Source: Trichostrongylus colubriformis
Lineage: Eukaryota > Nematoda > Chromadorea > Rhabditida > Trichostrongylidae
DNA: 64,000 bases
Direction: 5' to 3'
Assembly (NCBI GenBank): GCA_963978905.1
Contig: OZ022258.1
Location: 50,080,591-50,144,590 of the forward strand
The translations under genes were made by a program, and so were the position numbers. Below the pieces are notes generated by a model that saw nothing but the letters and a program-made list of their open reading frames with translations, had not been told where the DNA came from and ran no database searches. Shown piece after piece: positions 1-64,000 of this stretch (position 1 is its first letter; each line of letters begins with the position of its first letter).

Positions 1-299
1 CTGCAGTCATCTCATTCTATCAGCACTTTTACATCCTCTCGTGTTCTTAGGTTCGTTTTTTTTGTTTCCTTTGTTGTTTTATGTCAATCTAAATACTTTT
101 TGAATGTCAAAATGAAAATGCAATAAAGGGGTGTTGCTAAAGACACCAGTATACATTAGCGCGGCAACGAAGTTTCTGAGTATGAAAGAGGATAAAAGTA
201 TCATGGCAAGATATTCCTGGAATGTACCTCTAGAAGCAGGAGCAAGCTGAACCACCACTTTCACCACATGAAAATATGTAGCCTTCAGTTGGCACAGTC

Positions 300-905
300 G
301 GGCTTTTGAGCACTTTCGGCATCAGGCTCCGCACAAACAGCAAAGCCAGCTTCCGTGGTGGATCTCCTGTGGGATGCTTCCTAAGGACTGACCTATGGAT
401 TTATGGAAGTCACAGAGCTCTAGCTGCTTGGACAACGCTGCTATGATCCGAAGTGTCATTTTTCGTGCCTCAAACCCGTCTCCGGAGGGGTTTCAATGGT
501 AATGGCACGTTCTGGCTTTTGGAAACGAAGGGTGTTGGAGCCTGGAAGAGACGGAATGTTCAAGAACACCACCCAGTATGAAACCCCTGAGGTACCCAGA
601 GTGAACGGACCTTAGCAAGGTTGTGAACGAAGGTGACGAAATCTTGGATAGTGCCGAATTGAGGTGATTCATCGTGTTTACACGGAAGAAGCTCCCGATC
701 CTGCCGGATTGAGGTGATTCATCGTGTTTACACGGAAGAAGCTCCCGATCCTGCTAGTGCAGAGGCTGTTACGGAGTCTAATGATGGTGTTAGGTGTGTT
801 CTCGAATCTGGGACTACCTCGTCAGAATTTGCTAATGTTGGACTAAAATAGGGTTGAATGTTGAGGAGTGGAGGACAAAAAGTTACTCTTCTTTGGCACC
901 CCCTG
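300..905 (+). repeat. Diverged copy of an inverted-repeat DNA element
   Basis: This stretch matches, in opposite orientation, the interior and one end of the element at 22652-23359. Shared blocks include the stretch around GGTAATGGCACGTTCTGGC, the block with CTCTGGGTACCTCAGGGG-like sequence, and the terminal GGAGGACAAAAAGTTACT followed by CACCCCCTGTA. Only the right end carries a recognisable terminus. At 658-755 a ~50-bp segment containing GAGGTGATTCATCGTG is directly repeated twice, almost perfectly. No coding region is supported. Confidence 0.6.
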
Positions 906-1321
906 TAGTTTCATTTCATCGCATATTTCGAATTGTGACCCTGAAAATAGCGAATGATCGGTAGGAATATGGTGGTTCGTGAATGCGATTACTGCAGATA
1001 ATAAAATTGACAAAAGGGAAAGAAAAAGTAAAGAAAAGACGCGAGATTGCCTCATCATCAAGTGAAGGCGGTTGGGTCATAAGTTACAAACAGAGCGTTG
1101 TCGATAGCGTTACGAAGTATGAGCCTGAATGGCGACTAATTGAGCGCTTTTATCCTTGACTTTGGTGTCTTGGGATGTAGCAGGTTTTTGTTGCTTTCCT
1201 CATCCATAGGTTCTTTGCTATTCTGGACCAACACTACTTTTTCACAAATCATTTCAAACATGCAGCAAGCAGCTGCCTTCGCGTGCCATTTCCACTCAAC
1301 AGCTTGTACAGGTTGGGGTTA

Positions 1322-1480
1322 TCATACCTTTTATATAAACCAGGAGTTTGGTTTGTCCGTTTGTCTGTGTGTCCACCCTGTGGTTCAGTTACCCAAGTTT
1401 ACGGTGGAATCCATCGCGTGGTAAGGCTTGGGTGAGTGGCGAGAGTGTGTGGCGGGGTGCGGGAGTTCGATACACGTTCT
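1322..1480 (-). repeat. Inverted copy of the SL1-motif repeat end
   Basis: Reverse-orientation copy of the end sequence found at 46.6, 53.9 and 55.9 kb: ATATAAACCAGGAGTTTGGT, a GTCCGTTTGTCTGTGTGTCC block, then a diverged SL1-like stretch (GGTTCAGTTACCCAAGTTT, 1382-1400), then a GTGAGTGGCGAGAGTGTGTG block. About 18 of 22 positions match SL1 here, the weakest of the copies. Confidence 0.65.
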
Positions 1481-1605
1481 TGCTCCGAAATCAACTGTAG
1501 TTCCATTGTGTTAATCGCGCGGTACTGTGCGATAGCCCAACTGGTGAGGACATATAATTGGTATCCATTCCTTGACAGGTGCAGAGTCGTCTGGACGCCT
1601 ATCAT

Positions 1606-2060
1606 TTAAAGGAGTCGTCCACGGAAAATGAGTTTTTGTGTTGTATGTGTATATATGTGTTACCCATATATTTATGTTGTATTTGCCTAATGTTGCCCTC
1701 ATGCAAAATCTCACGTGAAAATATGTAAATCTGGCTAAAAAAAACAGCACCACAAAGTGCGGTCCAGGTGGGCGGGGCCTCCGTGTAAAAGCCTCGTCCC
1801 GTCGTCCGCCGCCGTTGGGAACGGAGAGTGGGACTGTTTACGTAACCCTCTGTTCCTGCAATGCGTCTCCGACCACGGCGGACGACGGGACGAGGCTTTT
1901 ACACGGAGGCCCCGCCCACCTGGACCGCACTTTGTGGTGCTGTATCTCAGCCAGATTCACATTTTTTCGCGTGAAATTTTGCATGAGGCCAACATTAGGC
2001 AAATACAACATAAACATATGGGTAACACAAAAACTCATTTTCCGTGGACGATTCCTTTAA
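1606..2060. mobile_element. Inverted-repeat MITE, TTAA-flanked
   Basis: A 455-bp palindrome. The left arm begins TTAAAGGAGTCGTCCACGG and the right arm ends with the reverse complement, CCGTGGACGATTCCTTTAA. The arms pair imperfectly over most of the length, including the GC-rich inner blocks around GGGCGGGGCCTCCGTGTAAA. There is no transposase ORF. TTAA at both tips suggests piggyBac-type mobilisation, but this is inference. Related copies lie at 38925-39350 and, truncated, at 42600-42870. Confidence 0.8.
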
Positions 2061-5000
2061 GTGGAAAACATTTCGAGAACTAGTGTAGCGGTCAGGCTAG
2101 ACTATGTGTTTTGCGGATATGTGGATTGAATAATTAGTACCAATAAGTGGTGCAAGAACTCTGGATCGCATTATTATTTTATCTTCCTAATGCATTCAAG
2201 CAGTGTTTTTCTGTACTATTTTTTCAAGGAAATGTAATTAATGCGTTGTACTACTCACGTAGACAATCCCTTTGGTAAAAAGCCTGCAGAAAGTACTCAC
2301 CTACCCATATTCACTTCTTTTGACAGTGTGAAATTGCTTCTCATTTCCATCAATGCGAAACCTTACCTGCGGAAAAGGCTCTTAAATGGAACATCACACA
2401 GGGCTTTCTTTAAAGGTTTCCATGGAGAAACGAGTATGCGGGGAGTAACAGTCATGAAGAAAATCAAGAGAGAAGATATTATAGGTAATTGTAGAATGTA
2501 CATGCATTGGGGTTTGGTAGAAGTCAGGTGTGAACTTAATTTTTAATTAAAAATTGAGCAGACGTGGCTGTTCGTGCTGAAAAGGTGCCTCCTTGACGTT
2601 TTTTCTAATTTGTCTATATTTCTATGCATCGGTCTATATATTTTCTTCCATACATCAGCATGGTCATTCCTAATTCGATTATTTCTCATGGTTTTTTTTA
2701 ATATAATCATTTCGCTAGTCATAGTTCTTCTCTGCCACTACTTTTATAACTTTCTCTTTCTCTACAGAACTACTTTATGTTACAGTTGTTTTTTCATCAC
2801 CTATGCCTATGTGCAGTACAGGTCGTATGCTCTTTTCCTTTCGCATACAACCAGTTGACCTTCATCTTGCTTATACTCTTTGATTCTTTCTGCATAATAT
2901 TTCCTATGTTATTCTTTTTGCATCTTTTCCATTTCTGACCCTCTGTATTTGCGCTGATCTACCTGTCAGCTGCACTTCATAGGGACTATTTTGAACAAGA
3001 AATATTCTACCAGATGTGCGTTGTGGGTTCTGAAACATGAAGTGGAAAAATCAGTGAAAACAACACAGTGAGGAGGGAGGCAAGTTAAACAGAAAAACGA
3101 GTAAAATCACGATGTCTTCTTTTGGCACTCCCCCAACTCGCTGGAAAAAAAACTCGTTGCGTTTTTTGTTTCGCAGCTAAATTCTTTTCATCAGTTAACG
3201 TACTTTGCACCTTTTTCCCATCGCTATGACGACGGTCATGAGTGTAGCTTGCAAAATTTTTATATCCATTGCTTTGCACATTTATTAACAGTCGTTATTC
3301 CTTTTTTAAAGGCTGGACTCTTGTCAGATGTAAATTTCCGCCGTTTTTAGCCATGTTGTGAGGAGGGAGGAGGGTCGTAGGAGGTGCTGCTTAATTGGTG
3401 TATCATGAAAGTGGGCAGGGCTCGTTCAAACGAATATGATATACGGTGCACTTATAAAACGTGAGTAGTTAACGCTCAATGCATACTTGGAATAAAAAAG
3501 GAATTTCTCAGTCAGAAATTTGATTATGTACATTTTGAGTGGAGAATCGTCATACATCTGCATACTGTAAACCATTCAAAATTGTACCTTTCCTGTAATG
3601 TTGATCTAAATGTGTCCTTAAACATTTGTTACTTGAATAGGTTTACAATAAGGGATTTTCGATTGTGCGAGCGCAAGCGCATTTCCTGGCCCACGTCGCC
3701 TTCGCCTTGCAACCCTGATTGTCTGCAATCTTCTCTCGTTTCTGCCTCGTAATACTCTGAAAATGGAGCAATTACGTTCTCTCCACCACTGCCAGTTTAT
3801 TGGAGCTCTCTATCGTTGTTTTATAGTTTCTGATATGAAGAGAAGCTTCGAAAAGGTTCTCGTTAGAATCTCTTTCGCAAGTGTTCCATTAGCTGACAAC
3901 GATTCTAATGGGGTTTCAAGACACGAGAGCTTTCTTCCATCTTGGTTTCTAATGGCTGTGATTCAACTGAAAGCATAAAAGCAGATGTTCATATATGCGA
4001 AAACTGAACAGCTGCGGCTGATGCCTGACTTGATTTCTGTGATTTTGTGGTTTTGCTATTTAGCGATGTGGCTCGCGTGCAAATCACGTCATCGCCCAAT
4101 CTCAAGAATCAGCAAGGCGCGAAACACTGCGGCATCACAAAGTTGCGAATTCTGACATTGATGTGGTGTTTTCGTGTAAGAGGGAAAACCGACCAGCTGA
4201 AACTCGCTAATTTCAGTCCGAATGGCTCGCTTTATCTCGTGTCGTTCCGTTTTTGTTATCTACTATCGTTCCAGAGCACTTTGATGGGCTCAATACTCAT
4301 CAGTTCGAAATCTCTACATTTTTGATTTTTTTACGCGGAAGCGTTCATAGTGTAAGTGGAATGAGAGGAATTGTGGGATTACTGGAAAAGAATGTGATAC
4401 GTATCAATTGGGAGATCCCGGAGACCAGTTGAAAATTTCAAGTATCCAATACTCGCTAATTTCACCTTTCCGATTGTCCCATTAGCTTCGCGATCGGTAT
4501 CTGGCCTTTATCTACCAATTCCGTAATTCTGTTATTTCCATGCCTCATGGTTATGGCATGTTACATAAATATAGAATTGGAAGGATCGCGAAATCTGTGT
4601 AATGCATCAGATAAGTGTCGATTGTAAGAATCGTGCGATTAGTGGAAAACGGTACGTATCTGCTCCTTTCACTATTTGCACTTTCCCTCCGATTGTTATG
4701 TGTCTAATTTTTCCAACTAATAGTAGCTCTGGATTCACCATTTCCACAACAACACTGTATTCAAATACGGAATCTTCGGATCTCCAAATGAAATCTTCGT
4801 ACCTTTCTACTTTCTCCTTCAACGGTGTTTTGAGTTTCTTTTGTCAAATTAAGTTCTAATGGGAGCCTCAAACTTTCTTCTGTTCCCTTTCTTATTCCCT
4901 TCTTTTTGATTGTTCTTTGTTATCATAGGACAGACCACTGTCCCAAATTACCATGTTCTTACTCCAGAGTAACACTGAGAATCATAATCTCTTCAATTCT

Positions 5001-6655
5001 CTTGGAATGGCTTATAAGTAATCCAGGTGGGATTATTCAATTGAACACTATGCTCACTGTCAGCTAATGCATGAAGGTGGGGGAGGGGCTCTGTATTCTA
5101 AATGGGCGTGGGAAATGAGCGTGGGTGGCGTACTTATAATTATATGCGGGAGTGGATGATTATGTCGCATTAGACGGACGTGTGCAAACATAGCCAGTTT
5201 ACAACGGGTGCCACCCGATATGGAATTTATCAATCAGTTTGCTTACGGTAGCAAATGGCTTCCACCACTATCACAGAAGGCTGACGATCACAGTCTGAGT
5301 CCTCCCCTTCGCTGTCCGTGATCGTAACTGTTGGTGACGTTTGATAGTGTTCAGGTTTGATGAGACGTTCTCTACGTGATTTCCGCGAAAGTAGTCGGCA
5401 AAAAATTAATGTTTGATTGTTGGTTGACGTACGAAAAGATAGCAATGCATCATTTTGTTGTTCTACGCCTTCTTTTCATTATATTCAGTCAAATGCGTCT
5501 GCCAGGTCATAATATGGGAATTTTTATGTATAATCTATGCATTATAAATGATCTAAGTAAATGTTTTCTCACTCTGAATCTCAGTTACCATCCCCCTACC
5601 TTTTCCGAGATTTTTGCTGTTTTCGTTCTTAATCGGAATAACTTTCTGTTCTCCCTGTTTTTGTTGGAATATCTGACGTTTTCTGCCTTGAAATCCATGC
5701 GGTGTGGTGTCAGATCTTGTTCTGAGGCTGTGTTGGTTCCCATTGTTTTCATGCTTGACACTCGTTCCCTTCCAAAAGTCGGGCGAGTGGGTTAGTTTGC
5801 AGTCATACCTTGCAAAAGCGCGATTTAGCGAACGTCACGCTTCATTCTTCTCTTCGTGCGTCACGGCAAATGGGATTCTTCGACGATACTTAAGTAATTC
5901 TCTCTTGTGCAGCAGGTCAGCCGCACACTGTTTTCAAACCTTGGTGTCGCTTCAAATGAAGTTTTGTCTAAAAATCACTTTCCCGCCATGCTTGATGGTT
6001 AACTAATGGTTCCTGCTTTCTAAAGACAGTGATAAGGAAGATGCGAATAGTGAGGAATTACTGAAGTGACCCATCCACATTAAAACTGAGGTCCTAGAAA
6101 GACATTCTGCGGCGGAGTTTTCGGTGAAGAGTGTGCCCCTAAGCTGTGAAAAAACTCGCCCTTCTTGGCCACTGCCGCCTTTTTTATCCGAGCCCGCCTT
6201 TTAGGATCGATTTTGGCCTGAGGTGTAGAGTAATGTGCATTGTAGCAGAATTATACTTATCGTATCGTATTGATGCGGTATCGATTGAACTTACATGGTG
6301 TCTGATGTGTCGGTTTTTGGTGAAAACGTCTACCGGTCAGTAACAAAGATTGGAATGAATGATACAACAGTACCACTGCCCTTAATCCAATACAGCTGTT
6401 GTATCATCGAGTTTTTGCCCCTCGTGTGGGTCTGTAACAAGGGAAGCAGTGCCACAGTTTTCTGCTGTTTATGTCTAAGTAAGGTGACGAAACTCGTTAA
6501 TCATGGGATTTTTTTATAGTAAAAAAAATGGGCAGGTTCGAAGGAATGTTTTATGTTGTGTAAGATATGTGTTTACCCATTCTACCAGAATATAGTGTAG
6601 TGATGAGTTGGTTGTGAAAAAGTAATAGCGACAGGAATCGACTCTTTCTAAGGCT
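2061..6655. other. AT-rich intergenic DNA, no supported gene
   Basis: Only short unrelated ORFs with no recognisable motif, and no exon chain on either strand. No obvious repeat family was seen except general AT-richness. Distal promoter or 5' UTR exons of the downstream peptidase gene could lie here but cannot be recognised. Confidence 0.5.
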
Positions 6656-6656
6656 G

Positions 6657-6860
6657 CGATCATACCCAAATGAATGGAATTTTGAGAATCGGCACATCCG
6701 CTATTTGGGATTTTCGGCGATGGCACGTACCACCACGTGAGTTTATTGGCATTGTGGCAAATAGCCAAAATCGCGGATGTGCCGATGCGCTCATTTTCTC
6801 GATCGATACGCATTTTTTACTTTACGCCGATTCGCTGAAAATTCCATTCAGTTTGGTCTG
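6657..6860. mobile_element. Short palindromic MITE related to the 49.6-53.8 kb satellite
   Basis: A ~200-bp inverted repeat with ends GAATGGAATTTTGAGAATCGG and its near complement ending AAAATTCCATTC. It contains ATCGATCGAGAAAATGAG-type sequence (reverse strand), TTACGCCGATTCG and AATCGCGGATGTGCCGATGCG. The same words recur in every unit of the satellite array 43 kb away. Non-coding. Confidence 0.7.
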
Positions 6861-7554
6861 AACGTGGCCTAACAGTGGCGACCGATTCTATGCGACACTT
6901 AATGAGTACTTGTGAGTTTTTCGTTTACGTTGTAAACCATCGTATTTTTCTACTTCGGCTATTTAATCCTGGTGTTTGGTTCTTTCCGTAGATATTTAAA
7001 TTATTGTTGTGATGTACACCCCTCTTGAGCTGAAATGATAGGACCAAAATCCTATGGATAATCTAGCTTATACTAAAGCTCCACGGAGAACTGAACTGGA
7101 GAGTGGTGCTGCTTGTTCGCTCGCAGGGCAGGGTTCACGTCGCAGACAACTTGAGAAGAACAACGGTTATAGACGGCTTTGCGTTCCTTCCCTTGGTTTC
7201 ATCGTGTTCTTAGAAATACTCCCAATTAGCGTGCGGGGAATTAAAATAGCCTGTTTCTGCCTTTCTGCAGTACTCATTATGACTTCCGATTGCATCTCCT
7301 GATATGGGAAATTCATTTTCTTCGCTCGTCTTTGGCGGAAAATCTTAGCGGGTTCTCTTTCTTGATAGGAAATTGCGGCTTTCTTCTGAAGGAGGATGTT
7401 CAGCTATCTAATGGTTTCTAGACGTTCTTCAGTTTTTCTCAGACTAATCCCAAAACTTGAGTCTGGGTCACTTTTTTCAAAAAATCTGTTTATGCCCCAT
7501 CTTTTTTGAGGATTTGTAGAAATCGCTTCAATTACTTTTTTCTCATGCGTAGGA

Positions 7555-7566
7555 ATTCGCCACCTA
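7555..7566 (+). promoter_or_regulatory. Candidate trans-splice acceptor before the IDE start
   Basis: A pyrimidine-rich run followed by TGCGTAG lies at about 7543-7553, a dozen bases upstream of the chosen ATG at 7566. It could accept a spliced leader. Nothing in the sequence proves trans-splicing here. Confidence 0.3.
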
Positions 7567-10500
7567 TGCTTTTTCGTTTGAGGGCTCATCGCGTATTTTT
7601 GTGTACACCACGTGCCCGATTTATGTCAACGCCTGCAGCTAAAATGAGTGCTACCAAGAACATTGTACTTCGTCGTCACAATGATATCGTGAAAAGCAAC
7701 GAGGATCAACGAGAGGTGAGGGTTTTGTTTGTATTTCCGTAATGAAATGACAGGGAGGGTGAATGAGCAGGAACATTTCTTAACAGCTTTGTCGGGCGAC
7801 TTCTGACGTGAAAGGTGTGTAGCACTTGCATTCTGAGGGTTTAAACTTCGACATGAACTTTAATCCTTTGAGCTTTTGTCCCATATTTAGCAGTTTGAAT
7901 GCTATCATGCCGATTATGCGGTTCTGCCAGCCATTTCGCGTGCGACTCGCGACGGTTAACATTAGCTAGGAGGTTTTTCGCCCGTTTGAAGATTCACAAG
8001 CATGTGGCTTGAATGGAATTATTATCATATGAATTCAGTCCTACTTATAAGATGTTAACTGCATTCCGTGGTGACGTTGATGATACGGTATTTTGTAGTA
8101 TCGAGGACTGGAACTCACAAACGGACTGAAAGTATTGTTGGTATCTGATCCGACCACGGATAAGTCTGCAGCAGCCCTGGATGTGAATGCTGGTGAGTGG
8201 GTGATTTTTCAAATATCCTAGAATCCCATTGTGCAATAGGTTCATTTCTGCTCATGCTGGTACCATGCGCATGCACACATTTTTATTCTTTTCACCCAAA
8301 ATGTGGAGATGTCATTTTTGCAAATTACAGGACATCTTATGGATCCATGGGAGCTCCCAGGCACGGCCCACTTCTGCGAACATATGCTTTTTCTAGGTAC
8401 TGATAAATATCCCTCGGAAAATGAGTATAGCAAGGTATGATAGATTTAATCACAGTTTGATACGTCACGATTTTTTCATATATTGAATATTTTAGTTCAT
8501 TTCTGCTCACGCTGGTACCACGAACGCATATACGGCAGCTGACCACACAAATTATCATTTTGATGTGAAACCGGACCAGTTAGAAGTTACTTTTGTTCTA
8601 TTTATCATTGTACACTTGTGACTTATTATGTATGTATATGTATTTTGGAGATCATTCAGTGAAACCTATCCGAAATTAAGGGAGCATTGGATCGTTTTGT
8701 GCAGTTCTTTTTGGCCCCACAGTTCACAGAAAGCGCCACTGAAAGAGAGGTTTGCTGTTTCGTAATTTGCTTCTTTTTCAAGATATTTGTCAGTGAGATG
8801 ATGGAACATTTGGAATATTTCAATTCTTAAGGTATGTGCAGTTGACTCAGAGCATTCTAATAACCTTAAGAATGATGGATGGAGGAAGTTGCAAGTAGAA
8901 CGGTGAGCTCTGAATCGTTTTGCTAGAGCCAAAGATACGTGGAATGGTGGACGTTGGAAATTTATTTATCATTCTGGGTTTCTGAAACGATAATCGAACG
9001 CGGTGGGAATTATGGGTATAAGTGAAAGCGCATTTAAAAACAGCGCATCGTTACACATGAACGCACAGGTGCTGTATGTATTGTGACTAGACAAACGGTG
9101 CCCCTCTTTATGCTAATTTTCCATCTTTCACACTGTTAATCCCATTTTTTGATTTCAATTGCAAATATTGTAGAAAAGTTTGACTGCACGTTTTAGCAAA
9201 TAATTTTTAGTTTTCGATTTCGCTTCTTTTTTCATATATGTGTGAAAGCGTTTGTTTGAGAGTGCCATCTTGTTCAGGTTTCTTTCCAAACCGGGTCATG
9301 ACTACGGAAAGTTTGGAACAGGTAATAAGGTTAGTAGTGCTCTTTTCTATGTTATAGAATGTCATTGGAGGTTTAGCTATTTTGAAACAAAACTATTTCC
9401 AGAAAACCTTAATGGATGATGCTCGTAAAAATGGAATTGAACCAAGGGAGGCATTGCTGAAGTTCCATAAGCAATGGTATAGCTCTAACATGTGAGTTTC
9501 TCGTGCGTTTTGAAACATTTCATTAATTAGTATTTGCTTCAGCTAACCAAGTATTGTGAACTATTTTATGCTTGTAATTTACAAGATTTATCTTTATGTT
9601 ACTCTCACACCACCGCTTATTGTCTTTGCTTTTATTAGGCCTATGCAGAATAAATGGCCAAAACGGACCACTATCTTCAAAACGCCATAACTTCACTCAG
9701 ACACAACTTTATTTGTCGAAATAAAAACCATTCGAATCTACACAACCTTGCCAACGATCTGGTAAAGAAAATATGCCATCATGATCAAATTCTGGACTGC
9801 GAAAATTAATGAAGTCAACGATGGCATTTTCAACATGCATCGTTTCGGCGAACTGCTTCTGACCCAGGTTTGCATTGAGAACCGGGAAAAAGTGGTAATT
9901 CGTCAGAGATAGGTCTGAGGAATAAGGGGGTGAGGGAGAGTCTCATCAGTTTCTGCCGGGTGACTTGCGAACTGTGGGGTTTTGCGTTGTTTTGCGCACC
10001 CAGTAAAAAAATGATGCAGTTAAGCATCGAGCCTCTCCCTCACTCCCCTTATTCCCCAGACCTATCCCTGACGGATTACCACTTTTTCCGGGTTCCCGAT
10101 GCAAACCTGCGGCAGAAAAATTATGCACGGTAAAAATGCCATTCTTGACTTTATTGATTCTCGCAATCCAGAATTTGATCGTGATGGTATATTTTCCTTA
10201 CCAGATCGTTGACAAAATTCTGTAGATTCGAATGGTTTTTATTTCGACAAATAAAGTTGTGTCTGAGCGAAGTTATGGCCAATTACGTTTCGGCCATTTA
10301 TTCTGCATAGACCTAATAGTTCTAAGTGCAAACTTGTTTTAGTTTCCTAGTTCACTGATCTAAACTGCTGCTGTACAGCAAGCGTTTTGCATGTTTTCTG
10401 TTGAGCGTCAGTTGTTGTTATTCCAGCATGTCGCTATGCATTGTCGGCTCGGAGTCGTTAGATGAAATGGAATCATACCTTGGCACTTTGGGCTTCGATG

Positions 10501-13500
10501 CTATTGAGAATAAAAATGTGAAGCCGAAAGAATGGCTGGAAAGCCCTTATGGAGAGGAGCAGTTAGGTAAACGTATTGAGGTTGGTGTGGAGAAAGTCAG
10601 TAGACGTGTTGGGGTTGCTGTCATATGTATAAGTTTATGGTGCTGTAGGGATAATGATTGATATAAGCTAATTTGACATGTTGAAGTGTTTTTCGTGAGC
10701 CTTTAAATGTTTCATGGCCTTAAGTAACCCCATCCTCACTTTTTGCATTTTCCCGTAGATATCCAGTGAAAGCCGTTATTTCATAAACACTCAGCCAGAA
10801 AGTGGTGTTTCCAATTTTCGGTAATTTGATGCCAAATGACTCATACCGATTGGGATCTCATTGGTTGAGTAATGCTGATGAGCTCAATCAAATAATCGAT
10901 GAGCTAGTGCTGGATTTGAAGGTTGTACCGAAAATACGTTTCTGGCCTCCCTCCTTATTTCAAGTTCAGATAGTACCCATCAAGGATTCTCGTAGTTTAA
11001 CGATTCGCTTTCCTATTCCGGACCTGCAGGAGGAGTACAAGTCAAATCCGGCCCATTATATCTGTGAGTTCCAGCTGAGAGTATCACTGCGCGACTTAAG
11101 TTTTCCAAATCAACCTCTTTCTGTGGGTGATCGGATTCGTTTTTAGCCCATTTGCTCGGACATGAAGGGAAAGGCTCGTTATTATCGGAGCTGAAACGTC
11201 TAGGATGGGTAAGCTCGCTGTCGGCTGGTGAATCCACTCTGGCAAAAGGAATGAGCACGTTCGACATCCATGTTGATCTCAGTATTGGTATGTGGGATTT
11301 GCTCATAATATTCTGAATACTAAATTTTTAGGATTAAAATATGGGAGCGTTCGTAGTTAAGAGACTAAAACGCACATAAACGGAATGAGTTTAAACACAG
11401 CTTGCAAAAATTCCATGTTACAGATGGCCTTAATCATACGGAAGACATAGTCAGCTTAGTGTTTAACTATATTGGTCTACTGAAGCGTACCGGTGCTGTG
11501 GAATGGGTGCAAGAAGAACTCAGTGAACTGGGAGAGCTCAAATTTCGATTTAAGGTGAGTAAGCTTTGCTTTTAGTACTTTATACAAGCCTTTTTTACTG
11601 CTCAAATAAGGATGTGGTCAACCTCCACCGCTTTAGGACAAAGAGAATCCTATGAGTTTGGCAACGAAACTTGCGTCTGAACTAAAGCTTGTACCGTTTG
11701 AAGATATTCTGTCATGGCACTATTTATTAACAGAATTCAATCCTGGTATGTTACGCATTACGCTAAAACGATTCATCTCTCTATTTTTGAAAAATCAGTA
11801 ATTTTTTATTCAATTTAGATCGCATAATGGAAATTATCGACATGTTATCTCCACAGAATATGTTCTACATGGTGATCGCGAAAAACTTCAGCGGTCAAGA
11901 AGGAAACACTGAAGAGCCAGTTTATGGAACGGAGATAAGAATCAGTGACATCAATGAGGTGCTGTTTCGTTACTGAAAAATAGGTTATCCAAGTTTCAGT
12001 GCAAATAAGACTGTTTTTAAAGAGGACAATGAGTCGTTTCCAAGCAGCTCTGGATACAGTGCATCCTGCTCTTCATATGCCAGAGAAGAATGAGTATATT
12101 CCTACGAAGTTCGATCTGAAACCTCGGGAAACAGTGAAGAGGTACGGGTGACTGTTATCGTAGGTGGTTTTGTTTTCGTTCCGTTTACAACTCCATTTTG
12201 GCTGCGGCGTGTGAGCTTTACCTTTTGTTAGGGCTGTTCTTCAATTCTTTTCCGTTTCAATGTTCAGCTGACAACAGTTGCGATTGACATGCTGACGTAA
12301 TGTCCCATTTTATATTATGATTGAATGCTGTAATCTTTATAAATTTTCGTGCGTGGTTGCCATCATAATCAGTATTCCACGTGATGCATTATCAGTCCAT
12401 AATGTTTGTGGGTGGGTTGTCTGACGGGCTAGGAATATGGTTTACAGTTAATTATGCCCACACACTCATTCGGCAGCGCTCGGTTCAGTCTGATATCAGC
12501 TCTGGTTTACGCTATTCCTCGTGATTCAACTGCTACCAGCAGGGAATCCCAGTCTGAAGTTCTGGCGTTTTCTTTCTCATTGTTCCATAGCTTCGTGATG
12601 GTATCCACTCGGAATCGTGGTGACAGGTGGATGCGATTTGGTCTATAAAATGATTTACGAGGGTCAGTCAATGTACAAGTCAGTGTTTTTATCCGCTCAA
12701 GCTTACCTTGCACCCATTCACCTGCCCAGGATGGATGGAAGGCTTGGTTGGTATAGGCGACGATCGATGCGGGATTTGATCTCCACACCCACGCCATCTG
12801 TCACCACCACCTCCCCTAGCTTCGTGTTAGTACCAAGTAAAAGCCAACTTAAGTGGCGGAAGCTCCACGAAGTCGAGCGAATTACCGTGTTAGCGGTGTC
12901 ACCACGCGTTGTGTGAGTTAATAACTGACGGTTAGTCAGAGCTCATGAGAAGCCCAGGTACATTAAAGGCGCCGATAGGGGGGAGGAACAAGTGAAAAGC
13001 GTGAATACATATTCTTTGCAAATAAACCTTCTGCTAAAAAAAAAAGCTTGGAACGGAATATCCACCACAGAAAAGATAATGTATGACGGAACTGCATTAA
13101 AAAAGCGGAGTTTGGGGTTTTTACGGCCCCGCAGCACGGCGAGACGTTCTGTCGTTCATGCGTCAAGGGAGTTGGACGAGGGTGGAGCATCGCTCGTAGC
13201 CGGGCGATTCAGCCTCCCGCCCGTCTGCAGTCTATCCCCGGCTGTGAAGTAGATAAGCACAAAATAGAAGGGGTTCTGGGCTTCTATTTCTCGGGTTTTT
13301 CGCCGTTTTATTTCGTTCTTTCTCTACACTTACACTACTGAAATCCTCTACTTTCATATTCCACAATCTGCCAAGTTTACTCCTTCCGGTGTTTTTAAGG
13401 TCCCGTACTGAAATCATTGTGGTTTCAGTGAGCACCCTCGGGTTATATACGACGATGTGTGGTGTCGTATTTGGTTCAAGCAGGATGACGAGTATAAACT

Positions 13501-16500
13501 TCCGAAAATGGTCACGAAGGTAGGTACCGTGCACGATTCGTTAATAGAAGTGAACTAGTATGAGTATTATAGCTGGCTGTTACTGCTCCCATCATAGCGG
13601 CTGATCCAAGGTCGACGATGTTGTCATCGATGTATCTGTGGTGTTTGAATGTGAGTGAATTCGGTTTAAGGTTCCGATAAATTGTGATTCCCATTTTTTA
13701 GGATGCGCTGACGGAAGAAACCTACAATGCTGAACTGGCAGGACTAAAGTGTGAGCTCGAGCTAGGAACCTTCGGAACGAATTTAAAAGTGAGGGGTCGT
13801 GAAGCAAGCCAGGAAAAACATCTGAGTTTGCTTGTGTGTTTTGTCGTGCTGTGTTTACCTTTGTTTTGTTTTCTCTAACAGTTAACCGCTACATCTTTCT
13901 AACTTCGACAGTGGCATGCATATAGAGTTAATTAGTAGTTCAAGAAGCTCCGTCTGTGCAGCTCGGCTGTGCTAGTTGCTTGCAAACTAGTAGCTTTGTG
14001 GCTAGGCTGCATGTTCGTGCCGCGTTAAACATTGTGGGTAGCCTGATGGGGATGCCTTAATACATTTGTGACGTCACCTTTGTTACCTTTGTTTGGTACA
14101 CTTTTGATGACTATTATCTGAGCCATAATTTTGAATTGTGAGTGGCCATGGTGAGCAGTTCCACACCACCGAAGCACTTGGACGATTCCCTTCATTTAAT
14201 TGAACCCCGTTTTAAGGTGACAGGATATGACGAGAAACAGCCTCTATTTGTTGAACATCTGGTCAAACGTATGACCGATTTCAAACCAGGTTGGTTGCAG
14301 ATTGCTTTTTGTTTAATTGTTTTAGCTTGTTAGGTTTTTTATTCCTATTTGCTTTGTTTGGATGTGGAATATAAGTGAAACTGGACTTGTGCCATGTCCT
14401 AGTAATTGTTTTGGGGACCTCTCTAAAGCTCATCTGAAATTCATATAATGGGCATCATTTTGGATGCAGGCTATGATGTGAAAACTTTGATCAGAAGGAT
14501 GCATACAGAGGAATGTGCCTTCCACTGTTGATTGAGCGATACTGAGCCTTATAAATTGATATTGTTTTCTATACCGTCTATAATTTTAGTCAAGTACTTG
14601 TAATTTGGAGGAAGAAGTTCGTTATTTAAGTCGTCTCACTTTCAGATCCGCTCCGTTTTGAAGTGTTATTCGATGCGATAAAGAGAGCACTGGAGAATTT
14701 TGCTCATTCACAACCTTACACATTGTCACAGCATTATGTTCAGCTACTGCTGAGTGATAAGTATTGGAGTAAGGAACAACTGCTTGCTGTCTGCAAAGGT
14801 AAGAGTACGATGAATCTGTAGCACCTATTCTCCCTATGTGTATATGCAGCTCTATCCTTGTTTTTTTGTCTTATTTTTATCTATCATTCTAATAGTTGGA
14901 GGAAAAGCTAAAAGTCAAGCTCATTATTCTTGTCGGGATGAGCTACTAATTTGACCTCCATTGAAAATCGTAAGATTCCAGAAACTAGATCTCAATCATC
15001 CTTCAGTATAGCTAATAGCAATGCTGTAATACTCTCAAGCTCATTGTGAGGATTTCTTTTTCAAATCTTACATCGAACAGAGGCTGTGATGCGAAAACTT
15101 TGATCAGAAGTGCACTTCTCGAAGAGTCCGCTGTTGATGTAGCGATCCTGAGCCTCATCCCTATTTCTCTTGCTAGAAGGATATAAGGAGAACAGTTACG
15201 TAAAATAAGACCGATATTCCGTATCCTCCCGCTCTTCAGATTCCCATGTGCGTCTATTTTATTGCCCGTTCTTGTTTTCTACAGGCTGAGAATATCTCAG
15301 TCTCTCACATATATTAACTTCATGTATTGTAAGAATTAGAGCTATGTCGATTTATATTCTCACTGGTGCATTATGACAATTTCTCGTTACTTACTTATAG
15401 ACATGAATGTGCACGAAGTGGAAGCGTTTGGAAAGGAAATGTTACGGGCCTTCCATGTTGAATTGCTTGTCCACGGTAACGCCACTGAACAGGTAGATAT
15501 TGTTTATTGGGAGAGTCCTTCGAATGGTTTTCTTCCGAACTTTTATGGCTGTGATGCGAAAATTTTCATCAGTAGTGTTCATTGTGAAAGTTGCTTCCCG
15601 TTTTCCTCACTTTCCCAGCTCCTCACCTAACACAGCTGAGTTTCCAGTGGGAGTTTTACATATAGTTTGCAGGAAGCTTTGAAACTTGGACATGCAGTGA
15701 CTAAGACATTACGTGAGTCGTCTAAAAGTCGTCCATTATTCAGGAATGAATATACGCCGATGAGGGAGCATGCTCTAGAAAACGGTATGTTTATGGTTTA
15801 ATGGGTTTTTCTTCGAGGAATGGCTTATAATATAGTGAAATCCTTGATGCCAGCTGTTTTGCTTTTCTTGGCTTTCGAAAAATTTTGTCTTTTCTGTTTT
15901 GGCTCTTTCCCTCAGCTGTCATAAGGTGATTGATCAGCGATCTCTTTATGTTCTTTTTTTTCATGGTTTCCAAGTGAAAGAAGGATTAATGAAATATTCA
16001 TTCTGACAATGAGTGGCACTATCGAAATGTTAGTGCTCCTTCTTATTTATGCAGGTTATGTTCATTCATTAACTGTTTTTGTAGGAGATGCATATGTGTA
16101 TCGACACTTTCAAAATACCCACGAGGTGTCGTGCGTTGAAGTTCTGTATCAAGCGGGAGTTCAGGTGAATATGTTGCTCACGATTCTTTGCCTATTTATT
16201 AAGTGTATTTCTCATGGGAAGGGAGTTCATATTTGTATCGTGATCTTCGAAATATTGTAGGTCGTCAGAACTCATTTCGATTTCAGGCCACACGAGAAAA
16301 TGCCCTGGTGGAATTACTAGTTCAGCTTTTACGTGAACCAGCATTCAATCAGTTGAGAACTGTAGAGCAATTAGGTGAGTCACTTGTTGTGTATGGTTTT
16401 CTGTACTTTTATTGTATAAATGTCTTTTTTGAAACTGAATATCAGCAGCAAATACGAATGTATACTTCGGTCGCTCTCGATTAAACCAATATCGCTCAAA

Positions 16501-19288
16501 TTGATGTTCCTCTGCCTGGAATAATAAAAGCTGAGGTGCAAAAGCAACCCTCTAGACTTTGGCTTTTCGAAAACTAACAAGTACTGAATGTAGTGCACGC
16601 TATCACGCTCTAAAGTGATAATTGTCTTCGAAATGACAATTCGAATTATGATGGCTTAGTGTATTCCGAAAATCGCAGTATATGTATGTAGCTTCCTCCC
16701 ATGAGAAAAGAAATGTAGGTATCCATGTGGGAGTTGTCGCCGCAGTCAGTGTAGAGGGACGCAACCGCTGTAGGCTTTATTTCCTTCTAGGTCTAGATGG
16801 GGGAAGCCCTTTTCTTCCTCCACTGAGACTAAGGCGGAACACATGCTTGAGCGTGAAGATTGTCCATTCACAAATGCTGTGTGTGCACCTTTTCATAAAA
16901 TGCCTGTAGAATTGCGGCCTCATTTCTGATTATGAACTAGGCATGCACTTAAAGACACCAGAAGGGGGTAATTTCGGCTTACGGTAAAACAGACGTAGTG
17001 TGGACGAGTTTAAGTGGCCGCCATTGCACAAACTCGCCAATTTGACGCCTTGGCATGGTGCCAGGAGGAGATATTTATATTTTAAACTTGTTTTTTCTTT
17101 TACTTTTTCTTCTGTTCCTTCTTGTATTGTTTCTAGATGTACTTATATGGATGATAATGTAGTAGGAAAGGGGCACTCTACTGTGCTGGGAATCAGGTGC
17201 TAAAATTAACGTGGGCCCACGGCCCGTCTCCTACAGCGGACAACTCGGAATGGATGCGCTGATGCGAATGGGATGCGAATACACACCGCGGCGTCGCGCT
17301 TTTTAGTCCGGGTTTTTTCGCCTATTATCGCTTCTAACCTTGAGTGTTCATTACAAAATGCTCATTTCTTTGCATCTTCCTCTTGTTTCGGACCCCCTTC
17401 CGGTTCCTTTAATAGTTGTTCTCATTGCATTATCATGTCATTTTCGGATGGAAATCATAAAGTTCGTGTTTGATCTATGTTTGTTGAGGGTATGTCGTTT
17501 GGACTGGCACACGCTTGAATGCTGGAACTCTCGGACTGCAGTTTATCGTGCAAGGTCCCAAAAGTCCGGACCACGTGCTGGACCGAATAGAGGCATTCCT
17601 CGAGAAGATTCGAGTAATTTCGCTCATCTTATAATTATCAGAGTCTTTCTACTTCTTTATTTCCGCACTTATTTTGATTTCATGGATGTTCATATCATGT
17701 CGTTCAGGAGGAAATCATAGCTATGCCACAAGAGGAGTTTGAGAAACAGAAGACTGGCCTTATAACGCGATTGCTTGAGAAGCCGAAAACCCTAGGAGCA
17801 AGGTCAAGACGTTTCTGGAATGAAATCGACTGCAGGCAGTACGATTTCGATAGGAGTGAGTTCTGGATGTTTCACTATTTATGTTCTAGCTCTTTTGATA
17901 TGAATGTTTTCTTGATTTGTTTTTTTTAATCCTGCGGTATTCATGATTATTCTGTTAATTAATGAACGTGATCTATGGCGTTGCAAAAGATAGCCCTAGT
18001 GATTAAGCAGTTGTTACTGTTTGCCTTCTGACTGTAGGAAGCATCGGTTAGCTTCTGAATTGCCTCGCTGTGGGGAGTAGCTGTGGAGGACAGGTGTTCC
18101 TTTTTAGAAATTGTTTTTACAGATAACTCTGAAGTGGAAGTCTTGAAAACGGTCACCAAGGAGGATCTCCTGTCATACTTTGATCTCAAATTCAGTCAAA
18201 ATGCTTCTGAACGACGAAAAGTAAGTATGACCAAAGCTCCATAGTTTTTCTATTTCGATGTGGTTTCCTTGAGGAAGTTCCTTTCCTTCTATCTAGCGTT
18301 AGTTCTGTACCATCACAGGGTTTGCTGAATTTTTCTTGACAAGTGTATCCTTTTTTGAGATTGCTGTGTTTGTGCACGGTAAAGACGATCAAAGAGATGG
18401 AATTGTAGAAAAGACGAGAGCTAAGAGAGAGGTTGCTGGCAAAGATAAGCTGGTATGTGGTGTTCGTATTTTTTCAGTTTTTGTGATATATTATCTTTCA
18501 CTTTTGTATTCAATTCCAAGTTCTCTTTTCGTGAAACCTCGGCGTCGATGATAACTTTTATTTTCTCTGCAGTGCCAACGAGGTGCTTAGGTGGTAACAC
18601 CTAACAACCTCGCTGGCATAGTAAAGTAAATTAAAGGAACCGGAAGGGGTCCAAAGAAAGGGGAAGATGCAAAGAAATGATCATTTTATAACAAACATCC
18701 ATGGTTACAAGCGATTATCGGTGGAAAAACTCGGATGCAAAAGCGCGACGCTGCGGTGTGCATTCGCATCACATTCGCATCAACACACTGACTTTCCGAG
18801 TTGTCCGCTGTAGACATGTCATTTGTTTTCTCGTAGAGTGTATTTCATGCATTCGTCGTGAAATAAGTGGAACAACACACAGCAACAAACAAGTGAAACA
18901 ATCAAATGAAGAGTGAGCGTTAGACGTCTTGGCAAGGTGTCGTGTGTGCATTGCGGCAACTGTAAACCTATACCGTAAGCCAAAATTGCCACCTCCAGGT
19001 GTCTTTGAAGTTTCCATTTTTATTTTACCCTATCAGCCGTAACTCCTGGTAAGACCAGATGCAAAGCTTCATTTTTTATCTTTTATTATTTTGTTGAGGT
19101 TTTATTTTCAATTTTCCGAGTGGGTTTTAGCTGAATTTTCCAAATTCCAGGAGGAAGTCGAATGCATGGAACAATTCCGGCAGCAACTGTCACTATACGG
19201 TCGCCCACGGCCAAAATTGAACCTGCCACCGATTGGCGCTGAGCCGTTGTCCTCATTGGCAGACAGTGATACGAAGTCGAAATACTGA
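7566..19288 (+). CDS. ide: Insulin-degrading enzyme, M16A zinc metallopeptidase
   Basis: 29 exons: 7566-7715, 8099-8192, 8331-8434, 8496-8585, 8681-8749, 8832-8902, 9278-9329, 9403-9491, 10427-10566, 10965-11063, 11147-11287, 11424-11554, 11637-11745, 11819-11958, 12023-12141, 13429-13519, 13573-13650, 13702-13788, 14217-14289, 14646-14798, 15401-15492, 15673-15784, 16085-16164, 16287-16374, 17489-17613, 17708-17855, 18123-18220, 18360-18452, 19151-19288. All junctions are GT-AG and in phase, giving 1017 residues; human IDE is 1019. The family degrades insulin, amyloid-beta and other short peptides inside a closed two-half chamber. Visible: zinc motif HFCEH (95-99, catalytic Glu98), third ligand in DSEH (Glu176, 77 residues on, the family spacing), HLLGHEG, WFKQDD, and LRTVEQLGY (Arg812/Tyr819, the substrate-binding pair of the C-terminal half). 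The first 19 residues are basic and could be a mitochondrial presequence; Met20 (7623) or Met27 (7644) are alternative starts. The peroxisomal-type C-terminus of mammalian IDE is absent (ends KSKY). All key residues are intact. Confidence 0.95.
8331..8434 (+). other. ide: IDE exon 3, catalytic zinc-site exon
   Basis: This 104-bp exon encodes [20 protein letters not shown] and on to ENEYSK. It holds the inverted HxxEH zinc motif that defines family M16. The flanking introns are short (138 and 61 bp) with standard borders (TTACAG before, GTATGA after). Confidence 0.93.
9635..10316. mobile_element. Mariner-derived palindrome in IDE intron 8
   Basis: A 682-bp element flanked by TA on both sides, with ends TTAGGCCTATGCAGAATAAA and its complement TTTATTCTGCATAGACCTAA. 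Both arms carry the same 3' part of a mariner transposase gene in opposite orientation. The right arm reads, with frameshifts, [18 protein letters not shown] (about 10031-10090), then a DSRNPEF-like stretch and SLPDRW. The left arm has the mirror copy. The N-terminal half is missing and the frames are broken, so it cannot encode a transposase. Transcribed in the IDE pre-mRNA it would form a hairpin of about 300 bp. Confidence 0.85.
12595..12815 (-). mobile_element. tRNA-like SINE-type repeat in IDE intron 15 (copy A)
   Basis: Read on the - strand this aligns over its length with 20917-21160: a GACAGATGGCG block, GAGATCAAATCCCGCATC (a degenerate pol III B-box position), AACCAAGCCTTCCATCC, then ACACTGACTTGTACATTG and CACCTGTCACCACGATTC. 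Same family as the copies at 20.9, 40.3, 41.2 and 41.6 kb. Non-coding. Confidence 0.65.
13130..13410. repeat. Dispersed repeat in IDE intron 15
   Basis: The block TTATTTCGTTCTTTCTCTAC, followed by CACTACTGAA, a CACAATCTGCCA-type block and GTGTTTTTAAGG, recurs with moderate divergence at about 59765-59870 inside the CAP gene's intron. Boundaries are uncertain. No coding content. Confidence 0.5.
14450..15600. repeat. Short motif repeated in three neighbouring IDE introns
   Basis: GGCTATGATGTGAAAACTTT (about 14469), GGCTGTGATGCGAAAACTTT (about 15082) and GGCTGTGATGCGAAAATTTT (about 15547) lie in introns 19, 20 and 21. The first two continue with GATCAGAAG and, further on, a GTTGATT/GTTGATG, GCGAT and TGAGCCT series. 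They look like three decayed copies of one ~90-bp repeat. Confidence 0.5.
16949..17412 (-). mobile_element. Non-autonomous element, copy 1 (IDE intron 24)
   Basis: Reverse-orientation copy of the elements at 18631-19009 and 56408-56840. Ends are TTAAAGACACCAGAAGGGGG and CCCCCTTCCGGTTCCTTTAA. The interior shares GCGGACAACTCGGAA, GATGCGAATACACACCGC and GCGTCGCGCTTTT with the others. No ORF is conserved among the three copies. Confidence 0.75.
18631..19009 (+). mobile_element. Non-autonomous element, copy 2 (IDE intron 28)
   Basis: Begins TTAAAGGAACCGGAAGGGGT and ends near CACCTCCAGGTGTCTTTGAA, giving imperfect inverted termini. Contains GACTTTCCGAGTTGTCCGCT, CTCGTAGAGTGTATTTCAT and GACGTCTTGGCAAGGTG, all shared with 56408-56840. 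It sits in the last IDE intron, just upstream of the terminal exon. Confidence 0.75.
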
Positions 19289-19313
19289 TGAGTTAGTTCT
19301 TATCACTGAGACT

Positions 19314-19319
19314 ATTAAA
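19314..19319 (+). terminator. Candidate poly(A) signal of the IDE gene
   Basis: ATTAAA starts 26 bases after the IDE stop codon. A further AATAAA-type hexamer lies near 19741. Which is used cannot be decided from sequence. Confidence 0.4.
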
Positions 19320-20916
19320 TTTCATTCAATTAATTGAGTCACTGTTATTGCTTTCTGTCTGAATCACTTGTTGCTGTTAAGCACTGAATGATTTTGTTAT
19401 TGTTAAAACGCCATTTTTGTGACGTCATGGTCTAGTTAGCACAGTTTTAGGCCCTGTAGATCGGGCTTAAAAAGTCGTTAGTTGTTGTTTTATGTATTAC
19501 TAACAGTAAGCAGTAAGCCTTTGTAGGCTGTTAAGTAAATTCGGTTTCCCGGAACAACAATTATTTATTATTAAATTCTTTTGAAATTGTACTGTCTTCT
19601 TATACGTGAAATTTGAATGAAGGGTTGCTTTACATAGTAAGGTTTTTATCTGCTCATTGCTTTTGTTAGCTTGCTCAACCAAGTTTAATGTTAAGTGATT
19701 TTTAAGCAGGAAAGTTTGTTTTCGTTAAATATCCTTTTAAAAATAAACGTGATGGGTGTTTTTTAAAGGGTTCTCTCTCATGAAAAGTAACTGTGAAGAT
19801 AATGTTCAAAAAATTACGTGTAAAATTATATGTGGGGAAAAGCCAATCAATAGTCAGTAGTGATTGTTTTTTAAGAGTAACCGGCGCCCTTGTTGATATC
19901 GGTATGAGTTCGATGCAGCTGTCGCATATCGTTGTGGTTTCTTCATATTCACCCGTACTGGCATTTGGGAATGGACTGGGGATGAAGACCGTTTTTTAAT
20001 TTCATCCTACGTCGTTACAAGTTACATAGGAAAAACAGTGCACGGTATTCACGTCGCCCATTGGCGAGCAATTCGGATGCAGGTTTCTTAGTGGAGGGGC
20101 GTGACTTGTGTGCGGAATTTCGGTTTAATTATATTAATTATGTTATCATTGAAGCATTATAGATTAGAAGGTGCACCACATATTTTTCATATCACTGAAC
20201 CTGTCTTCGGAAAGGCGTGCTGATTCTCTTTCTTTCAAAGCCATGAAGGTTAACGTAGCCTCTTGAAGGTTTGGAAGAAGAGAATTCGGAAATTTTTGGA
20301 AAAGAAACAGTAGGAATTTAGTAAAGTAAGTATTTGTGATGAGAGGGGATAGCAATCTGTGCAAAAAACTCTTACTAACTTTACACCGTTTCCATGATTT
20401 GTAATCTTTATAGAGCTTCGAGCACTTTGTACTTATGACATATGAGATCCACTTATGATGTATATGAGCCCAGGAAAAAAATAAATGAAAATGTATCGTA
20501 GATTCTAAAACTGATCAAAAAATCATTGGTACACTTTGTCGTCCGATTTTTCGATCGCCCGCTCCACGATGATAACCGATTTTCATTTGTGATAATATGA
20601 ACAGAATCATACGGCTCCAAGCCTGAAAGCTCCATTTTTGATGGATACAAGTCCAGTTATTGAGAAGTTCTAGAAGTTCATCTTTTTGAGCTGCGGTGCA
20701 GAGTACATATTTTTAAAGGTTGCCTTTATCAGGGATCCGGAGCATTCAGTAACCCAACAAGAAGTTCAGTATAGTCATCTTCATGATGGTGTCTTCATTT
20801 TGAGTCACCATTCCCGTGCAGACCTCTTTTCTAGGGACCTCAGCCTAAGGAAATGAAAGGAAATTACGTGTGATTCCGGCGACCTTTGGTTTATGCTTCA
20901 CTAGTTTCGTGACTAG
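19320..20916. other. Intergenic, no supported gene
   Basis: AT-rich sequence, partly 3' UTR of the IDE gene if the distal poly(A) site is used. Only short ORFs without recognisable motifs. Confidence 0.5.
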
Positions 20917-21160
20917 AGCGGAGGTAGTGTAGTGACAGGTGGCGCACTCTCATGGTGCGGGGATGAAATCCCGCATCAGCGCCCGCCCGGGCCAACAAGC
21001 CTTCCATCTCTCCGGGGTCGGCTAATTGGTACCTGACTCGTCTGGGAGGGTAAAAAGCACTGACTTGTACATCGGCTGGCCACCGCAAGTCATTGTATAG
21101 GCCACATCACATTCACCAGCCATCACGATTCTGAATGGAACAAGAATGTGCGCGCATCCC
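20917..21160 (+). mobile_element. tRNA-like SINE-type repeat (copy B, best preserved)
   Basis: Starts GCGGAGGTAGTGTAGTGACA, followed by GGTGCGGGGATGAAATCCCG, which resembles a tRNA T-arm with a degenerate B box. A unique-looking body follows (AACAAGCCTTCCATCTCTCC, AAAGCACTGACTTGTACATC, CACCAGCCATCACGATTC). Four further copies occur in this window in both orientations, so it is a dispersed family rather than a gene. No ORF is conserved. Confidence 0.65.
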
Positions 21161-21588
21161 AGGAAGGGATTGGTCAGCGCCAAAAACTTTATCCTTTTAC
21201 TTTGTTTCATGACTATTTTCATTGTTCAAAAAACAGTGGAAAACGGAAATGTGTAGCGATTAGTAGCGAATAGCTTACCTCTCTTTCGACTTCTTTTCGA
21301 AATGTTAACGGTCGATTTCGTTCGAAACAATCAGTGAATATATCCCAGTACATTGATTGAAATCCTCGCGATTTTAGCGCAATGTGCTGGTAACCCAGTG
21401 TCTAGAAGTGCATTAGAATTAAAATAGTGCAGAAATGCATGTATAACAATGGAATAGAAAAGGAAACAAAAATGGACTATAAGATGGAAGTAGCTGAGTG
21501 AGTGGTGGCGCTTTTTGCCGCTTATGTAATTCCCTCAAAGTCAACCAAGTCTCCTGGGTTGATAACTATCGGCAAAGGTTCGTCTAAC

Positions 21589-22180
21589 AAGGGAAGGACC
21601 CCAGGTCGAAGTGGCCATTCTGAATGGGATACATATGGTCCGATCTATTTTCTGACGCTGATCTCGAATCTGCATTGCCAATTGGCAAAACGATTCTCTG
21701 AGCGGAGTTATGGATGTTTTTTTTTGAATAAACAGTATTATTATATGGTAGGTTTGGGAGCCCATAGCACGCGAGCCAGACGTTCTCGCGCAAAACACTG
21801 TAATTTTCGTGTTCAGGGAGTCAAATTATCCCAAGGGACAAATTTTGCCAATTCGAGAATTTGACCAAATTTCGGAAAATTCTTGGCCTATAGGCTGGCA
21901 ACCCATTGAACAAAGGAGAAGTCGTTGACCTTTGCCGAGCAAATGCTCTTATTTGGCGCTTGTTACGTACGTTTTTTGTCATGCGCATTGTCTGGGTTAT
22001 CTTTGTCATGAATGATGGCTTCTTTATAGAATTTTTTCAAAAAATATATTACTTGCAACTGGCCACCCCTGAAAAACGGCCTTGTAACTGTTCAGAGAAT
22101 CATCATTCGAGATCAGCCTCCGAAAATACAGTGGACCATATGTACCCCATTGCGAATGGCCAACTGGGGTCCTTCCCTAG
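21589..22180. mobile_element. Inverted-repeat element, ~0.6 kb
   Basis: The left end GGGAAGGACCCCAGGTCG is mirrored by CCAACTGGGGTCCTTCCC at the right end. The inner arms share GGCCATTCTGAATGGG-like, ACATATGGTCCGA/ACTGT and GCTGATCTCGAAT blocks, so the arms are about 100 bp. The middle is AT-rich and non-coding. Confidence 0.7.
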
Positions 22181-22651
22181 TAAGAACACAAATCCTATGA
22201 GTGATCCCAGCTAAACATTTTATACCAACAAATAAAAATTGAGAAATCCTAAGCGTTCGAGAGATCCCGTATTGGTGACGTTAGGATTACTGACGTGTGT
22301 TATTGACTTATCATGCTTCTTAATCATGATACACGGTAATTGGTCGTACCTGGAGCGCTTCGCAAGTCTGCTCAAAATTATTTTGAAGGTTGGTTATGAC
22401 AAGATTCAGTACGATGGCGAAATTGGCGGCATGTGACTTGAAGTATTCATGATCACGTAAGCGAGCGAGTGGCACGGATTCCTGCAAGAATCCACAGGTA
22501 CATTCGTTTATGACGATTGAGGTTACAACTGAACTGATGATTCTGGAAAAGATCACTTCGAGGAGCTTTTTGGTGAGAAGCTTGTGCAGTGAGTACGATA
22601 GTTGGGTTGTTCCAAAAAGAGAAAAATCTTTATGGCGACTGAAGCGAGGTG

Positions 22652-23359
22652 TACAGGGGGTGCAAAAAAAGTAATTTTTGTCCTCCACTTTCAACCCCAC
22701 ATTAAATGAATTTCAGCAAATTCCGACCAGGTATTTTCATTCCTAAAGTTAAGGGCATCTCACCTATCACTGTTCCCCGTTACAGCCTCCTGCACGAGCA
22801 GGAACGGTTGCTCGTTCAGAGTGAACAAGATGTGTTACTTCATCTGGGCAAAATCCGAAACTTCTTCGCCCTCCTCACAACCTTGCTAAGGTCCGTTCAC
22901 TCTGGTTACCTGAGGGGATACATATTGGATGGTGCTCTTGAAAATTTTGTTTTTTCCGGGTTTCCAACGCCCCCCGTTTCCAGGAGCCAGAACGTGCCAT
23001 TGCCACTGAAACGCCTCCTAGGCAGGTTTGAGGCATGAAAAATGAAACGTCGGATCATAGCAGCGTTGTCCATGAACCGAAGGGCCAATCCTTAGAAAGC
23101 TTCCCACGAAAGAACTACCACGGAACGTGGCTCCACTGTTTTGAGCGGACCTTGATACCGTAGGTGTTCTGAAGCCTAAGTGCGCAATGCTCCGTATTCA
23201 GATGAAGGTGGATAGTAAGTCTCAGCTTGTTCCTGTTTCTAAAGGGATATTTTGGGAATATTTTGCCCCAATACTTTTATCTCTTCCATTTCCCTATGTT
23301 TCGCATTCTTGGCGGATGTGAGCCGTGAGCAAAACTACTCTTTTTTGGGACCCCCTGTA
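22652..23359. mobile_element. Inverted-repeat DNA element with TACAGGGGGT termini
   Basis: A 708-bp element whose left end TACAGGGGGTGCAAAAAAAG is mirrored by CTCTTTTTTGGGACCCCCTGTA-type sequence at the right. The interior matches 300-905 in opposite orientation. The 110-codon ORF inside it has no recognisable domain and is not intact in the other copy, so it is not called as a gene. Confidence 0.65.
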
Positions 23360-25000
23360 CGCCTGTACCACAGGTCCATAGAGCTCCAGTCGATCTTGTT
23401 TTTTCTTCTTTGTCGCCCCTTTATAGCTCCTCTGTTTACAGTTTCTGCGAGCAGCCGAAAAATCTTATCCGCCATCTATACTTACTATTTCTTCTTTGGA
23501 ACTCACCAATTTGAAAAGTGACAACAAGGATTCGTCTTGATGTAATATGTCTGCAAAAATATCCTCTGAACATCGTCGTAGCTGCCGTTGAGTGCACTTG
23601 AGCCAACACATTTCGATCATTCGCTTTTCGTCGTGTGATAAACCCGATATCGTTCCGTTAACTAAAATATTAAATCTCGTTCATGCACTTTTCTTTTTTC
23701 AAAGTCGATTAATTCTTTTTATTCGTTAATTAGAATTCGTTCATGAGGTTGGTCCGCTCCGCCGTTCTGGACACCCTCTTCATGATTGCTCAGGAGCAGT
23801 GATACGAAGAGGCTATCCATTCGGCACTGCTTGATTGGGCGTGGCCTACGGACTTGGGTGAGAGTGTATCAAACTCTCTCACTCTCACCACCCAATCTCA
23901 CTCTCACCACTCACCCATGTTCGCAGGCCACGACCAATCAAGCGCTGCAAAATGGAGTGTAGACGGTCTTTTGTCATACTTTCTTACCGTAATCCAAGCC
24001 AATACGCGTGCAGCCATCGAGTTAGGACTTGCATTTACCTAGACTGATTGCCAAGATTTCGTATCTGATGATCGACTGTTTTGTGAACTATTTTAAGCAC
24101 CTCAATGCTTACTCACAGATCTCCATACATTTTGAGCGAAATCGCCGTGCATGCCGAACTCCAGAGGGATCGAACAATATGGGAGGTTTTCTTTGAGAAG
24201 AGCTCGGAGAACGAACGACGAAGTGACTTCTCACACGGAGCGCAGTTGGTGAGCCGCAAGGTTTAATTTTGGAAGTGGTATCTGTTCCTGACATATTTCC
24301 TATTGACCATGGACAGAGATGGAGCACTTAGTTGAAGCGCTGCACAGCTCTTTCTAGTACCCAAAATTCGACCCCCACCCATGAGCCGAGAAGGGTGGAA
24401 CGGAGTGCTGCTTGCCAGGTGCCCCTATGAAACCTAGTTCAAATAGCTTGCGTTATGGAATCATTGGGACTTTCCCGCAAACACAGTTCTCTCTCGTCAT
24501 AGTCGTATGAAGGGTCTGGTACCTATTCGAATCTCCAGTGATTGTGAATTTGAAATGATTTCGGCGATTCTACAGTGTAGGTGCCGAGCATTTATGTGAA
24601 ATCTGATTCGATCGGTTTATGAGAATATGTATGGAGGAGCTGCTACCTCCATCTTCCAATAGTCGACAGTTGTACTTCGTCTGACGTGCGCTATTGCTTC
24701 CTCCAACAGGTCGTGTACAAAGTCGGTCGTTCCGACAGTCAAGACTTCGACTTCGATTCGAACGAACGTTCCGTCGGAATAGCCGTTCTACCTGAAGAAA
24801 GTGAAATTTGGAACAAACAGATACCATTATTGTTTTGGGTACGTAGCTTACATGCACTGGTAGTGATATTAGCTGATTTTTTGTGGGTGTGTACCCTTAT
24901 GTCAGGATTTAGTACCGCGAAATGTCGCAAGTGAAGCAATGCGGACGAGCTGAAGGCTCCATGTTGTTGGGTCTCGAAGCGATTACAAGTCAATTGCGTA
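23360..25000. other. Intergenic with a fragment of the SL1-motif repeat
   Basis: No gene supported. At about 23865-23945 the sequence CTCTCTCACTCTCACC, CACTCACCCATGTTCGCAGG and GGCCACG resembles the internal part of the repeats at 46.6 and 53.9 kb. A C homopolymer of about 13 lies near 25005. Confidence 0.5.
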
Positions 25001-25500
25001 TCGCCCCCCCCCCCCCTAACATTAACGTGTAATCGTTCTAAGACCCAACTACCGCGACGCGCATAGCTCGCACACACGTCGCACGCCGCTCGTCGTCGTG
25101 CGAAATCCTGACACTAGTGTACACACCCATTTTTTGACGTAAGGGGACACACCTTTTTTGTTGGAGAGTATGAGCTCCCACTCATAATGCAAATTTTCTA
25201 CTAACCCACCCATTCCCTAACTATTATTACCTCCTGAGAAGCTGCTTTTTAGCTTCTTCCTGCACTATCAGTACTCTTATGTTGCTCTATGGACAATTCC
25301 CTACGTCAGAGATAGCATGGGAAGGGGAGGGAGGGGGGGGGGGGTAATGTGGATACTGTGAGTTGAGAAGATCTATATCGCCAATGAATACGCGGGCACC
25401 GAGGAAATGATGCATGACGTAATTCGTGTTGGAAAGCGCGCATGGAGTTTCTTGTAATCTCTCCACGGTAGAGTATGTGCTGCGGCTTGCCGAGTGTAAG

Positions 25501-25672
25501 GGCGCGTTCATACTTTGCGATGCCGACGACAGGGCGTGGTAGCGTTTCTCTGCGTCTCCGTTTGCGCCTCCCTGTCGCTTTCCTTACTTCGTCTCTGCAC
25601 CCCGCGTACCATTCTGCCTCGTTGTCTGTGAGAACGCTGCCACGCCCTGCCGACGCAAAGTATGAACCCGCC
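25501..25672. mobile_element. Small palindromic MITE
   Basis: GCGTTCATACTTTGCGATGC and GCGACGCAAAGTATGAACCC-type ends face each other across about 170 bp. Inner blocks CAGGGCGTGGTAGCGTT and AACGCTGCCACGCCCTG also pair. Non-coding. Confidence 0.7.
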
Positions 25673-27534
25673 TATTCGTGGTACGACTCCCCACCCCTCC
25701 GATGATGCATGCGCGCTAAAAGACACTGTAACCTCCTTTCTTTGGTTGGTCCTTTATCTCCTTCTTTCTTCACTACGGTTCTACTCAGCACCTCTACTTC
25801 CATACTCAGTGATCGACCAAATCAACCCTCCTTGTGCCTAATATTGTAATCCAATCTTACATTGTCTATGAGGAGGTGGATGTTCATGCCTCCGGTATCG
25901 TTAATGCGAGGCGTATTCGGTGAAAAAAGGCCTGTAGACTCGATCCACTTACTTGTTTTGTTTCCGTAAATTGCAATCCACTGATTTGATTAAAGGAAAA
26001 CCAGACAGTTAGACAGAGCATCTAGGCAATTTTGCTTCTTACTAACCTTTTCTTTTTTCTGTTGATTGGTGGAGGATTGGGATAATCCCATCACATGTGG
26101 CACACGAGGTTCTGAATACTTATTGTTTTGGGAATTCATAAATAAATAGCAACGATTCAAAACCCAAAATCCGCGGACAACTGGAGAGATAGACGATCTA
26201 GGCAATATTTTTAAGACAACTTCGTTGAGATCATATTTCGACATTAATTGATATGAATAATTGCTCTTCGGTCGGGCGTCAGGACACTCCGTTCGGGTCA
26301 GTTACGCAAAGCGTTGCGCGCGGCAATGCAGTTTTTGTGGAGCGTTGACCACAGTGGAGTGCACCAGTAAGGTACGGGAACTCGAAAAGGCTTACACGTG
26401 TGACAGTTAGGGAACGAATAACGAAGGGAATAGGTCTGAAAGCCCTGGATCCAGCTATAGCAGATGTGAAGAAGTGCTCCATTCAATCACGTATTGTTGT
26501 TACCGCTGATGTCACCGGTATCGCTCATTTTTGCATCAGTTCTCTCACCCTAGCACACAGTCTTTCTACTCAAACATTTTTTCCCTCTACACGCGAGAAC
26601 TCGTCCACGACTCCCCAGTCAACATGAAAGACCTATATTTTCCCCTTTTGCTTTCGATAAGAAGAGTGGGAAAAATCAGGGAATCGTTTCTCTATCATAA
26701 GGCAGTCTTCATAGTGGCGGAATCTGCGTTTTTCCAGAACTGTGGACTCTGCATAAAAAGATTAGCTATAATACCTACGGGTCGGAAGAAATGTGGATAT
26801 TGCGTGCTGTGAAAATGGAAATTGCGTTTCTGTAGCAATGAAAAGTGTGCAGTTGTTATTTCATTAATTCTTTCCTGGAGATCGATACGTATCTGATCCT
26901 TTTTCGCCCACCTCACAAATTTGCGTTTCAAAAAAATCCCGAATTCTATGGCTCTCCTAATCTGTACGTATCTTTAACATTTTCCGCAGATTTCGCGATT
27001 CTGCATTATCGCTATTTCCACCACTAGGAACGCTGCTTGAAGCTGCTCACTAGGATTTTTTTGATTTCAGTCTTTGCTGGGAACGAAAAAACCTTTTGGA
27101 TACAGATTTTCTTGTGTAGGCACCTATCCCAGCCAATAAAACAACAACTTCGCTTTTATACTTTTTCGTTCCCGCGATTTTTGTAATTTTCATGTGATGG
27201 AATGCACTTGCTTGCTTGATGATACCGTAAGCATCGAGTGCTCCTAGTGATCAAAAACGTTCTAGATTGGGTGTTATTTGAACGCACTCGTAGAGGTGTC
27301 TTGTGTGGCAAAGTAAAAAAATAAAGCAGAGAAAATTGGTAGATCGTGAGTGAAAGAAAAAGGACCAAAAATCCAACTACTAACGAACTGCAAGCCCCTT
27401 TAGTCCATACGTAAGCCAGCATCGCTCCCTCCGTATGTCTTTGAAGCTTCTTCCGTCCACGTGACAAAAAGTCTTTCAAGAGCTATTGGTCATGAGGTAA
27501 TGTTTGGGCTATACCGATACTGAGAGAGTTGTTC
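25673..27534. other. Intergenic, no supported gene
   Basis: Short ORFs only, none with a recognisable domain or a splice-compatible neighbour. No clear repeat structure was found by eye. Confidence 0.45.
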
Positions 27535-28690
27535 AAATATAATATAAATAATATAATCCCTACTATACAACACGCTTCGTCTTTATGTCGTCCGTCCCTC
27601 CGTCTGTCACGAAACTAAGTATTATATGAGAAACGACTTGTGGAGACGGGTACAAGTGTGTTATGGGTAGAGCACGGTCCAAGAAGTAGTGACCACACGT
27701 GGACAAAGTTAGGCTCCCCCCACGATGGGCGGGGCGTGCACTAGAATGCTCCGTTTTCAGACCGAAAATTATTAACTGGGTTCGAATGTGCCTCAAAGGT
27801 CTGGAGAAGATGGATTAAGGTCAGCGATGAGTTTCTAGAAGTCATAAAAGAGGCCTGGGCACAATGGGCGGAGTGAGTGGTCCGTACAACAAAAATTCGT
27901 AAATCGGTTCTAACGAAGCCTTTAGACCAGGAAAGAACGAAAGAAATGAACAATGTCCAAGCTATCTTGATCTCTATCTGCTATAACGTAATTAAAATAA
28001 GCGGAACCGCACCCATAGTGGGCAAAACGTGTAATTGATCGTGTGGTGCTCACTGCAAAAATAGCGATTTATTCACAGAATTGTTTAGAGACCGAAAGAA
28101 AAGTGGGAGTGGTCAATAGTGGCTAGAGCTTATAGTGAAAGGAAAGTTTCGACGGTGAGCGGCGCATTTGTGGTGGTAGGTGGAGCTTGGACTTTACATG
28201 AAAAACAACCTGTGAAAATGGAAGAGTTGGGTAAGATAGGGTATGGGACAATAAGTAAAGAGCACACATGGAGAGCTCCACTCACGGTGGGCGGAACCTG
28301 CACTGAAGCGTTCGGTCTTTGGATCGGAAATTGCTTGCTCGGTTCGAAAATGGTGGAAAGGATGGGCTGAGGTCAGTCAAAATACCCATGAAAGAGGCCT
28401 GGGCACAGTGGACGGAGCTTACCGTGAGTGGCAGTTCGTACAGCAAAAATTCATAGCTCGGTTTTAACGAAGTCTTGAGACCAGGAAAAAACCGGCAGAA
28501 ATGACCAAGGTACAAGTTATCTCAAGCACGCTTGAAATGAGAGAAAACCGCTCACAATGGGCGGAGCGTGATGTGGTAGAGGATACTGAGTAAATTTGCA
28601 GAAAAAAAATTCCGATCGACCCACTGACGCCCGTGATTTAACGCGCACAGCAGTGTGTGCCAGCCAACTGGTAATATAATATAATAGTAC
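27535..28690. repeat. Duplicated GC-box repeat element
   Basis: Bounded by AT-rich AATATAATATAAT-type tracts. It holds two imperfect copies of a unit of about 570 bp, each with GAAGATGGATTAAGGTCAG or GAAAGGATGGGCTGAGGTCA, AAAGAGGCCTGGGCACA, CAAAAATTCGTAAATCGGTT-like and AGACCAGGAAAGAACG-like blocks, plus GGGCGGAGC boxes. The left edge (GTCCGTCCCTCCGTCTGTC) recalls the edge of the SL1-motif repeats, hinting at a related type of element. No ORF is shared between the copies. Confidence 0.55.
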
Positions 28691-30218
28691 AACATATATA
28701 TGTAAAGTATATTCCCGAGCTAACCTTTCACTGGAGGTTCACTCAGGCATTCTCATGTTGTGAGGGCCTGTGCCCAGAAATTTTCAATGCTAGTGGCAAG
28801 TTCGCCTTGGATCACGCAACCACCGCATGTACTGATAGGCATTGATTGTGGCACACTCAAAGCTTTTTCCAGAGCTCCGATCCATGTACATCTCACGAGA
28901 TGGACCGCCTATTCTTCAGTTCGTCTTGGATGAAAAGTTACCCCCACCGATCCCCCAAGGATTTTGTGATGTCACTAAGAAAACTGTCGTGTTCCTATAT
29001 ACGATCAGAAGGCGGAGAGTATTCGCGTTTTTGATGTGCGATCAAACGAATCATCCACGGAGTTGTTTTTCTGTAACCCACATATTCATGTATACATGCT
29101 TAGTAAGACCATGCAAAGTTTTACGTACATATACAAGGATCCAGTTGAGAGAGAGAGCTCCTGAAAGTGAGGAACAACGGAGTGAAGCCTCCGAGTGAGT
29201 TTGAACGCTAGAGGGTTGAGGATCAAAGAGGCGACAGTCATGTGGTCAGGGACGAAGAGTGAGAAGCAAATCAACATTGGGCGCGAAAATTCGAAGTGTG
29301 CTCTGCTCATCGATGGCTGTTCAAGTGTTGCAGCAGGCAATGTGGCGGGAATCCAGACGAGTTGCTCTTGTTCCATATTGACGATTTCTGCCTCGGAATA
29401 AAGGAAAACGGAATAAAGGACAATTCTCTCTCGTGTTTCTGTGCAAGTGCTGTATCTAGTAGAGTGATTCTAGAAGGAATCAGAGTCAAGGAATTTTCGT
29501 GTTCCTTGGACCATCTATCCAAGATGGCCCATCCATTGGTATTGCATTCACAGTCGTAATTACATATAAATGCGTTTCTGGCCTGTACAATGACTTATAG
29601 GCATCAATTGATGCATAGCTCACGATCCTAGCTGGTCTGGCTCCATAACTATAGAGTGCAATCGGACTGAATAAAATGTTATGCGGCACTTGATGAATGA
29701 ATCACAAGTCTAGTTTGCAATTGAATGGTGCCATCAACCACATGGTTATCCTCCATCTTGACCATGAGATCATTTCGATTGCTGTGAAGTGAGGCGTGGT
29801 GTAAAATCTGCGCGGTAGACGGACAAATGGAACAAATGGACATGTAGCAGTTGCTACGTCATTTAATCCGCAATAAGTTGAAGGAATCGACTATGAAAGT
29901 TCGAATTTTTCTTCTTTGCACCCCCCCCCCTCCTCTACAGGTATGTGGCACCTGGCGATCTATCTGCAAAGTTTCATGCATAGATCAAACCACAACAGAG
30001 TTACACCCCCAGACTTCTCAAAATTTCGTCGGCGCGTAGCGGGTATTGTGGGCGCAGCGTGCCCCTAGGGCTGTGGAGGAGATCGGCGGCAATTACGTGA
30101 TTGGTGACACAGTGTTGGAAATAAATCAATAATGGGCGCGAAACTGTGGGTTACGTTTTTTCCCGCCGACAACGGTTGAAAGGTCGTTGGGCGGGAATTC
30201 AAACGAGTTTACAATATC
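28691..30218. other. Intergenic with a decayed TTAA-MITE fragment
   Basis: About 29047-29140 has ATCCACGGAGTTGTTTTTCT, GTAACCCACATATTCATGTAT and CATGCAAAGTTTTACG, a diverged half of the family at 1606-2060. Otherwise only short unsupported ORFs. A C homopolymer lies near 29920. Confidence 0.4.
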
Positions 30219-30231
30219 TATTCAAGTACTC
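30219..30231 (+). repeat. 5' target-site duplication of the RTE insertion
   Basis: TATTCAAGTACTC, identical over 13 bases to 33482-33494 at the other end of the retrotransposon. Bases on either side differ, so the boundaries are sharp. Confidence 0.9.
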
Positions 30232-33200
30232 CCCTCGACGGTCCGACGCCTCATCGTGGCGAGTGGGTGGCAATGGGACTGGACTGCGATGCACAGCGAG
30301 AGTCTTTTGCTTCGGCAAATGCTCCTGGCAGGTTCAACCATGCTGAGAAGGAGTAAAGTCCTAGCCAAGAGCGGCCCCCCCCCCCTTCCCTCTGTTTTGA
30401 TGGTTGAGGAAGGGGCCTGCGGACGCGCTGGCAACGCTTCGTCAGGACACCAGAGAACAAAAACGCTCAACCAGCAGAAAAACAGCCTCAGTACCCCGCA
30501 CACCGGGCTCTGCCGTCTCCGACGTCGGACGGTACGACAAACGGTGAGAGGCGAAGAAATCTCGGGTTGCGCAGGACGTCATGGATTCTGGACAATGACG
30601 ACACACCTCGTACACGGCACGGAGACTGCTTCATGCTCTGCACCTACAACGCCAGAACAGTCTCGTCCAACGCCGATCTCCATGCTCTCCTCGACGCTGC
30701 GACTCGCATCAAGTTCCATGTGATCGCGCTACAAGAAGCAAAGAGCAGAAGAACCGACGTACGACAGTTCAACGACGGGACTCTTGTTATCCGTGGAGAG
30801 AAGATCCCGTCGCGGAATGTCGGAGGCGTTGGATTTGTCGTGCACCCGTCCGTCGTCCGCCACGTCGACTCTCACGAGATTGTGTCTCCTCGTCTGGCCA
30901 TTCTACGCCTTCATCCACCGCATCGGAAGACCATCTCAATCGTCAACTGCTACTCACCACACGCAGCAGCTGACGATTCCGAATTGGATGCGTTCTATGA
31001 ACACCTGGAAGAAGTCATCCGCAAAGAGAAGTCCTTCTACAACTGCGTTGTCGGTGACTTCAACGCAAGGTTAGGAAAAGGCAACAGCGAGGAACATAGG
31101 ATAGGCGATAGGAACGACAACGGACGTCGTCTCGTTGACCTCACGTCTGCAGCACGTCTCTTCCATGGTAATTCGCTGTTTGAGAAGAAGGAACACCGCC
31201 GCTGGACATGGGAGTCACCCAATGGCACGACTCATGCTGAGATCGACCACAATCTAACAAACAGAAGATGGTGCCTCTACGACACCTCCGTGGTGCCATC
31301 TTCCTGTTGTGGATCCGATCATCGCCTTCTTCGGGCCAAAATCAGGTTCGACACTCGACTGGAGAAGAACACCTGTCACCGGCCGAAGGGGAGGAAGCAA
31401 GTCGTGTATGACGAGAACCTTCTGCACGAGGCACTATCCCGTTATGACTGGCGAGTCGTGGAGGACCCTACCGAAGACTACGAGCTGCTTCTCAAAGGAT
31501 TGCAAACCTGTGCTGATCTTGCATGTCTTCAACAATCAAGCAGAAGCGATCGGATTTCATCGAACACCAAGACGCTGCTTGAAAGGAGGAGAAGTTTGAG
31601 GCTGGATCCAAATGCAACTCATCTCGAGCGACTGGTTATCAATGTCAGTTGCAGAAATGCGTTACAGGAGGATCTTGCGCAGTACAGGAAGAGAAGAATT
31701 CTAGAGGCGGCGCAGGAAAGGCGAAGTCTGAAGAAGTGCCGTCGAGACCTCTACGAGTTCAGTATTCCGCTATCATCATTGAAAACTGAAGACGGAACTG
31801 TCACTACTTCTCGTTACGAGATGAAGTCAATCACGGAGAGGTTCTACACCAATCTGTTCCGTTGCACACTACCCCTGCCAGATCCAGACATCCCCGCTGG
31901 TGGATCACCATTAAGGATTCTGCCGTCTGAAGTGCGAGTCGCAAGGAGTATGAAGAGCGGCACGGCTCCAGGGCCAGACAAGCTCTCTGCCGATCTTCTT
32001 CGAGCAGGAAACCACGTCCTGCACTCACTACTCGCGGCACATATGACCTCCTACCTTCAGAAGGAGCGGATCCCGGATCAGTGGAGGAGTTCGCGCACTG
32101 TCATCTTGCACAAGAAAGGTGACAGGGATGATCTTCGCAACTACCGACCGATTAGCTTGCTGAGCGTGCTCTACAAGCTTTTCACGAAGATCATCCTAAC
32201 GCGAATATCGCGCACATTGGATGAGGCCCAGCCATACGAACAAGCTGGATTCCGTCAGGGATTCAGCTGCATGGACCACATTCAAACCGTTGCGATGGTC
32301 ATTGAAGTCTGCAGGGAATACCATCTTCCCCTCGTTCTAACCTTCGTCGATTACGAAAAGGCCTTTGACAGCGTCGAAACGAATGCTATCCTGTCTGCGT
32401 TGGTCGACCAAGGAGTGGACGCGTCCTATATTCGAACACTGGCTGACTGCTACCACCGCTGTTCTACGACAATACAGCTCTTCCAACGTCCAATCAACAT
32501 CTCCATCGGAAAGGGCGTTAGGCAAGGCGACACCATCTCGCCGAAGCTGTTCACTGCCGCATTGCAGTGGGTGATGAAGTCGCTCGACTGGGACGACAAG
32601 GGCATATGTGTGGACGGAAAGTTCCTCTCGAACCTTCGTTTCGCAGACGACATCGTCATCTTTTCGCGTAGTACCAATGAAGCAGAGGCGATGCTCCGAG
32701 AGCTGAACGAAGCCGGAAGTAAGATCGGACTGCGGATCAATCGGAAAGACACAGTTCATGAAGAACGCCTGGTGCGATGGAGGAAATGTGAAACTCGACG
32801 GCTCTCCCATCGCCGAAACGAAGTCGTACGTCTATCTTGGGCGTTCCATGAACATGGACAACGACATGAAGGAAGAGCTCGACAGAAGAAGGAGAGCTGC
32901 ATGGTCAGCCTACGGGTCTATTAAAGAGGCCACCGACCAGCTAAAGGATCCTGACCTACGCGCCCGTCTATTCGACTCGACAGTCCTTCCTGCTCTGTGT
33001 TACGCTGCCGAGACGTGGCCTGATACGTCAGCCACGGCGAAGTCCTTGCAGGTGACTCACAGAGCACTCGAGAGATGTCTTCTGAAGTACACCCGGCTAT
33101 CTCAATATCGTGCCGGGCTTCGCAGCTCCGATTTGAGGCAGATCTCTCGTCTACGAGATCCTGCGGAATACGCATCGAAGGCCAAACATCGGTGGGCCGG

Positions 33201-33481
33201 TCATATAATGCAGAGAGAAGATGATAGGTGGACAAGAAGAACAGTGGAGTGGATCCCCTGGGATTGTCCACGTCCCCGCGGAAGATCTCCCAAAAGATGG
33301 GGAGATGTGTTCGTTGAATACGTTAAACTAATGAGAAATTCCAGAACGGCTGATTCTCGTAGTCGCCACCAACGAAGTCAACGAACGAGCTGGATGACGA
33401 TCGCGAAAGAACGAACCGAATGGAAATCGTGTTGGGGCCCGCACAACCAGTGAAGACGGGCCATCTAAGTATCTAAGTAAG
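30232..33481 (+). mobile_element. RTE-type non-LTR retrotransposon, full length
   Basis: A 3.25-kb element between perfect 13-bp target-site duplications. In order: a short GC-rich 5' region; an ORF for an apurinic-type endonuclease and reverse transcriptase; and a 3' tail of short repeats (CCATCTAAGTATCTAAGTAA). Such simple-repeat tails instead of poly(A) are typical of the RTE clade. The high GC content against AT-rich flanks also marks it as foreign to its surroundings. The intact duplication suggests a recent insertion, but one frameshift makes this copy defective. Confidence 0.92.
30408..33453 (+). pseudogene. RTE endonuclease-reverse transcriptase ORF, one frameshift
   Basis: The protein would cut target DNA and copy the element's RNA at the nick (target-primed reverse transcription). 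Frame 1 is open from 30408, after a stop at 30405-30407, to 32924. It has no ATG before [11 protein letters not shown] (30633), so the true start is unclear. Endonuclease motifs: [26 protein letters not shown]. Reverse transcriptase motifs: [53 protein letters not shown], and FADDIVIF at about 32640, which contains the catalytic Asp pair. At about 32743-32750 the frame shifts by what looks like a 2-base loss. The C-terminal part then continues in the next frame (32758-33453) through [16 protein letters not shown] and RWAGHI to a stop after GPHNQ. Without that lesion it would be near 1000 residues. Confidence 0.9.
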
Positions 33482-33494
33482 TATTCAAGTACTC
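33482..33494 (+). repeat. 3' target-site duplication of the RTE insertion
   Basis: TATTCAAGTACTC, matching 30219-30231 exactly and following directly on the TAAGTATCTAAGTAAG tail of the element. Confidence 0.9.
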
Positions 33495-34405
33495 AACATA
33501 GCATAGAGATCTTCAGAGAAATTAGGTCATGGTATTCCAGGCACGATTCCATTGATAACGATAGGGAAAATTTATGAACCTCTCAATGATGTCGAACATT
33601 TAGTTCAATCCGCTAGTGCATAGTGTTTTTCGGAATTTGACATGAATTTCATTTCATTAGGGATTTTATTGCAGCGAATTTTCGATTAGCAAAGTGCTTC
33701 ACAATGTTAGCAGAACGCTGAGCAATTAATTAGACGAAGGTGCAGCTTTTCAATGTTTTTATCGAAAGCGGCAGCAGGGTACGTACTGTGTGACCTAGGA
33801 GTCCTTCAAAGAAATGACGCATCTGGAGAGGGAAGGGAGACAGAGGCGGAAGTGAGGAAGTGAATTTCGTTCTCACCCTGTGTTTAGAACCCTTACTGGC
33901 TAGGTAACTAGGTTGAGGCAACTAACTCTTCATGGTTGCTATCGCCCCTGTAAAAGCGCTCATACAATTACGGTTAGCGGTTCGTGGTAGTTTTTGGTCC
34001 ATACTCAGCGCTGATCTTATCGGCAGTTCTTTGGCGTCGTGATATTCAGCAGCTGTAATGTTTATAGCTTGTATACGAATGTTCCCCTTAGAAATTGCCC
34101 ATTTTCAGTAATGCTTTCAGCAATAACGATAGGAAGGGGGGGGGGAGGAACTCGTTGAGGAACTCTAACTCCTCAATGACTATGTTTGAAACCTACTCTT
34201 TCCTTGTTGTTCGCGCAAATTCGTGCGGTGAGGGCAAAAATGACCTTGCTGTTCTCTGTTTTTGAAGGGATGTTGCAAAAATGCAAATTTGACACTTTCC
34301 ACTCAAAAAAAAGTAGCATCCCTGAAATAGTCAATGACATTGAGAAAGTATTATAAATGAGAAACGAGCAATAAGTGCAAGTCAGTGCAGAAAAAGGCCT
34401 CAGAG
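33495..34405. other. Intergenic, no supported gene
   Basis: Only short ORFs. A run of about ten G lies near 34135. Nothing else stands out. Confidence 0.5.
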
Positions 34406-34407
34406 AT

Positions 34408-34898
34408 TGAAGGCACATTCCAGGATTATCAGGATATCACATCTCCTGCCGTGGCTGGATAGTTCGACCCAAGCCACGTAGGCTGTACCTTCACCGACCC
34501 GTGGGTGTCAGTTCTGGGAGCGTGCAGAGCTAAAGAACCTAGCGCAATAGCTCGGCCCCGCCCACCCCAGCCGGGGGTCTGCCTTTACTCTTCGACTCTT
34601 ATCTTTGACATTGGTGGACCAGCTACTAGCCAAGATCTTGAAATTGGCAGTAAACCAGTCGCCTCGTGTGGTAAACCCACTACTGAGTGACCTGACCCCA
34701 CCCTAGGCACCGGAACACTTGCAGTACACCCCCGGCTGGGGTGGGCGGGGCCGAGCTGTTGCGCTAGATTCTTTGGCTCTGCACGCTCCAGGAACTGACA
34801 CCCACGGGTCGGTAAAGGTAGAGCTTACGTGGCTTGGGTGGAACTATCCAGCCACGGCAGGAGATGTGATATCCTAATAATCCTGGAATGTCCCTTTA
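34408..34898. mobile_element. Palindromic MITE with ~200-bp arms
   Basis: The left arm (CACATTCCAGGATTATCAGG, GCCGTGGCTGGATAGTTC, CACCGACCCGTGGGTGTCAG, GCTCGGCCCCGCCCACCCCA) is mirrored almost base for base by the right arm, which ends TAATCCTGGAATGTCCCTTTAA. The central ~100 bp is unique. No transposase. Confidence 0.85.
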
Positions 34899-34899
34899 A

Positions 34900-37730
34900 G
34901 GCCTAGAAACCATCACTCGAAGGGAGCCTTGTTCTGAAGACCTGCCAACCTATGGTGGAGATGTCCTCCTGAAAAAAGGACGTCATCAACTAATCGATAG
35001 TCATGGCATTGTTATCCAATACTAAGTATGATTATCGATTGACGGCTTTTTATGAAAGATTCAAAAGTCAAGAAGAAAGAAAATGTGCGGAAGGAGTAGT
35101 GGTTAAGGAATGTTGAGGACTTTTCAAAAACACAACCTTCTCGTAAAGATTCCCCGAACCATGCTTGGCCCTGGACCAAATCCGATACAAAGCCTTGTCT
35201 ATTCTGTAAATATTGATCAACAGTGACTAGTAAAAAGCCTTGGGAAGAATCTATTCGATTGAGCGTGTTTTGAAAGCTAGAAGCGAATAAGATAGTATTT
35301 ACACATTGGCAGAGAGTCAAGTCAGACGGTGTTGAAAATATCTTTGTCTTTCTTTAGACTGCACGTTTGTTTTGTTACCCAGTCAAAACCACTAATACAT
35401 ATATCGATTACGCAATGCCAAGCCATTAAATAATGAAAAGGTGTATACAACCGAATAGGCGAATGCAAATATTATGAGCTGAATCTCACATAACGCTATT
35501 CAAGGGGGGCTATTTATAGCTGAAGTATTGGCGAGTATTATATTTCTGTCCTTCGATGAATTACTAGTCTTTTGAATTATCGTCCAGAAAGTCAAAACTA
35601 TACAGTATAAATAAAGAAAGCAGAAAATCGTCAAGATTAACATAATAGGTACATGATGGAGCTTGCTGAACAGACGGGACGAGGCGAAACTGGCACGAAA
35701 GATGGCAGCAAAAGTGGGTGTGTCCGAGACTGAGGATATATGTGGTGTCGTAGAAAGTTAAAAAGGAATACTCAGAATGTAATGCATGAAATACCTTTTG
35801 ACATGAGATCGGCTCTAGTGTTTTCCAAAGTGCCTCTATACGATTTTAAAAAGGTTTAGAGGGGAATTGCGTGGAAACTTCACAGATACCCCTATAGTTG
35901 TCGCTGGAAATTCTTCCACGCTTCCTTTTAATCAAGTGCCTGGGTAGTTCTTATAGAAAATTGGATTTTAACCCAGGAGAATTGTCCCCATTGCTTTGAA
36001 TTTCCCATGGGCTGAATGCAATTTTTTGAGGGTAACGGTGACACTGCGAAGAATTTAAATGAATTGGGAGAGCATGATCGATGGTTGTTGCTGATTGTCT
36101 ACCCCATACTCGCCTGGTGACAGCTCATTTCCTTTTTCTAAGTAGCTGTAATGGATCAAGGAGCCCGTAGTCAACATTTTTTAGAAATGTTGTTGGTGAG
36201 TGTCCAGGGTTACGTGGAATTAACGGATTGACCGCCTGAAGAGATCGCATCCGATAGTTCACGACTCTCTCCATAGGAGTAAAATATCGAGGAGACCCGA
36301 GTCTTTATCTTTAATTTCATTGGGTTGCAATTTTGATTGTAAAGTGAAAGTTATTATACTTTTTTATTTGTTATTATTATTATTTAGTTACTTATTCAGA
36401 GCGTGTTTGGACTCATGCTGAATTGGATAGTCAGCGATTCCAGGAAGTTACTCAATGGGAATCGATGACCTCCTTCCTTCGGAAAATCGAAACGGCGAAT
36501 TTGCGATTGTGATAAGGTGCGCCCTGACTAGTTAATCGCGGAGAACTCCGCCCCATTTCTTCTCTCACAATTCCCTCCACGTTGTTGTCAGAAGACATGT
36601 CCTTTCTGACAAGTGATTCTGATCCCACTATTTTCGGCTTGAACCTGGTTGAATGTGGCCTTGACACCTATCATACCACAAACCGATTGTGTGTTCTGCT
36701 CCGACCGGTTTCCTCATAACGGTACTGAAACCAACACGTTCGCTATGGACTAATTCCTCGAATCCGCCCCAGATCGATCCACTTACATACAAAACACGGT
36801 TTTGTTCCCAGTGGACGAAGGCAAAAGCTGTAAAAGCGATACTGTAGAGTCAAAAATGGGTGGGCAACGTTAGGACTGAATTTCTGTCTTTTTCGCATAG
36901 TGCAGGCAACAATAGGGCTCAATAATGAGCTGTGTACAGCACAATGCTGCTAGCGGTTGCATAATCTTTTGCAGACTAGCATAGACCAAACGCTGTTGAC
37001 TTTCCAAGTTTTATGCTTACGGCGTAACATAATCTTCATATTTCGAAGTAATTTTCGGTGTCTTCATTGCATGAGCAGGAGCTCCTTTTTATCAATTGAC
37101 GAATTCCAAAGAAAACCCCGCAGAAATGGGGCGAATCTTGGTTAGTGGAAAAAAGAGTCGTAAGTGTTGCCTTTTCCTTTACTTTCATCAGTTCTACAAA
37201 TGTCGTTGTACTCCTGCGCATACCTGCCTACCCCTCGACTGACACTAATTTTTTGAGTGAGTAGGGGGAGGAGGTGGGGGGGGGGGGACCAAGAGTGAGC
37301 GTATGGTAGCCCTCCTACTCCTACTCCACCTAAGGAGATTGGTGTTGCAGATTTTCAAGGAGGACCATAGGACGCTCGCTTTTGTAGCACTCCCAGTTGT
37401 TAGGGAGGGGGGGGTATTACTCCCAAAAATTAGCCCATTCAATTCATCATGGATACCGATGTGTTGGACATGCTGTTGTAACATCTCTAATTTAGTGGAT
37501 CGGTAATGTGGAGGCAAAGAGTTTTCCCAGAAAATAAAGTGACTCATGTCACTTCCGGATCATTGTTGCTCTAGAATGATGGATAGAAAGGGAAATAAGC
37601 TAGCATTGATGATTGTCGAGACCGGATTAAGCAGGGTGACACGCACATTCATCCATATTACTAGGTGTTTTGCACGACTCGACATGGCAGACATGGGTCG
37701 TTCTCCATCTGCCTAGTAAGGTCAAAAATT
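34900..37730. other. Intergenic, no supported gene
   Basis: AT-rich. ORFs up to 102 codons occur but none has a recognisable motif or exon chain. Two G-rich homopolymer runs lie near 37275 and 37408. Confidence 0.45.
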
Positions 37731-37734
37731 TAAA

Positions 37735-38100
37735 TAGAAAAATTTGAATAGAAGGGTTAAAGTGTTTGCTGCCGCCACGTAAGAATAATGATAAGATACA
37801 CTAGTTTATTTCGAGCATTGTCGACACAGTACTAGGATCTGAAACTAGATATTTAAGCCAAATGAACAATAAACTAGTGATTAAAAGTGAAATAACAAAG
37901 TGAATAAATAGCAGAAGACGGGTTAAAGTGTTTGCTGCGGCCATGCGATAATGATGGCAAAATTCAACAGTTTACTCCGAGCAATTGACCCAGCACTCGG
38001 ACCTCAAACTTGGGTAATTAAATTAAGGAACTAGTGATCAAAACTGAAAATGAATTAAGTGGATAAAGCAGAATAAATAAAAGAGGCGAGAGAAATGGGT
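37735..38100 (+). repeat. Tandem duplication of ~185 bp
   Basis: GGGTTAAAGTGTTTGCTGC starts both copies (about 37756 and 37920). Each continues with a GATAATGAT-type block, ACTAGTTTATTTCGAGCA or ACAGTTTACTCCGAGCA, an ACCCAGCACTCGGA-like block, and ACTAGTGATTAAAAGTGAA or ACTAGTGATCAAAACTGAA. The second copy also contains an SL1-like stretch (38003-38024). Confidence 0.7.
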
Positions 38101-38924
38101 TAGAGATAGAAAAGAACAGCAGATATGCAGTATTTATGACGTGCACACTGCTGGCCATGCCTTTTGCACTTTTTTCGTGGCATTTCGTGGATTCGTGCAC
38201 TTTTTTCATAGCATTGTGGGAATTCGCAGGTGCTGATTAGTCACTTGTTCGCCAACTTCATTCTCTCGTTGACTCGCTGACAGCGTTGCGAGTTTTCCTT
38301 TACTAGATGCGAATTGATTCTAAAAGCAGTACGGGTTTTTTGAACACGTACTTTTGACCTGATTACCCGTGAAAAAACAAAAAAAAAAGTGGCTCTAAAT
38401 TTCCACGCTTGGAGACTCCTAATCTTTGGAATTGTTTTCGTTCCTTAGGAATGTCCCAAGAGTCGGCCAAAAATAAGTAGAGAGGGGAGGATGTGATCGT
38501 CGTACGAGCAGTAATAGGGACCATTAGCTGCATAATGTATGCAGCCAGAAATTGGACTGAGGCCGTTCAGTTGCATCAAAGTTTATACGTCATTTGCTCG
38601 CATCAAAGCTCAAATGAATGGGACGACCATATTTGGTTCGTCCGAGAAGTTTGAATCATCATTGATAAATCGATAAATGAGAGAAACAGATCAACTGGTA
38701 AATAATTGAAGTAGGGGCATTGGTCAAGCGCTTTTCAGTTCATCTAAAAGAGATGAAGTACTGCCGTGACCCCACTTACCGTCTCGCATTTGTATGATTC
38801 ATATCAACCAATTTTATCTGGATCGGACAAATCTTCAATGTCGGTTTATCGGACGTGGGAAGTCATATATAGGAGAGGAAGTACGGCGGTAAAGAAGAAA
38901 CGAAATGAATCAGACAAGAACTTA

Positions 38925-39350
38925 AAGAAATCGTCCACGGAAAAAGATTTTTATGTGACCCATATATTTATGTTGCATTTGCCTAACGTGGGCCGCATGC
39001 AGAGTTCCACGCGCAAAATGCGAATTCGGCTAAGACTCCGCACTAGAAAGCCTTGGCCGGTTGGGCAGGGCCTCCGAGCGAGTGCCCACCCCGTCGTTCG
39101 CTGCGGTCGGACTTGTAGGAACAGAAAGTTACGTAAATAGTCCCCCTCTCCATTCCCAACCTCGGCGGACCACGGGACGAGGCTTTTACTTGGAGGCCCC
39201 ACCCACACGGCCAAGAATTTGGGGAGCTGTATCATGGCCGAATTCTCCCCTTTTCGCGTGCAACTTTGCATACGGTCCTTATCGTGCAAATACAACATGA
39301 TCATATGGGTAACAAAAAAATTCGTTTTTCCGTGAACTATTCCTGTGAGC
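38925..39350. mobile_element. TTAA-flanked MITE, second copy
   Basis: Starts TTAAAGAAATCGTCCACGGAA and ends near TTTTTCCGTGAACTATTCC. It shares ACCCATATATTTATGTTG, GCATTTGCCTAACGT and GGACGAGGCTTTTAC-type blocks with 1606-2060. Imperfect palindrome, non-coding. Confidence 0.75.
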
Positions 39351-39689
39351 AGTGGGATCTCTACTCTGTTCAATGACTTTTTGATTGATGCTTTTTCTGG
39401 GCTCCCGATCACTGATGTATGGAGATCATACCCACGTGAATCCGTGCTGTGTAGCGGTCATGCACAGCACGGACACGTTCTTTTGTGGAAGGAACTAGGG
39501 CCACAAGGGATTCGCAGGCTGGTGTGAGGCTTTGTGGAGGATCTGGAGTGCTATTTTCACCACGAGTTGCACTAATCGTCTTCTCCTTTGAACTCCAGCG
39601 CTATTTATGGTAACCGTAATTCCTCGCAGGACCTTCAACCCATGCGGGGCTCACGTGCCCCGTACTTGTCTACTGAATTGCATGTATTA

Positions 39690-39730
39690 TATTAGGTTGA
39701 TGCATAACTATGGTGCCTTTCTTTCAACAA
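39690..39730. repeat. Possible solitary mariner terminus
   Basis: TTAGGTTGATGCATAACTAT resembles the TTAGG-type inverted ends of nematode mariner elements, next to a TA. No matching far end or transposase was identified, so this is tentative. Confidence 0.3.
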
Positions 39731-40254
39731 ATTTTATTCAACAAAAGCTACAGAAATATCTAATAAATATGAGTGTGGTTTTCCAAACGGATTTTTGCCG
39801 TCTAAGACACGCAGAGAAAATTATTTTTAAAAAAAAATGGCACAAAACGTCATTTTCTCCAACAGTAAGAGTCCTCTAAAGCAGTAATAATATAATAATA
39901 AGCAGTAATAATAGTAGAACCTATTGATAATTGCTTATGCTTTTTTTTGTTTTTCGGTTGGAGCACGCTATAAAAGCGCTGGTATCATTTTATTGCTGAG
40001 AAAAGTTATGATTAATTATGATTATTTTTTCTCATACTGTCTTATGCAATCTGTTTGTCTGGCGAAGTGAACAAAAACAGGGGATCCCCTTCTCTGTCAT
40101 CGTGCTCTCCCAACATAGTTTTTCGGGAGCTCTTTGATGGATCCCTTCATTCAGTAACTCCAAGGAAGGATCTCGGTGCAAAATGAATGTCTTCGCCTCT
40201 AACTCGGCACCTTTCTTCGCCAACACCAACGAATTGCCGACCTGTCGGCAGAAA

Positions 40255-40490
40255 CGTGGACAAGGAGTTTGTACTTGTATTAAAAGAATAATCAGTCCCG
40301 GCATGAGATGCGCCGCGTATGCTGGTCCCATTCAAAATCGTACAAATCAGTGTTCTAATCCTCCCGCGAATCTGATATCGATTTACCTACCGTGGAGGTA
40401 TGAAAGGCTTGTTGACTAGGGCGAGCACTGATGCGGGACACGATCCCGGCACCATGAGAGTGGGGGTACGCGCCACCTATCACCTCAACA
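40255..40490 (-). mobile_element. tRNA-like SINE-type repeat (copy C)
   Basis: On the - strand it shows GGTGATAGGTGGCGCG, CTCTCATGGTGCCGGGATCG, CCCGCATCAGTGCTCGCCC, AACAAGCCTTTCATACCTCC and ACACTGATTTGTACGA, matching the 20.9-kb copy in order. Non-coding. Confidence 0.65.
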
Positions 40491-40976
40491 CGTTCGCCAT
40501 GTAGTTTATTTACTGTGTTTAATATGTTAATATTAATTGACTAGAATCGAAGGGATTGAAAAGGATATCATGAATTATGGTGCAACCCATAATTTTGCAT
40601 TACCATAGCCAATATTGATTTACTAGAAACAAAGGCTCTAGTGAATCGATATCACCATCTCCTTTGTTAATGTGATAATTCCTTGTAATATCCTTTGTTT
40701 CTGTAAGTCAATATTATCCACGTGATATAAAAAGCTCATTCACCTTTGCTCTTTTCAGGGTATATTTATAATTGAACTGCCGGCACATATACGTGTCACA
40801 TGATGAGGTAAGGTCCAGTAACGGCAGTGATCCGTTAAGCTTTCAAGGAAATGAGCAATGGCTCCCACAAGCCGTAGCTTAGTCAGAGATCCATAACTGG
40901 CTGCACGATGAACGCCTATTATATTCCCTTCAGTCCTTTCTGTCAGTGTCTGGAATGGAAATAAGAGCTGAAGGTT

Positions 40977-41088
40977 AAGACTTCCATCCCTCAGGGTTGA
41001 GTTAGTTCTATACTGTCGGGGAGGATATAAGTGCTTATATCCTCCCCGACAGTATAGAACTAACTCAACCCTGAGGGATGGAAGTCTT
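40977..41088. repeat. Perfect 55-bp fold-back
   Basis: 40977-41031 and 41034-41088 are perfect reverse complements separated by two bases; the centre is GGATATAAGTGCTTATATCC. The right arm is the start of a SINE-type copy (AACCCTGAGGGATGGAAGTC) that recurs at about 41315, so the palindrome was formed from part of that repeat. Confidence 0.9.
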
Positions 41089-41164
41089 GGTTAGTCTGAG
41101 CGGGCATTGATGGGGGTTATTTGGTTATGAATGATAATGTTAATATTAGTAATTGGCATAATTT

Positions 41165-41400
41165 TTTCGACCTTTGTGGGATGTACCACCTATTCAAGAT
41201 CCATCCAGAGTCATGGTGGAGCAGGTGTATGCCCTATATACTGCCTTGAAGGAAAAGCCAGCCGATGTGCAAGTTAGTGCTTCTATCCTCCCCTACAGTA
41301 TAGAACTAAATCAACCCTGAGGGATGGAAGTCTTGGTTAGTCTGAGCGGGTATTGATGTGGGTTACGATCGCCGCCACCTGTCCCTACACCACCCCGCCC
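41165..41400 (-). mobile_element. tRNA-like SINE-type repeat (copy D)
   Basis: On the - strand: GGGGTGGTGTAGGGACAGG, CGATCGTAACCCACATCAAT, AACCAAGACTTCCATCCCTC, AGCACTAACTTGCACATCGG, then a body shared with the family. It has lost part of the head relative to the 20.9-kb copy. Confidence 0.6.
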
Positions 41401-41562
41401 GTATGAATACAGCACCTGGGTTACATGATGGCCTGAGTTTTACTCACGGTGAGTGGCCACAGAATTTTTTCATATTTATTGCAACAATTGGGAACTATAC
41501 AGTTGTTTTATGACCATCTATTGTGCACAACTTCAGACACAGTCGTGACCTATCGTTGCAGA

Positions 41563-41690
41563 CGGAGGTGGTTTAGTGACAAGTGGTGCCGCTCCACTAG
41601 TGTGGTTAGGCGATCAAATCCTTGGTCAGAATCAGTCAGGCCACGGTACCTTCCACTTTTCTGGCTCGGTGATTTCGTACTAGCTCGTTG
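41563..41690 (+). mobile_element. tRNA-like SINE-type repeat (copy E, truncated)
   Basis: GACGGAGGTGGTTTAGTGAC, GGTTAGGCGATCAAATCCTT and ACCTTCCACTTTTCTGG align with the first half of the 20.9-kb copy. The 3' body is missing. Confidence 0.5.
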
Positions 41691-42560
41691 GAGGTTTCAA
41701 CAATTAATTAGGAAATTATAATAAATTAATAATTAATATGAATAAATAAATGATAATGATAATATTAATTATTGGTATAAATTTCGACTTTTATGTTGGC
41801 TGAGCCATGCTCCCTTAGGTTGGTATCTATACGAGAAAGCACATTTTCTTCCTAGAAGTAGATCTAATCGTAAGTAATACAAGAAATCATTAGATTAATC
41901 ATACAATTAGAAAATTAAATTGGTATAAATTTCGACTTTTAGTATGTTGGCTGCGACATGCTCCCCAAGGTTGATATCTATACGAGAGAGCCATTTTCTC
42001 AAGAAATCAGGAAAAGTATTAGTAAAAATTACGGGAAGTTTTTCATGGCGCAAAATGGCGGGAACATTTTGTCCGACCTGGAATTGCACTAGCTAGGAAT
42101 GATCACGGAGTTTTACTGCGCTCAGTACTCCTTAAGGATGTCTAGCAAAAAATAAGGGTGAAAATAGCAATGCATTGATGATCTGTGGTGGTGGTGGTGA
42201 ATGTTTCCTGGTACATTAGTAGAAAACTGTGAATGCCGTCGGAAAACCTTTGACACTGGAGAATGAGAGCTTTCACGCATACGATCACCAAATGAATTGA
42301 TGGTTTAGGCACATTCAAGGAAAGTGTGCTTCACCCTAAAAGTGCTCCACTAATACGAGAATACCACATATTATTCAAACTTGTGTAATTTTTGATTTCG
42401 CTATTTGCAAGACATTTGGGGGCAGCTGTAGCAGACCTTGCAATGGAATGAAGGTGGATGTGCTACGTAATGCAACAATTGAGAGGGAAGGAAATGAAAA
42501 GGCCAAAAACCAGGAAATATGACAAATCTTTTACCTGATTCTTATCGAGCACGTGCTTTC
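41691..42560. other. AT-rich intergenic DNA with a short direct repeat
   Basis: TTGGTATAAATTTCGACTTT followed by a TATGTTGGCTG and ATGCTCCC block occurs twice (about 41775 and 41919). No gene is supported. Confidence 0.45.
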
Positions 42561-42599
42561 GCGTCCTCTGCCTCACTGAAGAGGGTGATGCAGACAGCT

Positions 42600-42870
42600 T
42601 AGACACACCGTCGTCCGCTGCGGTCGTAGACGAAAAGTAGGACTGCTCACGTAACTTTCTGTTCGTTCTATTCGTCTCCGACTTGGCGGACGAGAGGGTG
42701 GGCATTTGCTCTGAGATCCCGCCCCTTCGACCATCTTTTTGAGGAGCTGTATCTGAGTCCAATTCGCACTTTTTCGCGTGAAGATTTGCATGCCGCATTT
42801 ATCAGGCAAATACAACATAAGTATATGAGCAACAGAGAACCTTTCCTTTCCATGCACGATTTCTCTGAAT
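42600..42870. mobile_element. Truncated TTAA-MITE copy
   Basis: CACTTTTTCGCGTGAAGATT, GGCAAATACAACATAAGTAT and a CCATGCACGATTTCTCT end match the right half of 1606-2060. The left arm is poorly preserved. Confidence 0.6.
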
Positions 42871-43288
42871 GTGGACAGTATCCATTTGCAAAAGGCGGTG
42901 CGTACTTTTGAGCCTTCTTATCCGTTAAATAGGCTAGTAGAAGTGCTTAACAGAGTTGAGGATAATCTATGAAGGTTATATGCTCAGACGAGAATGTGTT
43001 TAACGAGGCTATTTATCGGAAAACGAGTTTGAGCTCCGTATGAGGGAAAGGTTAAGGGTACTAACAAGGGAAAAGTTCCATCACCGTGCCTTCGAATCTG
43101 CTGATTGATTCTGGGAGCGGAGTTACAGACGCCTGTGATATACGGCGTAACGTGTACTGCAGGCCTTATGCAAGTTGCGAAATGGCTTGAACAGAGCTAC
43201 GATGGAGCACTGGTTAGTGAATTAGGTTCAGAATCTCAAAACCTGAGTTCGGGTCCTTGATGAATGTGCACGTTTTGCTTTTTTAGAA

Positions 43289-44370
43289 TGCCTTCCAAAA
43301 GCTTGCAGAATGCTTTCGCGCCTGTGTAGAGGTGTACGTGGCACTCGCTGATATGCTACAGACACTGGGAATAGCCATTTTGTCCCTGACGGCCCTTACC
43401 TTCTGGTCCAAGATATTACCATTCAAATCCACCACCTCGTTCGTTTTCAGGGCATCCAAATGAGAAATAAATAAGCCTTTTGCGAACTTTTTTAGGAATG
43501 AGGAATATTTTTAGAAATAAGGAATGGTTTCAGGAGAAACAATTCTTTGCCCTATGCCCACAGCCACCACACCGTCGATTATAATAGTGATCAGAAGGTG
43601 AACTATCCCCGAATATTCCAGTTTGGCTGAAAAATTGTATATAGAGAGTGTTACTCACAAAATACGCAAAAAAATGTCTCGATTGTTTGACAAGAAAATT
43701 ATGTGCTCTCGTCATAGGACCGCTGGCCAAAGAGGGTGCGTCAATAGCTTCATAAAATTTGTCGCAAAGAGTTGTTTCTGCCAGATTAGAAATACGGGTA
43801 CCGCATAATTTCTCTTAAAAATGTGTATTTAATAAACTTGCGCAAAATACACAAGATATATGTTTATAAACGGGAAGTCATACTAAATTGGAGACAAGCT
43901 TCAATGGATCTAATGATGATAGTACTTGATGGCATTATGGCAAGGGCCCCCAAACACAGGACTCACATGGATTTTCGCGTCAAGTAAATAAGATATTTGT
44001 GTTGTGCGCTTGACTTTTCTCATACACTATATAATTTCCCGCCAAACTGGAATGTTGAGAGCTAGTTCACCTTTTGGTCACCATCAATATCGGCGATGGG
44101 GTAGCTAAGGATATAGGGCAGAGAAATCTTTCCTGCTACTAAAAACGTTCCTTATCGGCCTATCAAAAATGTTCGCAAAAGGCTTCATAATTTCTCATTT
44201 GTATGCCATGCAAACGAAAGAGGTGGTGGAATTGTTGGTATCTTGAACTAGAAGATAAAGGTAGTTATGAGCCAAAATGGCACGTCTCATTGTCTGTAGC
44301 ATATCAGCGAGTGCCACGTACACCTCTACAGAGGCGCAAAAGCGTTTTGCAAACTTTTGGAAGGTATTTC
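43289..44370. repeat. Large fold-back, ~360-bp arms
   Basis: Left arm 43289-43650 and right arm 44024-44370 are imperfect reverse complements. Examples are CCTTCCAAAAGCTTGCAGAA against TTTTGCAAACTTTTGGAAGG, GAGGTGTACGTGGCACTCGC against GCGAGTGCCACGTACACCTC, and ATTCCAGTTTGGC against GCCAAACTGGAAT. The central ~370 bp is AT-rich. No ORF or transposase was recognised. Confidence 0.8.
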
Positions 44371-46170
44371 AAAAAACAAAACAGGCAAATTCATTAAGAA
44401 CTCCAGCTCAGACCTCGAAATTACGATTCCAATTCGCTAACCGCTGCTATCGATGCTATTTCGCAACTCGCAACAGACCTGTAATACAGGTTACCCGTAT
44501 ATCGTAGCCGTCTGTAACTCCGGTCCAAAAATGGTTAAGCAGATTTGAAGGGCAGATTTGAGATATCGTTCGAAACTGCGTTGGCGACACATACTATACA
44601 TCTCGTCTCAAATGGCCATGGTGACCTGGGAGCCTTCCGTTGTAAGTCACTGATCGCCTTCGTACTGTAAAAGACGCAAAATGCCACATTCGTTAGAGCA
44701 TCTATAATACCATAAGACCATTTTAATTGTCTCTATGTGGGAAAAATGGGGCGGTGAAGAGTTTTCGATCCTTTCATTTCGAAGTGCTTCAAAATTATAC
44801 AATGCAAAATATTCGCTATAAAGTCAGAGTCTGGGTATTATATAATAGAATATTTGATCAATGTGGAGATAGAGGACATGTGATGAGATAGATAAACAAA
44901 ATAAAACAGCATTTCTTTGAAAATTTTTTTTTGGAGTCTTGAAAAATGTTCATTTTATGTAACAGTTATAAGTGGAGTAAGTCGAGGCAGAGGCGCTGTG
45001 AGAAAGCTGTTTGATTGCTGAAATGAGCTTGTCACTCTCTGAACGCATCCGCCTTTTATGATAGACACCAGTTGACAAGGAATGTTTGTATGTGGCAGAT
45101 TCGTTTGTGTGACGAGTGGTGAAAATCGGAGGAGAAAAAAGGAATCCTCACATGCATCGCTGCCAAATGAAAATCATGGTTTTCCATCGATACCGGTCTG
45201 ACGGATTGGCTGCAGACCGGTATCGATGTGCATATTCTGCTCAGCCGCTCGGGTAAGAACAGTTCTCTTAACCTACGCTTTTACGGCTGGATGGCATACT
45301 GGATACCACGGTGGGCTTTTAAGCGGGTGAAATGATGGGCTTGTGTTCGGATTCTGCTGCTAACAAATTTTTGCATTCTTTTGTTTTCACTATTTCTTCT
45401 TCACATATGCCTCTTTATGTCCAGTGACTATGATTTCGTTGAAAGCGTGCCAGCTTGACTCTAAGTAGGTACGAATTTTCAGCGGATTTGGTGATCTGAC
45501 TTTTTTGGACACGAAGGGAGCTGTAGCGCTTGAAATTCGCGTTTTCGTGCTGAATGAGTATCATATTGCATTCTGGGGTCAAGCTACCCTTGGAGGCATT
45601 TTTTAACCAAATCCAAATTTTGGCCCTAACTTCCACGCGGTATGTTTGTCCATGAATAGGTGTCCTTTTTTATTTGTAGAGGTGAAGAATTATTGAAGTC
45701 GCTGAAAGTCAATGGACTGTGCACAACCTGAATGTACATATATCGCTTTAACTTCACCTACCAAGTATCAAACAAGAAAACTAATCAGGATTTCTTGACA
45801 TGTGATAACGTAGTCTCCCTCTTTGACCTTCGTAGAACGTGCAGTCGAAGGATACCAATGCTCAGCTCAAATTTTTGCATTTTCTTTGAAACTTTTTTTG
45901 AAAATTTTTTGAAATTTTTTTGGTTCAGAATCTTGTGATGGGCTGGAAACTTACCCCTAGGGGGTAGTTCGACCCCTTGAGCACGAACATCAAATCCTGT
46001 TAGTGCAACCCTGTCTTGCTCGTGCGCTCTGGGCGCTGAAAGGCTTAACAAATTGGTCTGTCAAATTCGCTGAAGATGCTAATAGGGTGTAGCCTGATTT
46101 TCAGAGTGATTATTGTACTTAATTTACACGTTCTCATGTTTGCGAACCCTGCAATGAAACTGAAATTTTG
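44371..46170. other. Intergenic, no supported gene
   Basis: Short ORFs only. A small perfect palindrome (ATCGATACCGGTCTG facing CAGACCGGTATCGAT) lies at about 45187-45226. Confidence 0.5.
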
Positions 46171-46178
46171 CAAAGATT

Positions 46179-46245
46179 GTCCTTAGTGGGGATCGAACCA
46201 TCGACCCCTTCTATGGCATTCATAGGGCCGCTCAGCAAAATGGAC
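46179..46245 (-). pseudogene. tRNA-like sequence, probably degenerate
   Basis: Read on the - strand the 67 nt start GTCCATTTTGCTGAGCGG and end CGATCCCCACTAAGGAC. There is an A-box-like TTGCTGAGCGGC, a B-box-like GATGGTTCGATCCCC with a pairing T-arm, and partly pairing ends (GTCC with GGAC). The anticodon arm would have only a five-base loop and the acceptor has mismatches. A tRNA-derived repeat or pseudogene is more likely than a working tRNA. Confidence 0.4.
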
Positions 46246-46539
46246 ATCATTTATATATGTCTCGTGCACGTACCCCCACACGATGCGAATAACCGCTTTC
46301 AAAGAACGCGTCATGATCTGCGAGACCTTCCTAGCGTCAGTGGTTTCATAGTCAAGTCGGAATCCGCACTGCACCAAACTAATCTTGATCATTTAGAATG
46401 TAGGATATCAGGTAAATTGGTCCACAGTTGAAGAAGATAACGGTGGTTTCTTTTCACTTGTAAGTTGGCGCAATGGCGCTTTTCGGCTCCGGTCTTCAGT
46501 GCACCTGTTAAGGGATTATGTTAAAACCAGTTGGGCTGG

Positions 46540-48975
46540 CGCGCTCTACTGCGCGTCACACATGGAAGCATGCAAAATTAGCGGTGTATCGAACCCTCTC
46601 ATCCCGCCACACACTCTCACTCTCTCCACGTACTCTCACTCTAGCCACTCACCCATGTCCGTACTGTACCCCAAACTTGGGTAATTAAACCACAGGGTGG
46701 ACACACACACACACAAACGGACAAACCAAACTCCTGGTTTATATAAGGTAACCAGGTGAGCTTCGCGATCTACATCGCGTTACGGGGCACCGGTGCGAAG
46801 CGGGCTGTGGGCGAAATGATGTAAACAGGTGAGCTTCGCGATCTACATCGCGTTACGGGACACCGGTGCGAAGCGGGCTGTGGGCGAAATGATGTAAAAG
46901 AAATTGCACAGCAATGTGGTTTGGCGGAAATCAATACATAGATTTTACATTTGTGCTGAGGGGTAGTCCATTTACAGCCATCTTTACAAAGGTCCATTAT
47001 AGCAATAGGTATCGATCTACATGCAATAAGCTCTACAGAATGTAAGCTTCTGCAATTATATCCATCCACTGGTGTGGCCCATCTCATTGCCCGGCTCTTT
47101 GTAAGAAAACCGACAATTACGACCTATAGCACATGATGCTGCAGTTTTCCAACCTCTGCGACTGTAATCATTCAATGAGATCTCATTACCTGTTCAGCTC
47201 TTTGCATAGAGATCTATGATTTCGATCGATGTCGACCAATAGGACTTCATTGAAGTTCTGCAACAGCTTCACCTATTGGTGTGGCTTGCTGATGCTTTCC
47301 AGGATTTCATCTTTCATGACGGTACTCACTGAGTCTATGGTCCATAAGACGTTTGCAGCCTTTCGCAAAAACCGATACTTTCAGCCAATATCCTGATGAC
47401 GGCCCGTCTACCGTGATCAGTTGACATTATTTTTGTCACTCTAGCCGCATCGAATTACTCCCGCTCTCTACGGCACTTTAGACCGCTCTGGGCGGTGTTA
47501 TATTTCTTATGAGTGAGCACGATATTGGTGATTGCACGTTCCGCTCATTGTAGGCGGGCCTCCACCTACCTCAATAATGTGCAACACCGCCTAGACAGCA
47601 CTAATCTCCATCGATTTTTTTCGCAGTTTCTGGGCTGCACCTGAGACAACTTATAAACGCTCGTTAAGCACCACCTACGTGGAGCGTGCTCCGCCTACTG
47701 AAGGCGTGTATTCTTCATCTACTACATACACCCTTCACTCATTTTGGCTTACCTTATCGCTACTCCTGGCTCTTTTGGAACGAATTACAGCGAAGGGGCC
47801 GGTAGGTCTCTTCAGCAGTCACAAACTCCCTTGACTCATTTTGGCTCACCTCATCCCGACTCCTGGGCTCTCTTGGAACGAATTATAGAATTTTGCATTT
47901 GGACACCGAACATTGTAACGCACGCCCCTCCCACAGGGGACGGAGTCTGACATGGTCCATGTGCTACCTGTTCATCTCTAGCAAAACCTATCCAACCCTA
48001 ACATGACCTGACTTCCCCCGCTTGTTTTTCAGGCAGTATAGAATTTCGCTTGGGACAGACAGACAACTTAACAGACACAACAACTACTGGTTTGTATATA
48101 GGTTATGTTATCCCGACTCATGGGCTCCTTGGAAAGAATTATAGAATTTTGCATCTGAACACGGAACATTTTAACGCAGGCCTCGTCCATAGTGCCCACA
48201 GTGAGCGGAGTCTGACATAGTCTGGTAAAGTAGTGTGCAGTAAAGGCACCTTCTGCACAAAAACCGATATTTCCGATCAATATCAATCGGTGGTGCATGA
48301 TGTTATAGGATTTCAACTGTCCATAAGCCGTTTCCAGCCTTCGGCACAAACACTGATATTTTCAATCAACATCGTAGCGAAGGCTCCGCCTAACGTGATC
48401 ATTTGGCATTATTTTTGCCACTTCGGCTGTTACACATTTTGGTTTTCACCCCGTCCCTGGACCGCTCTAGAGAAGAATATGATGTTTCATGAGTGAACAC
48501 GATTTCGGTTGCTTGCACCGCCCACTGTGGGTGGGTCTTCCCTCACTTCAAATATACTGGAAACAGTTCAGATCTCGCTGATCTCCAGCGATTTTTCCTC
48601 AGTCTCTAGACTGCTCTGGAGCTGGGTTATGAACAGTTGCAGTAAGCACCGGCCGCTTGCAGCACGCTCCGCCCGTTGAAGGTGGGCTTTCCTTAACTGC
48701 TACATATACTCCGATCTCATCTTGGTTCACCTTCTCCCGCTGCCCGTGGAAGTTTGAGATGAAAGAATTTTAGCGTCGATCTGAAGACAATGCAGCGAAC
48801 GCCCCGCCTACTGCGGGCGGAGTCAGGCTTGCCCATGTCCGCTCTGATCATTTTGGCCATGCCCACCCAACCCGAACTTGATCTGACCTCCCCACTTGTC
48901 TTACTGGTAAAACGGAGAATCGAACGGACAGACAATAGTACACACACCAAACTCCTTGTTTATTTATAGGTTATG
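46540..48975. repeat. Composite SL1-motif repeat, copy 1
   Basis: Begins GGCGCGCTCTACTGCGCGTC, with CTCTCACTCTC blocks. It then has an SL1-like stretch in reverse (46670-46691, 21 of 22 positions), a CACACACAAACGGACAAACC run and CAAACTCCTGGTTTATATA. A 73-bp segment (GTGAGCTTCGCGATCTACAT onward) is tandemly doubled at about 46755-46900. The body holds diverged copies of the 117-bp unit with the ACCGATATTTTC hairpin (about 47370 and 48260) and several CCGCCCACTGTGGGCGG-like boxes. Near-terminal units recur at about 48055-48110 and 48930-48975. No ORF supports a transposase. Confidence 0.65.
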
Positions 48976-48984
48976 CTTCTGCAA

Positions 48985-49490
48985 AAGTAGGAATTGAGAA
49001 GCTTTAACCTGCTGGTTACGCGGAATGGACGACACTCGTTCGTAATGTAGATGGAACTAACAGTTCTGGACAGCCACGAACCTCGGTGGGGCAAAACCGT
49101 TCATCACTTGGGTGTCACATGTCAGGAGCAGGCATCGTCGGCATCGAGGAGGTCTTCCGAATACGGGTCGCGCATGGGTAAGATCAACAGAGAGCCCCAC
49201 ATATCAGTTGATCACGTCTATATGGCGGTAGGTGGCAGAGATCATGTGGCTGGGGACTCGCAGAAATGTACGGACTGAAAAGCATTTTAGAGCTGTATTC
49301 TGCAAAAGTAAATAATAATAAGTTGGAATTGAGGAGCTCCAACCTCCTGATTACGCGGAATGGGCGACACTCGTTCGTAATGTAGATGGAACTAACAGTA
49401 CTGGACAGCCACGAACCTCGGTGGGGCAAAACCGTTCATCACTTGGGTGTCACATGTCAGGAGCAGACATCGTCGGCTTCAAATAAGTGG
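48985..49490 (+). repeat. Direct duplication of ~160 bp
   Basis: 48990-49150 and 49322-49482 share CGACACTCGTTCGTAATGTA, CTGGACAGCCACGAACCTCG and TCACTTGGGTGTCACATGTC with few differences. An ORF crossing the first copy is not preserved in the second and is not called. Confidence 0.75.
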
Positions 49491-49559
49491 TTCGGAGCGG
49501 AATTACAATGAAAAGAGTTTCTAATGCTGTGTACATATCAAATCGAATAAGAGTTTTGG

Positions 49560-52500
49560 CGCATCACCGTAAAGTTAAATATACGCATCGATCGAGAAAA
49601 TGAGCGCATCTGCGCATCCGCGATTTGTGAGAATTGGCGGATCGGCACATTCGCGATTTGGGAATTTAGGCGCGCCACGTCACTCTTGTAACCGCGTTCA
49701 ACTGACCGCGGTTGCCAGAGTGACGTGGCATGCCAAAAATTCCAAATCGCGGATGTGCCGATGCGCTAAAACTCTTATTCAATTTGTTATGCCATACCCA
49801 ACTAAATGAGAATTTTGGCGCATTGGCGTAAAGTTAAATATACGTATCGATCGAGAAAATGAGCACATCTGCGCATCTGCGATTAGAGAGAATTGGCGCG
49901 TTTGCGTAAAGGATAAGATACGTATTAATCGGAAGGTGAAAGTATTGGCGCATCCGCGATTTTGGATATTTGCCATAACAGATATCGACTTTCGATAAGA
50001 TATGGAAAATTACGAAAAAGAAATAGGAGAAAAAGAAACCAACCGCACGTTGACACGCGCCGCGTTCAACTGACCGCGGTTGCCAGAGTGACGTGGCATG
50101 CCAAAAATTCCAAATCGCGGATGTGCCGATGCGCTAAAACTCTCATTCAGTTTGGTATGCCATACCCAACTAAATGAGAGTTTTGGCGCATTGGCATAAA
50201 GTTAAATATACGTATCGATCGAGAAAATGAGCACATTTGCGCATCAGTTATTTGGGAATTTTGGTGTGCCACGTTACTCTTGTAACCGCGATCAGTTGAA
50301 CGCGGTGTGTGCCGACGTGCGGCTTTCGATATCGACTTTCGATAAGATATGGAAAATTACGAAATAGAAATAGGAGAAAAAGAAATCAACCGCACGTTGG
50401 CAAGTGCCGCGTTCAACTGACCGCGGTTGCTAGAGTGACGTGGCATGCCAAAAATTCCAAATCGCGGATGCGCCGATGCGCTAAAGCTCTTATTCAATTT
50501 GTTATGCCATACCCAACTAAATGAGAATTTTGGCGCATTGGCGTAAAGTTAAATATACGTATCGATCGAGAAAATGAGCACATCTGCGCATCTGCGATTA
50601 GAGAGAATTGGCGCGTTTGCGTAAAGGATAAGATACGTATTAATCGGAAGGTGAAAGTATTGGCGCATCCGCGATTTTGGATATTTGCCATAACAGATAT
50701 CGACTTTCGATAAGATATGGAAAATTACGAAAAAGAAATAGGAGAAAAAGAAACCAACCGCACGTTGGCAAGTGCCGCGTTCAACTGACCGCGGTTGCTA
50801 GAGTGACGTGGCATGCCAAAAATTCCAAATCGCGGATGCGCCGATGCGCTAAAGCTCTTATTCAATTTGTTATGCCATACCCAACTAAATGAGAATTTTG
50901 GCGCATTGGCGTAAAGTTAAATATACGTATCGATCGAGAAAATGAGCACATCTGCGCATCTGCGATTAGAGAGAATTGGCGCGTTTGCGTAAAGGATAAG
51001 ATACGTATTAATCGGAAGGTGAAAGTATTGGCGCATCCGCGATTTTGGATATTTGCCATAACAGATATCGACTTTCGATAAGATATGGAAAATTACGAAA
51101 AAGAAATAGGAGAAAAAGAAACCAACCGCACGTTGACACGCGCCGCGTTCAACTGACCGCGGTTGCCAGAGTGACGTGGCATGCCAAAAATTCCAAATCG
51201 CGGATGCGCCGATGCGCTAAAACTCTCATTCAATTTGGTATGCCATACCCAACTAAATGAGAGTTTTGGCGCATTGGCGTAAAGTTAAATATGTGTATCG
51301 ATCGAGAAAATGAGCACATTTGCGCATCAGTGATTTGGGAATTTTGGCGTGCCACGTCACTCTTGTAACCGCGATCAGTTGAACGCGGTGTGTGCCGACG
51401 TGCGGCTTTCGATATCGACTTTCGATAAGATATGGAAAATTACGAAAAAGAAATAGGAGAAAAAGAAATCAACCGCACGTTGACACGCGCCGCGTTCAAC
51501 TGACCGCGGTTGCCAGAGTGACGTGGCATGCCAAAAATTCCAAATCGCGGATGCGCCGATGCGCTAAAACTCTCATTCAATTTGTTATGCCATACCCAAC
51601 TAAATGAGAATTTTGGCGCATTGGCGTAAAGTTAAATATACGTATCGATCGAGAAAATGAGCACATCTGCGCATCTGCGATTAGAGAGAATTGGCGCGTT
51701 TGCGTAAAGGATAAGATACGTATTAATCGGAAGGTGAAAGTATTGGCGCATCCGCGATTTTGGATATTTGCCATAACAGATATCGACTTTCGATAAGATA
51801 TGGAAAATTACGAAAAAGAAATAGGCGAAAAAGAAACCAACCGCACGTTGACACGCGCCGCGTTCAACTGACCGCAGTTGCTAGAGTGACGTGGCAAGCC
51901 AAAAATTCCAAATCGCGGATGCGCCGATGCGCTAAAACTCTCATTCAATTTGGTATGCCATACCCAACTAAATGAGAATTTTGGCGCATTGGCGTAAAGT
52001 TAAATATACGTATCGATCGAGAAAATGAGCACATTTGCGCATCTGCGATTAGAGAGAATTGGCGCGTTTGCGTAAAGGATAAGATACGCATTAATCGGAA
52101 GGTGAAAGTATTGGCGCATCCGCGATTTTGGATATTTGCCATAACAGATATCGGCTTTCGATAAGATATGGAAAATTACGAAAAAGAAATCAACCGCACG
52201 TTGACACGCGCCGCGTTCAACTGACCGCGGTTGCTAGAGTGACGTGGCATGCCAAAAATTCCAAATCGCGGATGCGCCGATGCGCTAAAACTCTCATTCA
52301 ATTTGGTATGCCATACCCAACTAAATGAGAGTTTTGGCGCATTGGCGTAAAGTTAAATATATGTATCGATCGAGAAGATGAGCACATTTGCGCATCTGCG
52401 ATTAGAGAGAATTGGCGCGTTTGCGTAAAGGATAAGATACGCATTAATCGGAAGGTGAAAGTATTGGCGCATCCGCGATTTTGGATATTTGCCATAACAG

Positions 52501-53815
52501 ATATCGACTTTCGATAAGATATGGAAAATTACGAAAAAGAAATAGGAGAAAAAGAAACCAACCGCACGTTGACGCGCGCCGCGTTCAACTGACCGCGGTT
52601 GCTAGAGTGACGTGGCATGCCAAAAATTCCAAATCGCGGATGCGCCGATGCGCTAAAACTCTCATTCAATTTGGTATGCCATACCCAACTAAATGAGAGT
52701 TTTGGCGCATTGGCGTAAAGTTAAATATATGTATCGATCGAGAAGATGAGCACATTTGGGTGCTACTGGAGTTGGGGGGGGGGGCCAGCGCACTGTGCTC
52801 TGCGTCTCTAACGCAGGGATAGAGCGCAGAGAAGCCATAGCGCTAGCCGAATCGGCTTCGAATACTGCATAGAAACGATTCTAATGAAGCAAATTCGTGC
52901 TTTTTTTCCATCCTATGTTAGCCTAAGCCTTGGGGAAGGAGATTCCCTTTCTCCAGGCTTAGGCGAATATGCGTAAGTGGTTGTTTAGTCTAGTTGAAGT
53001 GAATTTCTCGTTATATTCTGATGGAGGATAGTTTGATTGTTTTTTCAGTTAGTTAGCTGTATCTAGGCATAAAATAACCTTGAGAGTGCCTATAAACAGA
53101 AATTGGGGGCAACTTATGCTTTTGTCGAGTGGCCCCCCCCCCAACTCCAGTAGCGCCCACATTTGCGCATCAGTGATTTGGGAATTTTGGCGTGCCACGT
53201 CACTCTTGTAACCGCGATCAGTTGAACGCGGTGTGTGCCAACGTGCGGCTTTCGATATCGACTTTCGATAAGATATGGAAAATTACGAAAAGGAAATAGG
53301 AGAAAAAGAAACCAACCGCACGTTGACACGCGCCGCGTTCAACTGACCGCGGTTGCTAGAGTGACGTGGCATGCCAAAAATCCCAAATCGCGGATGCGCC
53401 GGTGCGCTAAAACTCTCATTCAATTTGGCATGCCATACCCAACTAAATGAGAGTTTTGGCGCATTGGCGTAAAGTTAAATACACGTATCGATCGAGAAAA
53501 TGAGCTCATTTGCGCATCTGCGATTTGAGACAATTGGCGGATCGGCGCATCCGCGATTCGAGAGAATTGGCGCGTTTGCGTAAAGGATAAGATACGTATT
53601 AATCGGAAGGTGAAAGTATTGGCGCATCCGCGATTTTGGATATTTGCCATAACAGATATCGGCTTTCGATAAGATATGGAAAATTACGAAAAGGAAATAG
53701 CAGAAAAAGAAAACAACCGCACGTTGGCACGCGCCGCGTTCAACTGACCGCGGTTGCTAGAGTGACGTGGCACGCCAAATCGCCGATGCGCTAAAACTCT
53801 CATTCAATTTGGTAT
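49560..53815. repeat. Satellite array of alternating ~368/347-bp units
   Basis: At least ten units with period 368, 347 or 353 bp. Every unit has ATCGATCGAGAAAATGAGC, AATCGCGGATGCGCCGATGC, GATATCGACTTTCGATAAGA and CGCACGTTGACACGCGCC. Unit length depends on which of two alternative middles is present: one with GGATAAGATACGTATTAATCG, the other with TGCCACGTCACTCTTGTAAC. The recurring 65-71-codon ORFs are by-products of the repeat. A transposon interrupts the array at 52759-53157. Related single sequence occurs at 6657-6860. Confidence 0.92.
52759..53157. mobile_element. 399-bp inverted-repeat transposon in the satellite
   Basis: Ends GGTGCTACTGGAGTTGGGGG and, reversed, GGCGCTACTGGAGTTGGGGG, about 28 bp of near-perfect inverted repeat including a G homopolymer. 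It is flanked by the 8-bp duplication CACATTTG (52751-52758 and 53158-53165), which reads once in uninterrupted satellite units. An 8-bp duplication fits the hAT superfamily; the assignment is inference. Inside are two hairpins (CTGCG..CGCAG near 52800; GCCTAAGCC..GGCTTAGGC near 52920). No transposase. Confidence 0.85.
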
Positions 53816-53817
53816 GC

Positions 53818-55985
53818 CAGCTGGAGCACACTACTGCGCGTCACACATGGAAGCATGCAAAGTCAGCGCGTGTATCGAACTCTCTCATCCCGTCACACAC
53901 TCTCACTCTCACCCAAGCCCGTAGGCCACGCCCTCTACACCTCAAACTTGGGTAGTTAAACCCAAGGGTGGACACACAGATATACAGACTCACCAAACTC
54001 CTGTTTTATATATGAGGTATGATATCCCGACACCTGGGCTCTTTCCGAACGAACTATAGACATTTTCATCTAAACACCGAACATTTTAATGCAGGCCCGT
54101 CAACAGCGTCCACAGTGTGCGGAGTGTGACATGATCCAGTAAAGTGGTGTGCAGTAAGGACACCTTCTACACAATAACCGATATTTTCAATCAATATTGA
54201 TCGGTGACGCATGTTGTTGCAGAATTTCAACTTTTATAAGGGCACTTAATCAATAGTATGGTCCATAAGCCGTTCCCAGCCTTCTGCACAAAAACCGATA
54301 TTTTCACTCAATATCGATCGGTGGTGCGTGATATTGTAGAATTTCAACTTTTCTAAGGGCACTTAATCAATAGTATGGTCCATAAGCCGTTCCCAGCCTT
54401 CTGCACAAAAACCGATATTTTCACTCAATATCGATCGGTGGTGCGTGATATTGTAGAATTTCAACTTTTATAAGGGCACTTAATCAATAGTATGGTCCAT
54501 AAGCCGTTCCCACCCTTCTGCACAAAAACCGATATTTTCACTCAATATCGATCGGTGACGCATGCTGTTGCAGAATTTCAACTTTTATAAGGGCACTTAA
54601 TCAATAGTATGGTCCATAAGCCGTTCCCAGCCTTCTGCACAAAAACCGATATTTTCACTCAATATCGATCGGTGATGCGTGATATTGTAGAATTTCAACT
54701 TTTATAAGGGCACTTAATCAATAGTATGGTCCATAAGCCGTTCCCAGCCATCTGCACAAAAACCGATATTTTCACTCAATATCGATCGGTGATGCATGAT
54801 GTTGTAGAATTTCAATTTTTATGAGGGCACTTAATCACTAGTATGGTCCATAAGCCGTTTCCAGCCTTCCGCACAAAAACCGATATTTTCAATCAATATT
54901 GATCGGTGATGCATGATGTTGCAGAATTTCAACCTCTATGAGGGCACTCACTCAGTGGTATGGTCCATAAGCCGTTTCCAGCCTTCCGCACAAAAACCGA
55001 TATTTTCAATCAATATTGATCGGTGATGCATGATGTTGCAGAATTTCAACCTCTATGAGGGCACTCACTCAGTGGTATGGTCCATAAGCCGTTTCCAGCC
55101 TTCCGCACAAAAACCGATATTTTCAATCAATATTGATCGGTGATGCATGATGTTGTAGAATTTTAACTTCTATGAGGGCACTCACTCAGTAGTATGGTCC
55201 ATGAGCCGTTTCCAACCTTCTGCACAAAAACCGATATTTTCAATCAATCGATCGGTGATGCATGATGTTATAGAATTTTAACTTCTATGAGGGCACTCAC
55301 TCAGTATTATGGTCCATAAGCCGTTTCCAACCTTTTTCACAAAAACCGATATTTTCAATCAATATCGATCGGTGATGCGTGATGTTGTAGAATTTTAACT
55401 TCTATGAGGGCACTCACTCAGTAGTACGGTCCACGAGCCGTTTCCAACCTTCTGCACAAAAACCGATATTTTCAATCCATATGGATCGGTGATGCATGAT
55501 GTTGTAGAATTTCAATCTCTATGAGGGCACTCAATCAATAGTATGGTCCATAAACCGTTTCCAACCTTCTGCACAAAAACCGATATTTTCAATCGATGTC
55601 GATCGGTGATGCGTGTGTTGCAGAATTTCAACTTTCATGAGTGCATCTCCTACCATTCCCCACCCAACCCACACTTGACCCGACCTTCCCGCTGATGAGC
55701 CGACCTTCCGTTGGATCGGGTACATGAGCCGTTTCCAGCCTTCTGCACAAAGCCGGTACTTTCGATCGATATCGATCGATCCAATCGATATCGACAAAGT
55801 CGATGTGCGTTCTGTACATCCCCCATTACGCCTCACCCAGCCAGCACTTGGCCCTTTCCTGCTAACTTCTGAGGGTCTGTATAGTGTCACGTACCTCAAA
55901 CTTGGGTAATTGAACCGGACACACACACACACACACACACAAACGGACAAACCAAACTCCTGGTTTATATATAGGGTATGATAAT
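53818..55985. repeat. Composite SL1-motif repeat, copy 2
   Basis: The opening block (CACTACTGCGCGTCACACAT, CTCTCACTCTCACCC) matches copy 1. SL1-like stretches in reverse lie near both ends (53941-53962 and 55895-55916, each 21 of 22). Each is followed by a GGACACACA run, a CAAACTCCTGTTTTATATAT or CAAACTCCTGGTTTATATAT block and GGTATGAT. The element is therefore bounded by direct repeats of about 95 bp around the 117-bp tandem array. Confidence 0.7.
54125..55640. repeat. 117-bp tandem array, about 12-13 units
   Basis: Units begin TATGGTCCATAAGCCGTT, contain CACAAAAACCGATATTTTC followed by a TCAATATCGATCGGTG block (a natural hairpin around ACCGATATT/AATATCGATCGGT), and end with TAGAATTTCAACTT and a GAGGGCACT block. 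The left units carry CACTCAATATCG and the right units AATCAATATTG, so the array expanded in two phases. Period 117 bp, with small variation on the right. Confidence 0.85.
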
Positions 55986-56405
55986 ACGGCCGCCAGATCG
56001 CTACCAGACTTTACAGGGATGTCGTATCTCGGTCTCGTCATCGGTTCTATGTGATGAGTTTATGTAGCGATGAGCGATCCTCTGGTAATGGTGAATGACG
56101 AAGCTCGACATTCGCAATCTGCTGAAATAATTGTTTGCCATGTTTTCGATTTTATTAAGTCGTGCGGGAGTACGTTCCCGGCTTTGGTCGGTGTTGCAGC
56201 GTTGGTGACGTCCTGAGTCGCTCTTGTACTTCTTCTGCCATTGAGGTGAACCAGCTATTCGTAGATTAGAGATCGGTGCTTTACATCGTTCTTTAAAAAG
56301 TTGGTGCTACGAAGATGGTCTATGAAGTCATGGATAATACGTAGCTACTACCTTGGACCCTTCTTTTCTTTACTTGCCAACTAAACTTCTGTTTTCACAA
56401 CCTAA
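55986..56405. other. Intergenic, nothing recognised
   Basis: No ORF of note and no repeat recognised by eye. Confidence 0.5.
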
Positions 56406-56407
56406 TC

Positions 56408-56840
56408 TTAAAGGAACCAGAAGGGGTCCGAAGAAAGAGAAAGATGTAAAGAAATGATCATTTTGTAAGGAACATTCAAAGTTAGTAGGGATGATCGGTG
56501 GAGAAACCCGGACTCAAAAGCGCGGCGCTGTGTTATGTATTCGCATCACATTCGTATCAACTCACTGACTTTCCGAGTTGTCCGCTGTAGAGGTGTCCTT
56601 TGTTGTCTCGTAGAGTGTATTTCATTCATTGGTGATGATGTGGAATGAGTGAACCAACACGCAGCAACAAACAAGTAAAACAGTTGAGTGAAGAATAAGC
56701 GAAAGCGTAAGAAAAAAGTGTGATTACAACTAAAACCTAATTTATTCACTTTCGACGTCTTGGCAAGGTGCCGTGTGTGCATTGTGGCCACCGTCGTCCC
56801 ATACCGTAAACCTTAATTGCCCTTCTCCCGGTGTCTTTAA
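56408..56840 (+). mobile_element. Non-autonomous element, copy 3
   Basis: Starts TTAAAGGAACCAGAAGGGGT and ends CCCGGTGTCTTTAA. It is colinear with the two IDE-intron copies and, unlike copy 2, retains an extra segment near 56705-56750. No conserved ORF. Confidence 0.75.
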
Positions 56841-57004
56841 CATACCTAATAAACCTACTCCAGTACCTATTCAACCCAATTCAACATCTGAGAAATATTA
56901 GATCTGTAAAGGGCTCAACCGTGACTTTCGCTGTTTCTGACAACCGCAGGTAACAGTACCTTGTAGCGAGTTTGGAATGTTGGACGCGGTTACGCATTCT
57001 GGAT

Positions 57005-57010
57005 TTTATT
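57005..57010 (-). terminator. Poly(A) signal of the CAP gene
   Basis: AATAAA on the - strand, about 80 bases past the stop codon at 57091-57093. Confidence 0.65.
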
Positions 57011-57090
57011 GATCGCTGGAACATTGAGAAACAAAATTGATTCCTTAATGCTTTTCATCAGCGGTTTTTGATGATGTCTGGATCCAACTG

Positions 57091-60000
57091 TCAAAATGAA
57101 CAGAGTCCTTCTGTAGTGTTACACTGGCCATTTGGACATTGACTGCAGACCTGACCGAGTGGGTAGATATTCGCTCCAATGGTGTTGACGCTAAAAGCAA
57201 ATGTCTGAAGGTGAAGTCGATTAAGTGAACGACACAGTGGAAACTTACAAGGATTTGTAAAAACATGAGGTAAAATACGAGTTTCCACATTTCTGCGTTG
57301 CACAACCAATATGCGTGTTGGTAGACCAGATCATCTAAAGTTGAGAGTTATTGTGCGGTGTGAAATAATAACGTCATCCGGCGAGCATGTGAAATATTTT
57401 TCGAATGATCATGACAATTTCCAAATAGACACGAAAATTTAGTGGGATATTTGGAACAAATTGGATATGGACTAATAATCTCCATTTTTTTCAAGCGGTA
57501 GGCAAGGTAGAGAAAAGGAGAAATTTCAAAAGTGCTGCAAAAAGGGTGTGTGCAGATACGACGCAAAATCGCTTCGCGGCGTTGCACTCGCGGCGCCATC
57601 AGCATGACTTGCCGAATCGATTGCCCTTGGAAGCCCGGCAGAGCGTGACTGCGTCACTTCTGCACTTCCACCCATGCCACACTGCCTCCTGCAGCTATGC
57701 CACCCTGCCTCCTCCACCCCCACACTGCCTCGCTTGAAGGCTTCCATGCCCTGTCACTGGTACTCACATTCGCCGCGGGCGGCCACGCGGTTTTCCGTCA
57801 TATCTGCACACACCCGGCTTATCTTAGAGGAGCAGAGGAAAGATGGTCTCACTTCGCTTCTGTTCTCATGCTTTTCATCGTTTAACTTGTGAGTCATTTG
57901 GTCTCTAAAAACTGAGTGGGTTCTCAAAAAGTTCGTTTCTCGCTTGAAGGCTCCCATGCCCTGCCACTGGTACTCGCACTCGCCGCGGGCAGCCACGCGA
58001 TTTTCCGTCATATCGTCACACACCCGGCTTATCTTAGAGGAGCAGAGGAAAGATGGTCCCACTTCGCTTCTGTTCTCATGCTTTTCGTCGTTTAACTTGT
58101 GAGTCATTTGGGCTCTAAAAACTAAGTGGGTTTTCAAAAAGTTCGTTCCGGTAACACTTTGAATGGGTAGCAGCAGTAATGCTACGTTTATCGATTGGTG
58201 ATCTTTCAGGGAGAATCTGAATTTTTTTTAAAGTTCCCCTCCATGTAACCCCGAACACTGGAAAAGATCTTGAGTGGAAGCTGTTGGCTAAATATGTACT
58301 GGCCTTAGTCATTCTTCTCACAACATTTGTTTTGGCTGAGCGCATGGATTGTGTGAAAATCAAGTTCGTAGGAACTCCGAAGCGCTCTAATTGTGACTGC
58401 CAAGCCGTGATAGCCTAAAATAAAATAAAAGTGTAGTAGAACGATTAGTACGAGACTCACGCCTAAAACTGAACCCCGAACTTACTCTCCGTATAGCCCC
58501 CAAGCTATCACTTGCTGTTTTAGGGAAGAAGTTGTGAAAATTCTCTTTCCAGCCAGGCCTTGTCCAAGGTTGTGATAATACTCCGTCACAACTGCTTGCA
58601 TGTGCGTAAGCAAATAGCTCAGCCGAGCAGTCGTATTTCTGAATAGTGCCAGAAGAATGAAATTTCGTGATTTCCTGGAAATTATAACTTTCTATGGCGA
58701 GCAAGTGACTTACCAGACGATACATGAACGCTGCTGTCGGTGTATTTCCGGCATTTCCATTTATGGTTTGCCCAGTAGCTACAAGGGATCTGAACACCGT
58801 TGTTACTCCTCAAATTATAGTAGTAACAGTTGTCATATCCTCACCTAAAATTATTGTGCATATCGAGAGCGATTTGTCTGAATTCAGGAGTGAACGGACT
58901 ACCCGGGCATTCCAAGCGAGCTGTAAATAATGCTTCGGTTTGAAGACTGAGATGAGAGTGGTGAAAATTGAAAAAAAAGAAGTCTATTGAAGTTTCAATT
59001 TTTGACAGCTGCTCATTATCGCCGCATCCCGCTCGAAGGTTGTTATAAAGATGCTGAATTGCGGGCAAAAGCTTTGTTCTTGGATGGGACTCGAACCCGC
59101 ACTCCATGCTTTCAGTGCATATATGCTAATCCATTATTCACCAAGACCCTGCTCAGCTTGACTCAGCATCCTTATAACAACTTCCGCATCGCACGGTGCG
59201 GTGATAATCAGCGGCTGACAAAAATTACCTTCAACAATGAGTATCTACCTAAAGGCACCGTGGCGGGCAAGGAGAAATTGTGAATTGGGAATGCATGTTC
59301 TCTGGAAACAAACATTCCACTTCAGAAGACGTGACATGTGGTGACGAAACTCGCAGTGGCTTGGGATTTTATCAAGATCCCACAGCACTGCGAGTGGTGT
59401 TGCCGTTCATCCGCCGAAGGAATTGCCACGACCAGCTGATGTGGCCTTTTGTCCGTCTGCATTTACGCCACCAGCTAGTGATGCAGAGGGACGTGAAAGA
59501 GGAGGGAGGGTTTTAGTCTCCTTTTCCTCGGGTTTCTCGGGTGGAGTGCAAGTGTTCCGACTGGTGAGGTCAGGTCAGGTTGCGCGGTGGATTGGAATCA
59601 GGTAAAGACAGGTAAAAACACGCTGCCAAAGCCCCTCCCCTGAAAAGGCTTAGGCTAATCTGGGAGAGCCCAGACGCAGGACCCGCCAGCATTCGCACAA
59701 TTCGCGAAGGGCGGTGACCCAGTTCGGTGCCGACCTCTAGAATCGGAACACTTGCAACACACCCGGGTTTCTCCCGTTTTATTACGTTCTTTCTCTATTG
59801 CTACACTGCTGAACATCCCTTCTGTTATATTCAACAATCTGCCACATCCCCCTTACAGTGTCTTTAAACCTTCAGCTTTACGGTTCGATGCCGATTATGG
59901 CCAACCTGCTCAAAATGTTATACGTGTGGGTGCTGAAAAGCTGTGGTAAATATATATTGGGTAGTCTAAAAAGTCTTTTCGTATTTTTAAATACCGCTTC

Positions 60001-63000
60001 TTCCCTCCAAACTGCTTTCCAGCAATCTTTTCTGTACATACACATGTAGTACAAGTCCACACGCATCTATAGGTATTATTGTCTTCCATATCCCGGATAA
60101 CCTTTTTCGGCAAAATAAACATATCAAAGGTAAACTTCATTTTCAATACAAAAATTTTTCTTCGAATGGCGTTAGACAGGGAAAGGAAAAGGTGATAATC
60201 CGATGGAGCAAGATCAGGGCTATGAGGTGGATGGGGCAGCAATTTTTATCCAAGCTCGAGAATTTTTTGGCGAGTCACTTTTTCAATAGTGGGGAGACTT
60301 GCCAAAAAATTGCCTCGCCAAAAAATTCTCGAGCTTGGATAAAAATTACTGCCTCATCCACCTTATAGCCGTGATCTTGCTCTATCGGCTTATCACCTTT
60401 TCCTTTCCATGTCTAACGCCTTTCAAAGAAAAATTTTTATATTGAAAATGAGGTTGACCTTTGATATGTTTATTTTGCCAAAAAGGTTATCGGGAGATGG
60501 AAGACAATGATACCTATAGATGCGTGTGGACTTGTATTACATGTGTATGTACAGAAGAGATTGCTGGAAAGCAGTTTGGAGGGAAAAAGCGGTATTTAAA
60601 AATACGGAAAGGCTTTTTAAACTACCCAATAATTAAGAGGCTGAGTTAAGGTGAAAGAGATCTCGGCAGAGTAATGGACTAGCATATAAGCGAAGAGAGC
60701 ATGGAGTGCGGGTTCGAATCCCGTCCGAGACTGGGGCTTTAGCCCATATTTCAGCATCCTTCTAATGTAATGAAGTCTGATCAACAGAGGATCTGCTGTT
60801 TGTAGAGATCACCTCTAAAGGCGGAACCTGCTAAACAGACGTCGAATGGTCTTCTCATCAGAACCTTGTCAGGTTCCTACGAGCACATTCTTTTTAATGT
60901 CACGAAAAGCTATTATGCAACTTACTGGATGTATTAGGCTGCGGTGCCGGAACGACTGGCTGCGGTGCCGGAACGACAGGTTGCGGTGCCGGAACGACAG
61001 GTTGCGGTGCCGGAACGACAGGTTGTGGTGCCGGAACGACAGGCTGCGGTGCCGGAACGACAGGCTGCGGTGCCGGAACGACAGGCTGCGGTGCCGGAAC
61101 GACAGGCTGCGGTGCCGGCACGACAGGCTGCGGTGCCGGAACGACAGGCTGCGGTGCCGGAACTACAGGATGCGGTGCCGGAACGACAGGTTGCGGTGCC
61201 GGAACGACAGGCTGCGGTGCCGGAACGACAGGCTGCGGTGCCGGAACGACAGGTTGCGGTGCCGGAACGACAGGCTGCGGTGCCGGAACGACTGGCTGCG
61301 GTGCCGGAACTACAGGCTGCGGTGCCGGAACTACAGGCTGCGGTGCCGGAACGACAGGCTGCGGCGCCGGAACAGCAGGTTGCGGTGCCGGAACGACAGG
61401 TTGTGGTGCCGGAACGACAGGTTGTGGTGCCGGAACGACAGGCTGCGGTGCCGGAACAGCAGGTTGCGGTGCCGGAACGACAGGTTGCGGTGCCGGGACA
61501 GCAGGTTGCGGTGCCGGAACGACTGGCTGCGGTGCCGGAACTACAGGCTGCGGTGCCGGAACTACAGGCTGCGGTGCCGTAACGACAGGCTGCGGTGCCG
61601 GAACGACAGGCTGCGGTGCCGGAACGACAGGCTGCGGTGCCGGAACGACAGGCTGCGGCGCCGGAACAGCAGGTTGCGGTGCCGGAACTACAGGATGCGG
61701 TGCCGGAACGACAGGTTGCGGTGCCGGAACGACAGGCTGCGGTGCCGGAACGACTGGCTGCGGTGCCGGAACTACAGGCTGCGGTGCCGGAACTACAGGC
61801 TGCGGTGCCGGAACGACAGGCTGCGGCGCCGGAACAGCAGGTTGCGGTGCCGGAACTACAGGATGCGGTGCCGGAACGACAGGTTGCGGTGCCGGAACGA
61901 CAGGCTGCGGTGCCGGAACGACAGGCTGCGGTGCCGGAACGACAGGTTGCGGTGCCGGGACAGCAGGTTGCGGTGCCGGAACGACTGGCTGCGGTGCCGG
62001 AACTACAGGCTGCGGTGCCGGAACTACAGGCTGCGGTGCCGTAACGACAGGCTGCGGTGCCGGAACGACAGGCTGCGGTGCCGGAACGACAGGCTGCGGT
62101 GCCGGAACTACAGGCTGCGGTGCCGGAACGACAGGTTGCGGTGCCGGAACAGCAAGTTGCGGTGCCAGGACAGCAGGTTGCGGTGCCGGAACGACAGGTT
62201 GCGGTGCCGGAACAGCAGGTTGCCGTGCCGGGACAGCAGGTTGCGGTGCCGGAACGACTGGCTGCGGTGCCGGAACAGCAAGTTGCGGTGCCAGGACAGC
62301 AGGTTGCGGTGCCGGAACGACAGGCTGCGGTGCCGGAACTACAGGCTGCGGTGCCGGAACTACAGGATGCGGTGCCGGAACGACAGGTTGCGGTGCCGGA
62401 ACGACAGGCTGCGGTGCCGGAACGACAGGCTGCGGTGCCGGAACTACAGGCTGCGGTGCCGGAACTACAGGATGCGGTGCCGGAACGACAGGTTGCGGTG
62501 CCGGAACGACAGGCTGCGGTGCCGGAACGACAGGTTGCGGTGCCGGAACAGCAGGTTGCGGTGCCGGAACGACAGGCTGCGGTGCCGGAACGACAGGCTG
62601 CGGTGCCGGAACGACAGGCTGCGGTGCCGGAACGACAGGCTGCGGTGCCGGAACGACAGGCTGCGGTGCCGGAACGACAGGCTGCGGTGCCGGAACTACA
62701 GGCTGCGGTGCCGGAACGACAGGTTGCGGTGCCGGAACAGCAAGTTGCGGTGCCAGGACAGCAGGTTGCGGTGCCGGAACGACAGGTTGCGGTGCCGGAA
62801 CAGCAGGTTGCGGTGCCGGGACAGCAGGTTGCGGTGCCGGAACGACTGGCTGCGGTGCCGGAACTACAGGCTGCGGTGCCGGAACTACAGGCTGCGGTGC
62901 CGTAACGACAGGCTGCGGTGCCGGAACGACAGGCTGCGGTGCCGGAACGACAGGCTGCGGTGCCGGAACTACAGGCTGCGGTGCCGGAACGACAGGTTGC

Positions 63001-63712
63001 GGTGCCGGAACGACAGGCTGCGGTGCCGGAACGACAGGCTGCGGTGCCGGAACGACAGGCTGCGGTGCCGGAACGACAGGCTGCGGTGCCGAAACGACAG
63101 GCTGCGGTGCCGGAACGACAGGCTGCGGTGCCGGAACTACAGGCTGCGGTGCCGGAACGACAGGTTGCGGTGCTGGAACAGCAAGTTGCGGTGCCGGGAC
63201 AGCAGGATGCGGTGCCGGAACGACAGGTTGCGGTGCCGGAACAGCAGGTTGCGGTGCCGGGACAGCAGGTTGCGGTGCCGGAACGACTGGCTGCGGTGCC
63301 GGAACTACAGGCTGCGGTGCCGGAACTACAGGCTGCGGTGCCGGAACGACAGGCTGCGGCGCCGGAACAGCAGGTTGCGGTGCCGGAACGACAGGTTGTG
63401 GTGCCGGAACGACAGGTTGCGGTGCCGGAACAGCAGGTTGTGGTGCCGGAACAGCAGGTTGTGGTGCCGGAACAGCAGGTTGTGGTGCCGGAACGACTGG
63501 TTGTGGTGCCGGAACGACAGGCTGAGCGACATCTGAATGAGTGTAATTTTTAATCTCTTAAACCATCTCGGTAAGCTTTCCATAGCTCACATACCCAACG
63601 CGACGAGAACGCTCAACAGGATGAAAAAGGAAATCTGAAAGTGTTTTTCTGCAGCTAACAATGCATACAAGGTAACAAATCAACTTACGGAAGGGATGCC
63701 ATAGGACCACAT
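57091..63712 (-). CDS. Secreted CAP/ASP-domain protein with giant PVVPAPQ repeat
   Basis: Nine exons in - strand order: 63712-63689, 63634-63595, 63532-60926, 58920-58845, 58789-58714, 58638-58486, 58414-58304, 57334-57249, 57190-57091. Phases agree at every junction, giving about 1090 residues. Exons 1-2 encode MWSYGIPSISFFILLSVLVA, a clear signal peptide. Exon 3 gives 868 codons of PVVPAPQ, PAVPAPQ and similar. Exons 4-9 give a full CAP domain (about 890-1090): CPGSPFTPEFRQ, DMHNNFR, TAAFMYRLKYDCSAEL, AWQSQLERFGV, MIWSTNTHIGCATQKCG, NIYPLGQVCSQCPNGQC, ending GLCSF. It has ten cysteines, as in nematode ASPs. The GHYTQ-type histidine is replaced (RRMTK). CAP proteins are secreted, sterol- or lipid-binding or immune-modulating in parasites; the role here is unknown. 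Exon 7 needs a GC-AG intron. Neighbours: none coding within 20 kb. Confidence 0.82.
57729..58143. repeat. ~207-bp tandem duplication in CAP intron 7
   Basis: 57729-57936 and 57938-58143 are near-identical (CGCTTGAAGGC, GGCTTATCTTAGAGGAGCAG, TTTTCAAAAAGTTCG). The 127-codon - strand ORF spanning both copies is a by-product: it does not fit the CAP fold or the splice phases. Confidence 0.8.
58304..58304 (-). other. Inferred GC donor of a GC-AG intron
   Basis: After ATGACTAAG the - strand reads GCCAGT instead of GT. Splicing here to TTTAG at 57335 joins RRMTK to MIWSTN in phase, as CAP homologues require. Nearby GT choices break phase or add about 17 residues that do not fit the domain. Confidence 0.5.
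58995..59232 (-). mobile_element. tRNA-like SINE inside an inverted repeat
   Basis: A 72-nt tRNA-like head (59147-59076 on the - strand) has a perfect B box GGTTCGAGTCC and complementary ends (GTCTTGG / CCAAGAAC). Its tail reads CAGCATCTTTATAACAAC. It lies between arms (59001-59062, 59160-59230) that are reverse complements: CTCATTATCGCCGCAT with ATGCGGTGATAATCAG-like sequence, and GTTGTTATAAAGATGCTGA with TCAGCATCCTTATAACAAC. The anticodon loop lacks the usual T33, so a working tRNA is unlikely. Confidence 0.55.
59957..60629. mobile_element. Second mariner-derived palindrome (CAP intron 3)
   Basis: A 673-bp element flanked by TA, with ends TTGGGTAGTCTAAAAAGTC and its near complement GGCTTTTTAAACTACCCAA. 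Each arm holds the 3' part of a mariner transposase; the - strand of the left arm reads LPHPPHSPDLAPSDYHLFLS (about 60239-60180). The arms meet near 60250-60340 around TCGAGAATTTTTTGGCGAG and its complement. The N-terminal transposase half is missing. Its sequence differs from the element at 9.6 kb, but the design and size are the same. Confidence 0.85.
60660..60731 (+). pseudogene. tRNA-like SINE head, second copy
   Basis: ATCTCGG pairs with CCGAGAC at six of seven positions. A perfect B box GGTTCGAATCC (60711-60721) sits in a T-arm (GCGGG with CCCGT). The downstream GGGGCTTTAGCCCATATTTC and CAGCATCCTTCTAA match the tail of the 59-kb copy. The D-arm has no good A box. Most likely a tRNA-derived SINE rather than a tRNA gene. 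Confidence 0.5.
60926..63532 (-). other. Repeat exon: 21-bp minisatellite encoding PVVPAPQ
   Basis: A single exon of 2607 bp bounded by a CATTCAG acceptor and a CCAGTAAGTT donor on the - strand. About 123 copies of a 21-bp unit run without one frame-breaking indel. On this strand most differences between units fall at third codon positions and leave Pro, Val, Ala or Gln unchanged. Recurrent coding changes are Val to Ala (PAVPAPQ), Gln to His, and rare Pro to Leu, Ser or Thr. Higher-order blocks of several units are repeated almost exactly (for example around 61.5-62.0 kb and again near 62.8 kb), showing expansion by duplication of long segments. Confidence 0.85.
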
Positions 63713-64000
63713 TCTGCACGGTGGCTGTACTAACACTTGAATGGAGAGTAGCAACTATGCATGCCTTTTATGAAACCCACATTGCACTTATACAATAATA
63801 ATACAATAAAGAAAGGGCTCGTTACGATACAGCTTTTACGTATCCGACCCCCTACAGTTACTAGTGGTATACCACATGATAGCAGACCTTGTAAACACAA
63901 AGTACAGGCGACCTAAACGTTGGGAACTCACATTAAACCTTTTTTTTTCGAATGCCTCTGCTTCAGAATCACAGTGGGCTTTATGCCAATCATTATTTCG
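63713..64000. other. Upstream flank of the CAP gene
   Basis: On the - strand a TACAG and a GTGCAG lie within 20 bases before the ATG and could serve as trans-splice acceptors. No TATA-like element can be assigned with confidence. Confidence 0.3.

What the first reader, a model, noticed from the sequence alone, without database searches (positions are those of the whole stretch)
57091..63712. A secreted CAP protein carrying about 123 PVVPAPQ repeats ahead of its CAP domain
Seen: signal-peptide exons, a 2.6-kb repeat exon and six CAP exons join in phase on the - strand (g|at, a|ct and later junctions all agree), with consensus splice sites on both sides of the repeat exon. Known: nematode ASP/SCP proteins usually have one or two CAP domains and little else. 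Inference: the proline-rich region would form a long extended stalk of several hundred residues, possibly for surface display, multivalent binding or immune decoy. I know of no described ASP with such an extension. The gene is easily missed because the repeat is open in all six frames and longer + strand ORFs mask it.
Basis: partly seen in the sequence, partly recalled or inferred. Interest (0 to 1): 0.92.

Follow-up and report, generated by a model that had tools for sequence, protein, structure and literature searches.

The report
Worm CAP gene with repeat stalk
A nematode gene appears to put a long, chargeless, proline-rich stalk between the signal peptide and the CAP domain of a secreted protein, on an exon that could be skipped without breaking the protein; if transcripts confirm it, it is a new design in a well-studied worm protein family.

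Summary
On the - strand, 63712-57091, nine exons join in phase (1090 aa): two signal-peptide exons, a 2607-nt exon with 123 uninterrupted 21-nt PVVPAPQ units, and six CAP exons. E8 passes Pfam's CAP cut-off, E9 matches the Necator ASP-1 C-terminus, and E4 carries the CAP3 motif HNxxR; E5, E6 and E7 match nothing alone. The signal-peptide exon is the only one of its kind found in the window, and intron 3 offers the CAP exons no other.

Corrections: four frames of the array are open, not six; E7 ends in a GC donor; the GHYTQ (CAP1) motif is lost; no anchor is evident, so surface display is unsupported; the stalk has one R and no K in 868 residues, so tryptic peptide searches would miss it.

New point: the repeat exon is phase-symmetric (1-1). 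Skipping it would give an ordinary ASP start, so I read it as a minisatellite exon gained in the intron between signal peptide and CAP domain, encoding an extended spacer.

New variant of a known kind.

The parts
63689..63712 (-). E1: ATG and first 8 codons (MWSYGIPS), donor GTAAGT, phase 0
63595..63634 (-). E2: hydrophobic core of the signal peptide (ISFFILLSVLVAL), acceptor ctttcag, donor GTATGT, phase 1 out
   Evidence: hydropathy 3.19; sole such exon in the window under the criteria used
60926..63532 (-). E3: repeat exon, 2607 nt, phase 1 in and 1 out (symmetric); acceptor cattcag, donor GTAAGT
60939..63521 (-). Array of 123 uninterrupted 21-nt units encoding PVVPAPQ and close variants
58845..58920 (-). 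E4: start of the CAP region (RLECPGSPFTPEFRQIALDMHNNF, R split with E5), CAP3 motif HNxxR
   Evidence: motif definition from passages of PMC4118828; no profile or PDB match alone
58714..58789 (-). E5: CAP region; no match alone
58486..58638 (-). E6: CAP region; KENF where CAP4 has G(EQ)N(ILV); no CAP match alone
58304..58414 (-). E7: CAP region; ends VVRRMTK where CAP1 (GHYTQ type) is expected; GC donor AAG|GCCAGT; alternative in-phase GT donor at 58321 (GTGAGA)
57249..57334 (-). E8: CAP exon with a significant match (MIWSTNTHIGCATQKCGNSYFTSCFYKS)
   Evidence: Pfam PF00188, 22.8 bits, cut-off 21.1; PDB venom allergen-like protein 4, E 3.2e-4
57091..57190 (-). E9: C-terminal cysteine-rich tail and stop
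   Evidence: Ancylostoma secreted protein 1 (3nt8), E 3.7e-4
57005..57010 (-). AATAAA, 81 nt past the stop
58921..60925 (-). Intron 3 (2005 nt), with a 677-nt palindrome at 59955-60631 that holds a mariner transposase fragment
57335..58303 (-). Intron 7 (969 nt) with a 210-nt tandem duplication at 57729-58147

Best explanation
It is a gene for a secreted CAP-superfamily protein of the nematode ASP/VAL kind in which a 2.6-kb minisatellite exon lies between the signal-peptide exon and the first CAP exon. Shown: the anatomy, the frame agreement at every junction, the CAP identity of two exons plus the CAP3 motif in a third, and the 1-1 phase symmetry of the repeat exon. Inferred: the exon arose in, or was captured by, the phase-1 intron between signal peptide and CAP domain, and grew by unequal exchange in whole 21-nt steps, which never break the frame. 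The product would be a soluble secreted protein with an extended polyproline-II-like stalk (868 residues, about 85 kDa, up to about 270 nm if fully extended) ahead of a CAP domain without the metal-binding tetrad, so the CAP domain most likely works as a lipid/sterol-binding module, as in HpVAL-4 and SmVAL4. Inferred role of the stalk: a spacer that swells the molecule and resists gut proteases (no K, acidic or aromatic residue, one R), keeping the CAP domain in the secretion or matrix and possibly presenting a repetitive antigen.
For: All junctions in phase, E3 length divisible by 3. 5 of 13 minus-strand GTAAGT are donors here. E2 is the only hydrophobic exon among 19 exon-frame candidates window-wide; in intron 3, of 24 ATG-to-donor candidates none and of 1 internal exon candidate none resembles a signal peptide. 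E8 is CAP by Pfam and all 7 of its PDB matches are CAP proteins by name; E9 matches three ASP entries only; HNxxR in E4. Array changes concentrate at third codon positions of the PVVPAPQ frame: 9 of 16 change types synonymous, 5.0 expected, P 0.013. No unit-internal indel in 123 units. Skipping E3 turns G|AT into G|CT, Ala, giving ...LVAL-A-RLECPG. Tetrad-less VALs bind sterol: passages of PMC5893428, PMC4118828, PMC6193718.
Against: No transcript, homologue or second nematode genome was available. E5, E6 and E7 have no match alone, and E4 none beyond its motif. E7 has a GC donor and CAP1 and CAP4 are degenerate, so decay is possible. The third-position signal fits the mirrored + frame CGAGTTG even better (10 of 16, P 0.002). 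Intron 3 is 2 kb and holds transposon debris, and AATAAA at 60474 and ATTAAA at 60898 could end a separate repeat gene. Every functional step is inference.
Confidence: 0.6

Rival explanations
1. Two genes: a stand-alone secreted proline-rich repeat protein (E1-E3, reading on to the stop at 60900) and, downstream, a separate CAP gene or CAP gene remnant.
For: The E3 frame reads on only 9 codons past the donor to a stop at 60900; AATAAA at 60474 and ATTAAA at 60898 on the - strand; mariner palindrome between the two halves. C. elegans has secreted repetitive proline-rich proteins of this build, T22D1.2 and CLX-1 (abstract and passages of PMC12340121).
Against: Full-consensus donor (GTAAGT) immediately after the array; matching phase 1 on both sides; no signal-peptide exon found for the CAP exons in intron 3.
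Confidence: 0.17
2. Decaying locus: the CAP gene is a pseudogene or the repeat exon is not included, and the array is a minisatellite that merely looks coding.
For: GC donor at E7, RRMTK in place of GHYTQ, KENF in place of G(EQ)N(ILV); no homologue tested; several array frames are open.
Against: No stop or frameshift in any CAP exon, E9 well conserved, no unit-internal indel in 2583 nt, third-position bias of changes. SmVAL4 and HpVAL-4 show that functional VALs can lack these motifs (passages).
Confidence: 0.15
3. The array is coding on the + strand (CGAGTTG frame) or on neither strand.
For: In the + CGAGTTG frame 10 of 16 change types are synonymous (P 0.002), one more than in PVVPAPQ; the + ORF is open for 875 codons.
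Against: No ATG between its upstream stop and the array, stop immediately after the array, and the only signal-peptide-like exon is on the - strand next to it. I did not model + strand exons in full.
Confidence: 0.05
4. The stalk is a tannin-binding proline-rich module, like salivary proline-rich proteins, fused to a CAP domain.
For: 41% proline in tandem repeats after a signal peptide; tannin-induced proline-rich proteins exist in C. elegans (abstract and passages).
Against: The repeat differs from those described there; no expression data; the CAP fusion is unexplained.
Confidence: 0.08

Closest known systems
Nematode single-CAP ASP/VAL proteins (Na-ASP-1, Na-ASP-2, HpVAL-4)
   Same: Signal peptide, CAP exons, cysteine-rich C-terminus: E9 matches Na-ASP-1 and Na-ASP-2, E8 matches venom allergen-like protein 4 entries and Na-ASP-1. 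Loss of the second tetrad histidine as in HpVAL-4 (passages of PMC5893428).
   Different: An 868-residue proline-rich stalk before the CAP domain. No such extension found (0 papers for three repeat strings) or in the listings and passages.
Yeast Pry1 and Pry2 (and Pry3)
   Same: Signal sequence, low-complexity region, CAP domain in that order in Pry1/Pry2; over 600 residues of low complexity in Pry3 (passages of PMC7340583).
   Different: Their region is Ser/Thr-rich; here 6 Ser/Thr in 868 residues and a strict 7-residue repeat. In Pry3 it follows the CAP domain and ends in a GPI anchor.
Moniliophthora MpPR-1b
   Same: N-terminal low-complexity extension, rich in Ser, Thr and Pro, before a CAP domain (passages of PMC3447762).
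   Different: A fungal protein; no described repeat motif was recognised in that extension.
SmVAL6 of Schistosoma mansoni
   Same: CAP protein with a long extension (about 295 aa) made of same-phase exons that are alternatively spliced (passages of PMC2270263).
   Different: Extension is C-terminal, no signal peptide predicted, many small exons rather than one minisatellite exon.
HYP effectors of Globodera pallida
   Same: Secreted nematode proteins with in-frame variable-number tandem repeats, one subfamily with four proline-rich repeats (passages of PMC4177990).
   Different: No annotated domain besides the signal peptide, no CAP domain; different and far fewer repeats.
C. elegans T22D1.2 and CLX-1
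   Same: Signal peptide followed by tandem proline-rich repeats (abstract and passages of PMC12340121).
   Different: No CAP domain mentioned in what I saw; different repeats.

Membership tests
CAP superfamily (Pfam PF00188) | Match to the CAP profile above the curated cut-off | tested here: met
   E8 alone: 22.8 bits, cut-off 21.1. E4-E7 and E9 alone do not match; the domain as a whole was not tested.
CAP superfamily (Pfam PF00188) | CAP3 motif HNxxR (as given in PMC4118828) | tested here: met
   HNNFR across E4|E5; sole hit of the extended pattern in the window
CAP superfamily (Pfam PF00188) | CAP4 motif G(EQ)N(ILV) | tested here: not met
   KENF in E6
CAP superfamily (Pfam PF00188) | CAP1 motif with the second cavity histidine (GHYTQ type, recalled form) | tested here: not met
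   VVRRMTK before MIWST, or absent with the other donor; no GH-x-[TS]-Q mini-exon in intron 7. SmVAL4 and HpVAL-4 lack it too and are CAP by structure.
CAP superfamily (Pfam PF00188) | Alpha-beta-alpha sandwich fold | not tested
   Needs the spliced domain; referred
Strongylid ASP group | C-terminal cysteine-rich tail as in Na-ASP-1/-2 | tested here: met
   E9: 3nt8 E 3.7e-4, 1u53 E 0.013, 4nui E 0.014
Strongylid ASP group | Phylogenetic placement among nematode ASPs | not testable with these tools
   Protein database switched off; the genome search did not complete
Secreted proteins | N-terminal signal peptide | tested here: met
   E1+E2, hydropathy 3.19 over 10 residues; no SignalP-type predictor available
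Pry-type Ser/Thr-rich CAP proteins | Ser/Thr-rich region | tested here: not met
   6 Ser/Thr of 868
Epicuticlins | Tandem repeats with tyrosine motifs such as GYR (abstract of PMC9612446) | tested here: not met
   No aromatic residue in the stalk
Tannin-binding proline-rich proteins | Proline-rich tandem repeats after a signal peptide | tested here: met
   41% Pro, 123 units
Tannin-binding proline-rich proteins | Tannin binding or induction | not testable with these tools
   No expression or binding data

The most novel reading that the evidence does not exclude
The repeat exon is a symmetric (1-1) cassette: by skipping or including one exon the worm makes either an ordinary soluble ASP (about 221 aa) or the same CAP domain on a protease-resistant stalk of up to about 270 nm, whose length can change between individuals in 21-nt steps. 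It would be a length-tunable, splice-switchable antigen or spacer, born from a minisatellite in the intron between signal peptide and CAP domain, and unseen by tryptic proteomics because the stalk has almost no tryptic site.
Probability: 0.22. Interest if true: 0.75.

Novelty: new variant of a known kind. Interest (0 to 1): 0.52.

Why it matters
ASP/VAL proteins are abundant in parasitic-worm secretions and studied as vaccine antigens, yet what they do is unsettled (passages of PMC6193718 and Discussion of PMC7694928). A member with an 868-residue stalk on a frame-neutral exon would show how a minisatellite can be drafted as a new protein part, and would show that gene predictors and tryptic proteomics can both miss such products. 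It also gives a clean test of whether spacer length matters for a secreted CAP protein.

Tried and rejected
Non-coding minisatellite: weakened by zero unit-internal indels in 123 units and by the third-position bias. Strand from the array alone: fails, because the mirrored + frame CGAGTTG scores as well or better. Own signal peptide for the CAP exons in intron 3: none found under the criteria. Another CAP copy in the window: tblastn of the six exon peptides gave only chance-level hits besides themselves, best E 0.047. Known domain in the array: a 200-aa slice has no Pfam match. Mini-exon with an intact GH-x-[TS]-Q in intron 7: none. Mucin-like stalk: rejected, 6 Ser/Thr of 868. PolyA signals as proof of one gene: rejected, since AATAAA/ATTAAA also occur in intron 3. 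Three-unit repeat pattern in IMG/VR and GTDB contigs: 0 matches each, not informative for a nematode. Higher-order array structure: weak recurrence at 21-22 units only. tRNA and Rfam scans of the window: nothing. GC-AG introns in nematodes: searches gave nothing that I opened.

Dropped before counting: the sixth piece was off frame (re-run in frame); E9 had a wrong start (corrected). The label saying E4 was not counted was wrong; one search shows that the one hit is E4. Only 10 of the 60 long ORFs listed went to Pfam.
Full report
Anatomy. The finding lies in DNA with short introns and consensus splice sites. Nine - strand exons were placed by their sequence marks and checked for phase: E1 63712-63689, E2 63634-63595, E3 63532-60926, E4 58920-58845, E5 58789-58714, E6 58638-58486, E7 58414-58304, E8 57334-57249, E9 57190-57091. 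Together 3273 nt, 1090 aa. Introns are 54, 62, 2005, 55, 75, 71, 969 and 58 nt. Donors of E1, E3, E5, E6 and E8 read GTAAGT, E2 GTATGT and E4 GTGAGG; GTAAGT occurs 13 times on the - strand of the 64-kb window, five of them here and the next at 45954. AATAAA lies 81 nt past the stop, at 57010.

The repeat. E3 holds 123 units of 21 nt at 60939-63521 with all 122 core spacings exactly 21. There are 22 distinct DNA units; 88 of 123 encode PVVPAPQ, 17 PAVPAPQ, 6 PVVPAPH and 12 other variants. Relative to the consensus unit there are 16 change types: 10 fall on third, 4 on second and 2 on first codon positions of the PVVPAPQ frame. A permutation that keeps transitions and transversions apart gives P 0.013 for 9 synonymous types in this frame. 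The mirrored + frame CGAGTTG shares the same third positions and scores 10 (P 0.002); the other four frames give P 0.83 or more. So the array looks coding, in one of two frames, and the strand must come from other evidence.

One gene or two. E2 encodes ISFFILLSVLVAL; [quoted passage not shown] In intron 3 the best of 24 ATG-to-donor candidates in the needed phase reaches 1.50 with weak donors, and the single internal candidate 0.82. E3 has a full-consensus donor directly after the array, in phase 1, which is what E4 needs. Against this, the read-through frame stops at 60900, and ATTAAA at 60898 and AATAAA at 60474 could serve a separate repeat gene. Intron 3 also holds a 677-nt palindrome (59955-60631) with a mariner transposase fragment matching Mos1 (E 3.2e-7). 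I put the two-gene model at 0.17.

Is it CAP. E8 alone passes the Pfam CAP cut-off (22.8 against 21.1 bits), and all seven PDB sequences it matches are CAP proteins by name. [quoted passage not shown]). E4 carries HNxxR, the CAP3 motif as defined in passages of PMC4118828, and the extended pattern with the upstream cysteine and leucine occurs nowhere else in the six-frame window. E5, E6 and E7 match nothing CAP-like alone; their membership rests on order, phase and splice sites. Two features point to divergence or decay: E7 ends at a GC donor (AAG|GCCAGT; an in-phase GT donor GTGAGA lies at 58321), and the GHYTQ-type motif reads RRMTK or is absent. CAP4 reads KENF instead of G(EQ)N(ILV). Functional VALs that lack cavity histidines are known: HpVAL-4 and SmVAL4 still bind sterol (passages).

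What is new here. E3 is phase-symmetric: 2607 nt, phase 1 in, phase 1 out. Inclusion gives codon G|AT (Asp) at its start and A|CT (Thr) at its end; skipping gives G|CT (Ala), so that the leader would read ...SVLVAL-A-RLECPG, with A-L-A as a good signal-peptidase site by the -3,-1 rule (rule recalled). The simplest history is an ordinary signal peptide-CAP gene with a phase-1 intron into which a minisatellite exon came. It also means that the gene could make a stalkless product by exon skipping; nothing here shows that it does.

How it would work. The stalk is 868 residues, 41% proline, with no K, acidic, aromatic, Met or Cys residue, one R and 6 Ser/Thr, 85 kDa and about 269 nm at 0.31 nm per residue (rise per residue recalled). 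That composition suggests an extended polyproline-II-like spacer that trypsin, chymotrypsin and pepsin would hardly cut (inference). No anchor is evident at the C-terminus, and the E2 stretch of 13 hydrophobic residues is short for a membrane anchor, so a soluble secreted or matrix-bound product is more likely than surface display (inference from reading). I take the CAP domain as a lipid/sterol-binding module and the stalk as a spacer that enlarges and protects the molecule, perhaps with a role as repetitive antigen; tannin binding, known for proline-rich proteins and considered for those of C. elegans, is a lesser option.

Compared with the known. A low-complexity region between signal peptide and CAP domain exists in yeast Pry1/Pry2 (Ser/Thr-rich) and in Moniliophthora MpPR-1b (Ser/Thr/Pro-rich) (passages); a spliced same-phase extension exists C-terminally in SmVAL6; in-frame tandem repeats in secreted nematode proteins exist in HYP effectors. 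None of these joins a strict repeat stalk to a nematode CAP domain. My paper searches found no such nematode protein, and the three repeat strings occur in no held paper, but only open-licence papers are covered. I opened passages, abstracts or single sections of eleven papers, none in full. Verdict: new variant of a known kind, resting on one locus without transcript support.

Noticed in passing
window 59955-60631: 677-nt palindrome in intron 3 (arms 91-92% complementary) containing a mariner-type transposase fragment at 60141-60245, Mos1 match E 3.2e-7.
   Followed up: partly
window 57729-58147: Two 209-nt copies, 94% identical, head to tail at 210-nt spacing in intron 7; 210 is a multiple of 3 and one - strand frame (57754-58227) is open across both.
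   Followed up: no
window 30408-32921 (+): 838-aa open frame with endonuclease and reverse transcriptase domains (PF03372, PF00078): non-LTR retrotransposon-like.
   Followed up: no
window 50328-52755 and 54163-55645: Two further large tandem arrays, periods 368 and 117 nt.
   Followed up: no
window 59043-59170 and 60637-60765: Inverted pair of about 129 nt, 75% identical, flanking the palindrome within intron 3.
   Followed up: no
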